From positions 1 to 43,462 of the IMG/VR virus record IMGVR_UViG_3300047560_001269: 43,462 nt of DNA; one strand, given 5' to 3'. The number at the start of each line of letters is the position of its first letter. The stretch's first letter is position 1. Shown here one piece after another: positions 1-43,462 of this stretch. A program made the translations under genes and the position numbers. The notes under the pieces are model-generated. The model had not been told where the DNA came from. It saw only the letters and a program-made list of their open reading frames with translations, and made no database searches. Source of the DNA: a virus.

Positions 1-210
1 ATGGAATATAAATGTCAATGTTGTGGTATTGGTAATATGTGGAATAATATTGAATTGTCGTTACAATTAGACCACATAAATGGAATAAACAACGACAATA
101 GAATAGAAAATTTAAGATTCTTATGTCCTAATTGTCATTCACAACAAGACACATATGCGGCAAAGAATCGGAAAAATAACCCGAACAGAGTTGCAAAAAA
201 GTATGGTTAA
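1..210 (+). CDS. HNH endonuclease, C-terminal part or small HNH protein
   Basis: The 69-residue reading frame begins at the first base of the window, so it may lack its true N-terminus. It shows a compact HNH fold: an N-terminal CxxC zinc pair (around C5-C8), the first catalytic His in LDHING (H25), Asn37 in the IENLR strand, and the second zinc pair with the final His in CPNCH (C42, C45, H46). Such free-standing HNH nucleases nick double-stranded DNA and are typical homing endonucleases of T4-like phages, often next to tRNA clusters as here. It ends two bases before tRNA-Trp. It is either an intact mini-HNH protein or the tail of a longer homing endonuclease; the sequence to the left would settle this. 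Confidence 0.8.
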   Translation: MEYKCQCCGIGNMWNNIELSLQLDHINGINNDNRIENLRFLCPNCHSQQDTYAAKNRKNNPNRVAKKYG

Positions 211-211
211 T

Positions 212-285
212 ATCTCGTTAGTGTAGCAGTAACACGCTAGTCTCCAAAACTAGAATCAGGGGCGCGAAACCTCTACGGGATGCCA
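212..285 (+). tRNA. tRNA-Trp (anticodon CCA)
   Basis: Cloverleaf drawn by hand: acceptor atctcgt/acgggat, anticodon stem ctagt/actag with loop ctccaaa (anticodon CCA at 244-246), T stem agggg/cctct, discriminator G and an encoded CCA end at 283-285. It starts right after the HNH stop codon, first of 13 tRNAs in the first 3.9 kb. The T loop is cgcgaaa rather than the usual ttcgaat type, which is slightly unusual. Confidence 0.9.
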
Positions 286-307
286 ATTTAAAAAAGGAAA
301 TAATATA

Positions 308-484
308 ATGAAAGTAACTGAATCAGAAGATTGTACCGATTGGCCAGAACGATTGGAAAAGATTGTTGAAGATTTAAATAATAAGAATCCAGACCTAAAC
401 CTTATCAGTATGCAACCTATGACTGCTCCAACTGGAAAGATTTTTAAGTTACGATTGAGAGAAGCTAAGAATAATGAAATATAA
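308..484 (+). CDS. hypothetical protein, 58 aa
   Basis: A small reading frame with a good AAGGAAA ribosome-binding site 8 bases before the ATG. The protein is charged, starts MKVTESEDC and has no membrane segment or motif that I recognise. Its 3' end overlaps the next gene by 11 bases in another frame, the style of translational coupling seen across this genome, which supports it being real. Function unknown. Confidence 0.6.
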   Translation: MKVTESEDCTDWPERLEKIVEDLNNKNPDLNLISMQPMTAPTGKIFKLRLREAKNNEI

Positions 485-650
485 AGCGATTGACATTGTG
501 AATTGGTCTTGTTCCAAACAATCTGATAACAGATGGATACCAGCAAGACCTTTGCCTTATTATGGTTGGTGGGGCGTAAAGACCAGAATTAAATGTGCGT
601 GGTTTGTTCTCATTGGAAAATATGACGCATTAGATTGGGAGGATCAATGA
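474..650 (+). CDS. hypothetical protein, 58 aa, Trp-rich
   Basis: Starts inside the end of the preceding small gene and ends in an ATGA overlap with the following one, so three tiny genes form a coupled run. The product carries six tryptophans, including a GWWG turn near residue 31, and looks like a small soluble basic protein. No family recognised. The overlaps on both sides are the main evidence that it is translated. Confidence 0.55.
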   Translation: MKYKAIDIVNWSCSKQSDNRWIPARPLPYYGWWGVKTRIKCAWFVLIGKYDALDWEDQ

Positions 651-778
651 ATAAATTAAGTTTTTCGGAATGGAAAGAGTTGACTGATTTCAGTAAGGAA
701 CCACCAATGCACGAAGAAGATATTCTATTAGAATATGAAGAATATCTGAATAACTTAGAAAAAGTTGAGGAAGAATAG
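647..778 (+). CDS. hypothetical protein, 43 aa, acidic
   Basis: Begins in an ATGA overlap with the stop of the upstream gene and has a GGGAGGA Shine-Dalgarno stretch just before its ATG. The very acidic 43-residue product (many Glu in the C-terminal half, ending VEEE) has no recognised domain. Tiny acidic proteins of this kind are common host-takeover candidates in T4-like phages, but no function can be assigned here. Confidence 0.5.
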   Translation: MNKLSFSEWKELTDFSKEPPMHEEDILLEYEEYLNNLEKVEEE

Positions 779-800
779 ATTTTACTAAAAAGGTGTTAAC

Positions 801-1274
801 ATGATATTGAGGGAAATAAACTTAGATGAAGTAAGAGAATTCATTAATGCACAAAGTCCAGAAACCTGTGTCTATCTTGGTTCAGACTCAGAAAGACATA
901 AGATTGATGGAAGATGGTATGCAGATTATACGACTTGTGTTATTGTGCATATTGATGGAGAACATGGTTGTAAAGTATTTGGTGAAGTTAAGAGAGAACT
1001 TGACTATGACCAGAAGAAGAACAAACCTTCCATGCGCCTAATGAATGAAGTCTATAATGTATCAGCGCTCTTCAGTGAACTAAAAGATGTTCTTGAAGAT
1101 AGATATGTTGAAGTTCATCTTGACCTTAATCCAGATGTTCGTTATGGTTCTTCTTGTGTTATTCAACAAGCAATAGGATACATAAGAGGAACTTGTAACC
1201 TAACACCAATGGTTAAACCAAACAGTTGGGCTGCATCTCATGCTGCTGACCGTTTGAAGGATTTGCTCCCATAG
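801..1274 (+). CDS. RNase H-like protein (DUF458/YkuK family)
   Basis: A 157-residue protein with the layout of the RNase H-fold DUF458/YkuK family. The acidic set expected for this fold is visible: D29 in YLGSDSE, E83 in the helix MNEVYN, D108 in HLDLNP and D150 in SHAADR. The stretch after D108 (PDVRYGSSCVIQQAIGYI) and the late VKPNSWAASHAAD block are characteristic of the family. Known members are poorly characterised and inferred to act on nucleic acid; a role in phage RNA or DNA processing is inference. It has an AAAAAGG ribosome-binding site, and its last 10 bases overlap the tRNA-Thr that follows. Confidence 0.75.
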   Translation: MILREINLDEVREFINAQSPETCVYLGSDSERHKIDGRWYADYTTCVIVHIDGEHGCKVFGEVKRELDYDQKKNKPSMRLMNEVYNVSALFSELKDVLEDRYVEVHLDLNPDVRYGSSCVIQQAIGYIRGTCNLTPMVKPNSWAASHAADRLKDLLP

Positions 1275-1339
1275 TTTGAACGGTAAAACGATTCCTTGGT
1301 AAGGAATAAACGATGGTTCGACTCCATCTAGGAGCTCCA
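1265..1339 (+). tRNA. tRNA-Thr (anticodon GGT)
   Basis: Anticodon stem attcc/ggaat with loop ttggtaa (GGT at 1298-1300), T stem gatgg/ccatc with loop ttcgact, acceptor gctccca/taggagc with one C-A mismatch, discriminator T and encoded CCA at 1337-1339. Its first 10 bases lie inside the coding end of the RNase H-like gene, so tRNA processing would cut that mRNA at its stop codon. Confidence 0.85.
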
Positions 1340-1345
1340 ATTAAT

Positions 1346-1423
1346 GCCTCCGTACACCAATCTGGTAGAGTGAGCGGTCTTAGAAGCCGTAAAGTGTCAG
1401 TTCGAATCTGACCGGGGGTACCA
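1346..1423 (+). tRNA. tRNA with Leu anticodon UAG but a short variable loop
   Basis: Acceptor gcctccg/cgggggt, anticodon stem gcggt/gccgt with loop cttagaa (TAG at 1381-1383), T stem gtcag/ctgac with loop ttcgaat, discriminator A and encoded CCA. The anticodon reads CUA/CUG leucine codons, but the variable region is only about five bases (aaagt), whereas bacterial tRNA-Leu normally has a long variable arm. The D stem has only three good pairs. It is clearly a tRNA; its charging specificity is uncertain. Confidence 0.8.
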
Positions 1424-1432
1424 AATTAATGG

Positions 1433-1461
1433 TTGACAAAGTGTGGAATGTTTGATATAAT
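1433..1461 (+). promoter_or_regulatory. sigma70-type promoter inside the tRNA cluster
   Basis: Perfect TTGACA (1433-1438), 17-base spacer and perfect TATAAT (1456-1461) preceded by TGA, an extended -10. It lies between two tRNA-Leu genes and should drive tRNA-Leu(UAA) and genes downstream. Confidence 0.85.
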
Positions 1462-1480
1462 GTTGCACACAATGAATGAA

Positions 1481-1564
1481 GCGGGTGTGGTGAAATGGTA
1501 GACGCAAGGGACTTAAAATCCCTCGGAGAAATCCGTGTCGGTTCGAGTCCGACCACCCGTACCA
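1481..1564 (+). tRNA. tRNA-Leu (anticodon TAA)
   Basis: A normal class II tRNA: acceptor gcgggtg/cacccgt, anticodon stem aggga/tccct with loop cttaaaa (TAA at 1514-1516), a variable arm hairpin cgga/tccg, T stem gtcgg/ccgac with loop ttcgagt, discriminator A and encoded CCA at 1562-1564. It contrasts with the short-armed Leu-anticodon tRNA just upstream. Confidence 0.93.
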
Positions 1565-1568
1565 AATC

Positions 1569-1644
1569 GGGCCTCTAGCATAACGGTTAATGCAGCAAAC
1601 TCATAATTTGTTGACTCTCGGTTCGAATCCGAGGGGGCCCACCA
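1569..1644 (+). tRNA. tRNA with anticodon CAT (elongator Met or Ile2)
   Basis: Acceptor gggcctc/ggggccc fully paired, D stem gcat/atgc with the normal C11-G24 pair, anticodon stem gcaaa/tttgt with loop ctcataa (CAT at 1602-1604), T stem ctcgg/ccgag, discriminator A and CCA. The paired first base pair and the A-T-rich anticodon stem argue against initiator function. A lysidine-modified Ile2 identity cannot be excluded from sequence. Confidence 0.9.
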
Positions 1645-1664
1645 ATTAAAAAAAAGGAGATAGT

Positions 1665-1844
1665 ATGAACTGTATTTTGAATTCTTTGATGATTATTATT
1701 GTTTTTGCTTTTTTTGCGGTGGCAGGAATTTTTGGATTAGAAATGTATGAACAACACAAAGCAGTAGAAGCTGGATTACAGCAATGTGTTGTTGCAATTA
1801 ATTCAAACACATACGAAGCAGTATGGCAGAAAGAATGTAAGTAA
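1665..1844 (+). CDS. small single-pass membrane protein, 59 aa
   Basis: Preceded by an AAAAAGGAGA Shine-Dalgarno site. The first 25 residues are a strong hydrophobic helix (LMIIIVFAFFAVAGIFGL), followed by a soluble tail of about 34 residues ending in WQKECK and holding two cysteines (C41 and C58). It resembles many tiny phage inner-membrane proteins that alter the host envelope, but no family was recognised. Location in the inner membrane is inferred from the hydrophobic segment. Confidence 0.65.
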   Translation: MNCILNSLMIIIVFAFFAVAGIFGLEMYEQHKAVEAGLQQCVVAINSNTYEAVWQKECK

Positions 1845-1854
1845 CAGTTTTTTT

Positions 1855-1957
1855 GGACGGTTGTGTCCTGCCACTACTCGCAGCGACATGATCGGTAGGA
1901 CTGCCATCCTGCGAAAAGTCAATCTGGCAGGATTGATGAATGTATCCAAATTTTTTT
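1855..1957 (+). other. structured intergenic RNA candidate ending in a T-run
   Basis: The gap between the small membrane protein and tRNA-Arg has nested complementary segments: tcctgcca (1866-1873) with tggcagga (1925-1932), and inside it cgcag (1879-1883) with ctgcg (1909-1913). It is followed by seven T residues at 1951-1957. This may be a structured transcript, a processing spacer or a decayed tRNA. No open reading frame with a ribosome-binding site was seen. Confidence 0.35.
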
Positions 1958-1960
1958 CAT

Positions 1961-2036
1961 GCCGCCATAGTCTAATGGAGAGGGCAACGCTCTTCTAAAG
2001 CGTAAGGTAGGGGTTCGAATCCTCTTGGCGGCGCCA
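1961..2036 (+). tRNA. tRNA-Arg (anticodon TCT)
   Basis: Acceptor gccgcca/tggcggc, anticodon stem acgct/agcgt with loop cttctaa (TCT at 1994-1996), T loop ttcgaat, discriminator G and encoded CCA at 2034-2036. It reads the AGA/AGG codons, AGA being heavily used in this AT-rich genome. Confidence 0.93.
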
Positions 2037-2045
2037 AATTAATGG

Positions 2046-2074
2046 TTGCCAAAATGGCATATATAAAGTATAAT
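2046..2074 (+). promoter_or_regulatory. sigma70-type promoter before tRNA-Gln
   Basis: TTGCCA (2046-2051), 17-base spacer and perfect TATAAT (2069-2074). The bases leading into it (aaattaatggttg) match those before the promoter at 1433, suggesting duplicated promoter units between tRNA genes. Confidence 0.8.
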
Positions 2075-2085
2075 GTATGAACAAT

Positions 2086-2159
2086 TTCGGGATCGTCTAA
2101 TGGTAGGACATGTGACTTTGACTCACAGAATCGAGGTTCGAGCCCTTGTCCCGAAACCA
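2086..2159 (+). tRNA. tRNA-Gln (anticodon TTG)
   Basis: Acceptor ttcggga/tcccgaa, anticodon stem tgtga/tcaca with loop ctttgac (TTG at 2118-2120), T stem cgagg/ccttg with loop ttcgagc, discriminator A and encoded CCA at 2157-2159. It starts 12 bases after the -10 box of the promoter at 2046. Confidence 0.92.
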
Positions 2160-2167
2160 GTTTAAAT

Positions 2168-2241
2168 GCGGGTATAGTTTAAAGGTAAAACAGAACCTTG
2201 CCAAGGTTCAGTTGATAGTTCAATTCTATCTACCCGCTCCA
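2168..2241 (+). tRNA. tRNA-Gly (anticodon GCC)
   Basis: Acceptor gcgggta/tacccgc, anticodon stem gaacc/ggttc with loop ttgccaa (GCC at 2200-2202), discriminator T and encoded CCA at 2239-2241. The T stem (gatag/ctatc) has loop ttcaatt. Separated by eight bases from tRNA-Gln and from the second Gly tRNA. Confidence 0.92.
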
Positions 2242-2249
2242 ATTTAAAT

Positions 2250-2325
2250 GCGGATATAACTCAATTGGTAGAGTGTCAGCCTTCCAAGCTGTACGTTGCA
2301 GGTTCGAGTCCTGTTATCCGCTCCA
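2250..2325 (+). tRNA. tRNA-Gly (anticodon TCC)
   Basis: Acceptor gcggata/tatccgc, anticodon stem tcagc/gctgt with loop cttccaa (TCC at 2283-2285), T stem gcagg/cctgt with loop ttcgagt, discriminator T and encoded CCA at 2323-2325. With the GCC isoacceptor it covers all glycine codons except possibly GGG wobble. Confidence 0.92.
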
Positions 2326-2346
2326 ATTTAAGGTAAGGAGTATATT

Positions 2347-2508
2347 ATGTCTGGTAGTGTAGTAAAGCGATGCGGTTGTAAAGGCACACCTTCACACAGT
2401 TCTGATTATCAGGACCAAAAGTATGGTGATGGTATGAGAGTGATGTGCATGGATCAGAAGAAGGTTGAAGCAGTTTGTACTATTTGTGGAAAAACTCATA
2501 AGGTGTAA
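2347..2508 (+). CDS. small zinc-ribbon-like protein, 53 aa
   Basis: Good AAGGAG ribosome-binding site before the ATG. The 53-residue product has cysteine pairs CGC (C9, C11) near the start and CTIC (C44, C47) near the end plus a single Cys at 34, an arrangement suggesting a small zinc-binding module. Such proteins in phages may bind nucleic acid or host polymerase, but nothing more specific can be said. It sits between a Gly tRNA and another small gene. Confidence 0.6.
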   Translation: MSGSVVKRCGCKGTPSHSSDYQDQKYGDGMRVMCMDQKKVEAVCTICGKTHKV

Positions 2509-2510
2509 TT

Positions 2511-2720
2511 ATGAAAGGTATCAAACATAAACATCCAATGCAAACTCGTCATGGTAGAACTCGTTATAAGGCATATTCACATATTGAATTGATGCTGATG
2601 TATAAGAAAGAGTCTACTCCCAAAAAGAAACATAAAATCATTGAAGAAATTAATAGAAAACTAAAGAATCTTGGTGTTGTGTTTCGAGTTAGTAAATCAA
2701 ATCCAGAATTAAATATATAA
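2511..2720 (+). CDS. hypothetical basic protein, 69 aa
   Basis: Starts two bases after the preceding stop codon with ATGAAAGG. The protein is strongly basic (many Lys, Arg, His in the first 50 residues), lacks membrane segments and cysteines, and could bind nucleic acid. A helical central part (KKHKIIEEINRKLKNLG) is predicted by eye. It ends 9 bases before tRNA-Thr. No family recognised. Confidence 0.55.
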   Translation: MKGIKHKHPMQTRHGRTRYKAYSHIELMLMYKKESTPKKKHKIIEEINRKLKNLGVVFRVSKSNPELNI

Positions 2721-2729
2721 AGATTAACT

Positions 2730-2804
2730 GCCCCTCAAGCATAAGTGGCGATGCACTTGACTTGTAATCATGAGAAATCGGTTCGATTCCGGTGAGGGGC
2801 TCCA
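2730..2804 (+). tRNA. tRNA-Thr (anticodon TGT)
   Basis: Acceptor gcccctc/gaggggc, anticodon loop cttgtaa (TGT at 2763-2765) on a stem with one T-T mismatch, T stem atcgg/ccggt with loop ttcgatt, discriminator T and encoded CCA at 2802-2804. Second Thr isoacceptor of the cluster. Confidence 0.9.
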
Positions 2805-2860
2805 AATGCAGACTGATAGGAAAGACTATCATCTTTTTGTTAACAATTAAAGGAGAAACT

Positions 2861-3217
2861 ATGACTTTTATTAAATCATTTATTGCGGCAATTGCTTTGT
2901 TCGGCACTTTCAGTGTGGCTAATGCTACTGTATCACCTGCCGGTGGTAACATCGTTACTGTTGGTTGTGCTGCTGATGCGCCTACCGGAGCAAATGTATA
3001 TTCTGTAAATGCTGCAATTCTTAACGGTAGTGTAACTGATTCTTTGACTCTACCAACTGGAGTAGCCGCAGGGAATGCATGTGGAGTCGCACTAAATGCT
3101 CTTAGTGCAGTAACTTGTGCAACCGGTAAGACTTGGGTTCTTGTGAATGAACCAACAAATATTACCATTGACAATACTGGTTACTCACTACAACAGTTTG
3201 TATTCCGTTGTCAGTAA
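2861..3217 (+). CDS. secreted protein with signal peptide, 118 aa
   Basis: The start at 2861 is chosen because AAAGGAG lies just upstream and the first 22 residues then form a textbook signal peptide: MTFIKS, a hydrophobic core AAIALFGTFSV and a signal peptidase I site after ANA. A longer frame exists upstream but would run through tRNA-Thr. The mature part is rich in Gly, Ala, Thr and Val, with four cysteines (including one three residues from the C-terminus) that could form disulfides in the periplasm. No family recognised. Exported small phage proteins often act in superinfection exclusion or envelope changes; that role is only a guess here. Confidence 0.7.
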   Translation: MTFIKSFIAAIALFGTFSVANATVSPAGGNIVTVGCAADAPTGANVYSVNAAILNGSVTDSLTLPTGVAAGNACGVALNALSAVTCATGKTWVLVNEPTNITIDNTGYSLQQFVFRCQ

Positions 3218-3369
3218 TATAAACTAAATGTGATATAAAATCCTCCTTGATATCGAGTATAATATATCACGAAACATCGAAAACCAGAAGTGATGTAAAA
3301 TAAAACACTGGCGTGAACTAGAGCGGTTATAACGATATGATAACGCTGGATTTCGTAACCAGTAACTTT

Positions 3370-3447
3370 CCGAGTGTAGTTCAGTTTGGTTAGAATACGT
3401 GCTTTGGGAGCATGGGGTCGGGGGTTCGAATCCCTCCACTCGGACCA
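3370..3447 (+). tRNA. tRNA-Pro (anticodon TGG)
   Basis: Acceptor ccgagtg/cactcgg, anticodon stem cgtgc/gcatg with loop tttggga (TGG at 3405-3407), T stem cgggg/ccctc with loop ttcgaat, discriminator A and encoded CCA at 3445-3447. The 150 bases upstream (3218-3369) contain no gene I can support, only short A-T-rich inverted repeats. Confidence 0.92.
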
Positions 3448-3453
3448 ATTTCT

Positions 3454-3529
3454 TGGTAGGTGCGTGATAGGTAATACGGGTTGACTGTTAATCAATTTCA
3501 TGTGGGTTCGAATCCCACCCTACCAGCCA
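3454..3529 (+). tRNA. tRNA-Asn (anticodon GTT)
   Basis: Acceptor tggtagg/cctacca, anticodon stem gttga/tcaat with loop ctgttaa (GTT at 3487-3489), T stem gtggg/cccac with loop ttcgaat, discriminator G and encoded CCA at 3527-3529. Follows tRNA-Pro by six bases. Confidence 0.92.
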
Positions 3530-3546
3530 ATTTAAGTGAGATATAT

Positions 3547-3795
3547 ATGAGTTATAGACCAACAGGTAAAAATGTACTGATTGAGAGAATTGCTGCTTCT
3601 AAGCAAACTGAATCAGGAATCATTCTAAAATCATCAGAAGAACCTGATCGTGCAAAAGTTATTGCAATTGGTCCAGAAGTTGATGAAGTTAGTATTGATG
3701 AGATTGCTGTAGTTAATTGGAATACTGCAACAAAGATTGAAGATGAATTATATATTATAAATATTGATAACGTTGTTTTGGTTATCGAAGACTAG
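3547..3795 (+). CDS. GroES-like co-chaperonin (Cpn10)
   Basis: The 82-residue protein matches the GroES fold: an N-terminal RPTGKNVLIERI strand, a mobile-loop-like ASKQTESGIIL segment (about residues 18-28) that in GroES contacts GroEL, then RAKVIAIGPEV, an AVVNW strand and the C-terminal DNVVLVIED strand. Phage co-chaperonins such as T4 gp31 replace GroES to let GroEL fold the major capsid protein; the same job is likely here. It is shorter than E. coli GroES (97) and T4 gp31 (111), and its roof region is short. The start at 3547 follows GTGAG; the frame extends upstream only through tRNA-Asn. Confidence 0.85.
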   Translation: MSYRPTGKNVLIERIAASKQTESGIILKSSEEPDRAKVIAIGPEVDEVSIDEIAVVNWNTATKIEDELYIINIDNVVLVIED

Positions 3796-3800
3796 TTAAT

Positions 3801-3876
3801 TGCGGGTTAGATTTCTGGTGAAATCACCGGTCTCATAAGCCGGTCCAGAGTAGTTCGATTCTGCTACCCGCTACCA
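3801..3876 (+). tRNA. initiator-like tRNA-Met (anticodon CAT)
   Basis: Anticodon stem ccggt/gccgg with loop ctcataa (CAT at 3834-3836), T stem agtag/ctgct with loop ttcgatt, discriminator A and encoded CCA at 3874-3876. Two bacterial initiator hallmarks are present: the first acceptor pair is mismatched (T1-T72) while 2-7 pair perfectly, and the D stem gatt/aatc has A11-T24. The third hallmark, three G-C pairs next to the anticodon loop, is only partly met (G-C, G-C, T-G). Confidence 0.85.
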
Positions 3877-3981
3877 ATTAACGTCCGGACATGCCTCTCA
3901 TAGAAGCACACACAGTCATCTGGAATTGACCAGTGAACACCAAAGACGTTTGGTACTACGGAATTTTTATTATAAACACGG
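3877..3981 (+). other. non-coding gap with small hairpins before the terminator
   Basis: No gene is supported here. The stretch has the palindrome gtccggac, a ctgg/ccag hairpin near 3930 and a perfect accaaa/tttggt hairpin (3939-3944 with 3949-3954, loop gacg). It could be a trailing structured RNA of the tRNA operon or a decayed tRNA. Confidence 0.3.
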
Positions 3982-4012
3982 CCCACCCATGTTCGCATCG
4001 GGTGGGTTTTTT
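3982..4012 (+). terminator. rho-independent terminator closing the tRNA region
   Basis: Perfect seven-pair GC stem cccaccc (3982-3988) with gggtggg (4000-4006), an 11-base loop, then six T residues. It separates the tRNA block from the replication operon whose promoter begins 14 bases later. Confidence 0.92.
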
Positions 4013-4026
4013 ATGCCTAATTACTC

Positions 4027-4055
4027 TTGACAGATTTAATACTTTGTGATATAAT
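4027..4055 (+). promoter_or_regulatory. strong sigma70-type promoter of the replication operon
   Basis: Perfect TTGACA (4027-4032), 17-base spacer and perfect TATAAT (4050-4055) with TGA directly before it. It lies immediately after a terminator and 30 bases before the first gene of the polymerase operon, so it is a likely early promoter. Confidence 0.92.
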
Positions 4056-4085
4056 TGTTTTGTTTAACTGCGGAGGAAAATAGTA

Positions 4086-4397
4086 ATGGAAATTATTGCA
4101 ATTAAGTTAGTCACCGGTGAAGAAGTTCTTGGTGAAGTTGTAGACACAGACCGTAATGGATACTGGAGGTTGAGAAACCCTGTAGGAATCTCGATTGTTC
4201 GTGGTCCTGATGGTGCACCTAATGTAGGATTCTCTCCCTTCCCACTACATGCAGAACAAAAGTCTGGATTTGAAATTGACATTGCATACAGCAATGTAGT
4301 ATACTCCTATACTCCAGCTGAAGATTTCAGGTCAAATTATGATCAAATCTTCGGTACAGGTATTGTTGTTCCCAATAAAAAGATTATCACCGGTTAA
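4086..4397 (+). CDS. Sm-like small protein upstream of DNA polymerase
   Basis: A 103-residue protein with a strong GCGGAGGAAA ribosome-binding site. The N-terminal MEIIAIKLVTGEEVLGEV is the first strand-turn-strand of an Sm/Hfq-like barrel and is followed by RNGYWRLRNPVGISIV, matching a conserved small-protein family of T4-like cyanophages and relatives. An RNA-binding or polymerase-associated role is inferred, not shown. It ends in a TAATG overlap with the DNA polymerase, so the two are translationally coupled, and it is the first gene after the strong promoter at 4027. Confidence 0.65.
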   Translation: MEIIAIKLVTGEEVLGEVVDTDRNGYWRLRNPVGISIVRGPDGAPNVGFSPFPLHAEQKSGFEIDIAYSNVVYSYTPAEDFRSNYDQIFGTGIVVPNKKIITG

Positions 4398-6937
4398 TGA
4401 GTAAAGCATTCTATACAAACGTTTCTGTATCTGGCATCCACATCCAATATCGGGGTGTGGATTCTAAAGGTGCTCGAGTAAAAAGACTAATCGAGTACTC
4501 TCCTTCTTTGTATCTACCTTCAAAAAGAGAAACAAAGTTCAAATCTCTACATGGAGACTATCTCCAACAAAAGATCTTTGGTAACATTAAAGAAGCCAGA
4601 GATTACATCAAGCATTTTGATGGTGTTGCTGGTGCCAATAAGATTTATGGCAATTCTCGTTTTGAATATGCTTTTATTGCAGATCAGCATAAAGGCATGA
4701 TTGAATGGGATATGAGCAAAGTTCTTATTGGCGTTCTTGATATCGAAGTCGGGTCGGAAAATGGTTTTCCTGACCCCTACGAAGCGAACGAACCAATCAC
4801 AGCCATCACTATATCTTATCTCAACGGTCGAACCTACGTCTTTGGATGTGGTGATTATGAGAAACAAGGTGATGAGATATACTACAAGTGCAAAGATGAG
4901 TGGACTCTCTGTAAAGAGTTCCTTAAACTTTGGACTGAATACTGTCCTGATGTTCTGACTGGTTGGAATACCAAGTTCTTCGATATTCCATATATTATCA
5001 ATCGATTTCGTAAAATTCTTGGTGCACCTGATACCAAAAAACTTTCACCCTGGAATTACATTTCAGAGAGAAAGACTGTCATCAATGGCCGAGAAATGAC
5101 AGCATATGTGATAGATGGTGTTGCAAATCTAGATTATCTTGAACTCTACAAGTGGTACGCTCCAAATGGCAAGACTCAAGAATCATATCGTCTAGACAAT
5201 ATTGCTCATGTTGAACTTAAAGAACGTAAATTATCATATGAAGAATATGGTAATCTTCACAATCTTTATAAAGAGAATTATCAACTATTCATTGAATACA
5301 ACATTAAAGACGTTGACTTGATTCTTAGACTGGAAGATAAACTAAAACTTCTTGAACTTGGTTTGACTCTGGCTTATGACACCAAATCAAACTATGAAGA
5401 CATTTTTGCACAAACAAGAATGTGGGACTCTCTTTGTTATTCTTATTTGTTGGAAAGAAATATAATTGTTCCTCCAAAAGTGATCAAAGAGAAAGACTCT
5501 GCATTTGAAGGTGCTTATGTTAAAGAACCTCAAGTTGGTATGCACAATTGGGTTGCATCATTCGACTTGGACAGTCTTTACCCACATTTGATGATGCAAT
5601 ATAATATTTCACCTGAAACGATTATTGAACCTGAAGACTACACACCAGTAATGCGTAATATTCTGTCTCAAGGTGTTACAGTCGATAAGATGTTGAAGAA
5701 ACAGGTTGTTATCGAAGGACTTGAACAAGCAACAATCACACCGAATGGACAATTCTTTAGATCTGATATTCAAGGTTTTCTTCCAAAGATGTTGGAAGAG
5801 ATGTATGAAGATCGTAAAAAGTTCAAGAAGATGATGTTGGAAGCAAAGCAACAGTATGTGAATGAAAAAGATCCACAGAAAAAGTTTGAACTATCTAAGT
5901 TGGTGGCTAGATATAACAATCTGCAATTGGCTAAAAAAGTTGGTTTGAACTCTGCTTATGGCGCTCTTGGTTCACAATACTTCAGATTCTATGATCTTAG
6001 AATGGCACTTGGTGTTACATCTGCCGGGCAGCTTTCAATTCGATGGATTGAAGGTAAACTTAATGAATACATGAATAAACTTTTGGAGACAAACCGTGAT
6101 TACGTTATTGCATCAGATACGGACTCAATTTATCTCAACCTTGGTCCGCTTGTGGACAAGTTCGTACAACAAGAGAAATCAATTGAAGCAACAATCTCCA
6201 TCATGGACAAGGTCTGTGAGGATAAGATACAACCATTTATTGACAGAAGTTACGCTGAGCTTGCTACTTACGTTAACGCTTACAAACAAAAAATGCGAAT
6301 GAAACGTGAGGCACTTGCAAACAAAGGTGTTTGGACTGCCAAAAAGCGTTATATTCTGAATGTATACAATAATGAAGGCGTTCAGTATGACGAACCAGAC
6401 TTAAAAGTTATGGGTCTTGAAATGATTAAGTCTTCCACTCCTTCTGCCATCAGAGAAAGAATGAAAGATACTATCAAACTCATGATGAATGGTACTGAAT
6501 CTGATGTACAAGCATTTATTGAGAACTTTAGAAAACATTTCAAAGAATTGCCAGCAGAAGAGATTTCTTTTCCTCGCGGCGTGAATGGTCTTTCTAAATG
6601 GTCAGATCAGTCACAACTGTACAAGAAGGGTACGCCTATTCATGTCAAAGGAGCAATTCTATATAATATGTTGTTGAAACAAAAGAATCTGGATAAGAAA
6701 TATCCACTGATTCAAGAAGGTGAAAAGTTGAAGTTCACCTATCTCAAAATGCCGAATCCACTCAAAGATACGGTCATTTCATATCCGTCTAAACTGCCTA
6801 CAGAAATGGGTCTTGATGATTATATTGATTATGACACACAGTTTGATAAGGCATTTCTAGACCCAATTAAGATTATTCTTGATTGCATCGGATGGAAAAC
6901 AGAAAAAACAAGTTCGTTAGATGATTTTTTTAGTTAA
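4397..6937 (+). CDS. 43: DNA polymerase gp43 (family B, with 3'-5' exonuclease)
   Basis: The replicative polymerase, 846 residues, intact with no intein or split. Exonuclease motifs: Exo I D115/E117 in VLDIEVGS, Exo II D196 in NTKFFDIPY, Exo III Y301-D305 in YNIKDVDLI. Polymerase motif A DLDSLYPHL (D390), motif B around K513-Y521 (KKVGLNSAYG), motif C SDTDSIY (D574, D576), and a later KKRYIL block. The C-terminus SSLDDFFS resembles the sliding-clamp-binding tail of T4 gp43. It is a little shorter than T4 gp43 (898). Starts in an overlap with the Sm-like gene and precedes uvsX by eight bases, the gene order usual in T4-like marine phages. Confidence 0.97.
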   Translation: MSKAFYTNVSVSGIHIQYRGVDSKGARVKRLIEYSPSLYLPSKRETKFKSLHGDYLQQKIFGNIKEARDYIKHFDGVAGANKIYGNSRFEYAFIADQHKGMIEWDMSKVLIGVLDIEVGSENGFPDPYEANEPITAITISYLNGRTYVFGCGDYEKQGDEIYYKCKDEWTLCKEFLKLWTEYCPDVLTGWNTKFFDIPYIINRFRKILGAPDTKKLSPWNYISERKTVINGREMTAYVIDGVANLDYLELYKWYAPNGKTQESYRLDNIAHVELKERKLSYEEYGNLHNLYKENYQLFIEYNIKDVDLILRLEDKLKLLELGLTLAYDTKSNYEDIFAQTRMWDSLCYSYLLERNIIVPPKVIKEKDSAFEGAYVKEPQVGMHNWVASFDLDSLYPHLMMQYNISPETIIEPEDYTPVMRNILSQGVTVDKMLKKQVVIEGLEQATITPNGQFFRSDIQGFLPKMLEEMYEDRKKFKKMMLEAKQQYVNEKDPQKKFELSKLVARYNNLQLAKKVGLNSAYGALGSQYFRFYDLRMALGVTSAGQLSIRWIEGKLNEYMNKLLETNRDYVIASDTDSIYLNLGPLVDKFVQQEKSIEATISIMDKVCEDKIQPFIDRSYAELATYVNAYKQKMRMKREALANKGVWTAKKRYILNVYNNEGVQYDEPDLKVMGLEMIKSSTPSAIRERMKDTIKLMMNGTESDVQAFIENFRKHFKELPAEEISFPRGVNGLSKWSDQSQLYKKGTPIHVKGAILYNMLLKQKNLDKKYPLIQEGEKLKFTYLKMPNPLKDTVISYPSKLPTEMGLDDYIDYDTQFDKAFLDPIKIILDCIGWKTEKTSSLDDFFS

Positions 6938-6945
6938 GGTGAAAC

Positions 6946-7983
6946 ATGAGTATTCTAGATAAAATCAAAAAGAATTCCAGTATCAAGGATTCTGCAATTC
7001 TTTCTAAGTCCAAATTCTTTACAGAAAAGGACATGATTCCTACAGCAATTCCTATTATCAATGTGGCATTGTCTGCTAAACTTGATGGTGGCCTTACTCC
7101 AGGTCTTACAATGTGGGCAGGTCCAAGTAAACACTTTAAAACAGCATTTAGTCTGTTGATGGCTAAATCATATTTGGAGAAATATGAAGATGCGGCTCTT
7201 CTTTTTTATGATTCTGAGTTTGGTACTCCACAGTCTTATTTTGACTCTTTTAATATTGACACTGATAGAGTTCTCCACACTCCTATTACAGACATCGAAC
7301 AACTTAAATTCGATATTATGAATCAACTTCAGAACATCGAACGTGGTGACCATCTAATCATTATAGTTGATTCAATTGGAAACCTTGCATCGAAAAAAGA
7401 AGTTGAAGATGCTCTGAATGAAAAGTCTGTAGCTGATATGTCTAGAGCAAAACAGATTAAGTCTCTATTCCGCATGATTACTCCACATCTGACACTCAAA
7501 GATATTCCAATGGTGGTCGTTAATCACACCTACATGGAAATTGGTATGTTCCCCAAAGCCATCGTTGGTGGTGGTACAGGATCATATTATTCTGCTGATA
7601 ATATCTTCATCATTGGTCGTCAACAGGAAAAAGAAGGACAGGAAATCGTTGGTTATAACTTCATCATTAATGTTGAGAAGTCTAGATATGTTAAAGAGAA
7701 GTCTAAAATTCCTGTTACTGTATCTTATGATGGAGGCATCAGTCGTTGGTCTGGTTTATTGGATCTCGCTCTGGAATCTGGACATGTTGTGAAACCAAGC
7801 AACGGTTGGTATTCAAAAATGGATGAAAACGGTGAAATTGAAGATAAGAAATATAGAATCAAAGACACAGATAACAAAGATTTCTGGATGCCTATACTTA
7901 AGATGAAATCGTTTAGAGATTATATTGAAAACAAGTATAAAGTAGCTTCTATGGATATTATGCCTGAAGAACTGGAAATGTAA
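6946..7983 (+). CDS. uvsX: UvsX-like RecA recombinase
   Basis: A 345-residue RecA/UvsX ATPase. Walker A is GPSKHFKT (59-66), the UvsX-type variant rather than the bacterial GPESSGKT; Walker B is LIIIVDS (137-143); the glutamate in YDSEFGT (E91) is where RecA has its catalytic Glu. It catalyses strand exchange for recombination-dependent replication and repair, loading with gp41 helicase and primase. Slightly shorter than T4 UvsX (about 391). It has a GGTGAAAC leader and lies between the polymerase and the oxygenase gene. Confidence 0.93.
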   Translation: MSILDKIKKNSSIKDSAILSKSKFFTEKDMIPTAIPIINVALSAKLDGGLTPGLTMWAGPSKHFKTAFSLLMAKSYLEKYEDAALLFYDSEFGTPQSYFDSFNIDTDRVLHTPITDIEQLKFDIMNQLQNIERGDHLIIIVDSIGNLASKKEVEDALNEKSVADMSRAKQIKSLFRMITPHLTLKDIPMVVVNHTYMEIGMFPKAIVGGGTGSYYSADNIFIIGRQQEKEGQEIVGYNFIINVEKSRYVKEKSKIPVTVSYDGGISRWSGLLDLALESGHVVKPSNGWYSKMDENGEIEDKKYRIKDTDNKDFWMPILKMKSFRDYIENKYKVASMDIMPEELEM

Positions 7984-7985
7984 TT

Positions 7986-8597
7986 ATGTACAATATAGAA
8001 TACTTTGGATCAAAAAAAGATCCACATATACTTTGTATCAAAAACTTTTTTGATGATAATGAACTTGATGGAATCTGGCAAGAACTTAGTTTTCTAACAT
8101 ATAAACACAAGTTGTTGCCACCAGCATCAACCAATACGGCTATGTTTGAGGGAAAACCCCTCAAACAAAACAGTGGCATATTCTTAGAGTCTGTTTTTGC
8201 AGATAAGAATATTTCCAACATATTGACAATTTTAGAAAAAACATACGATTGTGGTTTCTTAGAGTACTTGATGGAGTATGATCCAATTTTTAGATATATG
8301 ATGTATTGCAAACGTAAATCTACATTGTTGTCCTATTATCAAGATGGTGATTATTATAAGAAACATTGGGATGTTTCAACTATATCAGTTTTGTTTTATT
8401 TCTTCGAAGAACCTAAGTGTTTCTCTGGCGGAGACTTGTATTTTCCAGATTTTGACAAGAACATCGAAATAGAAAACAATATGGTCGTTATTTTCCCAAG
8501 TTGTTATAGACATGAAGTTGATACCGTAATCATGGAAGGAGAGGAGTTCAACAAAAAAGGACGTTACTGTATTTCACAATTCTTATTCTCGGATTAA
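7986..8597 (+). CDS. 2OG-Fe(II) oxygenase, prolyl hydroxylase-like
   Basis: The double-stranded beta-helix core is visible: LLSYYQDGDYYKKHWD gives the first two iron ligands (H127, D129), the strand VVIFPSCYRHEV gives H176, and GRYCISQF gives the 2-oxoglutarate-binding R193. These enzymes hydroxylate proteins or nucleic acids using Fe(II), O2 and 2-oxoglutarate; several are typical of T4-like marine phages, with unknown substrates. Placed between uvsX and the helicase region. A perfect 10-pair hairpin lies within the coding sequence at 8143-8167. One of three oxygenase-like genes here. Confidence 0.85.
   Translation: MYNIEYFGSKKDPHILCIKNFFDDNELDGIWQELSFLTYKHKLLPPASTNTAMFEGKPLKQNSGIFLESVFADKNISNILTILEKTYDCGFLEYLMEYDPIFRYMMYCKRKSTLLSYYQDGDYYKKHWDVSTISVLFYFFEEPKCFSGGDLYFPDFDKNIEIENNMVVIFPSCYRHEVDTVIMEGEEFNKKGRYCISQFLFSD
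8143..8167 (+). repeat. intragenic 10-bp perfect hairpin
   Basis: tgtttgaggg (8143-8152) pairs perfectly with ccctcaaaca (8158-8167) around a five-base loop, inside the oxygenase coding sequence. No T-run follows, so it is not a standard terminator; it may affect mRNA stability or translation. Confidence 0.6.
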
Positions 8598-8600
8598 AAC

Positions 8601-8915
8601 ATGAATGAAAATGAACACTACCAATTTATTGTATCAGAGACAGATCAAGAATACATTCACATCAAACTGATATCTGGGCCATTTAAAGATACTATATTCA
8701 AATATGGAAAGATAAATGTAGAAGAAAAAAATGATGAGGGGTATTTACATTTTGATTATGATGTGTTACAATCCAATGTAATGAAACCAAAAAAATTGGA
8801 AAAGAACAAAGATTTCCAGAAATATATTGGTGACCTTTTGGTTGAAATTATTGCACGAGGATTAGAAGAATACAATGAGAGTCGAACAACTGATACTGAA
8901 GAATCTGATCTATAA
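8601..8915 (+). CDS. conserved phage hypothetical protein between uvsX and helicase
   Basis: A 104-residue acidic protein starting three bases after the oxygenase stop; its last 41 bases overlap the start of the gp41 helicase gene in another frame. The N-terminal half reads as a beta-rich domain (HYQFIVSETDQEYIHIKLISG), the C-terminal part as a helix (FQKYIGDLLVEIIARGL). T4-like marine phages commonly have a small gene in this position. Function unknown; the overlap suggests co-expression with the helicase. Confidence 0.7.
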   Translation: MNENEHYQFIVSETDQEYIHIKLISGPFKDTIFKYGKINVEEKNDEGYLHFDYDVLQSNVMKPKKLEKNKDFQKYIGDLLVEIIARGLEEYNESRTTDTEESDL

Positions 8916-10245
8916 TGAAGACTATTTTCGTAAAGTATTACCGTTTCTGAAAAGAGAATATTTTAATGGCACTGATAAGCTTATCTTTAATGAAGTCTCC
9001 GCATTTGCGACGGAATACAATTCACCTCCTTCTATTGAAGCAATCTCTATTTCCATCAAAGATAAGAGAAATATCACAAATGAGGAAGTTGAGAAGTGCG
9101 AAGATTATGTGGAGGAGTTACATAGACTTGACACTAAGAACAGTAATCAAGAATGGCTCATCAACAAGACGGAAACATTTTGTCAAGAAAAGGCTATCTA
9201 CAATGCGGTACTCAATTCAATATCGATATTGGATGGCAAAGACAAATCTCACGAACGGGGTGCGATACCTAAGATTCTTTCTGACGCCCTCGCGGTAAGT
9301 TTTGATACTTCAATTGGTCATGATTACCTAGACAATTCTGATGATAGATATGAATTCTATCACCGAAAAGAAGAGAGAATACCTTTTGATTTGGAGTATT
9401 TGAATAAAATCACAAAAGGTGGAATGCCATCAAAGTCACTTATTATTGCTCTTGCAGGAACAGGTGTCGGTAAGTCATTGTTTATGTGTCATGTGGCCGC
9501 ATCAAGTATGATACTTGGTAAAAATGTGCTATACATTACATTGGAAATGGCAGAAGAGAAGATTGCAGAACGTATTGATGCCAATCTTTTGAATGTTACT
9601 GTTGATGATCTACACAAATTATCTAAAGATGATTATGATAAAAAGGTCGAAAAAGTACGAAAGAAAACTCACGGTAAATTAATTATCAAAGAATATCCAA
9701 CCGCTTCGGCTTCAACAACACATTTCAGGACACTATTAAATGAACTTCATCTCAAACGTAATTTCAGACCTGATATTATCTTTGTTGACTATCTCAACAT
9801 CTGCACTTCTTCTCGCATTAAACCTGGTGCTAGTATTAATTCCTATACCTATGTCAAGTCCATTGCTGAGGAACTTCGTGGTCTTGCGGTTGAATATGGT
9901 GTACCGGTTGTGTCTGCTACACAAACTACAAGAGCAGGATTCAACAGTTCAGATCCTGGATTGGAAGACACTTCAGAGTCTTTTGGGTTACCAGCGACCG
10001 CAGATTTGATGTTTGCTTTGATCTCCTCCGAAGAACTGGAAGAACTTGGACAGATCATGGTAAAGCAATTGAAGAACCGATACTCTGATCCAACATACCT
10101 CAAAAGATTCACTCTAGGTATCGACCGGGCCAAGATGAAATTATATGATGTTGAAAATTCCGCACAAGAAGACATTGCTGATGCGGGTTATAAAAAGATG
10201 AATGAGAATAAACCCAAGAATAAATTTGCAGACTTCAAAGTATAA
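8875..10245 (+). CDS. 41: replicative DNA helicase gp41 (DnaB family)
   Basis: A 456-residue DnaB/gp41 helicase. An N-terminal helical domain (1-150) is followed by the RecA-like motor: Walker A GTGVGKS (195-201), ITLEMAEEKIAERIDAN (the H1a region), Walker B IIFVDYLN (301-308), and a GVPVVSATQTTR sensor strand with the arginine-rich C-terminal part. It unwinds DNA 5'-3' as a hexamer together with primase gp61 (here at 26859). The start at 8875 lies inside the preceding gene; the next gene begins at the final base of its stop codon. Confidence 0.95.
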   Translation: MRVEQLILKNLIYNEDYFRKVLPFLKREYFNGTDKLIFNEVSAFATEYNSPPSIEAISISIKDKRNITNEEVEKCEDYVEELHRLDTKNSNQEWLINKTETFCQEKAIYNAVLNSISILDGKDKSHERGAIPKILSDALAVSFDTSIGHDYLDNSDDRYEFYHRKEERIPFDLEYLNKITKGGMPSKSLIIALAGTGVGKSLFMCHVAASSMILGKNVLYITLEMAEEKIAERIDANLLNVTVDDLHKLSKDDYDKKVEKVRKKTHGKLIIKEYPTASASTTHFRTLLNELHLKRNFRPDIIFVDYLNICTSSRIKPGASINSYTYVKSIAEELRGLAVEYGVPVVSATQTTRAGFNSSDPGLEDTSESFGLPATADLMFALISSEELEELGQIMVKQLKNRYSDPTYLKRFTLGIDRAKMKLYDVENSAQEDIADAGYKKMNENKPKNKFADFKV

Positions 10246-10454
10246 TGGAAACAAGAAAACGAACACTGGTTAGAATGTTGACGTATCGATTAACTGCATG
10301 GTTATTCACAATATTTTGTACCTATCTATTTACTGGTGACGTAACTAAAAGTACCGGCTTTGCAACTGCATTACATGTACTTTTAAGTATTGACTATTAC
10401 ATTCATGAAAGAATCTGGTTGAGAATAAAGTGGGGATTGTCTGATGCTGACTAA
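10245..10454 (+). CDS. DUF2061 small membrane protein
   Basis: The 69-residue protein fits the DUF2061 pattern: RTLVRMLTYRLTAWL, a first hydrophobic segment, a TGD turn, a second hydrophobic stretch and the signature YYIHERIWLRIKWG at the end. Members are two-helix inner-membrane proteins of unknown function found in bacteria and many marine phages. It overlaps the helicase stop by one base (TAATG) and the next gene by 11 bases, so it is co-translated with replication genes. Confidence 0.8.
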   Translation: METRKRTLVRMLTYRLTAWLFTIFCTYLFTGDVTKSTGFATALHVLLSIDYYIHERIWLRIKWGLSDAD

Positions 10455-11547
10455 AGAAGATGCCATCTATATTTCAAGTGTATTCGAAGATTACTTCGGA
10501 CACCTTGAACGCATCGATGATTATATGAGAGAACAGAAATTGGCCTCATTGGCCGATTTACCTTCAAACCCACTGTTTCCACCTGAAGATGATTTATTCT
10601 CAGATTTTTCCATGCATCCATGGGATATGGACTTTTCTGTTGTGGATATTCCAAATAGTCAATGGGATACTATGCTGAATATCACTTCATCTCACATCAA
10701 TGGACCTTCACCTGGTCGTAATCTTAAACTGGCTGTTATAGAAAATACCACCAAGAAGTTTGTCGGTTTTATTAGACTTGGATCACCAATTATCAATTGC
10801 AAACCTCGCAATGAGATGCTCGGACAGGTTTTTACTCAAGACATTAATAATGCAAAAAGGTTCAATAATTCTACTATGATGGGTTTCGTTATTGTTCCTG
10901 CACAACCTTTTGGTTATAATTATCTTGGTGGTAAACTTCTGGCTGCAATCTGTACTTCACACGAAGTTAGAGAAATCTGCAACAAGAAGTATAATATGAA
11001 TATGTGTTTATTTGAAACCACCAGTCTCTATGGCAGTTCCAAAACAGTATCACAGTATGATGGTATGAAACCTTATATTCGGTTTAAAGGAGTAACAGAA
11101 TCAGATTTTCTACCAATGATGCACGGTAAACCTTATGAAGACTTAAAGAACTTTGTGGAAGGTAAGATTGGTGTATTTGTGGAGGAGAATGCTTCTAGTA
11201 GAAAACTTAAGATTTCACAAAGGATCATTGCTTTGACCAAACAGGCTCTAAAAGGTTCAACAGAATATGATAAATTTTTAAAAATAATTTCCGATGCAAA
11301 GTCTTTAACTGAACAGAAGAGATACTACACTTCAAATTATGGATTCAAAAATTATATTGATTATGTGAATAATAAAACCGACAATCTAATTCCAGATGAA
11401 AACTATGAAAAACACCATCTTGAGAATATCGTTAATTGGTGGAAGAAAAAGGCATCCAACCGTTACGACACACTATCCAACGAAAATCGTTTGAGAAGTG
11501 AAGTTGAGGTTTGGACATCAGGAAAACACATCGACATCATTAGATAA
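10444..11547 (+). CDS. DUF4338/DruA-like conserved phage protein
   Basis: A 367-residue protein. The centre (about residues 93-220) has the order of blocks seen in DUF4338, the domain of Druantia DruA: a KFVGFIRLGSP strand, RNEMLGQ, NNAKRFNNSTMMGFVIVP, YLGGKLLAAI and a FETTSLYGSS block. The C-terminal third is helical and basic. The N-terminal 90 residues are acidic and aromatic. DUF4338 proteins are uncharacterised biochemically; in phages this family sits with replication or late genes. The link to DruA is based on motif order read by eye and is tentative. It overlaps the DUF2061 gene by 11 bases. Confidence 0.5.
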   Translation: MLTKEDAIYISSVFEDYFGHLERIDDYMREQKLASLADLPSNPLFPPEDDLFSDFSMHPWDMDFSVVDIPNSQWDTMLNITSSHINGPSPGRNLKLAVIENTTKKFVGFIRLGSPIINCKPRNEMLGQVFTQDINNAKRFNNSTMMGFVIVPAQPFGYNYLGGKLLAAICTSHEVREICNKKYNMNMCLFETTSLYGSSKTVSQYDGMKPYIRFKGVTESDFLPMMHGKPYEDLKNFVEGKIGVFVEENASSRKLKISQRIIALTKQALKGSTEYDKFLKIISDAKSLTEQKRYYTSNYGFKNYIDYVNNKTDNLIPDENYEKHHLENIVNWWKKKASNRYDTLSNENRLRSEVEVWTSGKHIDIIR

Positions 11548-11550
11548 ATA
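11543..11550 (+). promoter_or_regulatory. possible T4-like late promoter box GATAAATA
   Basis: GATAAATA fits the NATAAATA late motif reported for T4-like cyanophages and lies 21 bases before the ATG at 11572. In such phages the box is read by a gp55-like sigma factor. It overlaps the stop region of the preceding gene. Confidence 0.45.
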
Positions 11551-11571
11551 TTATCATTTGAGTCACTATCA

Positions 11572-12627
11572 ATGGCCTACGATTTTATACCGACTTCTAC
11601 ACAAGAAATCGAAAAACAGATAAAAGATAAAAATATCTCGGAGGAGATACAGCTGGCTTTTGTCAATTTAACCTCTAAGTACCCACATATACCGGATCCT
11701 TTGGCTATAGATAAAACTAAACCAAAACAACCGAAAATAACAAGAAGATTACAAACTCAAGTTGATGTGAAAACTATGCAAAAAAAATTAAAACTTATTA
11801 AATTGTCTTTTGGTGATGGATCCAGAGGTGGACGAGGCGTAGCAAATAAAGGAAATGCATTTGAGGGTATTTTGGCTGGTGATATTGAGCGTTGGAAGAG
11901 GGGAGAAAATCTACAAGATGAAACCAATTTACCCATAATTGAATTGTTGGAGAAACAATATCACATCAGCAAATACAAGAAGTTGGAAACAAAAATGCTG
12001 GGTGAAAAGAACACCAAGAGACCAATTTCTTATGGTTCCAAAATCATTGTAGGTAAAGGACCTGTAGATATCGGAAAAGATGTTACCGATGTTGACTTGG
12101 AAGGTGACGGAAAACTTTTAGCGCATCTAAGTTTAAAACATGGAGGAACTGTAACATTCTTTAATGCTGGCGTACTCAAGGTATTAAAGACTTCAGAAAT
12201 TAAAGATGGTTTGGTGCAAGAAGGAGACGGTAAAAGATTATTAAAACTACTTGGTGTTGAAAATGTGAGAATGTGTCAAATCTTTAATGGAAATTTTGGT
12301 GTGTCTGGCAAAGTTAATGTGACCAATGAAATTAATCGTTCTGATCTAGAATATTTTATTGAATCTGGGATTGGATATGGTTTTCAAATGGTACACAAGA
12401 TCGCAAGAAATAAAGTGAAATGTTTCTTTGTGGATCAAAATTATATGAAAAGTGCCGCAAAGATTGAAAGTGTTAATGTGTATTATGGTGGTAAAGGCGG
12501 CCGAGGTAAAAGAATTGATGTTGAAGTTGTGACACCTAAGTACACATTGAAGATGAACTTAAGAGATTCTACTGGAAACAATAATGGTTATCCAACCCGA
12601 CTGATGTGTGACTATTCTTATAATTAA
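11572..12627 (+). CDS. hypothetical protein, possible PD-(D/E)XK-like fold
   Basis: A 351-residue protein with a basic, disordered-looking first third. Then come GNAFEGILAGDIERW, an acidic strand VDIGKDVTDVDLEGDG, and LAHLSLKHGGTVTFFNAG. The spacing of a Glu helix, an Asp strand and an SLK strand recalls PD-(D/E)XK nucleases, but I cannot confirm it. The remainder is a beta-rich domain with a glycine-rich loop (YYGGKGGRGKR). Family members occur in marine T4-like phages without known function. It may be a virion or DNA-processing protein; a late-type box lies just upstream. No strong Shine-Dalgarno sequence was seen. Confidence 0.45.
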   Translation: MAYDFIPTSTQEIEKQIKDKNISEEIQLAFVNLTSKYPHIPDPLAIDKTKPKQPKITRRLQTQVDVKTMQKKLKLIKLSFGDGSRGGRGVANKGNAFEGILAGDIERWKRGENLQDETNLPIIELLEKQYHISKYKKLETKMLGEKNTKRPISYGSKIIVGKGPVDIGKDVTDVDLEGDGKLLAHLSLKHGGTVTFFNAGVLKVLKTSEIKDGLVQEGDGKRLLKLLGVENVRMCQIFNGNFGVSGKVNVTNEINRSDLEYFIESGIGYGFQMVHKIARNKVKCFFVDQNYMKSAAKIESVNVYYGGKGGRGKRIDVEVVTPKYTLKMNLRDSTGNNNGYPTRLMCDYSYN

Positions 12628-12641
12628 AATTTGGAGTTATT

Positions 12642-13355
12642 ATGACGGCAACGGTGATTATTCCCACAACGGGAGCATATGATGTTAAACAAGCAATAGA
12701 AAGTGTTTTAGAACAGACATACGAAACTCAAATTTATGTTGTAATCGATGGACTTAGATTTGAGGATAAAGTTGATGATATTTTAAATAAAGTTCGAGGA
12801 GACTTTACAAACGTACATTTCTGTACTCTTCCAATCAATGTGGGTGCCAATGGATTCTATGGTCATAGAGTCTATGCGGCATTCACTCATCTAATCAACA
12901 CTGATTATGTGTTATATCTTGATCAGGATTGCTGGATGAGGCCGAATCATGTTGAATCTTTAATCGATACTATTGAATCCAATAATCTGGATTGGGCATA
13001 TTCTCTTAGAAGTATCTGGTCTCAAGATGGTGCATTTATTTGTCTTGATAATTGTGAATCTCTTGGCCCAGAATGGCCAATCATGGGTTATCCCCATGTA
13101 GATACAAACTGTTATTGTATCAAAACTTCCGTTGCAACTAAGGTTGCGTCAGCATGGCATGGTGGTTGGGGACAGGATAGAGTTTTCTTAAACGTCCTCT
13201 CCACACACTTTAAATCGTATAAATGTTCCAGTCTATATACTTTAAACTACAGAATGGGTGGTGACACTAATGCAGTGAACGCCAACTTCTTTGTTGAAAA
13301 TAATATGAAGGTTGAAAAACATTATAATGGAGAACTACCGTGGCGAAAAACTTAA
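12642..13355 (+). CDS. family 2-like glycosyltransferase (GT-A fold)
   Basis: A 237-residue GT2-type enzyme: the N-terminal TATVIIPTTGAYDVKQAIESV is the nucleotide-sugar-binding start of the fold, and VLYLDQDCW supplies the DxD metal motif (D94, D96). A GAN/HRVYAAF helix lies between them. It would transfer a sugar from a nucleotide donor to an unknown acceptor. First gene of a seven-gene block whose members overlap by 4-16 bases or abut; it has a TTGGAGTT ribosome-binding site and overlaps the next gene by 16 bases. Confidence 0.88.
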   Translation: MTATVIIPTTGAYDVKQAIESVLEQTYETQIYVVIDGLRFEDKVDDILNKVRGDFTNVHFCTLPINVGANGFYGHRVYAAFTHLINTDYVLYLDQDCWMRPNHVESLIDTIESNNLDWAYSLRSIWSQDGAFICLDNCESLGPEWPIMGYPHVDTNCYCIKTSVATKVASAWHGGWGQDRVFLNVLSTHFKSYKCSSLYTLNYRMGGDTNAVNANFFVENNMKVEKHYNGELPWRKT

Positions 13356-14194
13356 TTATTGGTGGATTTACTAATTACAATTACAATCAATTAAAACCTT
13401 GGGTTGAATCTATTGACGAATCTGGATTCCAAGGAGACAAAGTTCTTGTTTTTGGTAATGCATCTGAAGAAACACTAAAACAACTGAGTGATAGGAATTT
13501 CAAATTAATTCCTATGCAAAATTCAAATATGCCAATTCATGTGGCAAGATTCTTATACATCTATGAATACTTGAGAGAACATTGGAAAGAATATAATCAT
13601 GTAATCACAACCGATGTAAAAGATGTTTACTTTCAAACAAATCCAACTGAATGGTTGGAGGGCAGGTTGGATGGATTTAAAATCATATGCGGTTCAGAAG
13701 GCATAAGATATAAAGATGAATCTTGGGGTGATGAGAATCTGAAACAGTGTTATGGCGAATATATCTATAACCTCTTCAAAGACAATGAAATATACAATGT
13801 TGGTGTATTGGCTGGAAAGTCAGAATATATCAAAGACCTTGTTTTCAATATCTTTACAAATGCAGTAAATAGACCCATTCCAATTGTAGATCAAGCAGTA
13901 TTCAACGTACTTATCAATACACAACCATATAAAGATTGTACGTATTTTGCAAAGCAATATTATGGTTGGGCATGTCATGCTGGAACAACTGTCGATCCAA
14001 GTAAAATCGAAAGGTTTAGGCCAAACCTAACTGAACCAGAACCACACTTTAAAGATGGTATTGTGTACTCATCAAATGGTGAACCTTTCTGTATTGTTCA
14101 TCAGTATGATAGAGTTCCAGAATGGAAAGAATTTGTCATGAATAAGTATAATCAAGAAGACGAATCAAACTACTTTAGGTATAAAACAGCATGA
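13340..14194 (+). CDS. glycosyltransferase-like protein
   Basis: The GTG start is chosen because GGAGAAC lies just upstream inside the previous gene. The 284-residue protein begins with LIIGGFTNYNYNQLKPWVES, typical of enzymes acting on sugar chains, and has ITTDVKDVYFQTNP (D92, D95), a DxD-like metal site followed by a hydrophobic strand. Later blocks IYNVGVLAGK and VDQAVFNVLI resemble the acceptor side of GT-A enzymes. It overlaps the next gene by four bases (ATGA). Donor and acceptor unknown. Confidence 0.72.
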   Translation: MAKNLIIGGFTNYNYNQLKPWVESIDESGFQGDKVLVFGNASEETLKQLSDRNFKLIPMQNSNMPIHVARFLYIYEYLREHWKEYNHVITTDVKDVYFQTNPTEWLEGRLDGFKIICGSEGIRYKDESWGDENLKQCYGEYIYNLFKDNEIYNVGVLAGKSEYIKDLVFNIFTNAVNRPIPIVDQAVFNVLINTQPYKDCTYFAKQYYGWACHAGTTVDPSKIERFRPNLTEPEPHFKDGIVYSSNGEPFCIVHQYDRVPEWKEFVMNKYNQEDESNYFRYKTA

Positions 14195-14985
14195 GTGAAA
14201 TTTCAATTGTAACAGCATTTTATGATATTGGTCGTTCGGGTTGGACTACAGACATAGGATTGCCTCATTATTTACACAGAACTACAGACACATATTTTGA
14301 AAGATTCTCATATCTGGCTTCGTTGGATAATGAGATGGTTGTTTTTACATCTGAAGACTTGGTCGACCGTGTAAAGAAAATTCGCGGAGATAAACCAACT
14401 CAAGTTATTGCTGTAGACTTTAAAGATCAGTTTTTAGACCTGAAAAGGCAGGTAACTCAAATTCAAATTAGTGATAAGTTTATTAACATGATCAATCCAT
14501 ACCAGATCAAGAATCCTGAATATTGGAGTTGTGATTATGTTGTAGTTAATATGTTAAAGTCTGTGTTTGTCAATTTAGCAATAAAGATGAATCTAATCAA
14601 TAATGATTTAGTTGCATGGATGGACTTTGGTTACTGTAGAGATGAAAGTATACTTAATGGTGTAAAAACCTGGAAATATAATTTTAATAAAGATAAAATA
14701 CATTTCTTTAACATCAAAGATTATAAAGAAGGCACCTATATCTCAGAAATTATTGCAAATAATGATGTACATATTACTGGACCATGTATTGTTGCTTCTA
14801 AAGAACTCTGGCCAAAATTAGAAAAACTGGTAGATCATTCACTAAAAGAGTTGTTGAATAATGAATTAATTGATGATGATCAAACTGTTCTGTTAATGTC
14901 ATATCTACTCCAACCAGAGTTATTTGAGTTACACAAAGTTTCAGACACAGATTGGTTTGTTGCTTTTAAGGAATATAGTGAATGA
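14191..14985 (+). CDS. HtrL/YibB-like protein
   Basis: A 264-residue protein with the HtrL_YibB family start ISIVTAFYDIGRSGW, then a YFERFSYLASLDNEMVVFT block and a central AWMDFGYCR strand, all hallmarks of this family. YibB/HtrL lies in the lipopolysaccharide core locus of enterobacteria and is thought to act in envelope glycan synthesis, though its reaction is unproven; the fold resembles glycosyltransferases. Its place amid glycosyltransferases supports a glycan role. ATGA overlaps on both sides. Confidence 0.75.
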   Translation: MSEISIVTAFYDIGRSGWTTDIGLPHYLHRTTDTYFERFSYLASLDNEMVVFTSEDLVDRVKKIRGDKPTQVIAVDFKDQFLDLKRQVTQIQISDKFINMINPYQIKNPEYWSCDYVVVNMLKSVFVNLAIKMNLINNDLVAWMDFGYCRDESILNGVKTWKYNFNKDKIHFFNIKDYKEGTYISEIIANNDVHITGPCIVASKELWPKLEKLVDHSLKELLNNELIDDDQTVLLMSYLLQPELFELHKVSDTDWFVAFKEYSE

Positions 14986-15728
14986 AAATCTACTTAAGTT
15001 GTACTGCAAATCTTGGAGACTTTCTTAATGCAATGCCCGTTTTATCGGGCATTCACAACTCTTATGGTAAATTTGAATTCATCATAAGAAATGAAATGAA
15101 GAAGTTTAATGGTATTAAACATTTCTTATCACATCAACAATTATTCACTGATGTTTTTTATGATGATGAAGTCATTCTGTATGGAGAACAACCATTATAC
15201 TTATCATCATGGACAAGAGAGGATAGAAATTCAGATATTAGACCTGTAGAAACTTGTCGATATGAAAATTGGATAAGAGACAACTACAATTTAAACTTCG
15301 AAGTTGATGATAACTTCACTCTGAAATTACCAGAGGTTGAAATTGAATTTAATAATGATCGATATATCTTGGGTGACAGGTGGGATGAGACATTAGATCC
15401 AAGTGTCGATTCAAGACGAAAGACCAGAGTTCTTGAGGACAGTGGTAAATTCGATAATAATGAAGTTCATTATCTTGACTACAACCAAGATTTGTGTTAT
15501 AATGTTAATATCATAAAATTCAGTGAAAAACCATTCATAACTACATTTACTGGCATCGGTATTTTGTCCGATCTTCTAGGAAAAGAAACTTATGTCTTGT
15601 GGGATGATGACATGGAGTTCTGGGATGGAAGACCAGTTCAATATGACTTTGAACGACACTATTATGCCGACAGGAAAAGTAAGTTGAGATATATAAAAGA
15701 TTTTAATTTGGGAGAACTAAATGATTGA
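14982..15728 (+). CDS. GT9/heptosyltransferase-like protein (tentative)
   Basis: A 248-residue protein starting MKIYLSCTANLGDFLNAMPVL, reminiscent of the N-terminus of GT-B heptosyltransferases (a glycine-Asp turn followed by a helix leading to a receptor-like surface), but the usual C-terminal donor motif is not clear. Many acidic and aromatic residues follow. An 8-bp GC hairpin (15032-15053) lies about 50 bases inside the gene. It overlaps both neighbours by four to eight bases. Function in the glycan block is inferred from context. Confidence 0.5.
   Translation: MKIYLSCTANLGDFLNAMPVLSGIHNSYGKFEFIIRNEMKKFNGIKHFLSHQQLFTDVFYDDEVILYGEQPLYLSSWTREDRNSDIRPVETCRYENWIRDNYNLNFEVDDNFTLKLPEVEIEFNNDRYILGDRWDETLDPSVDSRRKTRVLEDSGKFDNNEVHYLDYNQDLCYNVNIIKFSEKPFITTFTGIGILSDLLGKETYVLWDDDMEFWDGRPVQYDFERHYYADRKSKLRYIKDFNLGELND
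15032..15053 (+). repeat. intragenic 8-bp GC-rich hairpin
   Basis: aatgcccg (15032-15039) pairs perfectly with cgggcatt (15046-15053) around ttttat, 50 bases inside a coding sequence of an otherwise AT-rich region. No T-run follows directly. Confidence 0.6.
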
Positions 15729-16251
15729 CTTTGAAAAAGACTATCAGACAGCATTAAGAACAACTACTGATATTAATGAACATTTACCAGTTTTATCTGA
15801 TCTTGCATCAAAATGCAGTCATGTGACCGAACTTGGTGTTGGTTGGGCTCAAAGTACCAGAGCATTTCTGAGAAACGATGTTGTGTTACACAGTTATGAA
15901 TATATGCCACAACCTGGTATCGAACAATATTTCGAAGAATGCAAAAAGTCGGGCCGTAATGTAACTCTTCATGTTGCAGATACTCGTCTTGTTGAAATTG
16001 AACCAACCGATATGATGTTGGTTGATAGTCTTCATGTTTACGAACAGGTTAAAGAAGAATTGCGTTTACACGCGGATAAAGTGAAGAAGTTTATTGTCTT
16101 TCACGATACTACAACTTTTGAATCTGTTGGTGAATTTGGTGGTAAAGGCATTTGGCCAGCAGTTCAAGAATTTCTTGAAGATCATCCAGAGTGGCAGATT
16201 AAAGAACGTAGAACTAATAACAATGGTTTGACGGTTTTACATCGTGTCTAA
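15721..16251 (+). CDS. class I SAM-dependent methyltransferase-like protein
   Basis: A 176-residue Rossmann protein. VTELGVGWAQSTRAFL holds the SAM-binding loop (E37-G41), LHSYEYMP is the second strand and MMLVDSLHVYEQVKEEL plus FIVFHDTTTF are the blocks seen in the Methyltransf_24/cephalosporin-hydroxylase-like families, which often methylate sugars. WPAVQEFLEDHPEW near the end also fits. It probably modifies a sugar made or transferred by the neighbouring enzymes. Overlaps both neighbours by eight bases. Confidence 0.75.
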   Translation: MIDFEKDYQTALRTTTDINEHLPVLSDLASKCSHVTELGVGWAQSTRAFLRNDVVLHSYEYMPQPGIEQYFEECKKSGRNVTLHVADTRLVEIEPTDMMLVDSLHVYEQVKEELRLHADKVKKFIVFHDTTTFESVGEFGGKGIWPAVQEFLEDHPEWQIKERRTNNNGLTVLHRV

Positions 16252-16978
16252 AATTTCATTTTGGCATTGTGCATCTATTCGTAAAAATGCCACTGAACAA
16301 GTAATCTCAAATATAAGACAGTACCATCCAGACAGTTATTACTTTTTGTGTGTTGATGCAACAGAAAGTTATGAAAAGATGGCTGACAAGTATCAATGTG
16401 ATTACTTGTATTGCAATGAAAAATTAGGTTATCCTGATGCATCATATGGTTATGATTTGAATAGGGTTTTGGAATTCTTGCGAAGATTCCATATAGCATG
16501 CATTCGTTGTAAAACTGATCATATAATGATGGTAGAAGATGATGTTTGGCTGTTAAATCCAGTAACAATTAATACTGATTGGGAAATGGCATGTCATCAT
16601 ATCACACATGGTAATGTAATACCTGATAGTGTTATAGGTATGATACAACAATATTCGGGTAAAATGCCTTTGACAAAACATTATTGTGGTGCTGGTGGAT
16701 CAATCTTCAATGTCAAAACGTTTGTAGACAACTATGACAACATAATCAAGTTCTTTAAAGACAATTTTGATCATATACAAAAAGAATTATATCCAACTAT
16801 AGGCTGGATTGATTGTTTTATGGTTGTTTATTTTTATCTTTGTGGTAAGGACTTGTCAGTTAATAATAATCTGGTTGATACACACAACCATGCACCAGGT
16901 TTTGATTATGAATCTTTTGTAACTGGTTTGCCTTCTAATATTGAAATCGTTAATAATTATAAGAAGTTTTATTGGTGA
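16244..16978 (+). CDS. GT-A-type glycosyltransferase-like protein
   Basis: A 244-residue protein, GTG start overlapping the methyltransferase gene by eight bases. It begins SKISFWHCASIRKNATEQVI, followed by a YYFLCVDAT strand, and has MMVEDDVWL (E98-D100) as a DxD-like metal site, then HYCGAGGSIFN, an acceptor-loop-like block. These fit a GT-A glycosyltransferase of unknown donor. The ribosome-binding site is weak, suggesting reinitiation from the upstream gene. Confidence 0.65.
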   Translation: MSKISFWHCASIRKNATEQVISNIRQYHPDSYYFLCVDATESYEKMADKYQCDYLYCNEKLGYPDASYGYDLNRVLEFLRRFHIACIRCKTDHIMMVEDDVWLLNPVTINTDWEMACHHITHGNVIPDSVIGMIQQYSGKMPLTKHYCGAGGSIFNVKTFVDNYDNIIKFFKDNFDHIQKELYPTIGWIDCFMVVYFYLCGKDLSVNNNLVDTHNHAPGFDYESFVTGLPSNIEIVNNYKKFYW

Positions 16979-16981
16979 TAT

Positions 16982-17683
16982 ATGTCTGATGTGATTAATA
17001 TTCCGTTTGGTACTTTTGGCCAAACTATTAGAAATGGTGATATGATAGGTATTGCAAATGTAGTTCAATATCTAAGAAAAGACAATAAACAACTAAAGTT
17101 TTATATTCAGAGAAACAATATACAACAAACTGATTACTGTTTAAAGTTCTATGACTTTTTGTGTGAAAACACAAGTTACTTCTCTACAGTTCCTGGAGAT
17201 AAAGACTTATCTTGGAAGAATGTCAATGTTTGGGATTTTAGAGACATATCCGGTGATCAGGTTTCCATACGAAACAAAAAAGAAATAGAAAACAAAATTG
17301 TTGTTTTTCCTGTTCTTGACGCACCATATAATACATATAGAAATTGGCCTAAAGACTTGTTGCAAAGCATCTTAAAAGAAAGTTCAACTTTCTATGAAAA
17401 AAAGATACTGTGTGTCAAAGAACAAATTGATAATTTGGATCTGCATGGATTTGAAATCAGTACAGACTTTATGACTAACATAGAACACATAATGACTTGT
17501 CATACGTTTGTTGGAGGTGATACTGGCACATCACATTTCGCATCTGCATTGAATAGAGGCCCAATAGATCTGGTATATTACTACTCAAGTCGAGGATTGA
17601 TACACACTATGCCATTTTACTTATTGGATGGTAAAGGAACAATAAAAACATATTGGGGAAATTTTGAAGGCACGACTTGGTAA
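16982..17683 (+). CDS. GT9-like glycosyltransferase (C-terminal heptosyltransferase motif)
   Basis: A 233-residue protein ending the glycan block. The clearest signal is FVGGDTGTSHFASAL near residue 172, which corresponds to the GxDSGxxHLA donor site of ADP-heptose:LPS heptosyltransferases and related GT9 enzymes. The N-terminal IPFGTFGQTIRNGDMIGIANVVQYL could be the receptor domain. Shorter than typical GT9 proteins (about 320-350), so the N-terminal domain is trimmed. Starts three bases after the previous stop codon and is followed by a late promoter box. Confidence 0.65.
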   Translation: MSDVINIPFGTFGQTIRNGDMIGIANVVQYLRKDNKQLKFYIQRNNIQQTDYCLKFYDFLCENTSYFSTVPGDKDLSWKNVNVWDFRDISGDQVSIRNKKEIENKIVVFPVLDAPYNTYRNWPKDLLQSILKESSTFYEKKILCVKEQIDNLDLHGFEISTDFMTNIEHIMTCHTFVGGDTGTSHFASALNRGPIDLVYYYSSRGLIHTMPFYLLDGKGTIKTYWGNFEGTTW

Positions 17684-17686
17684 TAT

Positions 17687-17694
17687 TATAAATA
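17687..17694 (+). promoter_or_regulatory. T4-like late promoter box TATAAATA
   Basis: An exact TATAAATA, the T4 late consensus, in the 49-base gap before the capsid-targeted fusion gene at 17733. The gap has no -35-like element, as expected for late promoters read by gp55 with clamp activation. Confidence 0.65.
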
Positions 17695-17732
17695 CCTACA
17701 TGTCAACCACAGTGTGTTGTAGAAGGTAATAC

Positions 17733-19547
17733 ATGAAATCATTTTCTTATTATTTGCAAGAGTCTGTTTATGATAATCTTGGAGGTTCAAGAGGTCATTA
17801 CAGACATCCAGAAGAACTCTTTTTAGATCATGGCAAAGAGGGTGCAGTAGCTGCACACAAATTGTTACATGATACCGCACACAATAGACATCCTCTACAA
17901 AAGAAGGGTGACGGTTCTCTTGCTTTCCATATATTGACAAACGTTCAAGGAAAGAAAGGCGTAGCAACCAAATCTATTGATAATAAAGAACCAAAGATTA
18001 ATTATACACATGACGATATTGAAAGAAATCACGGCCATGCTCCAGGATTAGCACAGAAATTACACGCATTGCTTGATAATGCGGATAAAATCTCTGGAAG
18101 CAATAGACACATATCAGGTGAATTTTTATTTACTCCAGATGAAGTAGAACATAAAGATGGGCAAGCATCATTTAAACCAAACACAATCAAAAATATGGTT
18201 GGTGATGACGCTGAGGCACAAAGAATCAAAAATGCCAAGGTCGGAGTGGCAATGCACTCAGCATTCGACAATAAAGGATCAAGAAAACCGCTTGAACCGG
18301 GGGATGTTCGCGAGCATCCAGACGTTTATAACATGGATCTTTCGGCGCCAAAAATAAACAAGACGCCTGAAACTTCTAAACATCTGAAGAACCTTTCTGA
18401 CACCATCAGAAGAACTCCATCTCAGGCTTTTGATTATGTTAGTCAGCCACATATAAGAGATCACTTTAAAACCTATATCAATAAGACCGTGCGTGATGGA
18501 TCATCACCAAATACTGATGACTTCATAAAACACATCTCAGACACTCATCAAAAACTTATTGATAAGGTAAAAACTGATAAGGCAAAAGAACAGAAGATGG
18601 CGGCAAGAAATTCCGAACTTGCTGACGTAACTCAAAATAAGAAACATCTCGATCATGCCTTTAAAGTGCATCATGCAACTGTTGCTGCTAAAGATCATCT
18701 TGTTGATTTAATTAATAAACATGATTCTACCAGTAAAGTTACGCACCACCTAGAAAATGGAGACGGAACATATCGCCAAACAGGTGCTGAGGGTTGGACA
18801 TTCGATTCACCACAACACTCGACTATCAATACGTTGAAACTTGTTAATCGTGGTGATTTTAGTAGAAACAATTTCAACCTAAATTCTCGTTTTAGAAAGC
18901 CTGTTAATGAATCTCTTTGGGTACATACACTTAATGAATCATTAACCAATTATAACCCTCAAAGCAACCATGCTGTCTTGACTTTCGGTCGATTCTCACC
19001 TCCACACAAAGAACATAGTCACTTAGTTGATGCTGTGGTTGATCACGCAAATGAAATTGGCGGAGACCCTCATGTTTTTGTTAGTCACTCACACGATAAA
19101 GATAAAAATCCATTAACTGGAAACGAAAAAGTTGCAATTTTAAGAACATCTCATCCAGAATATAGACACATTTTTCATACATCTTCAAAACAGTCACCCA
19201 GTATATTCCACGCTCTTGCCAACCTACATGCAAAGGGATACAAACATGCAACAGTTGTGTTGGGTGATGACCGTGTTGAGGAAATGAGAAACAGTCTGCA
19301 CTCTTACAATGGTCAGTTTGATAAACACGGTAGAGGTTATAAATTTGACTCTATCAACGTTATGACTAGACATGATCAAAATAATATGAGAGACGCATCT
19401 GGACGTGACGGTGTTCATGCCTCAGACGTTAGAAAAGCAGCCAGAGAAGGCGACATTGAACTGGTTAAATCACAATTACATCCCAATTTAAGTATGGGTA
19501 TGGTCAGATCAATCGTAAATAGAATTCAACAGAGGACAAAAAAGTAA
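17733..19547 (+). CDS. capsid-targeted ligase-like / NMNAT-like fusion protein
   Basis: A 604-residue protein. Residues 1-10 (MKSFSYYLQE) match the T4 capsid-targeting sequence MKTYQEFIAE, with Glu at the cleaved position. The N-terminal domain has motifs of covalent nucleotidyltransferases/RNA ligases: KGDG (58-61) as motif I, VATKS, ISGEFLF (E130) as motif III, PNTI and VGVAMHS. The C-terminal domain (from about 412) is an NMNAT/NadR-like cytidylyltransferase: FGRFSPPHKEH (H425, H428; Glu replaces the usual Gly), VVLGDDR and HASDVRKAA in place of ISxTxVR. A second protease-like site LNE (400-402) separates the domains. It lies behind a late promoter, so it is probably packaged in the head. 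Confidence 0.75.
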   Translation: MKSFSYYLQESVYDNLGGSRGHYRHPEELFLDHGKEGAVAAHKLLHDTAHNRHPLQKKGDGSLAFHILTNVQGKKGVATKSIDNKEPKINYTHDDIERNHGHAPGLAQKLHALLDNADKISGSNRHISGEFLFTPDEVEHKDGQASFKPNTIKNMVGDDAEAQRIKNAKVGVAMHSAFDNKGSRKPLEPGDVREHPDVYNMDLSAPKINKTPETSKHLKNLSDTIRRTPSQAFDYVSQPHIRDHFKTYINKTVRDGSSPNTDDFIKHISDTHQKLIDKVKTDKAKEQKMAARNSELADVTQNKKHLDHAFKVHHATVAAKDHLVDLINKHDSTSKVTHHLENGDGTYRQTGAEGWTFDSPQHSTINTLKLVNRGDFSRNNFNLNSRFRKPVNESLWVHTLNESLTNYNPQSNHAVLTFGRFSPPHKEHSHLVDAVVDHANEIGGDPHVFVSHSHDKDKNPLTGNEKVAILRTSHPEYRHIFHTSSKQSPSIFHALANLHAKGYKHATVVLGDDRVEEMRNSLHSYNGQFDKHGRGYKFDSINVMTRHDQNNMRDASGRDGVHASDVRKAAREGDIELVKSQLHPNLSMGMVRSIVNRIQQRTKK

Positions 19548-19551
19548 TAAA

Positions 19552-20673
19552 ATGAAAGACTTAAAGAATTTTCTTGGTCAAATTTCACGATACAAAAAGA
19601 AGAGTGAAATATTTGGTGAAAACAAGGCTATTTTTGTGACTGGTGTGCCTGGTTCTGGAAAAGATGTGATTATTAGAGAGATACTCTCGCATGTTGATAT
19701 AACAGAAATAAACCATCTACAGGCCTACAACTATCTTCAGGATAAGAAAAGACTGAATGAGAAAAGCAACGACTATCGTAGAGAATCATTCAGAAATCAC
19801 TTTCCAATAATCATTAATGCTCCAGCTGACGATTTTGATAAAATTAATTATATCAAAGAAGAACTGGAGAAATTGGGATATTCATCCTTAATGGTTTTTG
19901 TTAATACCACCAATTCGGTCAGTAAAGAACGAAATGAAAACTTATCTAGGATGATGATAGAAGCTGTCAGACATAATAGATGGTCTTTATCGCAAAATAA
20001 TAAATCAGTCTATAAGGACATATTTGAAAATTTCATACAAATTGATAACAATGACACTCTAGAAGAGATACAAGAAGAAATTCAATTTGTATACAAGAAA
20101 ATTAATAAATATCTTGTTTCCGAGTCAAAACCGTCCATTATTAAACTTAATCCGGAATTAACGGCTGACGGTCCTGCTGATGTAACACCAGATAATCGTC
20201 CTGGTGAATCCAAACACGGTGATGATATTAAAGGTGATACACCGGCGAGAAAGAATCCGAATAAGTCATATATCTTCAAAACATATAGTGAAGATGCAAA
20301 ATTGGTTGTGTTCCCAGAACCTAAAAAGAGCAATTTCTCGAAAGACAAAGAATCTAAAAAGAAAGATACCACATCTCCAAACGTAAATCAAAGATTGAGA
20401 AACACAAGTGGTATAAGCCCAGAATTTGATACACGACAGCAGGGTACTGTATATCCCATGTCCGGTCTTGGTGATGTTACTTATAGAGAAAGCAGAGACT
20501 TCAAAGGCTTTAGAAATAAATTAAAAGAAGCAATTGATGATCCTGGTGCAGTAGATATGGGAGTTGGTGGAACACTAAATGGTGCCACTAATAAAGAACC
20601 TATGCAGTCTTATAAAGATCAAGAAAGAAACATTGGTATTAAAATAAAGAAAAAAGGAAACAAAAATGTTTAA
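19552..20673 (+). CDS. P-loop kinase-like head-associated protein
   Basis: A 373-residue protein. The first residues (MKDLKNFLGQ) resemble the capsid-targeting sequences nearby but have Gln instead of Glu at position 10. IFVTGVPGSGKDVIIREIL (from residue 27) is a clear Walker A (GVPGSGKD) of nucleotide or polynucleotide kinase type, followed by a LMVFVNTTN strand and a RMMIEAVRHNRW lid-like helix. From about 205 on it is Lys/Asp/Pro-rich and disordered-looking, ending in basic residues; FRNKLKEAIDDPG holds a possible prohead protease site (LKE). The kinase substrate is unknown. It overlaps the next gene by eight bases. Confidence 0.65.
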   Translation: MKDLKNFLGQISRYKKKSEIFGENKAIFVTGVPGSGKDVIIREILSHVDITEINHLQAYNYLQDKKRLNEKSNDYRRESFRNHFPIIINAPADDFDKINYIKEELEKLGYSSLMVFVNTTNSVSKERNENLSRMMIEAVRHNRWSLSQNNKSVYKDIFENFIQIDNNDTLEEIQEEIQFVYKKINKYLVSESKPSIIKLNPELTADGPADVTPDNRPGESKHGDDIKGDTPARKNPNKSYIFKTYSEDAKLVVFPEPKKSNFSKDKESKKKDTTSPNVNQRLRNTSGISPEFDTRQQGTVYPMSGLGDVTYRESRDFKGFRNKLKEAIDDPGAVDMGVGGTLNGATNKEPMQSYKDQERNIGIKIKKKGNKNV

Positions 20674-22120
20674 CAACAAATTTACTAAGAAAGACCCGAT
20701 TGCGGATGCAGCACTGAAGGTTATGGAATCATGGGACGATGATGAAGATGATGATGTAAAACGTGCAGATGCAGAACTCGCGAGAATGAAGGCCAAGCCA
20801 ATTGAAGCAGACAAGAAGACTGATCCAGATAAGGAAATTTCTAAGTTAGCAAAGAAGACTCCAAAGGAAGTTGATGAAGCAGTAAGTGCAAAGAGTGCTA
20901 TTAGTGATATACAGAAAACACTTAATAATCCTAAAGAATATGCAAAAATTAAGGGAGAACCTAAGAAGTGGACTGGTCCTAAAAAAGGAGACTATGGATA
21001 TCCACATGCCTCTGGTCATGGATATGGTTCTAAAAAAGAAGAAACCGAAGTCAATGAAGACAAATGGACAGATATTGCTGACGGTCCTTGGAAGAAATCT
21101 AAACTTAAAACTACACAACAACGTGCTAGTGCTGCCGCTAATGCTGCTGGTAAAGGACTGAAAGGTGCTCAACATAAACTTGATGTTGCTAAACCAAAGG
21201 GTAAACTTACTGCTGCTGATTTCAAGGAACTTCGTAAGGAAGAATCGGAACAGATTGATGAATTGTCCACAAATACTTTAAATTCATATTCAAAAAAAGC
21301 TTCAAATGACTTAGATTCATCTTCTTTTTATCGATATGATTCTAAAGTTCCAGGTGCTAAATCTTTAAATGCGAAAAAGGATCACACTGAAAAGAAAAGA
21401 GAGTCTGGAATTAATAGAGCAGATAATATTATCAAGAAACGCGAAAACGCGGAAAAATCTAAATCAGTATTAAATAAATTTAAATCAAAATTAGGTTTTA
21501 AAGAAGAAGTAGAAATTCAAGAAAAGACTCTGACTCCTGCTGAATCTAAGAAGAAAGAAGAAATTGTAAAGTCTATGAAGAAGGGTGCAAAAGGTTTCAA
21601 GGAAAGATATGGTAAGAGAGCAAAGGAAGTAATGTATGCAACTGCTACTAAACAAGCAAAGAAAGTTGCTGAAGAAATCGAATCTGTAGATGAGAAAGTT
21701 AAGGTTAAGGTATCAACCGACAAACCAATCGGTTATAAAGTTTCTGATATTGGCCCTGGCAAAAAGGAATATAATGTAAAGACTGATAAGGCTTGGGATG
21801 ACGCACAGAAGAAAAAGAAAAATGTTTCTGAATCACAAGGTCCAACAACTACGTATTCTTCTGATACATTTGTTCAGAATGCAAATACAAGTAGTAATCC
21901 TTCACCTCTTTCTAGAGCAAAAGAACTGGCACGTTCAGCAATGTCTAGAATGAAAAATGAGATGTTGGGAAAAGCTGGAGCAACTTCAGAAGAAATTGAT
22001 CCAAATGTAAGATCTACTGATACTCTAAAGGGTAGAGTTGCAGGCGGCAAAAAGGATGTTGTCGGACCAGGTTCAGACGGAAAATCAACAAAGGTGAAAT
22101 ACACTCCAGGACCAAAGTAA
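20666..22120 (+). CDS. lysine-rich head-core or scaffold-like protein
   Basis: A 484-residue, highly charged, low-complexity protein with about a quarter Lys and many Glu and Ala, no membrane segment and long helices. It contains many (L/I)xE sites suited to a T4 gp21-like protease (for example QIDE-LS, EIQE-KT). A block GAKGFKERYGKRAKEVMYATATKQAKK near 318-345 and the EQIDELSTNTLNSYSKKA block near 199-215 recur in head-gene neighbourhoods of marine T4-like phages. It is likely a prohead core or internal DNA-binding protein. Overlaps the preceding gene by eight bases and the next by one (TAATGG). Confidence 0.55.
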   Translation: MFNNKFTKKDPIADAALKVMESWDDDEDDDVKRADAELARMKAKPIEADKKTDPDKEISKLAKKTPKEVDEAVSAKSAISDIQKTLNNPKEYAKIKGEPKKWTGPKKGDYGYPHASGHGYGSKKEETEVNEDKWTDIADGPWKKSKLKTTQQRASAAANAAGKGLKGAQHKLDVAKPKGKLTAADFKELRKEESEQIDELSTNTLNSYSKKASNDLDSSSFYRYDSKVPGAKSLNAKKDHTEKKRESGINRADNIIKKRENAEKSKSVLNKFKSKLGFKEEVEIQEKTLTPAESKKKEEIVKSMKKGAKGFKERYGKRAKEVMYATATKQAKKVAEEIESVDEKVKVKVSTDKPIGYKVSDIGPGKKEYNVKTDKAWDDAQKKKKNVSESQGPTTTYSSDTFVQNANTSSNPSPLSRAKELARSAMSRMKNEMLGKAGATSEEIDPNVRSTDTLKGRVAGGKKDVVGPGSDGKSTKVKYTPGPK

Positions 22121-23235
22121 TGGATAAATCAGCTGAAAAACTAAAATCACTGATTAAAGGAAAAGTCAAGGACCGTCCCACTTTTGGGACGGATCCTAAC
22201 GATCCATGGTCAGTTAAATCAAATGTCAATGAATCTGGTGAACTTGACAAATACTTGAAATACAAAGGTATTGATCCTACACGTTTAAGCAGAGAAGCTA
22301 AATTATCTCATGCGAAAAGTAGTTTATTTTCAAAATGGAAATCCGACCGCAAATTCAACGAAGAAACTGTCATATCTGAAGATGAACTTCTTAATGCATA
22401 TCTGAAAACGAAAGGTTTGAATCCAAAGACTGCAAGTAAAATTTCTAAAATCTCAGCTTCGAAGACTGGTGATTTTGAGAAGTGGAAGAGAGATCATGCT
22501 AGGGGTGGTAGACTTCCTGTTCCACCAAAAACAGAACAAGTTACATACCAAAGTTCTCCCACACTAAAAAGACAGAGAGTGCTGGATAGAGCCTTTAAGA
22601 AATCAAGACCAATTCGTATAGCTGGACCAGATATGCATAAAAATCTGCATAAAGGTACCACACATTTTGAAGAGGTTGATAAAAAAGATACCATCACAAT
22701 GGATATTCCATTGTTAATTCGTATGCTTGAGTTATCCCGCGAAGACATTAAAACTGATGCCGAGTTGCACAGAGTTGTTGAGAAACTTATAGAAATCAGA
22801 AACAAGGGAACTCTGACCATGGATGACTATGAGTTTGTTTCTAAACTAAAAGAATCTTTACAATTGGAAGATGTATATCAAGATTCATTTGCAGCTACTC
22901 AGACTACAGGTCCAGAGATAATGAATTCTGATGACACCAGTAAGAATGCTTCAGACTCTATTTCTAGAAAAGCGAAGTTAATTAAGAGTATAGTCAAGAA
23001 AGGTGTTGTTAAAGAAGACCTTTATGATCATGAGAAAGAAGATAAGTCCGTTTCGACTCCAGGAAAACCAAAAGTGGTAAAAGACATAAATCGTCCTTTA
23101 GCTGCGGCTGTAGTTACTGGTGGAAAAACTTTAACAGGTCAAGGCAGAGATGATATCGAATTGGATCCCATGATGAGGCATCGTCCTGCATCACAGGATG
23201 TAATCAAAAGTAACAAGACCAATAACAATAAATAG
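22120..23235 (+). CDS. head-associated protein with an internal tandem repeat
   Basis: A 371-residue Lys-rich protein. Residues about 42-79 (starting ELDKYLKYKGIDP) and about 88-128 (starting ELLNAYLKTKGLNP) are a duplicated helical unit, each ending in a KWK basic motif. A middle helical segment DIPLLIRMLELSREDIKTD with DAELHRVVEKLIEI occurs in marine T4-like head clusters. The C-terminus is disordered. A GC-rich hairpin (22173-22192) lies near the 5' end of the gene. The role is probably a prohead core or internal protein; enzymatic motifs are absent. Confidence 0.55.
   Translation: MDKSAEKLKSLIKGKVKDRPTFGTDPNDPWSVKSNVNESGELDKYLKYKGIDPTRLSREAKLSHAKSSLFSKWKSDRKFNEETVISEDELLNAYLKTKGLNPKTASKISKISASKTGDFEKWKRDHARGGRLPVPPKTEQVTYQSSPTLKRQRVLDRAFKKSRPIRIAGPDMHKNLHKGTTHFEEVDKKDTITMDIPLLIRMLELSREDIKTDAELHRVVEKLIEIRNKGTLTMDDYEFVSKLKESLQLEDVYQDSFAATQTTGPEIMNSDDTSKNASDSISRKAKLIKSIVKKGVVKEDLYDHEKEDKSVSTPGKPKVVKDINRPLAAAVVTGGKTLTGQGRDDIELDPMMRHRPASQDVIKSNKTNNNK
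22173..22192 (+). repeat. intragenic 8-bp GC-rich hairpin
   Basis: ccgtccca (22173-22180) pairs perfectly with tgggacgg (22185-22192) around cttt, and the flanking agga/tcct extend it with a one-base bulge. It sits about 50 bases into the head-associated gene that starts at 22120. No T-run follows, and the reading frame is open through it. Confidence 0.6.
23227..23234 (+). promoter_or_regulatory. possible T4-like late promoter box AATAAATA
   Basis: AATAAATA fits the NATAAATA late motif and lies 34 bases before the structural gene at 23269, overlapping the stop codon of the preceding gene. The spacing resembles the other boxes at 11543 and 17687. Confidence 0.45.
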
Positions 23236-23268
23236 TAATACAAACTTATAAGTTTTAGGAGAAATAAA

Positions 23269-23853
23269 ATGCCATCTTGGGGTAATACCGACTCACTTGC
23301 GGATAAACCACACTTTCCTTTTGAAAGACAGGTTCGTCCTTTCGCTTCATTCGTTACTGCTAACACTACCAGCGCAGGCAACACCATTGTATTCACTGGT
23401 GTGAACTCGGCTACTGCTGCCAACGTTGGTGTTGTTGCTGGAATGTATGTTTATTGTGCTAATGTATCAACTACTGGTGAACAGGAGTTCTTTGTATCAA
23501 ATAACGTTGTAAGATCAGTAAGTGGAAATACCATTACACTGTCAAATAATGTTTTTGGTTCAATTGCATCTGGTACAACCGTAGATATTGGTGTCGCAAT
23601 CCAATATAATTCAAATGTTGCAAACACATACTTTGCCGACACCGTTCTTGTATCAACTACTCGTATGGCCAACACTGTTGGTTTTGCAAATACTGAAACC
23701 AGTCATCCAGGTTGGGTATATGTACAAACTGGAACTGGTGGTCGTGCAGGTCGTGTCCAAACTGAAGTTCTTGTTGCTCTTGCGAACACTGCTACTGCAA
23801 ATGTTCTTTCAGGTAACACAAGTAACTCACAAGTCTACTACGCTGGACTATAA
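23269..23853 (+). CDS. virion structural protein, Thr/Val/Asn-rich
   Basis: A 194-residue beta-rich protein with a good TAGGAGAAAT ribosome-binding site. It starts MPSWGNTDSLADKPHFP and ends with HPGWVYVQTGTGGRAGR and a QTEVLVAL strand, a pattern of a small structural protein widespread in marine T4-like phages. The body is rich in Thr, Val, Asn and Ser with short repeated strands. It has no enzymatic motifs. A late-type promoter lies upstream and a stem-loop directly downstream, so it may be a separately regulated, abundant virion protein. Exact place in the particle is unknown. Confidence 0.65.
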   Translation: MPSWGNTDSLADKPHFPFERQVRPFASFVTANTTSAGNTIVFTGVNSATAANVGVVAGMYVYCANVSTTGEQEFFVSNNVVRSVSGNTITLSNNVFGSIASGTTVDIGVAIQYNSNVANTYFADTVLVSTTRMANTVGFANTETSHPGWVYVQTGTGGRAGRVQTEVLVALANTATANVLSGNTSNSQVYYAGL

Positions 23854-23856
23854 TAT

Positions 23857-23876
23857 AGGGGGATTTATTTCCCCCT
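23857..23876 (+). terminator. stem-loop after structural gene
   Basis: aggggga (23857-23863) pairs with tccccct (23870-23876) around a six-base loop, directly after the stop codon. It is not followed by a clear T-run, so it may be a weak terminator or an mRNA-stabilising hairpin. Confidence 0.5.
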
Positions 23877-23882
23877 TACATT

Positions 23883-24266
23883 ATGCAAAATCTAACTGAA
23901 GACAACTTTCTGATATATGCAATGAAGTGCTATAATGCGCCTCATTGCATTATGTCGGAGTTTGAAAGTGACATCAAGAGAACTAAATATCTAAAGAGAT
24001 TGTTTCGTAGATATAAAGTAACAAAAATATTAAAAGAAAGACTAATACTCAATCATATAATTCTATTAAATAATGTTTTTGGTCCTGTACCAACATCAAG
24101 AATATTATTTTATAAAATTGATGAACGCGACTATGATATTCTAAAAACGTTCTTAGAATATCTGGATATAATGCCAGAAGAGGTCAGAGGCATTAGAGGT
24201 AAGATCATACACACTTCTGATATTCCCTTAGATAATAACATCGCAGAGATACTGTTAAAGATATGA
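23883..24266 (+). CDS. conserved phage hypothetical protein, 127 aa
   Basis: A 127-residue helical protein with no cysteine motif. LTEDNFLIYAMKCYNAPHC at the start, LKRLFRRY in the middle and LILNHIILLNNVFG followed by RILFYKI are features of a conserved small-protein family of T4-like marine phages found near head genes. Function is unknown; the basic middle helix may contact nucleic acid or a partner protein. It follows the stem-loop after the structural gene and overlaps the next gene by four bases. Confidence 0.6.
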   Translation: MQNLTEDNFLIYAMKCYNAPHCIMSEFESDIKRTKYLKRLFRRYKVTKILKERLILNHIILLNNVFGPVPTSRILFYKIDERDYDILKTFLEYLDIMPEEVRGIRGKIIHTSDIPLDNNIAEILLKI

Positions 24267-24661
24267 AAACATTCAAACAATTCCTAGAAGAAATGAAAAA
24301 CCCTTGCTGGAAGGGTTATAAAGCATACGGAATGAAAAAGAAGGGTGGAAAAACCGTTCCTAATTGTGTCAAAGAAGAAACTCAATTAGATGAAAAGTCT
24401 GCTGCATGGCAACGTAAAGAGGGAAAGAACCCAGAAGGCGGTCTCAACAGAAAGGGTATTGCATCCTATCGTAGAGAGAATCCAGGTTCTAAGTTAAGTA
24501 TGGCAGTAACTACTCCACCATCTAAACTAAAGAAGGACAGTAAAGCCGCAAAACGCAGAAAGTCATTTTGTGCAAGAATGGGTGGTATGCCTGGTCCAAT
24601 GAAGGATGAAAAGGGTAGACCAACCAGAAAGGCATTATCACTAAGAAAGTGGAATTGCTAA
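24263..24661 (+). CDS. basic internal head protein with capsid-targeting sequence
   Basis: A 132-residue, strongly basic protein beginning MKTFKQFLEE, nearly the same as the T4 internal-protein leader MKTYQEFIAE with Glu at position 10. Then come a CWKGYKAYGMKKKGG segment and, at the C-terminus, a conserved SFCARMGGMPGP block ending ALSLRKWNC. It may be packaged with DNA in the capsid after leader removal by the prohead protease; a second LDE site lies near residue 44. ATGA-type overlap with the preceding gene and TAATG overlap with the next. Confidence 0.65.
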   Translation: MKTFKQFLEEMKNPCWKGYKAYGMKKKGGKTVPNCVKEETQLDEKSAAWQRKEGKNPEGGLNRKGIASYRRENPGSKLSMAVTTPPSKLKKDSKAAKRRKSFCARMGGMPGPMKDEKGRPTRKALSLRKWNC

Positions 24662-24852
24662 TGAAATCATTCAAACAATTTATAAATGAAGATGGAATGG
24701 GTGGCGGAGCAATTGCCGCTGGCCCAACCAACGTAGTTGGTAGTGGTGCAATTGCTGGTAGCGGGGGAAAAGGCGGTGAACCAGGCGTTCATATGAAAAA
24801 GAGAAAAAACAGTCCGGTGATGGGATATATTAGACGGAGAAAAACTGTATGA
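24661..24852 (+). CDS. small internal head protein with capsid-targeting sequence
   Basis: The 63-residue product is read from the ATG at 24661 rather than an upstream in-frame ATG, because it then starts MKSFKQFINE, again with Glu at position 10 as in T4 internal proteins. The rest is Gly/Ala-rich and ends in a strongly basic tail (KKRKNSP, RRRKTV). After cleavage a peptide of about 53 residues would remain. It overlaps the previous gene by one base and the endolysin gene by four bases. Confidence 0.62.
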   Translation: MKSFKQFINEDGMGGGAIAAGPTNVVGSGAIAGSGGKGGEPGVHMKKRKNSPVMGYIRRRKTV

Positions 24853-25463
24853 TTTTAAATGATTCGTTATTGTCTAGTATGTTAACACGAAACAAAAATG
24901 TATCATCGTTAACAGAAATATTCAATGAGTTGTTTTCAAAATATGAAATAAACACAATAAACAGAATCTCTGGATTCTTGGCACAATGTGGTCATGAATC
25001 CAATGATTTTACTGTGTTAAAGGAAAACTTGAATTACTCTGCTGATGGTTTAAATAAAGTTTTCCCAAAGTATTTCAAGAATGCTGGACGAAATGCAAAT
25101 GACTATGCAAGAAATCCAGAGAAGATTGCTAATGTGGTATATGCTAATAGAATGGGTAATGGTGACACATCCTCTGGTGACGGATGGAAATACAGAGGTC
25201 GTGGTGCCATACAATTAACTGGTAAGGATAATTATTCTAGTTTTGCAAAGTATATTGGTAAATCTCTAGATGAAACTGTATCTTATTGTGAAACATTACA
25301 GGGTGCAGTAGAGTCTGCATGTTGGTTTTGGAAAACCAGAAATTTAAATGAGACTTGTGACAAAGATGATATCGTCACAATGACCAAAAAGATTAATGGC
25401 GGAACGATAGGGTTAGAAGACAGAAAGAAACATTACAATAACAATAAAAAAATTCTTGGTTAA
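24849..25463 (+). CDS. endolysin, GH19 chitinase-like lysozyme
   Basis: A 204-residue glycoside hydrolase family 19 protein that would cut the glycan strands of peptidoglycan. ISGFLAQCGHES provides the catalytic acid (E50) and LKENLNYSADGL the second catalytic Glu (E59); VYANRMGNGDTSSGDGWKY and RGRGAIQLTGKDNY are the conserved substrate-binding blocks. No signal peptide, so release needs a holin. It is the first gene of a lysis cassette, directly before the spanin genes, and overlaps the small head protein gene by four bases. Confidence 0.92.
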   Translation: MILNDSLLSSMLTRNKNVSSLTEIFNELFSKYEINTINRISGFLAQCGHESNDFTVLKENLNYSADGLNKVFPKYFKNAGRNANDYARNPEKIANVVYANRMGNGDTSSGDGWKYRGRGAIQLTGKDNYSSFAKYIGKSLDETVSYCETLQGAVESACWFWKTRNLNETCDKDDIVTMTKKINGGTIGLEDRKKHYNNNKKILG

Positions 25464-25465
25464 TT

Positions 25466-25963
25466 ATGTTTATTATACAACTGATACTAGAGAAGGTTTA
25501 TGAGTTTATCGTAAGCAATTTATTATCTCTAGGTTCTCTCGGTTTAGTATTCTCTTTTGTGGCAAAGTTTATACCCCAAGTATGGCCGTATAAACGTCCG
25601 ATACAGATTGCATCAGTTATTATATTGTTGGTTGGTTCATACCTTCAAGGTGGTATCAACAAAGAAAAAGAATTTCAACAGAAAATTGTTGAAATGCAAA
25701 TTAAATTAGATGAAGCTGAAAAGTATTCCAAACAAGAAAGTTCTAGAGTGGAAGAAGAAGTCAATAAGAGACTTAGTGAAATAAAGGGAAAAGTAAATGA
25801 AACTAAAAAACAGATTGACAAACACAAAACTGTTATTGATTCTGAGTGTAAGTTATCTGATGTTGCAAGGATGCTCTACAACCGTTCCGTTAACAATGAA
25901 GTTTCCCGAGGCACCGAAGAGTCTAATGACTCCTCCACCTCAACTAGAACCGTTAAAAAGTAA
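25466..25963 (+). CDS. Rz: inner-membrane spanin (Rz-like)
   Basis: A 165-residue protein with two hydrophobic stretches (about 14-36 and 46-63), then a charged coiled coil (about 66-125) and a Ser/Thr-rich tail. This resembles lambda Rz, which spans the periplasm and pairs with Rz1 to fuse inner and outer membranes, although Rz usually has only one membrane segment. The o-spanin gene lies mostly inside its 3' end in another frame, the classic Rz/Rz1 nesting. It follows the endolysin by two bases. Confidence 0.75.
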   Translation: MFIIQLILEKVYEFIVSNLLSLGSLGLVFSFVAKFIPQVWPYKRPIQIASVIILLVGSYLQGGINKEKEFQQKIVEMQIKLDEAEKYSKQESSRVEEEVNKRLSEIKGKVNETKKQIDKHKTVIDSECKLSDVARMLYNRSVNNEVSRGTEESNDSSTSTRTVKK

Positions 25964-26090
25964 TAATGTTAGTGACTTGTTATATAATGCTAATGACAAC
26001 TATGGAAAATATTATGAGTTAAAACAAAAGTATCTTGCCTGGCAGGAATGGTATAAATCACAGAAACAAATATACAGTGATATAAAATAA
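25797..26090 (+). CDS. Rz1: outer-membrane spanin lipoprotein (Rz1-like), nested
   Basis: A 97-residue lipoprotein. The signal peptide KLLLILSVSYLMLQGC has a lipobox LQGC (C26) for lipidation, followed by a Pro-rich segment (FPEAPKSLMTPPPQLEPL), typical of Rz1. It begins inside the i-spanin gene in the +1 frame relative to it and ends 127 bases beyond it. Together they form a two-component spanin for the last step of lysis of a Gram-negative host. The unusually long C-terminal part holds a helical, aromatic segment. Confidence 0.85.
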   Translation: MKLKNRLTNTKLLLILSVSYLMLQGCSTTVPLTMKFPEAPKSLMTPPPQLEPLKSNNVSDLLYNANDNYGKYYELKQKYLAWQEWYKSQKQIYSDIK

Positions 26091-26431
26091 TGGAACTGCC
26101 AGAGAATATACAGGTTAATAGTATGTTTTTGATGTATTTGGTATTGGTTATAGTTTTACTTGTTTTTGTTCGATTTTTGCTAAGAATTGATCATGATAAA
26201 AAAGTAACATATAGTTTAATGGACTTAATTGTTGATGATGGTAAGATCCAAGAAAGAAAGGTCACCAGACTAGGTACATGGATAGTTTCTACTTGGGGGT
26301 TTGTTTACTTAATAATTGAAAACAAATTGGACGAGTGGTATTTTGTAGGATATATGGGTGTTTGGGTTGCAAATGCCATTCTCGGAAAAATTAAATCAGT
26401 AAACGACAACCAGGAAGATACAAATGCCTGA
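26090..26431 (+). CDS. membrane protein, holin candidate
   Basis: A 113-residue protein with an N-terminal membrane segment (about 12-31) and two further hydrophobic stretches (about 63-79 and 86-98) separated by charged loops. Its place directly after the spanins (TAATG overlap) and size suit a holin, which forms inner-membrane lesions that free the endolysin. No holin family signature was recognised, so the call rests on topology and context. Overlaps the next gene by eight bases. Confidence 0.5.
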   Translation: MELPENIQVNSMFLMYLVLVIVLLVFVRFLLRIDHDKKVTYSLMDLIVDDGKIQERKVTRLGTWIVSTWGFVYLIIENKLDEWYFVGYMGVWVANAILGKIKSVNDNQEDTNA

Positions 26432-26840
26432 TGATCTAACTCAAGTTAAAGTTGATGTGGGTGTCTTGAAATCCCAAACCGCAACATTAACTACCCTGTG
26501 TGAAAAAATGGACAGGGTAATCGAAAAAATAGTTTCACAACAGGAAAAGTATATCTCACAGGTCTACGATGACATGGAAAAAAGACGACAGGAAAAAAAC
26601 GAGGAACTCAAAGAAGTTAATAAGAGAATCGATACTGTCATTGATAAAGTTGAATTGACCGAGCGCCGCATCATGGACGAGATCCGTGACCTTAGGCAAC
26701 AAATAACCAAGAGTAACGAAAAGGAAGAACAGGCCATCCATAAGTTAAACGAATGGAAGTGGACCATAGCCGGTGGAATTATTGTAATTTCATGGTTGAT
26801 TTCTCACGTGGATTTTGATACAATAGCCAAACTGTTTTAA
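26424..26840 (+). CDS. coiled-coil, tail-anchored membrane protein of the lysis cassette
   Basis: A 138-residue protein made of a long charged coiled coil (about 5-108) and one C-terminal membrane helix (WTIAGGIIVISWLISHV). The layout is that of XhlA/hemolysin-like and related lysis-associated proteins, which anchor at the membrane with the coiled coil on one side. It may be a holin partner, an antiholin or a second spanin-like bridge. It is the last gene before primase. GC content and codon use in the gene look less AT-rich than the neighbours. Confidence 0.5.
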   Translation: MPDDLTQVKVDVGVLKSQTATLTTLCEKMDRVIEKIVSQQEKYISQVYDDMEKRRQEKNEELKEVNKRIDTVIDKVELTERRIMDEIRDLRQQITKSNEKEEQAIHKLNEWKWTIAGGIIVISWLISHVDFDTIAKLF

Positions 26841-26858
26841 CAACCAATCATTTTCGTC

Positions 26859-27875
26859 ATGAGTGTATATCTTGATCGCAGTTACCTGATGCAGGTTTCT
26901 CCTAAACTTGTCCGTTTCTCACAGAAAAAGGAAGACCTCTACAACTTTAGATGCCCCATCTGCGGAGACTCGCAGAAGAACAAGACCAGGTGTCGAGGAT
27001 ACGTTTATCGTAAGAAGAACGACTACTTCTATAGGTGTCACAATTGTGGCGCCTCCTTGACATTCTATCAGTTCCTGGATAAAGTCGATCCAGATCTTGT
27101 CAGACAATATGCTCTAGACAGATATAAGAATGGTGAAACGGGAACACATAATTACCCTAAACCAGACTTTAATGAATTCAAATCAAAGCCTGTCTTTAAA
27201 AACAAGACTAAGATTAATCTCGATTCGATTGATCAGTTACCTGAAGATCATTTTGCAAAAGTATATTGTAAAAATAGATTAATACCTTCAGAAAAACTTA
27301 AAAATCTGTATTACACCTCCGATTTTAAGAAGTTTGTCTCTGAAATTGGTGTTAAAAAGGATAAATTGGTTGACGGTGACCATCGACTTGTGATACCATT
27401 CTACGACAAAGACGGTAATTTAATTGCCTGTCAAGGCCGTGCTCTTGGCGAATCCAAGATGAGATACATAACTGTGAAACTGCAAGATGAAGGACATAAG
27501 TTCTTCGGTCTTGATACTGTGAATGAAGAAGAAACAATCTATGTTGTAGAAGGACCTATCGATTCATTATTCTTAAACAATGCAATCGCAACCGCAGATT
27601 CAAATCTAACCTCAGCAACAGAGGCATTTGATAAATCAAAATTTGTTTTGGTGTTTGATAATGAACCAAGAAACAAAGAAATTGCCAGTCTAATGGAAAA
27701 GGCCATTGATAACCACTTCAGTGTTGTTATCTGGCCTGATATGATCACTAAGAAAGATATTAATGAAATGGTATTGGATGGATTATCACCTGATGACATT
27801 CAAGATATTATAGAAAGGAACACATTTGTTAATTTAAGAGCGAAGATGGAATTTATTAATTGGAAGAAAGTATGA
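26859..27875 (+). CDS. 61: DNA primase gp61 (zinc-binding TOPRIM primase)
   Basis: A 338-residue primase. The N-terminal zinc ribbon has C32/C35 (CPIC) and C60/C63 (CHNC), used to recognise priming sites. The TOPRIM catalytic domain shows a YVVEGPIDSLFL strand (E231, D235) and VLVFDNEPRN (D267), matching T4 gp61 in size (about 340). It makes RNA primers for lagging-strand synthesis with gp41 helicase, although here it is separated from the helicase gene by 16 kb. Its stop overlaps the ThyX start (ATGA). Confidence 0.93.
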   Translation: MSVYLDRSYLMQVSPKLVRFSQKKEDLYNFRCPICGDSQKNKTRCRGYVYRKKNDYFYRCHNCGASLTFYQFLDKVDPDLVRQYALDRYKNGETGTHNYPKPDFNEFKSKPVFKNKTKINLDSIDQLPEDHFAKVYCKNRLIPSEKLKNLYYTSDFKKFVSEIGVKKDKLVDGDHRLVIPFYDKDGNLIACQGRALGESKMRYITVKLQDEGHKFFGLDTVNEEETIYVVEGPIDSLFLNNAIATADSNLTSATEAFDKSKFVLVFDNEPRNKEIASLMEKAIDNHFSVVIWPDMITKKDINEMVLDGLSPDDIQDIIERNTFVNLRAKMEFINWKKV

Positions 27876-28525
27876 AAGTAACATTGAAATCATTTACACA
27901 CGATGCTGAAGGTGGTCGTAATTTATTAGAACAAATCGCGTATGTCGCAAGGGTATCAAACCCATCAAATCAAAATAATGATCAAACTGCTGAGAAACTT
28001 GTAAATTATCTAGTCAAACATAAACACTGGTCTCCACTTGAAATGGTAGACGCAACCCTAGAAATTGAAACTACTAGAGATATCGCAAGACAAATCCTTA
28101 GACACCGTTCATTTGTATTTCAAGAATTCAGTCAGAGATATGCAGATCCTACTAAGGATTTGGGATTTGTAACTAGAGATGCTAGATTGCAAGATCCAAA
28201 GAACCGTCAGAATAGTATAGAAATACCAAACCTCCCACTCCAAGAACAATGGGAGACGCAACAAAAAATCATTACGAATGCTGCACAGGTTGCATATAAA
28301 TGGGCTATTGTTAATGGTATTGCAAAAGAACAAGCGAGAGCAGTTCTACCAGAAGGTCTAACAGTATCAAGAATGTATATGAAAGGATCTATTCGTTCTT
28401 GGATTCACTATATACAAATACGTTCTGGAATAGAGACTCAAAAAGAACACCGTGAAGTTGCAATTGCATGTGCAGAAGCAATTGAACCTATTTTCCCAAT
28501 GATTAAGGAGTTTGTAAATGAATAG
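27872..28525 (+). CDS. thyX: flavin-dependent thymidylate synthase ThyX
   Basis: 217 residues. The ThyX signature RHRx7S is present as RHRSFVFQEFS (R77-S87), followed by QRY. ThyX converts dUMP to dTMP using FAD, methylene-THF and NADPH. A TTG at 27860 could extend the frame by four residues, but the ATG at 27872, overlapping the primase stop as ATGA, is preferred. It supplies thymidylate for replication together with the ribonucleotide reductase genes downstream. The C-terminal QIRSG, followed by HREVA, is the usual substrate-binding end. Confidence 0.95.
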   Translation: MKVTLKSFTHDAEGGRNLLEQIAYVARVSNPSNQNNDQTAEKLVNYLVKHKHWSPLEMVDATLEIETTRDIARQILRHRSFVFQEFSQRYADPTKDLGFVTRDARLQDPKNRQNSIEIPNLPLQEQWETQQKIITNAAQVAYKWAIVNGIAKEQARAVLPEGLTVSRMYMKGSIRSWIHYIQIRSGIETQKEHREVAIACAEAIEPIFPMIKEFVNE

Positions 28526-28877
28526 TCATGATGATGTAAAAGTTTTTATGGAGGCCTGTGGTCAAACTGAAACAGGGTTTGGTGAACAATCCAATCTATA
28601 TTGGAACTTAATCAAAGAAGAATTTGATGAACTATATGAAGCTCTCTGCAATAAGGACCTTGTTGAAGTTGCAGATGCTTGTGCTGATCTTAAATGGGTA
28701 ATCGAGGGTCTAGAACACACTCTAAATATTCCGCAACAGGAAGTCTGGGATGAAGTCGCAAGAAGCAATCTGCAAAAGGTAGATCCAATTACAGGAAAGG
28801 TTCTTAAGAGAGCAGACGGAAAGGTTATGAAGCCTGAAGGATGGACACCACCAGATATTAAATCAATTTTTGAATAA
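28518..28877 (+). CDS. MazG-like nucleotide pyrophosphohydrolase
   Basis: 119 residues of the all-alpha NTP pyrophosphohydrolase fold: the first metal helix EEFDELYEAL (E34, E35, E38) and the second VEVADACADLKWVIEG (E50, D53). The C-terminal NLQKVDP and GKVMKPEGW region is common in phage and bacterial dCTPase/MazG-like enzymes, which hydrolyse nucleoside triphosphates to monophosphates. In T4-like phages such enzymes help adjust dNTP pools or the host stringent response. Overlaps ThyX by eight bases, fitting a nucleotide-metabolism operon. Confidence 0.85.
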   Translation: MNSHDDVKVFMEACGQTETGFGEQSNLYWNLIKEEFDELYEALCNKDLVEVADACADLKWVIEGLEHTLNIPQQEVWDEVARSNLQKVDPITGKVLKRADGKVMKPEGWTPPDIKSIFE

Positions 28878-28897
28878 TAATAAGAAGCGAGAGAAAA

Positions 28898-30706
28898 ATG
28901 GAAGAATACCTTGGTTTACAAATTGATTTAGATAGAGATTCTTTGTTTGATGAATTGGGCATCAAACGATTACAAGAATCTTATATGCGTGAGGACGAAA
29001 CGTCACCACAACATCGTTTTGCTTTTGTTTCTAAAGCATTTGGTTCCAATCTGGAACACTCACAAAGACTATATAATTATGCTAGTAAACATTGGTTATC
29101 ATATTCTACTCCCATTCTTTCGTTCGGTCGTAGTAAAAGAGGGTTGCCAATATCATGTTTCTTAAACTTTATAGAAGATACTGCGGAGGGATTAGTTGAC
29201 AACTTATCGGAAACCAATTGGCTTAGTATGCTCGGCGGTGGGGTTGGCATTGGCTTTGGTATTCGTTCCGCTGATGATAAGTCTACTGGTGTTATGCCGC
29301 ATCTTAAGATCTATGACTCCAGTTCTTTGGCTTACAGACAGGGACGTACTCGTAGGGGTTCTTATGCTGCTTATCTTGACATATCTCATCCTGATATAAT
29401 TTCATTCTTAGAAATGAGAAAACCAACGGGCGATCCTAACGTCCGTTGTTTGAACTTACATCATGGTGTTAATATTACAGATGACTTCATGCACATCATT
29501 GAAAAGTGCATGATTGATCCAGAATCGAATGATGATTGGGAATTGAAAGATCCACACACCGGTGAAGTCAGAGAAGTGGTTTCAGCTAAGCACCTATGGC
29601 AGATGTTAATCGAAATCAGAATGCAGACTGGTGAACCTTATTTGCACTTTATTGACACAAGTAACAGACAGTTACCAGATTTTTTAAAGAAAAGAGGTTT
29701 GAAAATTAATCAATCTAATCTTTGTTCAGAGATTATATTGCCAACAAATGAAGAGAGAACTGCTGTATGTTGTTTATCATCACTCAACTTGGAATATTTC
29801 GATGATTGGAAGAATGATACTAATTTCTTGCGTGACGTTGCTGAAATGCTTGATAATGTCCTTCAGTATTTCATTGATAATGCTCCTGATTCTATCTCTA
29901 GGGCACGCCATAGCGCATATAGGGAGCGCTCAATTGGTGTTGGTGCTCTTGGCTTCCATGCCTATCTGCAACGCAATAGAATTGCTTTTGAAGGTGTTAT
30001 GGCCAAAGTTGCAAATAACAGAATCTTCAAACATATCAAAGAAGGTTTAGACATTGCTAATATTGAGATCGGAAAAGAACGTGGAGAGGCCCCTGACGCT
30101 GAAGGAACTGGTCGTAGATTCTCACACACATGTGCTATTGCTCCTAATGCATCTTCTTCCATCATCATGGGGAACACTTCTCCTAGTATAGAACCATATA
30201 GAGCCAACGCATATAGACAGGATACATTATCTGGTGCTTTCATGAATAAGAATAAGCATCTCGACACTGTTATTCGTGAATATTGCAACAGTCCAACGCC
30301 AGACGGAAAGATTGGAATGGATTATGATGAAATCTGGTCTTCTATCATTGCAAATGATGGGTCTGTACAACATTTGTCATGGATGGACGAAATGACTAAA
30401 GATGTATTCAAAACATCTATGGAAATTGACCAAAGATGGATTGTAGAATTGGCTGCTGATAGACAGAATCACATTGACCAATCACAATCTTTGAATTTAT
30501 TCTTTAGACCTGATGCCAATATTAAATATGTCCACGCTATTCATTTTATGGCATGGAAGAAAGGTGTAAAGACTCTTTATTACTGTCGTTCAGAGAAAAT
30601 TGGAAAAGCGGATAAGGTTTCCAAGAAAATTGAAAGAGAAGTTATCAAAGAACTTGATATGACTCAAATCGCACAAGGAAATGATTGTATTGCATGTGAA
30701 GGATAA
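28898..30706 (+). CDS. nrdA: ribonucleotide reductase large subunit NrdA (no ATP-cone)
   Basis: 602 residues, class I alpha subunit. Active-site cysteines C87 (PISCFLN), C276 in NLCSE (with E278) and C291 or C292 (AVCCLSS) are in place, and the C-terminal CIACEG supplies the redox pair that reduces the active site. GGGVGIGFG (113-121) and ASSSIIMGNTSPSIEPY fit substrate binding. It is about 150 residues shorter than E. coli or T4 NrdA because the N-terminal allosteric ATP-cone is missing, so dATP feedback inhibition is probably lost. No intein or intron. Expected partner: NrdB at 31830. Confidence 0.93.
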   Translation: MEEYLGLQIDLDRDSLFDELGIKRLQESYMREDETSPQHRFAFVSKAFGSNLEHSQRLYNYASKHWLSYSTPILSFGRSKRGLPISCFLNFIEDTAEGLVDNLSETNWLSMLGGGVGIGFGIRSADDKSTGVMPHLKIYDSSSLAYRQGRTRRGSYAAYLDISHPDIISFLEMRKPTGDPNVRCLNLHHGVNITDDFMHIIEKCMIDPESNDDWELKDPHTGEVREVVSAKHLWQMLIEIRMQTGEPYLHFIDTSNRQLPDFLKKRGLKINQSNLCSEIILPTNEERTAVCCLSSLNLEYFDDWKNDTNFLRDVAEMLDNVLQYFIDNAPDSISRARHSAYRERSIGVGALGFHAYLQRNRIAFEGVMAKVANNRIFKHIKEGLDIANIEIGKERGEAPDAEGTGRRFSHTCAIAPNASSSIIMGNTSPSIEPYRANAYRQDTLSGAFMNKNKHLDTVIREYCNSPTPDGKIGMDYDEIWSSIIANDGSVQHLSWMDEMTKDVFKTSMEIDQRWIVELAADRQNHIDQSQSLNLFFRPDANIKYVHAIHFMAWKKGVKTLYYCRSEKIGKADKVSKKIEREVIKELDMTQIAQGNDCIACEG

Positions 30707-30709
30707 TTT

Positions 30710-31231
30710 ATGGACCATGATACTGATGAACGTATGGTTAAACTGTTTGATGATGTTTTGTGCCCAGAACAATGTTCAGAGATCTATAATAGATTAATCA
30801 GTGAAGAGTGTTGGTCATTTACAGGACATAGTACCTTTCGTGAAGAAGGGTACATGTTTTGGCAACACGATCTAACAAATAATGATTTTTATTCCGATTT
30901 CTTTTTCAATAGAATATTAGAGATAACAGAACAAGATTTTGAATTGGTCAGAGTGTATGCAAATGGACAGACCTATGGCCAACCAGGTCATTTGCATGTG
31001 GACGGTGAATGTACTGATACTTTCTTATATTATGCAAATCCTGAATGGGATGTCTCTTGGGGTGGTCATACTGTATTCTGCAATTCTGAAACACTTGAAA
31101 ATTTCAGTTTTTTACCTAAACCAAATTCAGCTTTGCTGTTTGATAGTCACATACTACATTGTGGAATGGATCCATCCAGACATTGTTATGACCTTAGAAT
31201 ATCAATCGCGTTTAAGTTGAAAAGGAAATGA
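30710..31231 (+). CDS. 2OG-Fe(II) oxygenase between nrdA and nrdB
   Basis: A 173-residue protein of the 2-oxoglutarate Fe(II) dioxygenase fold. GQPGHLHVDGE gives H96 and D98, SALLFDSHILHCG gives the second His (H147 or H150), and YDLRISIAF gives R163 for 2-oxoglutarate. It starts three bases after the nrdA stop and overlaps the next gene by four bases. The substrate is unknown. The location inside the ribonucleotide reductase operon hints at a task tied to nucleotide or protein modification during replication, which is inference. Confidence 0.82.
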   Translation: MDHDTDERMVKLFDDVLCPEQCSEIYNRLISEECWSFTGHSTFREEGYMFWQHDLTNNDFYSDFFFNRILEITEQDFELVRVYANGQTYGQPGHLHVDGECTDTFLYYANPEWDVSWGGHTVFCNSETLENFSFLPKPNSALLFDSHILHCGMDPSRHCYDLRISIAFKLKRK

Positions 31232-31818
31232 TATACGCTGATTATATATACACCAAGAAAGTCAATTTAGACTTAAATAAGATTCGTCAAAGTTGTTTTG
31301 TAATGCAAGATTACATTTTTTCTACTTTTGGTAATCAAACCAAATATTACACTGGAGAATCAACATTGACAACACAACTATTTCTCAATTATAATTTACT
31401 GATGTATCCTAAACCGGGATTTCATCAATTATACTCAGAAATAAAAAACTTCTTCCATGAAGTATATGATGGAACATATGAATCATTTTATATGCAAAGT
31501 TGGTTGAACTTCTATAATAAGGATGATTTCATAGATTGGCATAGTCACTGGCCAAAAGAAAAGGAATCATGGCATGGTTTTTTCTGTGTTGACTGTGGTG
31601 AAAACATGAGTGGAACTTTATATCGAATAATGGACGTTCAGAATGAGATATTTGTTCCAAGTGAGAACAATTTATTGGTTATAAGTAAAAGTGAGAAAGA
31701 CATACATAAATCGACCGAGTGGTTAGATGAAAGAAATCCAAGAATAACTATTGCTTTCGATATAATTCCAGACAAACACATCGATGTCAATTTACCAAAC
31801 CACTGGATACCAACTTGA
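31228..31818 (+). CDS. putative 2OG-Fe(II) oxygenase-like or cupin protein
   Basis: A 196-residue protein with the order of a cupin-type dioxygenase core: SFYMQSWLNFYNKDDFIDWHSHWP with H105 and H107, NMSGTLYRI, a SENNLLVISKSEKDIHKS strand giving H160, and NPRITIAFDI giving R172. The metal motif is HxH rather than HxD, as in the family PF13759-like proteins, so activity is less certain than for the other two. ATGA overlap with the preceding oxygenase gene suggests joint action. Confidence 0.6.
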   Translation: MIYADYIYTKKVNLDLNKIRQSCFVMQDYIFSTFGNQTKYYTGESTLTTQLFLNYNLLMYPKPGFHQLYSEIKNFFHEVYDGTYESFYMQSWLNFYNKDDFIDWHSHWPKEKESWHGFFCVDCGENMSGTLYRIMDVQNEIFVPSENNLLVISKSEKDIHKSTEWLDERNPRITIAFDIIPDKHIDVNLPNHWIPT

Positions 31819-31829
31819 TAGGATTATTA

Positions 31830-32810
31830 ATGAAGAAAATTAACAACTTAACAGAAGAACGGGCATATTTTAAACCATTTAATTATCCTTGGGCGTATGA
31901 TGCTTGGTTAAAACACGAACAATCACATTGGCTTCACACAGAAGTTCCTATGCTTGAGGACGTTAAAGACTGGAAGAAAAAATTAACAAATGAAGAAAAA
32001 CATTTTCTCACGCAAATTTTTAGATTTTTTACACAGGGAGACATTGACGTTGCTGGCGGTTATGTGCGTAATTATCTGCCTTATTTCCCTCAACCTGAAA
32101 TTCGGATGATGTTGACTGGATTTGCAGCAAGAGAGGCATTACACATTGCTGCATATTCACACCTAATCGAAACTCTTGGTTTACCAGAAACGACCTATAA
32201 TGAATTTCTAGAATATACCGAAATGAAAGAGAAACATGACTATGTTATGGATCTTTCATCTAGAAATGGAACAAAAGAGAATACAGCCAGACATATTGCA
32301 GTATTCTCAGCATTCACTGAAGGTATGCAACTTTTTTCTTCTTTTATTATGTTGCTTAATTTCCCCAGACATGGTAAAATGAAGGGTATGGGACAGATTG
32401 TTACTTGGTCGATTGTTGATGAGACTCAACATGCAGAATCGATGATCAAATTATTCAAGACCTACATAGAAGAAAATCGTGAGATATGGAATGATGAACT
32501 GAAGTCTTCAATCTACACGGTTGCAGAAAGAATGGTTGAATTAGAGGATAAGTTTATTGATCTTGCATTTTCTACCGGTGCAATGGAAAACATTACACAC
32601 GAAGATGTAAAGAAATATATTCGTTATATCGCTGATCGCCGTTTGATCTCTATGGGACTCAAGGGCATCTTCAAAGTAAAAAAGAACCCTTTGCCTTGGG
32701 TAGAGGAAATGATTAACGCACCAACACATACTAACTTTTTTGAGAATAGAGCTACAGACTATGCAAAAGGCGCACTAACAGGAAGTTGGGGTGATGTATG
32801 GGCTCATTAA
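31830..32810 (+). CDS. nrdB: ribonucleotide reductase small subunit NrdB
   Basis: 326 residues. The metal-ligand set has exactly the E. coli NrdB spacing: D71, E102, H105, E164, E198, H201, and the radical tyrosine Y109 in EALHIAAY. Class I beta subunit that makes the radical used by NrdA. The frame is open from a TTG at 31815, but the ATG at 31830 after GGATTA is preferred; the preceding gene ends at 31818. The C-terminus, GSWGDVWAH, would dock on NrdA. No intron. Confidence 0.94.
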   Translation: MKKINNLTEERAYFKPFNYPWAYDAWLKHEQSHWLHTEVPMLEDVKDWKKKLTNEEKHFLTQIFRFFTQGDIDVAGGYVRNYLPYFPQPEIRMMLTGFAAREALHIAAYSHLIETLGLPETTYNEFLEYTEMKEKHDYVMDLSSRNGTKENTARHIAVFSAFTEGMQLFSSFIMLLNFPRHGKMKGMGQIVTWSIVDETQHAESMIKLFKTYIEENREIWNDELKSSIYTVAERMVELEDKFIDLAFSTGAMENITHEDVKKYIRYIADRRLISMGLKGIFKVKKNPLPWVEEMINAPTHTNFFENRATDYAKGALTGSWGDVWAH

Positions 32811-32822
32811 CAAGGAATACAA

Positions 32823-33017
32823 ATGTCATTACACAAATCAATCAATGGAGAATGTTCATACTGTGAATCTGCATTTTTGATCAATTACTCAGATATGTTA
32901 GCATCTAAAGAATATCCAGAATTCTGTCCTTTTTGCGGTGAACCCATCGAAGAATTGTCTGAAGACTATATAGAAGAGTCTGAAGATGAATTTGAAGATG
33001 AGGAAACATGGCATTAG
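32823..33017 (+). CDS. small zinc-binding protein with acidic tail, 64 aa
   Basis: A 64-residue protein with two CxxC pairs, CSYC (C11, C14) and CPFC (C35, C38), forming a probable zinc ribbon, followed by a tail of almost only Glu and Asp. Such small acidic zinc proteins in phages might bind host RNA polymerase or nucleic-acid-binding partners. It overlaps the next gene by 10 bases and follows nrdB by 12. No exact family. Confidence 0.65.
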   Translation: MSLHKSINGECSYCESAFLINYSDMLASKEYPEFCPFCGEPIEELSEDYIEESEDEFEDEETWH

Positions 33018-33415
33018 AATGGAAATATAATAACGAGATATTCACAGAAGAAATGATTGGTGATAACTATGGATTCGTCTATATTATCACCAACAACTCT
33101 ACAAACAAAAAATACATTGGTAAAAAATTCTTTTATTCCACTAAAACAAAACAAGTTAAAGGCAAAAGAAAAAGAATTAAAGTATCCAGTGATTGGCAAT
33201 CTTATTATGGCTCAAATGAGGTACTGAAGGGTGATGTAAAATTATTAGGTGAAGAAAATTTCAGTAGAGAAATCATACACTTATGTAAATCCAAAGGTGT
33301 ATGTGGTTATCTAGAAGCAAAAGAACAATTTATTCGTAATGTACTTGAAACTGACGATTATTATAATACATGGATTATGGTGAGAGTCAGACAATCACAC
33401 CTAAAAGGTATTTAA
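33008..33415 (+). CDS. GIY-YIG-like nuclease domain protein
   Basis: 135 residues. YGFVYIITN (21-29) and KKYIGKK (34-40) are the GIY and YIG strands of the GIY-YIG nuclease fold; WQSYYGSNEVLKGDV and an EAKEQF helix (with the metal-binding Glu) follow. Small proteins of this kind are conserved in T4-like phages and may act in DNA processing rather than homing; the absence of a DNA-binding tail supports that. Tightly packed between the zinc protein (10-base overlap) and the next gene (adjacent). Confidence 0.72.
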   Translation: MALEWKYNNEIFTEEMIGDNYGFVYIITNNSTNKKYIGKKFFYSTKTKQVKGKRKRIKVSSDWQSYYGSNEVLKGDVKLLGEENFSREIIHLCKSKGVCGYLEAKEQFIRNVLETDDYYNTWIMVRVRQSHLKGI

Positions 33416-33763
33416 ATGCTAAAAGTTTTTGAAGATTCTGGTATTAAAGGTTCCAAATTCGATTGTTTAACGTTTATGCCATCGGAAGATGATAATGTTA
33501 GAATCGAAGCTGGTCAGTTACAAACGCAGGGTGAAAAAGTGGGTGGTAGTTCTCTGGGTGACTCTTATCAGATAGTGTTATTCAAAGAAGATGATGAAGG
33601 ACAACCGACACACATAGATCAGTTCAATGCCATTCTTGGATGTCCCTTGGAATACGCCTCCTTTCTCATTCCAGCTGGATGGTATGGTCTAATACTCAAA
33701 CATACAACAACATCACCAGAGATTGTGGAAGAGTTGCTTGGTAGGATCAAATCGTATGCTTGA
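33416..33763 (+). CDS. hypothetical protein, 115 aa
   Basis: Starts directly after the stop of the GIY-YIG gene. An acidic, apparently globular protein with alternating strands (QIVLFKED, ASFLIPAGWYGLIL) and no recognisable motif. Its stop codon lies within the -35 region of the promoter at 33760. Likely the last gene of the nrd operon. Function unknown. Confidence 0.6.
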   Translation: MLKVFEDSGIKGSKFDCLTFMPSEDDNVRIEAGQLQTQGEKVGGSSLGDSYQIVLFKEDDEGQPTHIDQFNAILGCPLEYASFLIPAGWYGLILKHTTTSPEIVEELLGRIKSYA

Positions 33764-33788
33764 CAAGTTGTTGAAAATGTGATATCAT
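33760..33788 (+). promoter_or_regulatory. sigma70-type promoter of the RNase H operon
   Basis: TTGACA (33760-33765), 17-base spacer, TATCAT (33783-33788) preceded by TGA (extended -10). It lies 30 bases before the RNase H start, overlapping the stop of the preceding gene. Confidence 0.82.
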
Positions 33789-33818
33789 GTTAAAACAATA
33801 AACTATGGATGTTAAATC

Positions 33819-34679
33819 ATGATACTCGTTGATCTCAATCAAGTTCTACTGTCTGGCTTGATGGCACAAATCTCAGGACAGAAAAAAGTCAACTATAATG
33901 AGGATCTTATTAGACATATGATCCTGAACATTCTCAGAAATCACATTAAGACGTTTAAATCTGATTACGGCGAAGTTATTCTATGTTGTGATAACAGAAA
34001 GTATTGGAGGAAAGAATATTTTCCTTTCTACAAGGCTCACAGAAAAAAGAATCGTGAAAAATCAGACCTTGACTGGCATCTTATCTTTGATATGCTGGCC
34101 AAGTTTAAAGACGAACTAAAAGAAAACTTTCCGTATAAGGTAATTGATGTTGAAGGCGCAGAGGCTGATGATATTATTGGTACTCTTGTTCCTAGACACA
34201 TCATGCATGAAAATATTGTAATTATTTCTAGTGACGGTGACTTCCTACAGTTGCAGAGATACAACAATCAAAATTATACTGTCAAACAATATAATCCTGC
34301 ACAAAAGAAGTATATCACATCAGAAAATCCGGTTTCTGAACTTAAACAGAAAATCATTCAAGGAGATAAGGGTGACGGTATTCCTAACATACTCTCTCCT
34401 AGCGACTGTTTTGTTCGTGAAGTCAGACAAAAACCTATCACTAAGGGTAATTTGACAAAATTGTTGTCTGAAGACTTCTCTAATTGCAGTAATGACTATA
34501 TCAAAGCTGGTTTTCTTCGTAATCAAACTTTGATTGACCTCTCGTTTATTCCTACAGAAATAAAGCAGAGAATCATAAATAGTTACGACGAGTTTAAGCC
34601 AGCACCTAAACAGAAACTTTTTAATTATTTTGTCGAAAAGAAATTGATGAATCTAATTGATAGTATTGGTGATTATTAA
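33819..34679 (+). CDS. rnh: RNase H, T4-type 5'-3' exonuclease (FEN-1 family)
   Basis: 286 residues, like T4 RNase H (305). Acidic metal ligands are seen at D5 (MILVDLNQ), D58 (CCDNRKYWR), E112/E115/D117/D118 (VEGAEADDII), D139 and D141 (SSDGDF) and D183/D186 (QGDKGDG). It removes RNA primers from Okazaki fragments and trims nicks, using its helical arch. The C-terminal region ends in a helical bundle. It is the first gene after a promoter and overlaps the next gene by one base (TAATG). Confidence 0.92.
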   Translation: MILVDLNQVLLSGLMAQISGQKKVNYNEDLIRHMILNILRNHIKTFKSDYGEVILCCDNRKYWRKEYFPFYKAHRKKNREKSDLDWHLIFDMLAKFKDELKENFPYKVIDVEGAEADDIIGTLVPRHIMHENIVIISSDGDFLQLQRYNNQNYTVKQYNPAQKKYITSENPVSELKQKIIQGDKGDGIPNILSPSDCFVREVRQKPITKGNLTKLLSEDFSNCSNDYIKAGFLRNQTLIDLSFIPTEIKQRIINSYDEFKPAPKQKLFNYFVEKKLMNLIDSIGDY

Positions 34680-35101
34680 TGAAAAATATCTATGAGGTGT
34701 TTGATGAATTCGAACAAGCAAACACAAAGAAACAAAAAATTCAAACGATAGAGAAAAACCTATCAAAAGCACTCTACGAGGTGCTTCTATTCACTTTCCA
34801 TCCAGACTATGAATGGAAAGTCAGTGAATTCCCAGAAGAATATCGAATACCTGATACAAAACCAGGAATCTCTTATTGTCAAATCGGTACAGAACTAAGA
34901 AGAATGTATCTTTTTAGAAAAAATGACATCACAGCTGAAACTTTGAGTGATCGCAAGAGAAAAGAACTCTTAATCCAGTTTCTAGAGTCTCTGGAACCAA
35001 GAGAGGCAGAAGTTGTTATGGGTATTTTTAAAAAAGATCAAGGAGTTAATGGACTAACTTATGAATTTGTCAAGGAATGTTTCCCTGACATGTTACCTTA
35101 A
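34679..35101 (+). CDS. conserved T4-like phage hypothetical protein, 140 aa
   Basis: A helical protein with LLFTFHPDYEWKVSEFP near residues 36-52, an ELRRMYLFRKND segment and a C-terminal GLTYEFVKECFPDML, features shared by a conserved family in T4-like marine phages (similar to DUF6433, tentative). Function not known; its coupling to RNase H (TAATG overlap) suggests a replication-related partner. No catalytic motif seen. Confidence 0.6.
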   Translation: MKNIYEVFDEFEQANTKKQKIQTIEKNLSKALYEVLLFTFHPDYEWKVSEFPEEYRIPDTKPGISYCQIGTELRRMYLFRKNDITAETLSDRKRKELLIQFLESLEPREAEVVMGIFKKDQGVNGLTYEFVKECFPDMLP

Positions 35102-35148
35102 CTGCCGGGTATAAAAACAACGGCACACAATAACGTAGGAGCAACAAA

Positions 35149-35349
35149 GTGTCAAAAAATCTAGCAAAATTTCATTCAAATCATCTCTATGATGAAGACT
35201 ATGAAGGTTTTGGTGGTCATTTTATGAAAAGCAAGAAGAAAGTTGATAATAGTGTTGAAGTTAAACGCAGTAAAAATGCAACAACCACTCGTTTTAAAGC
35301 AAAAAACTACAAAGAATACGGCCGCGATGAGGATTTTTACTACGAATAG
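35149..35349 (+). CDS. hypothetical protein, 66 aa, basic
   Basis: GTG start with a clear GTAGGAGC ribosome-binding site. The protein has a mixed charge, SKNLAKFHSN at the start and a Lys-rich middle ending in YGRDEDFYYE. No motif recognised. It lies between the RNase H operon and the next promoter, which overlaps the region after its stop. Confidence 0.6.
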   Translation: MSKNLAKFHSNHLYDEDYEGFGGHFMKSKKKVDNSVEVKRSKNATTTRFKAKNYKEYGRDEDFYYE

Positions 35350-35358
35350 CTAAAATTG

Positions 35359-35387
35359 TTGACAAAGTTTTTGGAACGTGTTACAAT
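35359..35387 (+). promoter_or_regulatory. sigma70-type promoter
   Basis: TTGACA (35359-35364), 17-base spacer, TACAAT (35382-35387) preceded by TGT (extended -10). It lies 32 bases before the gene that starts at 35419. Confidence 0.82.
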
Positions 35388-35418
35388 GTATGCTTAATTG
35401 AACACCGGAAACTTAATT

Positions 35419-35766
35419 ATGATGATTTATGCTCGTGTACCACGTTCCAAACCGAAACGCAAACCAAAAAATGTCGAAATCACCAAAAAAGTTGTAGCTC
35501 AAGCGCCTCTTAAGCGTCTTACTAACTACAATCTGTCTATTCCTGGCGACAGAATCAGTCCGGACTACAAGTCTGTTGATACCGGCGTCACCGGAGCACT
35601 CACAAAATCTGGAATTATGCGTGATTATCACAAACTTTCAGATGAAGATCGTAAAATTGTAGAGAAAGTAGGTCAATGCCTAGCTCCCCTTCATAAAGGC
35701 AACTACATTTATGTCTCTGAAGGCATGAATCCTGCTTCTCTTGGACGTAAAAATGAGGTACTCTAA
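35419..35766 (+). CDS. hypothetical protein, 115 aa
   Basis: Read from ATG 35419; a TTG upstream (35398) would lie too close to the promoter. The protein is basic at its N-terminus (RVPRSKPKRKPK), then globular, with DEDRKIVEKVGQCLAPLHKGNY and a C-terminal MNPASLGRK. No family recognised. The stop codon overlaps the next start (TAATG). Confidence 0.6.
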   Translation: MMIYARVPRSKPKRKPKNVEITKKVVAQAPLKRLTNYNLSIPGDRISPDYKSVDTGVTGALTKSGIMRDYHKLSDEDRKIVEKVGQCLAPLHKGNYIYVSEGMNPASLGRKNEVL

Positions 35767-35942
35767 TGTTTCCAGAGCATGATCCAGAAGAATTTATGAG
35801 AAATATGTACGAAGATTGTGTAACTTTCGATGATTTGACTGAAGATGAACTAAAAATTCAATTACAATCATATAAAATGATGCAAAAACTAGCAGAACAA
35901 GGAAAAACTATCTGGAATTTCGATCAAGAATGGTTGATGTAA
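35766..35942 (+). CDS. hypothetical protein, 58 aa, acidic
   Basis: A small frame linked by TAATG overlaps at both ends. The 58-residue acidic product is helical (EDELKIQLQSYKMMQKLAEQ) with no cysteine or membrane segment. Unknown function; coupling to neighbours supports translation. Confidence 0.6.
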   Translation: MFPEHDPEEFMRNMYEDCVTFDDLTEDELKIQLQSYKMMQKLAEQGKTIWNFDQEWLM

Positions 35943-36157
35943 TGCAAAAATCAGAACCTAAAGAGTATTATACCTTTACTGAAGTGGTAAAAGACCCGTT
36001 TAATGAGTTATCAGACGATCTTTGGATCACAATTCATGAAGATGTTATTGAAGAATTGGGTTGGGATGATAAAACACTCTTAAAATCTACTGTAAAGTTG
36101 GGTAACAGAGGCAATGTATTGGTCATTGAACGGATCGATGATCTTGACAACACCTAG
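35942..36157 (+). CDS. small AbrB/SpoVT-like beta-barrel protein (tentative)
   Basis: Start taken at 35942 in a TAATG overlap; an in-frame ATG at 35930 would add four residues. The 71-residue product has the order of a swapped-hairpin AbrB domain: DDLWITIHEDVIEELGW, TLLKSTVKLGNRGNVLVIERID. Such proteins bind DNA or act as antitoxins, but no toxin gene is adjacent, so the call is tentative. The stop lies between the -35 and -10 boxes of the next promoter. Confidence 0.5.
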   Translation: MQKSEPKEYYTFTEVVKDPFNELSDDLWITIHEDVIEELGWDDKTLLKSTVKLGNRGNVLVIERIDDLDNT

Positions 36158-36172
36158 AATTTGTGGTATAAT
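36144..36172 (+). promoter_or_regulatory. strong sigma70-type promoter before CobT-like gene
   Basis: Perfect TTGACA (36144-36149), 17-base spacer and perfect TATAAT (36167-36172) preceded by TGG. It lies 30 bases before the ATG at 36203 and thus argues against the longer frame that would start at 36161. Confidence 0.9.
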
Positions 36173-36202
36173 ATATCCACAAATCTATTAGAGAACTATA
36201 TT

Positions 36203-38356
36203 ATGATACTTGAATCCAAATCACTTCTTGCTAAATTGATGGCTACCGAGAACCTTGTGATCGAACAACGCAAGGTTTCCACGGCTATGTTTGACACCGA
36301 GAATCGTGTCCTTATTGTTCCTGTTCTGGACAACAACATTCCGTCACACACTTATGATCTTTTTATGGGTCATGAGGTCGGTCATGCTCTTTGGACGCCA
36401 CCAAATGGTTCGGAAATCAGAAAACAATACAATGTTCCCCATTCTCTGGCGAATGTTATTGAAGATTCTCGTATTGAACGCAAGATCAAACACAAATATC
36501 CTGGTCTCAAGAACTCTTTTGTCAAAGGATATCAAGATTTGCTTGATCGGAACTTCTTTGGCACCAAAGGACAGTCTATCAATCAGATGAAATTTCTTGA
36601 CCGGCTGAATATTCACTGTAAAGGTGGCGCCGTATTGAACATTCACTTCACTGATGAAGAACGTGAAATGGTAAAATTGGTAGAATCTACTGAAACCTAC
36701 GAAGATGTGATGGTAGTTTGCCAAAAAGTCATCAATTTTATCAAAGAATCCACTAAAAACATCAAACTTCCTGAAATTAATAAAGAAGATTTTGATGTTT
36801 TTATTGATGATGAAGAGGAAGAACAAGACGATTCTCAAGAAGAAGAATCATATGACGAAGAACCTGTTGAAACAGAACCAAAAACTGTTGATGAAAGTGA
36901 AAACACAGAATCGGAAGATGAAAAATTTGGTGCTGACGTAACAAAAACTGTTGTTTCCGAAGATCCATATGAAGACATTCGTGATCTTTTGGAATCTGAC
37001 ACTGAGGCTTCTTATAAACAGAACGAACAAAAACTGTTTTCAGAAGATCGCAGAGAAATTGTATATGTGAATATTCCTAGACTGAACACAAAAGACTTTG
37101 TTGTTGACTATAAGGATGTATATTCACAATACGAACATGAAAGACTTACGACCGGTTATTTTCCATCCACCGAATCCTATTGGTATGATCGTGAAGGTTT
37201 CATGAAGATTCGTGATGAAATCAAGACTGGTGTTTCTTACCTTGTAAAAGAGTTTGAAATGCGTAAGTCTGCTGACCAGTTGAAAAAGGCCACACCTGCA
37301 AAGACTGGTGATTTGGACATGAAGAAAATCTACTCACACGCCTTCAATGAAGATATCTTCAAGCGAATCACTGTTATGCCTGGTGCCAAGTCTCATGGTC
37401 TGGTGATCTTCCTGGACTGGTCTGGTTCAATGACACAACATATCAGAAATACTGTTAAACAATTGTTTAATATTGTTATGTTCTGTAAGAAAGTTAATAT
37501 TCCATATGAAGTATATACTTTCACCAATACTTCATTGGACAAATACAATTGGTCACAAAAACAAGTTCCTAATGATTTGATGTGTTCCAACTTCAAACTG
37601 ATGAATATTCTGTCTCACAGAATGTCTGCAGCTGAATTCACCAAAGCTGCATCAGCAATGGTCAGTATGAGTAAGGCTAATGGTGGTTCATATGATGAGA
37701 TGCACGCTCTTCCCAGTATGTTCAGTATGGGTGGTACTCCACTGAACAGCACTATTATTGGTGCAATGGAACTTATTCCTGAGTTTCAAAGGAAGAACAA
37801 ATTGCAGATTGTCAATACTATCTTTCTTACTGATGGAGATTCTGATACAGGTCTTTACTTCTGCAAGAAAGAAGGTAATGGAATGTATGCAAGAGCAGTT
37901 GGTAGATATAACTATACAACCAACCAATCAACCAATCTGATTATGCGTGATCCTGTAACCAAGTACAACCTATCTTTTAACTTGGATGATAATAGATCAG
38001 TAACATCATCATTTATTAGTATGTTGAAGCAAAGGGTCAATTGTAATGTTGTGGGTTTCTATATACTATCACCGAAAGATTTTCGTAGGTTTGTAGATAC
38101 CAGACTTCTGTACAAAGGATCTGATACTCAAAACATTCGTGCAGAGTTTAGTAAGAACCAGTGTGCTGTATTGAAAACTGAAGGTTATGATGAATACTAC
38201 TTGCTTCGTAGTGACAAGAAAGATTCAGAAGAACCTGAGTTGGAAGTAAAAGAAAATGCAACAACCAAAGTACTGGCCAATGCATTTATCAAATACAACA
38301 ACAAACGCAGTAATAACCGCGTGGTTCTAAATCGTTTTATCAACCTGATCGCATAA
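36203..38356 (+). CDS. cobT: CobT-like protein: zinc-metalloprotease-like plus VWA domain
   Basis: 717 residues. The N-terminal domain has a zincin-type GHEVGH (H57, E58, H61) with a later NVIEDSRIER helix (E87) as third ligand. Residues about 195-260 are a very acidic linker. The C-terminal VWA domain has the MIDAS LDWSGSM (D405) and the later TDGDSDTG. This layout is that of phage CobT-like proteins; bacterial CobT works with the AAA+ CobS in cobalt insertion, but in phages the pair is more likely a virion or remodelling machine. No CobS-like ATPase was found in the window. Its promoter lies directly upstream. Confidence 0.82.
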   Translation: MILESKSLLAKLMATENLVIEQRKVSTAMFDTENRVLIVPVLDNNIPSHTYDLFMGHEVGHALWTPPNGSEIRKQYNVPHSLANVIEDSRIERKIKHKYPGLKNSFVKGYQDLLDRNFFGTKGQSINQMKFLDRLNIHCKGGAVLNIHFTDEEREMVKLVESTETYEDVMVVCQKVINFIKESTKNIKLPEINKEDFDVFIDDEEEEQDDSQEEESYDEEPVETEPKTVDESENTESEDEKFGADVTKTVVSEDPYEDIRDLLESDTEASYKQNEQKLFSEDRREIVYVNIPRLNTKDFVVDYKDVYSQYEHERLTTGYFPSTESYWYDREGFMKIRDEIKTGVSYLVKEFEMRKSADQLKKATPAKTGDLDMKKIYSHAFNEDIFKRITVMPGAKSHGLVIFLDWSGSMTQHIRNTVKQLFNIVMFCKKVNIPYEVYTFTNTSLDKYNWSQKQVPNDLMCSNFKLMNILSHRMSAAEFTKAASAMVSMSKANGGSYDEMHALPSMFSMGGTPLNSTIIGAMELIPEFQRKNKLQIVNTIFLTDGDSDTGLYFCKKEGNGMYARAVGRYNYTTNQSTNLIMRDPVTKYNLSFNLDDNRSVTSSFISMLKQRVNCNVVGFYILSPKDFRRFVDTRLLYKGSDTQNIRAEFSKNQCAVLKTEGYDEYYLLRSDKKDSEEPELEVKENATTKVLANAFIKYNNKRSNNRVVLNRFINLIA

Positions 38357-38363
38357 GGAGATT

Positions 38364-38573
38364 ATGTCGAAATATAAAATAAAACTATCTGACTCTAATG
38401 GTCTGTGTGCCAATGTGGGATATGTCCGAGAGGAATCATCCCACAGGGTTCGTTACTATGCACACGGTGAACTGGTTGGTGAAGAGTATTTCAATACAGA
38501 AGGTGAAGCAACATCTTCTGCAATCAATTTCATTAACGGAGAACAATATGGAAGTAATTTCAACTTTTTCTAA
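38364..38573 (+). CDS. hypothetical protein, 69 aa
   Basis: AAGGAG ribosome-binding site and ATG seven bases after the CobT-like stop. A small beta-rich protein (YKIKLSDSNG, VRYYAHGELVGEEYF). No motif recognised. Its last 26 bases overlap the next gene. Confidence 0.6.
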   Translation: MSKYKIKLSDSNGLCANVGYVREESSHRVRYYAHGELVGEEYFNTEGEATSSAINFINGEQYGSNFNFF

Positions 38574-38748
38574 TGGTAACTATGAAGCTCAGGTTGCCAA
38601 GACATTTGATAACCTGTATACTGTAAGTTACATGATTGATGGTAAAGTTATTCGTAAAACCAATCATGTGAAGTTGGAACTGGCAGAATCTGTTGCTGGT
38701 GATTTCATTCTGGATGGTGGAAACGATCAGCAGTTTTTATCGGACTAA
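38548..38748 (+). CDS. hypothetical protein, 66 aa
   Basis: Read from ATG 38548 because GGAGAAC precedes it; a longer frame starting at 38398 lies within the previous gene. The 66-residue product looks like a small beta-rich domain (NLYTVSYMIDGKVIRK) followed by a helix, resembling its upstream neighbour in style, so the two may be distant paralogues. It ends overlapping the next start by one base (TAATG). Confidence 0.55.
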   Translation: MEVISTFSNGNYEAQVAKTFDNLYTVSYMIDGKVIRKTNHVKLELAESVAGDFILDGGNDQQFLSD

Positions 38749-39002
38749 TGGACAACAACATTTTTGAAATATCACCACAAGCATTGAATCTGTTCTCATT
38801 CATGCTTGGAATGACCTTTGCATCATTCCTTTCATGGTACCGTAGGACAGCATTCATGTATGTGGTTGCCTACTTTATGTTTCTTGCATTCTATTATGGT
38901 GCTATCAAACCCAATCTTGATGCCGCACCAGAAAAAACACCACTGACTCCAAAATCAGAATACTCAAGACCACTACCATTACCTACACCTAAGAACAAAT
39001 GA
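38748..39002 (+). CDS. two-helix membrane protein with Pro-rich tail, 84 aa
   Basis: Two hydrophobic segments (about 14-28 and 35-52) joined by a short basic turn SWYRRT, then a Pro- and Lys-rich tail (LTPKSEYSRPLPLPTPKNK). Probably an inner-membrane protein with a cytoplasmic or periplasmic tail. No family recognised; a superinfection or host-interaction role is only a guess. Overlaps neighbours by one and four bases. Confidence 0.6.
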   Translation: MDNNIFEISPQALNLFSFMLGMTFASFLSWYRRTAFMYVVAYFMFLAFYYGAIKPNLDAAPEKTPLTPKSEYSRPLPLPTPKNK

Positions 39003-39577
39003 TTAAGACACAAGAATATGTAAATAAGACCGGTAAACGTGCAGAAGCGTTTGCTTTGATGTTGAACTATATCAAAGACAATAGACCTAACCCACTTATC
39101 ATCGAAACTGGTTGCGCCAGGAAAGAAGATAACTTTGATGGTGACGGTATGTCAACACTGATCTTCGATTCTTTTATCACTGAACTAGGCCAAGGAGAAT
39201 TCCATTCTGTAGACATTTCACAAGAAAACGTGGACTTTGCCAGTACCAAGATTCTAAACCCGAACTCCAAGGTACATTGCTCAGACTCAGTAAAGTTCCT
39301 CTATGGAGTAACACAAGACTGCCTCCAAACCAACAGACATATTGACCTACTTTACCTAGATTCATTTGACTTTGATCCTAATGATCCTCATCCATCCTCT
39401 CTACACCACATATATGAATTGACTGCGGCAATACCCGCCCTAAAACCTGGATCACTCATAGCAGTAGACGATAACTTTGGAGAAACCGGAAAAGGTGCCT
39501 ACGTCAAACATTTTATGGACCTTCTAGGTAAACCGAGAGTCTATGAAGGTTACCAGTGGATCTGGGTGGTAGGATGA
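38999..39577 (+). CDS. SAM-dependent methyltransferase-like protein
   Basis: 192 residues, class I Rossmann fold of the Methyltransf_24 type: LIIETGCARKE (SAM loop), GEFHSVDIS (second strand), HIDLLYLDSFDFDP (acidic strand) and PGSLIAVDDNFG. Target unknown: sugar, small molecule or protein. It lies in a block of small accessory genes, with ATGA overlaps on both sides, and is unrelated in detail to the other methyltransferase at 15721. Confidence 0.75.
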   Translation: MIKTQEYVNKTGKRAEAFALMLNYIKDNRPNPLIIETGCARKEDNFDGDGMSTLIFDSFITELGQGEFHSVDISQENVDFASTKILNPNSKVHCSDSVKFLYGVTQDCLQTNRHIDLLYLDSFDFDPNDPHPSSLHHIYELTAAIPALKPGSLIAVDDNFGETGKGAYVKHFMDLLGKPRVYEGYQWIWVVG

Positions 39578-39978
39578 ACAAAGAATGGGAATATGCAGGG
39601 TTGTTGATCGACTCGTTTAATATCGATGTCAAACGTGTGGTTGCCGATGCACGATTTGGTGATTCTTATCCAGGTCAATGGGTAGCACATATGGAGAAAG
39701 AACGTATAGGTAAACCAACATTCACCATATCTGCATGGGGTGACACAGCCTGTGATGCCGTTATTAACGTATACAACAAATCACACCATGCAACACCAGT
39801 GAACCAGTATAAGGGTCAGAAAGTCTATATTGAACCAGAGAAACACTACTGGGTCATTCGACACTATCTGCCTACTACCAAACAACATAGAAAAGTGTTC
39901 AATTCTTACAGATCAGAAAGTGCTGCTTTGTCTGCGGCAAAACAACATGAATTGGAAGTTGTACAATGGATGCAGTGA
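39574..39978 (+). CDS. hypothetical protein, 134 aa
   Basis: ATG 39574 chosen because GGTAGG precedes it and it overlaps the upstream stop as ATGA; an in-frame ATG at 39556 is less likely. The first 70 residues look globular; VYIEPEKHYWVIRHYLP and SYRSESAALSAAKQHELE suggest a strand-helix unit recurring in small phage proteins. No recognised family. Confidence 0.55.
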   Translation: MNKEWEYAGLLIDSFNIDVKRVVADARFGDSYPGQWVAHMEKERIGKPTFTISAWGDTACDAVINVYNKSHHATPVNQYKGQKVYIEPEKHYWVIRHYLPTTKQHRKVFNSYRSESAALSAAKQHELEVVQWMQ

Positions 39979-40148
39979 GTAAAGTTTACCTGGTAACCAT
40001 ATTAATCAAAGCCAACCAACGATTTAAGATTGAGAAAGTCTTTAATAACATCGAATCCACTCAGAAGTGTTGTAAGAGTTATAACCGACTATTAAAAGAA
40101 GATGATCCGTATATCTGTGAGATATTAGAATATGTGGTGTATAAGTGA
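39966..40148 (+). CDS. hypothetical protein, 60 aa
   Basis: Begins inside the preceding gene (13-base overlap). A basic 60-residue protein with two cysteines (CC at 34-35) and one near residue 51; strand-helix-strand pattern (KVYLVTILIKANQ). Unknown function. Overlaps the next start by four bases. Confidence 0.55.
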   Translation: MDAVSKVYLVTILIKANQRFKIEKVFNNIESTQKCCKSYNRLLKEDDPYICEILEYVVYK

Positions 40149-40381
40149 ACGAAAAAATTAGACAATTAATGATGGAGGCAGGTGAATATGCCAATTCAGT
40201 GTGGGTTGATCCTATCACAAACAAAGAAGATCATATATCTTGGCATGATCTGTACAATGAGAAGTTTGCTGAACTAATCATTAAAGATTGTGCTAAAAAT
40301 TGCTTGGGTATCGTAAGTAGTGGTGGTGACTTAGACTTCGCTATTTGGAAGATTAAGAAAGAATATGGTATTGAAGAATGA
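40145..40381 (+). CDS. hypothetical protein, 78 aa
   Basis: GTG start inside a four-base overlap. The helical product contains HDLYNEKFAELIIKDCAKNC, a pattern seen in many small uncharacterised phage proteins, followed by a GGDLDFAIWKIKKEYGIE end. Function unknown. Overlaps the next gene as ATGA. Confidence 0.6.
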   Translation: MNEKIRQLMMEAGEYANSVWVDPITNKEDHISWHDLYNEKFAELIIKDCAKNCLGIVSSGGDLDFAIWKIKKEYGIEE

Positions 40382-40761
40382 ATGATTGTCCTATCTGTGG
40401 TGATGAAGGTACTGTCACCGAACATACAAGACAAAATAACTCTGAATATAAGAATGAATACTTTAAAGGTCTTCTGATTGATTCCTCTGAATGCTCTGCA
40501 TGTGGTTCTGAGTTTGCGACACCGGAGCAGATTAACAGAAATGCTCAGAGGGCCAGAGAGAGACTGAGAGAGGATGGTATTATAGGGAACGCAAAACCGA
40601 TCCATGCTTGGATTGATGAGTGGGTCTTAGAGTCGCTTAGAGAGAGGGATAGAGAGATTACTCTGAGAGAAAAGTTATATGGCAAACCTACCAGGAAGGG
40701 TTCTGCCCGGAAATTCCGGTCCAGGAAAATTTTTTGGAATAAGAAAAATCGAAAATTCTGA
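40378..40761 (+). CDS. MqsA/YgiT-like zinc-finger protein
   Basis: 127 residues. The N-terminal zinc ribbon CPICG (C4, C7) with CSACG (C39, C42) and the spacing between them resemble the N-terminal domain of MqsA/YgiT antitoxin-type proteins. A helix with NRNAQRARERLRED follows, where MqsA has a helix-turn-helix. The C-terminus is very basic (RKFRSRKIFWNKKNRKF), perhaps binding RNA or DNA. No MqsR-like toxin gene is next to it. An antisense promoter lies about 90 bases beyond its stop codon, and a possible terminator just after it. Confidence 0.6.
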   Translation: MNDCPICGDEGTVTEHTRQNNSEYKNEYFKGLLIDSSECSACGSEFATPEQINRNAQRARERLREDGIIGNAKPIHAWIDEWVLESLRERDREITLREKLYGKPTRKGSARKFRSRKIFWNKKNRKF

Positions 40762-40765
40762 GGTG

Positions 40766-40818
40766 GCTCCAGAAAATAAAAAATTGGAAAAAAGAGTTTG
40801 ACCAGGTGGAGCTTTTTA
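40766..40818 (+). terminator. weak terminator candidate after the zinc-finger gene
   Basis: gctcca (40766-40771) pairs with tggagc (40807-40812), followed by five T residues. The loop is 35 bases, which is long, so this is a weak call. Confidence 0.3.
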
Positions 40819-40851
40819 TTGCTACGCTCGCCTTCGGCTCGCCCATCATCC

Positions 40852-40880
40852 ATTATATCATAGTCATTCCGCAAAGTCAA
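40852..40880 (-). promoter_or_regulatory. minus-strand sigma70-type promoter, antisense to the zinc-finger gene
   Basis: On the minus strand TTGACT (40880-40875), 17-base spacer and perfect TATAAT (40857-40852) preceded by TGA. All genes to the left are on the + strand, so the RNA would run antisense into the zinc-finger gene. No convincing minus-strand gene follows. Confidence 0.75.
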
Positions 40881-40928
40881 GCATTTTATTTTCGCCCTGG
40901 CTGTTGCCATTCACTGCGGAATATGATA
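40856..40928. repeat. bulged inverted repeat overlapping the antisense promoter
   Basis: tatcat plus attccgca (40856-40861, 40866-40873) pair with tgcggaat plus atgata (40915-40928), 14 pairs with a four-base bulge and a 41-base loop. It could form a hairpin in RNA or bind a dimeric protein. Confidence 0.55.
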
Positions 40929-41021
40929 GCCTCCTCCTCCACAAGCACCGAAGTCCACACAAAATTTAAATTGTTTCGCCCTGGTTGACACACTATAGCG
41001 CAAAATAGACACAATGGGGGC

Positions 41022-41050
41022 TTGACTTTTCTCTCTGAGTGTGAGACAAT
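41022..41050 (+). promoter_or_regulatory. sigma70-type promoter for the small-gene cluster
   Basis: TTGACT (41022-41027), 17-base spacer and GACAAT (41045-41050) preceded by TGA. It lies 36 bases before the ATG at 41086. A further TTGACA at 40985 has no good -10 at normal spacing. Confidence 0.65.
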
Positions 41051-41085
41051 AACTCATAATTTAAATCAACAGAGAGTATTTAAAA

Positions 41086-41274
41086 ATGAATAATAATCAA
41101 ATGTATAACTTAACTCACTCAGAATTAGTATCTGAATTGTATCATGTAATGCAAGATGCAGTATTAAATAAGTATTCAGAAAATGAATACGAAACACGTT
41201 TAAGACTATTGTGGGATTATCTCGAAGAATCTGATACTGATACTCTTGAAACTCTCTATACTGTATATTATTAA
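41086..41274 (+). CDS. hypothetical protein, 62 aa, acidic
   Basis: First gene after the promoter, with leader agagagtatttaaaaatg. A helical acidic protein of 62 residues (LTHSELVSELYHVM, YETRLRLLWDYLEESD). Tiny acidic proteins expressed from strong promoters at genome-end-like clusters of T4-like phages often bind host enzymes, but no specific target can be named. Confidence 0.6.
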   Translation: MNNNQMYNLTHSELVSELYHVMQDAVLNKYSENEYETRLRLLWDYLEESDTDTLETLYTVYY

Positions 41275-41290
41275 TTGAGAGTATTATATT

Positions 41291-41449
41291 ATGAAATTAG
41301 AAAATTATACTGCATTAGTTACTCATGATTATCAAGTATGGGTATATGATGAAAATATGTCGATGGTCGGTTATCTGAATGAATACTTCAATTCCAAAAA
41401 GTCTGCATTATCATATGCAAAACAGTTTGGAAAAGTAGAGTTCGAATAA
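41291..41449 (+). CDS. hypothetical protein, 52 aa
   Basis: Starts after the repeated leader gagagtattatattatg. The protein has a strand-rich N-terminus (YTALVTHDYQVWVYDE) and a helix (SKKSALSYAKQFGKVE). The pattern resembles the protein encoded at 41471 (strands, then a helix), so they may be related. Unknown function. Confidence 0.6.
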   Translation: MKLENYTALVTHDYQVWVYDENMSMVGYLNEYFNSKKSALSYAKQFGKVEFE

Positions 41450-41470
41450 GTATTAAGAGAGTATTATATT

Positions 41471-41668
41471 ATGAAAAGATTATTGAAAGAGTATTTGGTG
41501 ACTGTATACAGCAAAGATAATGTTCGTCTTGGTGCATATACACTATATGGTAAAACATATCAGGAAGTATCTGATAAGGTTGAAACTAGATTAAATGGTG
41601 ATGAAGGTAGTGTTTTCCTTGATTATAAGGGACAATCATTATTAGAAGATTGGTCGGATGAATATTGA
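41471..41668 (+). CDS. hypothetical protein, 65 aa
   Basis: Same leader sequence as the preceding gene. The protein opens with YLVTVYSKDNVRLGAYTLYG, followed by a helix and an acidic end (LLEDWSDEY). A perfect aacagt/actgtt hairpin (41678-41695) follows the stop but lacks a T-run. No family recognised. Confidence 0.6.
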   Translation: MKRLLKEYLVTVYSKDNVRLGAYTLYGKTYQEVSDKVETRLNGDEGSVFLDYKGQSLLEDWSDEY

Positions 41669-41718
41669 TTGCTTCCTAACAGTAAATAGACTGTTTCGTA
41701 AATGTCACGATAAAACGC

Positions 41719-41747
41719 TTGACATTTCCAAAAAAGTCTGATAGAAT
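41719..41747 (+). promoter_or_regulatory. sigma70-type promoter
   Basis: TTGACA (41719-41724), 17-base spacer, TAGAAT (41742-41747) preceded by TGA. It lies 37 bases before the ATG at 41785. Confidence 0.8.
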
Positions 41748-41784
41748 CTTACTTTAAATTGAAAATTGATTAGGAAATTATATT

Positions 41785-41997
41785 ATGAAAACTGTAAATG
41801 AAACCCGCGAAAGAATGCACCTTGAATTAGCTCTGGCTGTTGCTGAGTTTGAAATGACTCACAAAGTAACCTATTGCACACCACAAAAGAATAAAGTATC
41901 TCGCTCTGTACGTGCTAAAGAGAAACTGGTATTTAAATCTAAACAACCAGTTAATCGTCCTTGCGTGATGTTCGATAATGTTCCACTGGTAGTATAA
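41785..41997 (+). CDS. hypothetical basic protein, 70 aa (paralogue of next gene)
   Basis: A basic 70-residue protein, first gene after the promoter at 41719. Residues about 18-54 (AVAEFEMTHKVTYC ... KVSRSVRAKEKLVFK) align with the next protein (AVDEYLAKGGKILVC ... KVSRKVKVKPHLFIK), so the two look like a tandem duplication. No known domain. A single Cys lies in the same position in both. Confidence 0.6.
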   Translation: MKTVNETRERMHLELALAVAEFEMTHKVTYCTPQKNKVSRSVRAKEKLVFKSKQPVNRPCVMFDNVPLVV

Positions 41998-42014
41998 TAG
42001 AGAGGTAGATTATT

Positions 42015-42236
42015 ATGGCTAAGTCAGATATTCGCGCTGAATTGAATACGGCAGTGGATGAATACCTCGCAAAAGGAGGTAAGATATTGGTATGCGAAAC
42101 CAAGCAGGTAAAAGTATCCAGAAAGGTGAAGGTAAAACCCCACCTATTCATTAAACCATCTGAACCTCGTGGAGTGGTTTCTATGTTTTATCGTATTGAT
42201 GAGAGACATAATGTAGGTGCTTGGAATAATTGGTAA
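42015..42236 (+). CDS. hypothetical basic protein, 73 aa (paralogue of previous gene)
   Basis: A 73-residue protein that follows its likely paralogue by 17 bases, with leader gagaggtagattattatg. The shared core has a helix, a GGKILVC strand and a KVSRKVKVK basic segment. The C-terminus (FYRIDERHNVGAWNNW) is different. Could bind nucleic acid; not shown. Confidence 0.6.
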   Translation: MAKSDIRAELNTAVDEYLAKGGKILVCETKQVKVSRKVKVKPHLFIKPSEPRGVVSMFYRIDERHNVGAWNNW

Positions 42237-42285
42237 CTGTTTCGTTTTTGGTCTACACCGTTAATTATACACTAGGAGATACTAT

Positions 42286-42459
42286 ATGTCAAGCGTTTTA
42301 AATCAAATGGATTGGTTCGAAGAACTCGAATATGCACCTGAGAATACCATTGTAGAGGTATTAGAAGAGGATGAAGATAATGGTAATGATATTCGCACAT
42401 ATCGCAATTTTGATATTGATTTTGATGAAAGTCAATTTAGCGTTTGGGCAGATTTGTGA
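42286..42459 (+). CDS. hypothetical protein, 57 aa, highly acidic
   Basis: TAGGAGAT ribosome-binding site and ATG. The protein is strongly acidic (Glu and Asp make up about a third), with MDWFEELEYAPEN and an end of FDIDFDESQFSVWADL. Very acidic small phage proteins can mimic DNA, but that idea is not tested here. It is the last + strand gene. Confidence 0.6.
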   Translation: MSSVLNQMDWFEELEYAPENTIVEVLEEDEDNGNDIRTYRNFDIDFDESQFSVWADL

Positions 42460-42468
42460 TAATAACTA

Positions 42469-42497
42469 TTGACTTTTCTGAGTATATGTGATATAAT
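42469..42497 (+). promoter_or_regulatory. strong promoter of a noncoding region
   Basis: TTGACT (42469-42474), 17-base spacer and perfect TATAAT (42492-42497) preceded by TGA. No gene follows on this strand before the terminator at 42655. Confidence 0.85.
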
Positions 42498-42503
42498 GGA
42501 GAA

Positions 42504-42707
42504 GTAATATAAAAAATTTCTCTTGCCATACTCTCACTAAGTCGGACATACCACTACATATAGTATCAATCAATCGCTGACAACACTATATCCGCGACAT
42601 GGTTCCGACTAACGACAGTGACCTCTACATATTGTGTCGCAATATCATTATAAGCACAAGATATAGTATCACATATCCTTATCAATTTACTATATCTTGT
42701 GTCTTTT
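42504..42707 (+). ncRNA. candidate ~200-nt noncoding RNA
   Basis: Bounded by a strong promoter (-10 ending 42497) and a strong terminator hairpin at 42655. No frame with a ribosome-binding site fits; an ATG at 42599 would run through the terminator without stopping. Internal pairing is plausible: agtcgga (42540-42546) with tccgact (42604-42610), enclosing repeated atatag-type segments. Similar sequence (ctacatatag) recurs after the terminator. No known RNA family recognised. The 3' end would overlap the end of the minus-strand endonuclease gene only marginally. Confidence 0.6.
42655..42707 (+). terminator. strong rho-independent terminator
   Basis: A perfect 14-pair stem, cacaagatatagta (42655-42668) with tactatatcttgtg (42688-42701), a 19-base loop, then tctttttt. 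It closes the candidate RNA on the + strand and abuts the end of the minus-strand gene. Confidence 0.88.
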
Positions 42708-43364
42708 TTATTCTAATATACTACATATAGTGTCCACGGATATATACTGTTTACACTTATTACCATGGTATCTGGTATATTGTGGTTTTGGTATAACCTT
42801 ATTACAATATGGACATTCTATTCTTGGTTGATTCTTAGCCTTCTGACTAATCTTCTCTCTGGCTATATCATCATGGGTTTTACCATACATTGCATTATTA
42901 ATACCCTTAGACTTCACGGATAATTTGTTTCTGGATTCTTCTGTCCATATTCTATTCTTATTTGATTGTATAATGGCATTTATAGACTTTTGGTTATTAG
43001 TCTTACCATATCTTGGACTATTCTCACCTGATAGCATTATACTATATTGTTTTTTTCTTTCTTCGGTGAATACATAACCTGACGCACCTTCGGCACCATC
43101 GGTTCTATTTCTTAATATACCCGTATTATTGTCTTTTCTGCCGAACCAACGGATATAATATCTCTCAAGGATAAATGACTGTAATTCGGTTAGATTATCT
43201 TGTATGATTATTATACGGGATTTATCTTTGGGTGGTAGTATTTCACCTTTCTTATATTTGTTATAGGCTCTATCGTCTTTGCCTTTACCAATATAATATG
43301 GTGTATAATCCTCTCTCAAATAGGCATAAACATAGAATGGTGTTGATTGAGCATATATACTCAT
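42708..43364 (-). CDS. GIY-YIG homing endonuclease with NUMOD3 repeats
   Basis: 218 residues on the minus strand, start at 43364 with AGAGGAG upstream. The N-terminal GIY-YIG nuclease has YVYAYL (11-16) and YYIGKG (23-28), then a helix and the metal Glu ([10 protein letters not shown]). Two NUMOD3-type DNA-binding repeats follow ([11 protein letters not shown] and [11 protein letters not shown]), with helical links, and a C-terminal zinc motif CPYC with H and C (YHGNKC). It cuts DNA at a recognition site to spread itself. It is the only minus-strand gene, consistent with a recent mobile insertion in an intergenic site. Confidence 0.93.
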
Positions 43365-43390
43365 AGCTGATACTCCTCTGTAGTATTAGA

Positions 43391-43427
43391 ACCCTTGGAT
43401 ATTACCAGTATCGCGAAGGGTATTTTT
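43391..43427 (+). terminator. weak + strand terminator candidate
   Basis: acccttggata pairs imperfectly with tatcgcgaagggt, followed by attttt. It lies upstream of the endonuclease gene. The stem has internal mismatches, so confidence is low. A TTGACA at 43446-43451 may be the -35 of a promoter cut off by the window. Confidence 0.35.
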
Positions 43428-43462
43428 CGTGCGTTAGCACTTGTGTTGACACTATTATTTAT

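Follow-up and report, generated by a model that had tools for sequence, protein, structure and literature searches.

A putative capsid-packaged fusion of a ligase-like DUF6267 domain and an NMNAT-like domain in a T4-like phage

A two-domain gene behind a T4-type leader

What might a phage gain from a protein that joins two predicted nucleotidyltransferases behind a capsid-targeting leader, and does such a protein travel in the virion? We addressed this question for a gene in a viral sequence of 43,462 nt (IMG/VR record IMGVR_UViG_3300047560_001269; the whole stretch is referred to here as the window). The window, a 43-kb piece of a T4-like phage genome, contains gp43-, UvsX-, gp41-, and gp61-like genes as well as an array of tRNA genes; apart from the primase, these gene names rest on sequence inspection and synteny. 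Positions 17733–19547 of the plus strand form a single uninterrupted reading frame of 604 amino acids (aa), in which Pfam and PHROGs matches delineate a DUF6267 nucleotidyltransferase-like domain and an NMNAT-like domain following the leader. The reading frame and the motifs of the original prediction were all where it had placed them: MKSFSYYLQE/S (slashes mark predicted cuts), K58GDG61, G129EFLF, H425KEH428, and L400NE402/S. Judged from the likeness of the leader to those of T4, identity of the K, D, and G of KGDG in 87 out of 87 aligned homologs, and the Pfam and PHROGs matches, these motifs are beyond chance, the internal LNE site being the weak point. Against the nearest relatives, pS was ∼0.7–0.85 (near saturation) and pN was 0.04–0.16 in both domains.

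A P-loop kinase-like protein (19552–20673, plus strand; phrog_12810, E 4e-15; phrog_2071 ATPase, E 9e-7) begins 4 nt 3′ of the gene and belongs to the same family as the kinases adjoining DUF6267 in other loci. Directly upstream of the gene, up to its late promoter, are glycosyltransferase-like and other sugar- or methyl-transfer-like genes (12642–17683). Elsewhere in the window we noted 13 tRNA genes within <4 kb (212–3876) and a GIY-YIG-like ORF on the opposite strand (42708–43364, minus strand), a possible homing endonuclease.

DUF6267 as a predicted ligase-like nucleotidyltransferase

The first domain (residues 20–385; 17790–18887, plus strand) is a predicted ligase-like covalent nucleotidyltransferase. 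Its residues 22–384 are a clear member of Pfam DUF6267 (PF19782; E 8.7e-51), the T4-GC_71 of cyanophages, and also match phrog_455. The family previously had no function assigned to it, and no mention of it was found in the literature searched; the ligase-like role is proposed here. The original prediction had called a ligase-type domain without recognizing it as DUF6267, a very common family whose genomes are mostly devoid of conventional ligases. Cas9_REC and ATG16 were discarded as domain identities, since the weak Pfam matches of the 604-aa protein to both were under the cut-off.

We aligned 87 sequences, with identities to the window protein reaching down to ∼22%. Eleven residues were invariant (K58, D60, G61, K80, K88, G171, H175, N250, E353, G354, and K369), position 130 was always acidic (D in 84, E in three), and R373 was kept in 86 out of 87. 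Taken in order, the conserved columns correspond to ligase-type motifs I (KxDG), Ia, III, IV (EG), and V (K). Motif I is K58-G-D-G61 (17904–17915), with K58 as the predicted adenylylated lysine; there follow, all on the plus strand, a motif Ia-like T79-K80-S81 (17967–17975), a motif III-like G129-E130 (18117–18122), motif IV at E353-G354 (18789–18794), and motif V at K369-L-V-N-R373 (18837–18851), which reads K-x-V and not K-x-K. In the model, helices are inserted between motifs IIIa and IV (approximately residues 205–335; 18345–18737, plus strand); this insertion is smaller in S-SM1 and Syn9.

The AlphaFold2 model of the domain (pLDDT 93.4, pTM 0.90) had mostly polynucleotide ligases as its PDB matches in Foldseek, including archaeal RNA ligase, LIG1, LIG4, Trl1, LigA, and Rnl2, with a best E-value of 0.13 and none reaching 0.001. 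In the Foldseek viral library, the first annotated match after the family itself was a phage RNA ligase (E 1.9e-3, probability 0.96). PDB sequence searches with the 604-aa protein and the family profile as queries returned nothing significant, hhalign comparisons of DUF6267 with T4 Rnl2, gp30, and Rnl1 were not significant (E 0.09–0.54, probability <1%), and a Pfam scan of the window protein gave no match to the Rnl1, Rnl2, or T4 DNA ligase families. Owing to the weak structural E-values and the failed comparison with the T4 ligase profiles, we place DUF6267, as far as motifs and model indicate, close to the ligase superfamily and outside every named ligase family. It shares with T4 RNA ligases 1 and 2, gp30, and LIG1 the order of KxDG, motif III acid, EG, and motif V lysine, but differs from them in having no significant sequence or profile similarity (the structural matches being weak), a large IIIa–IV helical insertion, and no recognized OB-fold; no motif VI was recognized in the domain either. 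The invariant motif set and the ligases among the model's best matches nonetheless support the ligase-type nucleotidyltransferase first called from the sequence, and DUF6267 very probably represents a new family within the covalent nucleotidyltransferase superfamily. We put nucleic-acid ligase activity at about even odds.

Capping or protein nucleotidylation could rely on these same motifs, and T4 Alt is a precedent of a packaged modifying enzyme. DUF6267 could accordingly be a delivered, host-modifying effector of the kind put forward in the original prediction, capping-like or attaching AMP or NAD to proteins or small molecules, but this is improbable given that the structural matches are ligases, not capping enzymes, and that the neighboring genes are of nucleic-acid end-processing types. 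Alt itself is an ADP-ribosyltransferase, whereas the 604-aa protein had no match to such a domain in Pfam, PHROGs, or fold searches.

The NMNAT-like domain and its association with DUF6267

The second domain (residues 413–604; 18969–19544, plus strand) is an NMNAT-like nucleotidyltransferase of the HxGH type. Residues 393–596 match phrog_3041 cytidyltransferase (E 2.3e-40), with a further match to phrog_395; a Pfam CTP_transf_like match was under its cut-off, and NCBIfam matches were far below theirs. The full-length model (pLDDT 87.8) matched nicotinate/nicotinamide mononucleotide adenylyltransferases in Foldseek (E 3e-4 to 1e-3, probability 1.0), and for the NMNAT-like domain the matches included NadD (E 3e-4) and archaeal NMNAT (E 4e-4). 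The model and sequence point to an NMNAT fold, with NMN as the putative substrate, in agreement with the domain call of the original prediction. In the structural comparison with RNA ligases and NMNATs that it suggested, the NMNAT fold was recovered at E 3e-4, and the PDB matches of the ligase part were weak (best E 0.13).

The HxGH-type motif in the window is H425KEH428 (19005–19016, plus strand), a variant shared by six of 102 relatives whose motif could be located; elsewhere the site is mostly TxGH. HxGH- and SxxxR-type motifs are common to relatives, the window having HKEH and ASDVR in these positions. Among other NMNATs in our collection, the one at L031:2517–4988 and similar ones (L044, L058, L172) have an N-terminal part weakly resembling Pol-beta nucleotidyltransferases (E 0.004, L031), and others are fused to P-loop kinases (L065, L101).

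DUF6267 occurred throughout aquatic T4-like phages, and each of two profile scans over viral contigs gave at least 600 matches. We limited the analysis of gene neighborhoods to the 69 distinct loci whose flanks extended 2.5 kb or more on each side of DUF6267; an NMNAT-like gene was fused to DUF6267 or near it in 60 of these, among the matches listed, and fusions were found in several lineages. The family lies in the replication region, in the order gp43-uvsX-gp41-...-DUF6267-NMNAT-...-gp61-nrdA. Cyanophages have T4-GC_71 (DUF6267) and then T4-GC_190 (cytidylyltransferase) between gp41 and gp61, and the NMNAT part of the window protein has the same domain and gene order as T4-GC_190. The two-domain architecture itself is present in S-PM2 (LN828717, S-PM2d138; 591 aa), whose fusion has no leader and is ∼29% identical to the window protein over the whole length. 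Since S-PM2 and others also carry the fusion, the novelty originally claimed for the enzyme pair was overstated.

P-loop kinases and HAD proteins are found among the leader-bearing neighbors of DUF6267, and all 10 HAD neighbors tested match a phage "polynucleotide kinase" family. In jumbo phages, polynucleotide-kinase/HAD-type enzymes accompany RNA ligases (PMC7824862). Kinase and HAD were both present in only two of the 69 loci, among the matches listed; on account of this rarity, a kinase, HAD, and ligase set was rejected as the usual single-locus kit, and a complete end-healing kit in one phage is conjectural.

A candidate for the missing ligase of T4-like phages

Cyanomyoviruses were noted in a 2010 review to have a T4 replisome and either no g30 DNA ligase or only unrecognized distant homologs (PMC2984593). 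We therefore looked at ligase content alongside DUF6267. PF01068, PF09414, and PF01653 had no match in 13 out of 15 DUF6267-bearing phage genomes or long contigs searched, and PF09511, looked for in 11 of the 15, had no match in any of them. On the other hand, all five DUF6267-free phages (T4, KVP40, Aeh1, phiM12, and Cr30) had both PF01068 and PF09414. Strict mutual exclusion was rejected, as Pseudoalteromonas XG4 and Vibrio 2.275.O carry DUF6267 plus both of these families. The distribution, which follows phylogeny and is not strict, suggests that DUF6267 replaced conventional ligases, and the family may be the "missing ligase" of T4-like phages.

These observations, together with the position of DUF6267 in the replication region and the reported lack of g30 in cyanomyoviruses (PMC2984593), would also be expected of a cytoplasmic replication ligase of marine T4-like phages to which a leader was merely added in the lineage of the window. 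We find this account doubtful: Leader-bearing members stand behind late promoters, which is odd for a replication enzyme; a host ligase can substitute for the phage ligase in cyanomyoviruses (PMC2984593); and two genomes carry DUF6267 and conventional ligases together. A wider proposal is made tentatively, at somewhat less than even odds: DUF6267 would be a new ligase family and the unrecognized polynucleotide ligase of T4-like phages from marine and fresh waters, and many lineages, that of the window included, would package it with an NAD-making enzyme and with a kinase and HAD phosphatase for end healing, thereby delivering a nucleic-acid repair kit.

Predicted leader, late promoter, and protease sites

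The predicted capsid-targeting leader MKSFSYYLQE (residues 1–10; 17733–17762, plus strand), with its predicted cut after Glu10, resembles the leaders of T4 IPII and IPIII, which read MKTYQEFIAE/A in the T4 record. It ends in the (L/I)xE typical of T4-type packaged internal proteins, is disordered in the model, and is kept in relatives (pN 0.02 and pS 0.85 against the related locus L002). T4 Alt had been offered as the packaging parallel; because the Alt leader differs, IPII and IPIII are the closest parallel. The T4 cargo consists of small internal proteins (IPI is an anti-restriction inhibitor), whereas the cargo of the window would be a two-enzyme fusion. Among the matches listed, 76 out of 146 distinct DUF6267 proteins had a leader start, compared with 72 out of 1180 other ORFs in the same loci, many of which are likely cargo themselves.

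A T4-type late promoter element, TATAAATA (17687–17694, plus strand), recognized by sequence, lies 38 nt before the ATG and is one of only two exact matches in the window. Among the matches listed, the element was found ≤120 nt upstream in 46 of 119 distinct loci, over a background of 1.3%. All of these had a leader or an FKG-type start (46/88, compared with 0/31 for leaderless proteins; Fisher p 1e-8), where the FKG class was defined after the first promoter count had been seen; for the leader alone the comparison was 33/75 with 0/31 (p 1e-6). These p values overstate certainty because the sequences are related and nonindependent. The promoter box predicts late expression of the 604-aa gene.

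The second protease-like site of the original prediction, L400-N-E402/S (18930–18938, plus strand), is present in the disordered linker (pLDDT <50) and could be a further prohead-protease site. It is not conserved: L002 and L003 (87%–89% identical) have it, and in L004–L006 (78%–79% identical) it is deleted, so a conserved, general polyprotein cut was rejected. All five related records longer than 110 kb have a gp21-type protease, as does one 65-kb record.

Packaging in relatives

Virion proteomes of relatives informed us about the fate of leader-bearing proteins. The T4-GC190 member (NMNAT cluster) of S-SM1, a virion protein (PMC3037559), begins MKKFSAFLNE/A. The S-CREM2 virion contains the NMNAT of that phage, and four of its five leader ORFs, the NMNAT among them, are proteins detected by mass spectrometry (MS) in the published virion proteome (PMC10665884). 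When the leader pattern was relaxed to any M...[LI]xE, it did not set the S-CREM2 virion proteins apart (Fisher p 0.11). NMNAT-like proteins recur across cyanophage virion proteomes (PMC9602691). Unlike T4-GC_190, which is leader-bearing and in virions in S-SM1 and S-CREM2, the NMNAT of the window is fused behind DUF6267 with its own leader gone, and LNE/S alone remains at the junction.

DUF6267 itself presents a different picture. The cyanophage members examined have no leader, in contrast to the window member; the leaderless DUF6267 of S-CREM2 (ORF87) is absent from the MS virion list; and the proteomics literature consulted names no DUF6267 protein among virion components. Packaging of the whole family was rejected on the strength of the leaderless cyanophage members and the S-CREM2 list, and since leaderless orthologs exist, packaging is not essential for DUF6267 function. 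For the window protein, sequence and analogy nevertheless make packaging in the capsid likely. This part of the original prediction is supported by the leader, the late promoter, and the MS detection, in other phages' virions, of leader-bearing proteins homologous to the second domain; an NMNAT in the virion is in itself not new, having been published for cyanophages (PMC3037559, PMC9602691, PMC10665884).

The leader motif is short, and ∼6% of other ORFs in the loci match its pattern, as would be expected if the leader-like N terminus and LNE had arisen by chance and the protein stayed in the cell. We consider this very unlikely in view of the conservation of the leader against L002, the late promoter, the family-wide association, and the MS data on leader-bearing relatives.

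A proposed delivered protein for end-sealing and NAD+ supply

The best overall explanation, to which we assign a probability of roughly 0.55, is a packaged and delivered DUF6267–NMNAT virion protein that couples end-sealing with NAD+ supply. The gene's own late promoter would drive late synthesis, the leader would draw the protein into the prohead core, and a gp21-type protease would cut after Glu10; the mature protein would then be enclosed in the capsid along with the DNA and reach the cell upon infection. AMP taken up by K58 would be handed to a nucleic-acid 5′ end, and sealing would therefore be the likely job of DUF6267, acting at nicks or broken ends in the newly delivered genome or in RNA. 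From ATP, the NMNAT domain would produce NAD+ or a similar dinucleotide, to serve as the cofactor of the sealing domain or to restore host NAD+. NAD-dependent ligases release NMN, and NMNAT converts NMN back to NAD+; if DUF6267 were to use NAD, the fused NMNAT could recycle the product. The "injected effector" of the original prediction is one reading among several, and the genome context agrees at least equally well with a ligase that seals ends or acts in replication.

Alternatively, the NMNAT domain could do the work with DUF6267 in support, rebuilding NAD+ at entry against NAD-depleting immunity or boosting metabolism. NMNATs are the partner found in cyanophage virions, an NMNAT-like gene accompanies DUF6267 in the 60 of 69 loci noted above (among the matches listed), and phage NAD+ reconstitution pathways are established, according to one report (PMC12774641). 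NAD+ counter-defence is rather unlikely here, however, as it leaves the invariant ligase motifs of DUF6267 and the polynucleotide-kinase-type neighbors unexplained, and an unsystematic look beside the gene revealed no NAMPT- or Adps-like partner.

T4 provides the precedent for leader-driven packaging, and NMNATs have already been published as virion proteins. New, to judge from the literature searched, are the proposed nucleotidyltransferase assignment of DUF6267, its rule combining leader and late promoter, and its missing-ligase candidacy. DUF6267 is among the commonest unexplained genes of aquatic T4-like phages; a catalytic assignment that names one lysine makes it directly testable and bears on the cyanomyoviruses' T4 replisome without a recognizable DNA ligase (PMC2984593). 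If our reading is true, many phages use the capsid-targeting route of T4 for real enzymes (NMNAT, SAM hydrolase, kinase), and leader plus late promoter provides a sequence rule for predicting proteins injected by phages.

Other leader-bearing proteins

Another protein of interest in the window belongs to DUF6321 (24263–24661, plus strand) and has its own leader, MKTFKQFLEE/M, making it a possible co-packaged protein; this unexplained family accounts for eight of 71 leader-bearing neighbor proteins. We also noted a short conserved module, approximately xxLGLxxxGxGxWYDxxGxLVAKT, that follows the leader in packaged NMNATs, an APH-like kinase, and a Cas9-like virion protein (L012:38257–39420; L174 and L175, S-CREM2 gp12 and gp14; L023, L062, L069, and L095), and that may be a second packaging or DNA-binding element. 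The Cas9-like S-CREM2 gp12 (L175:7704–10313), reported in the virion, has a leader-like LRFASFMAE/A at approximately residues 17–26, which suggests either a start annotated too far upstream or a functional internal leader.
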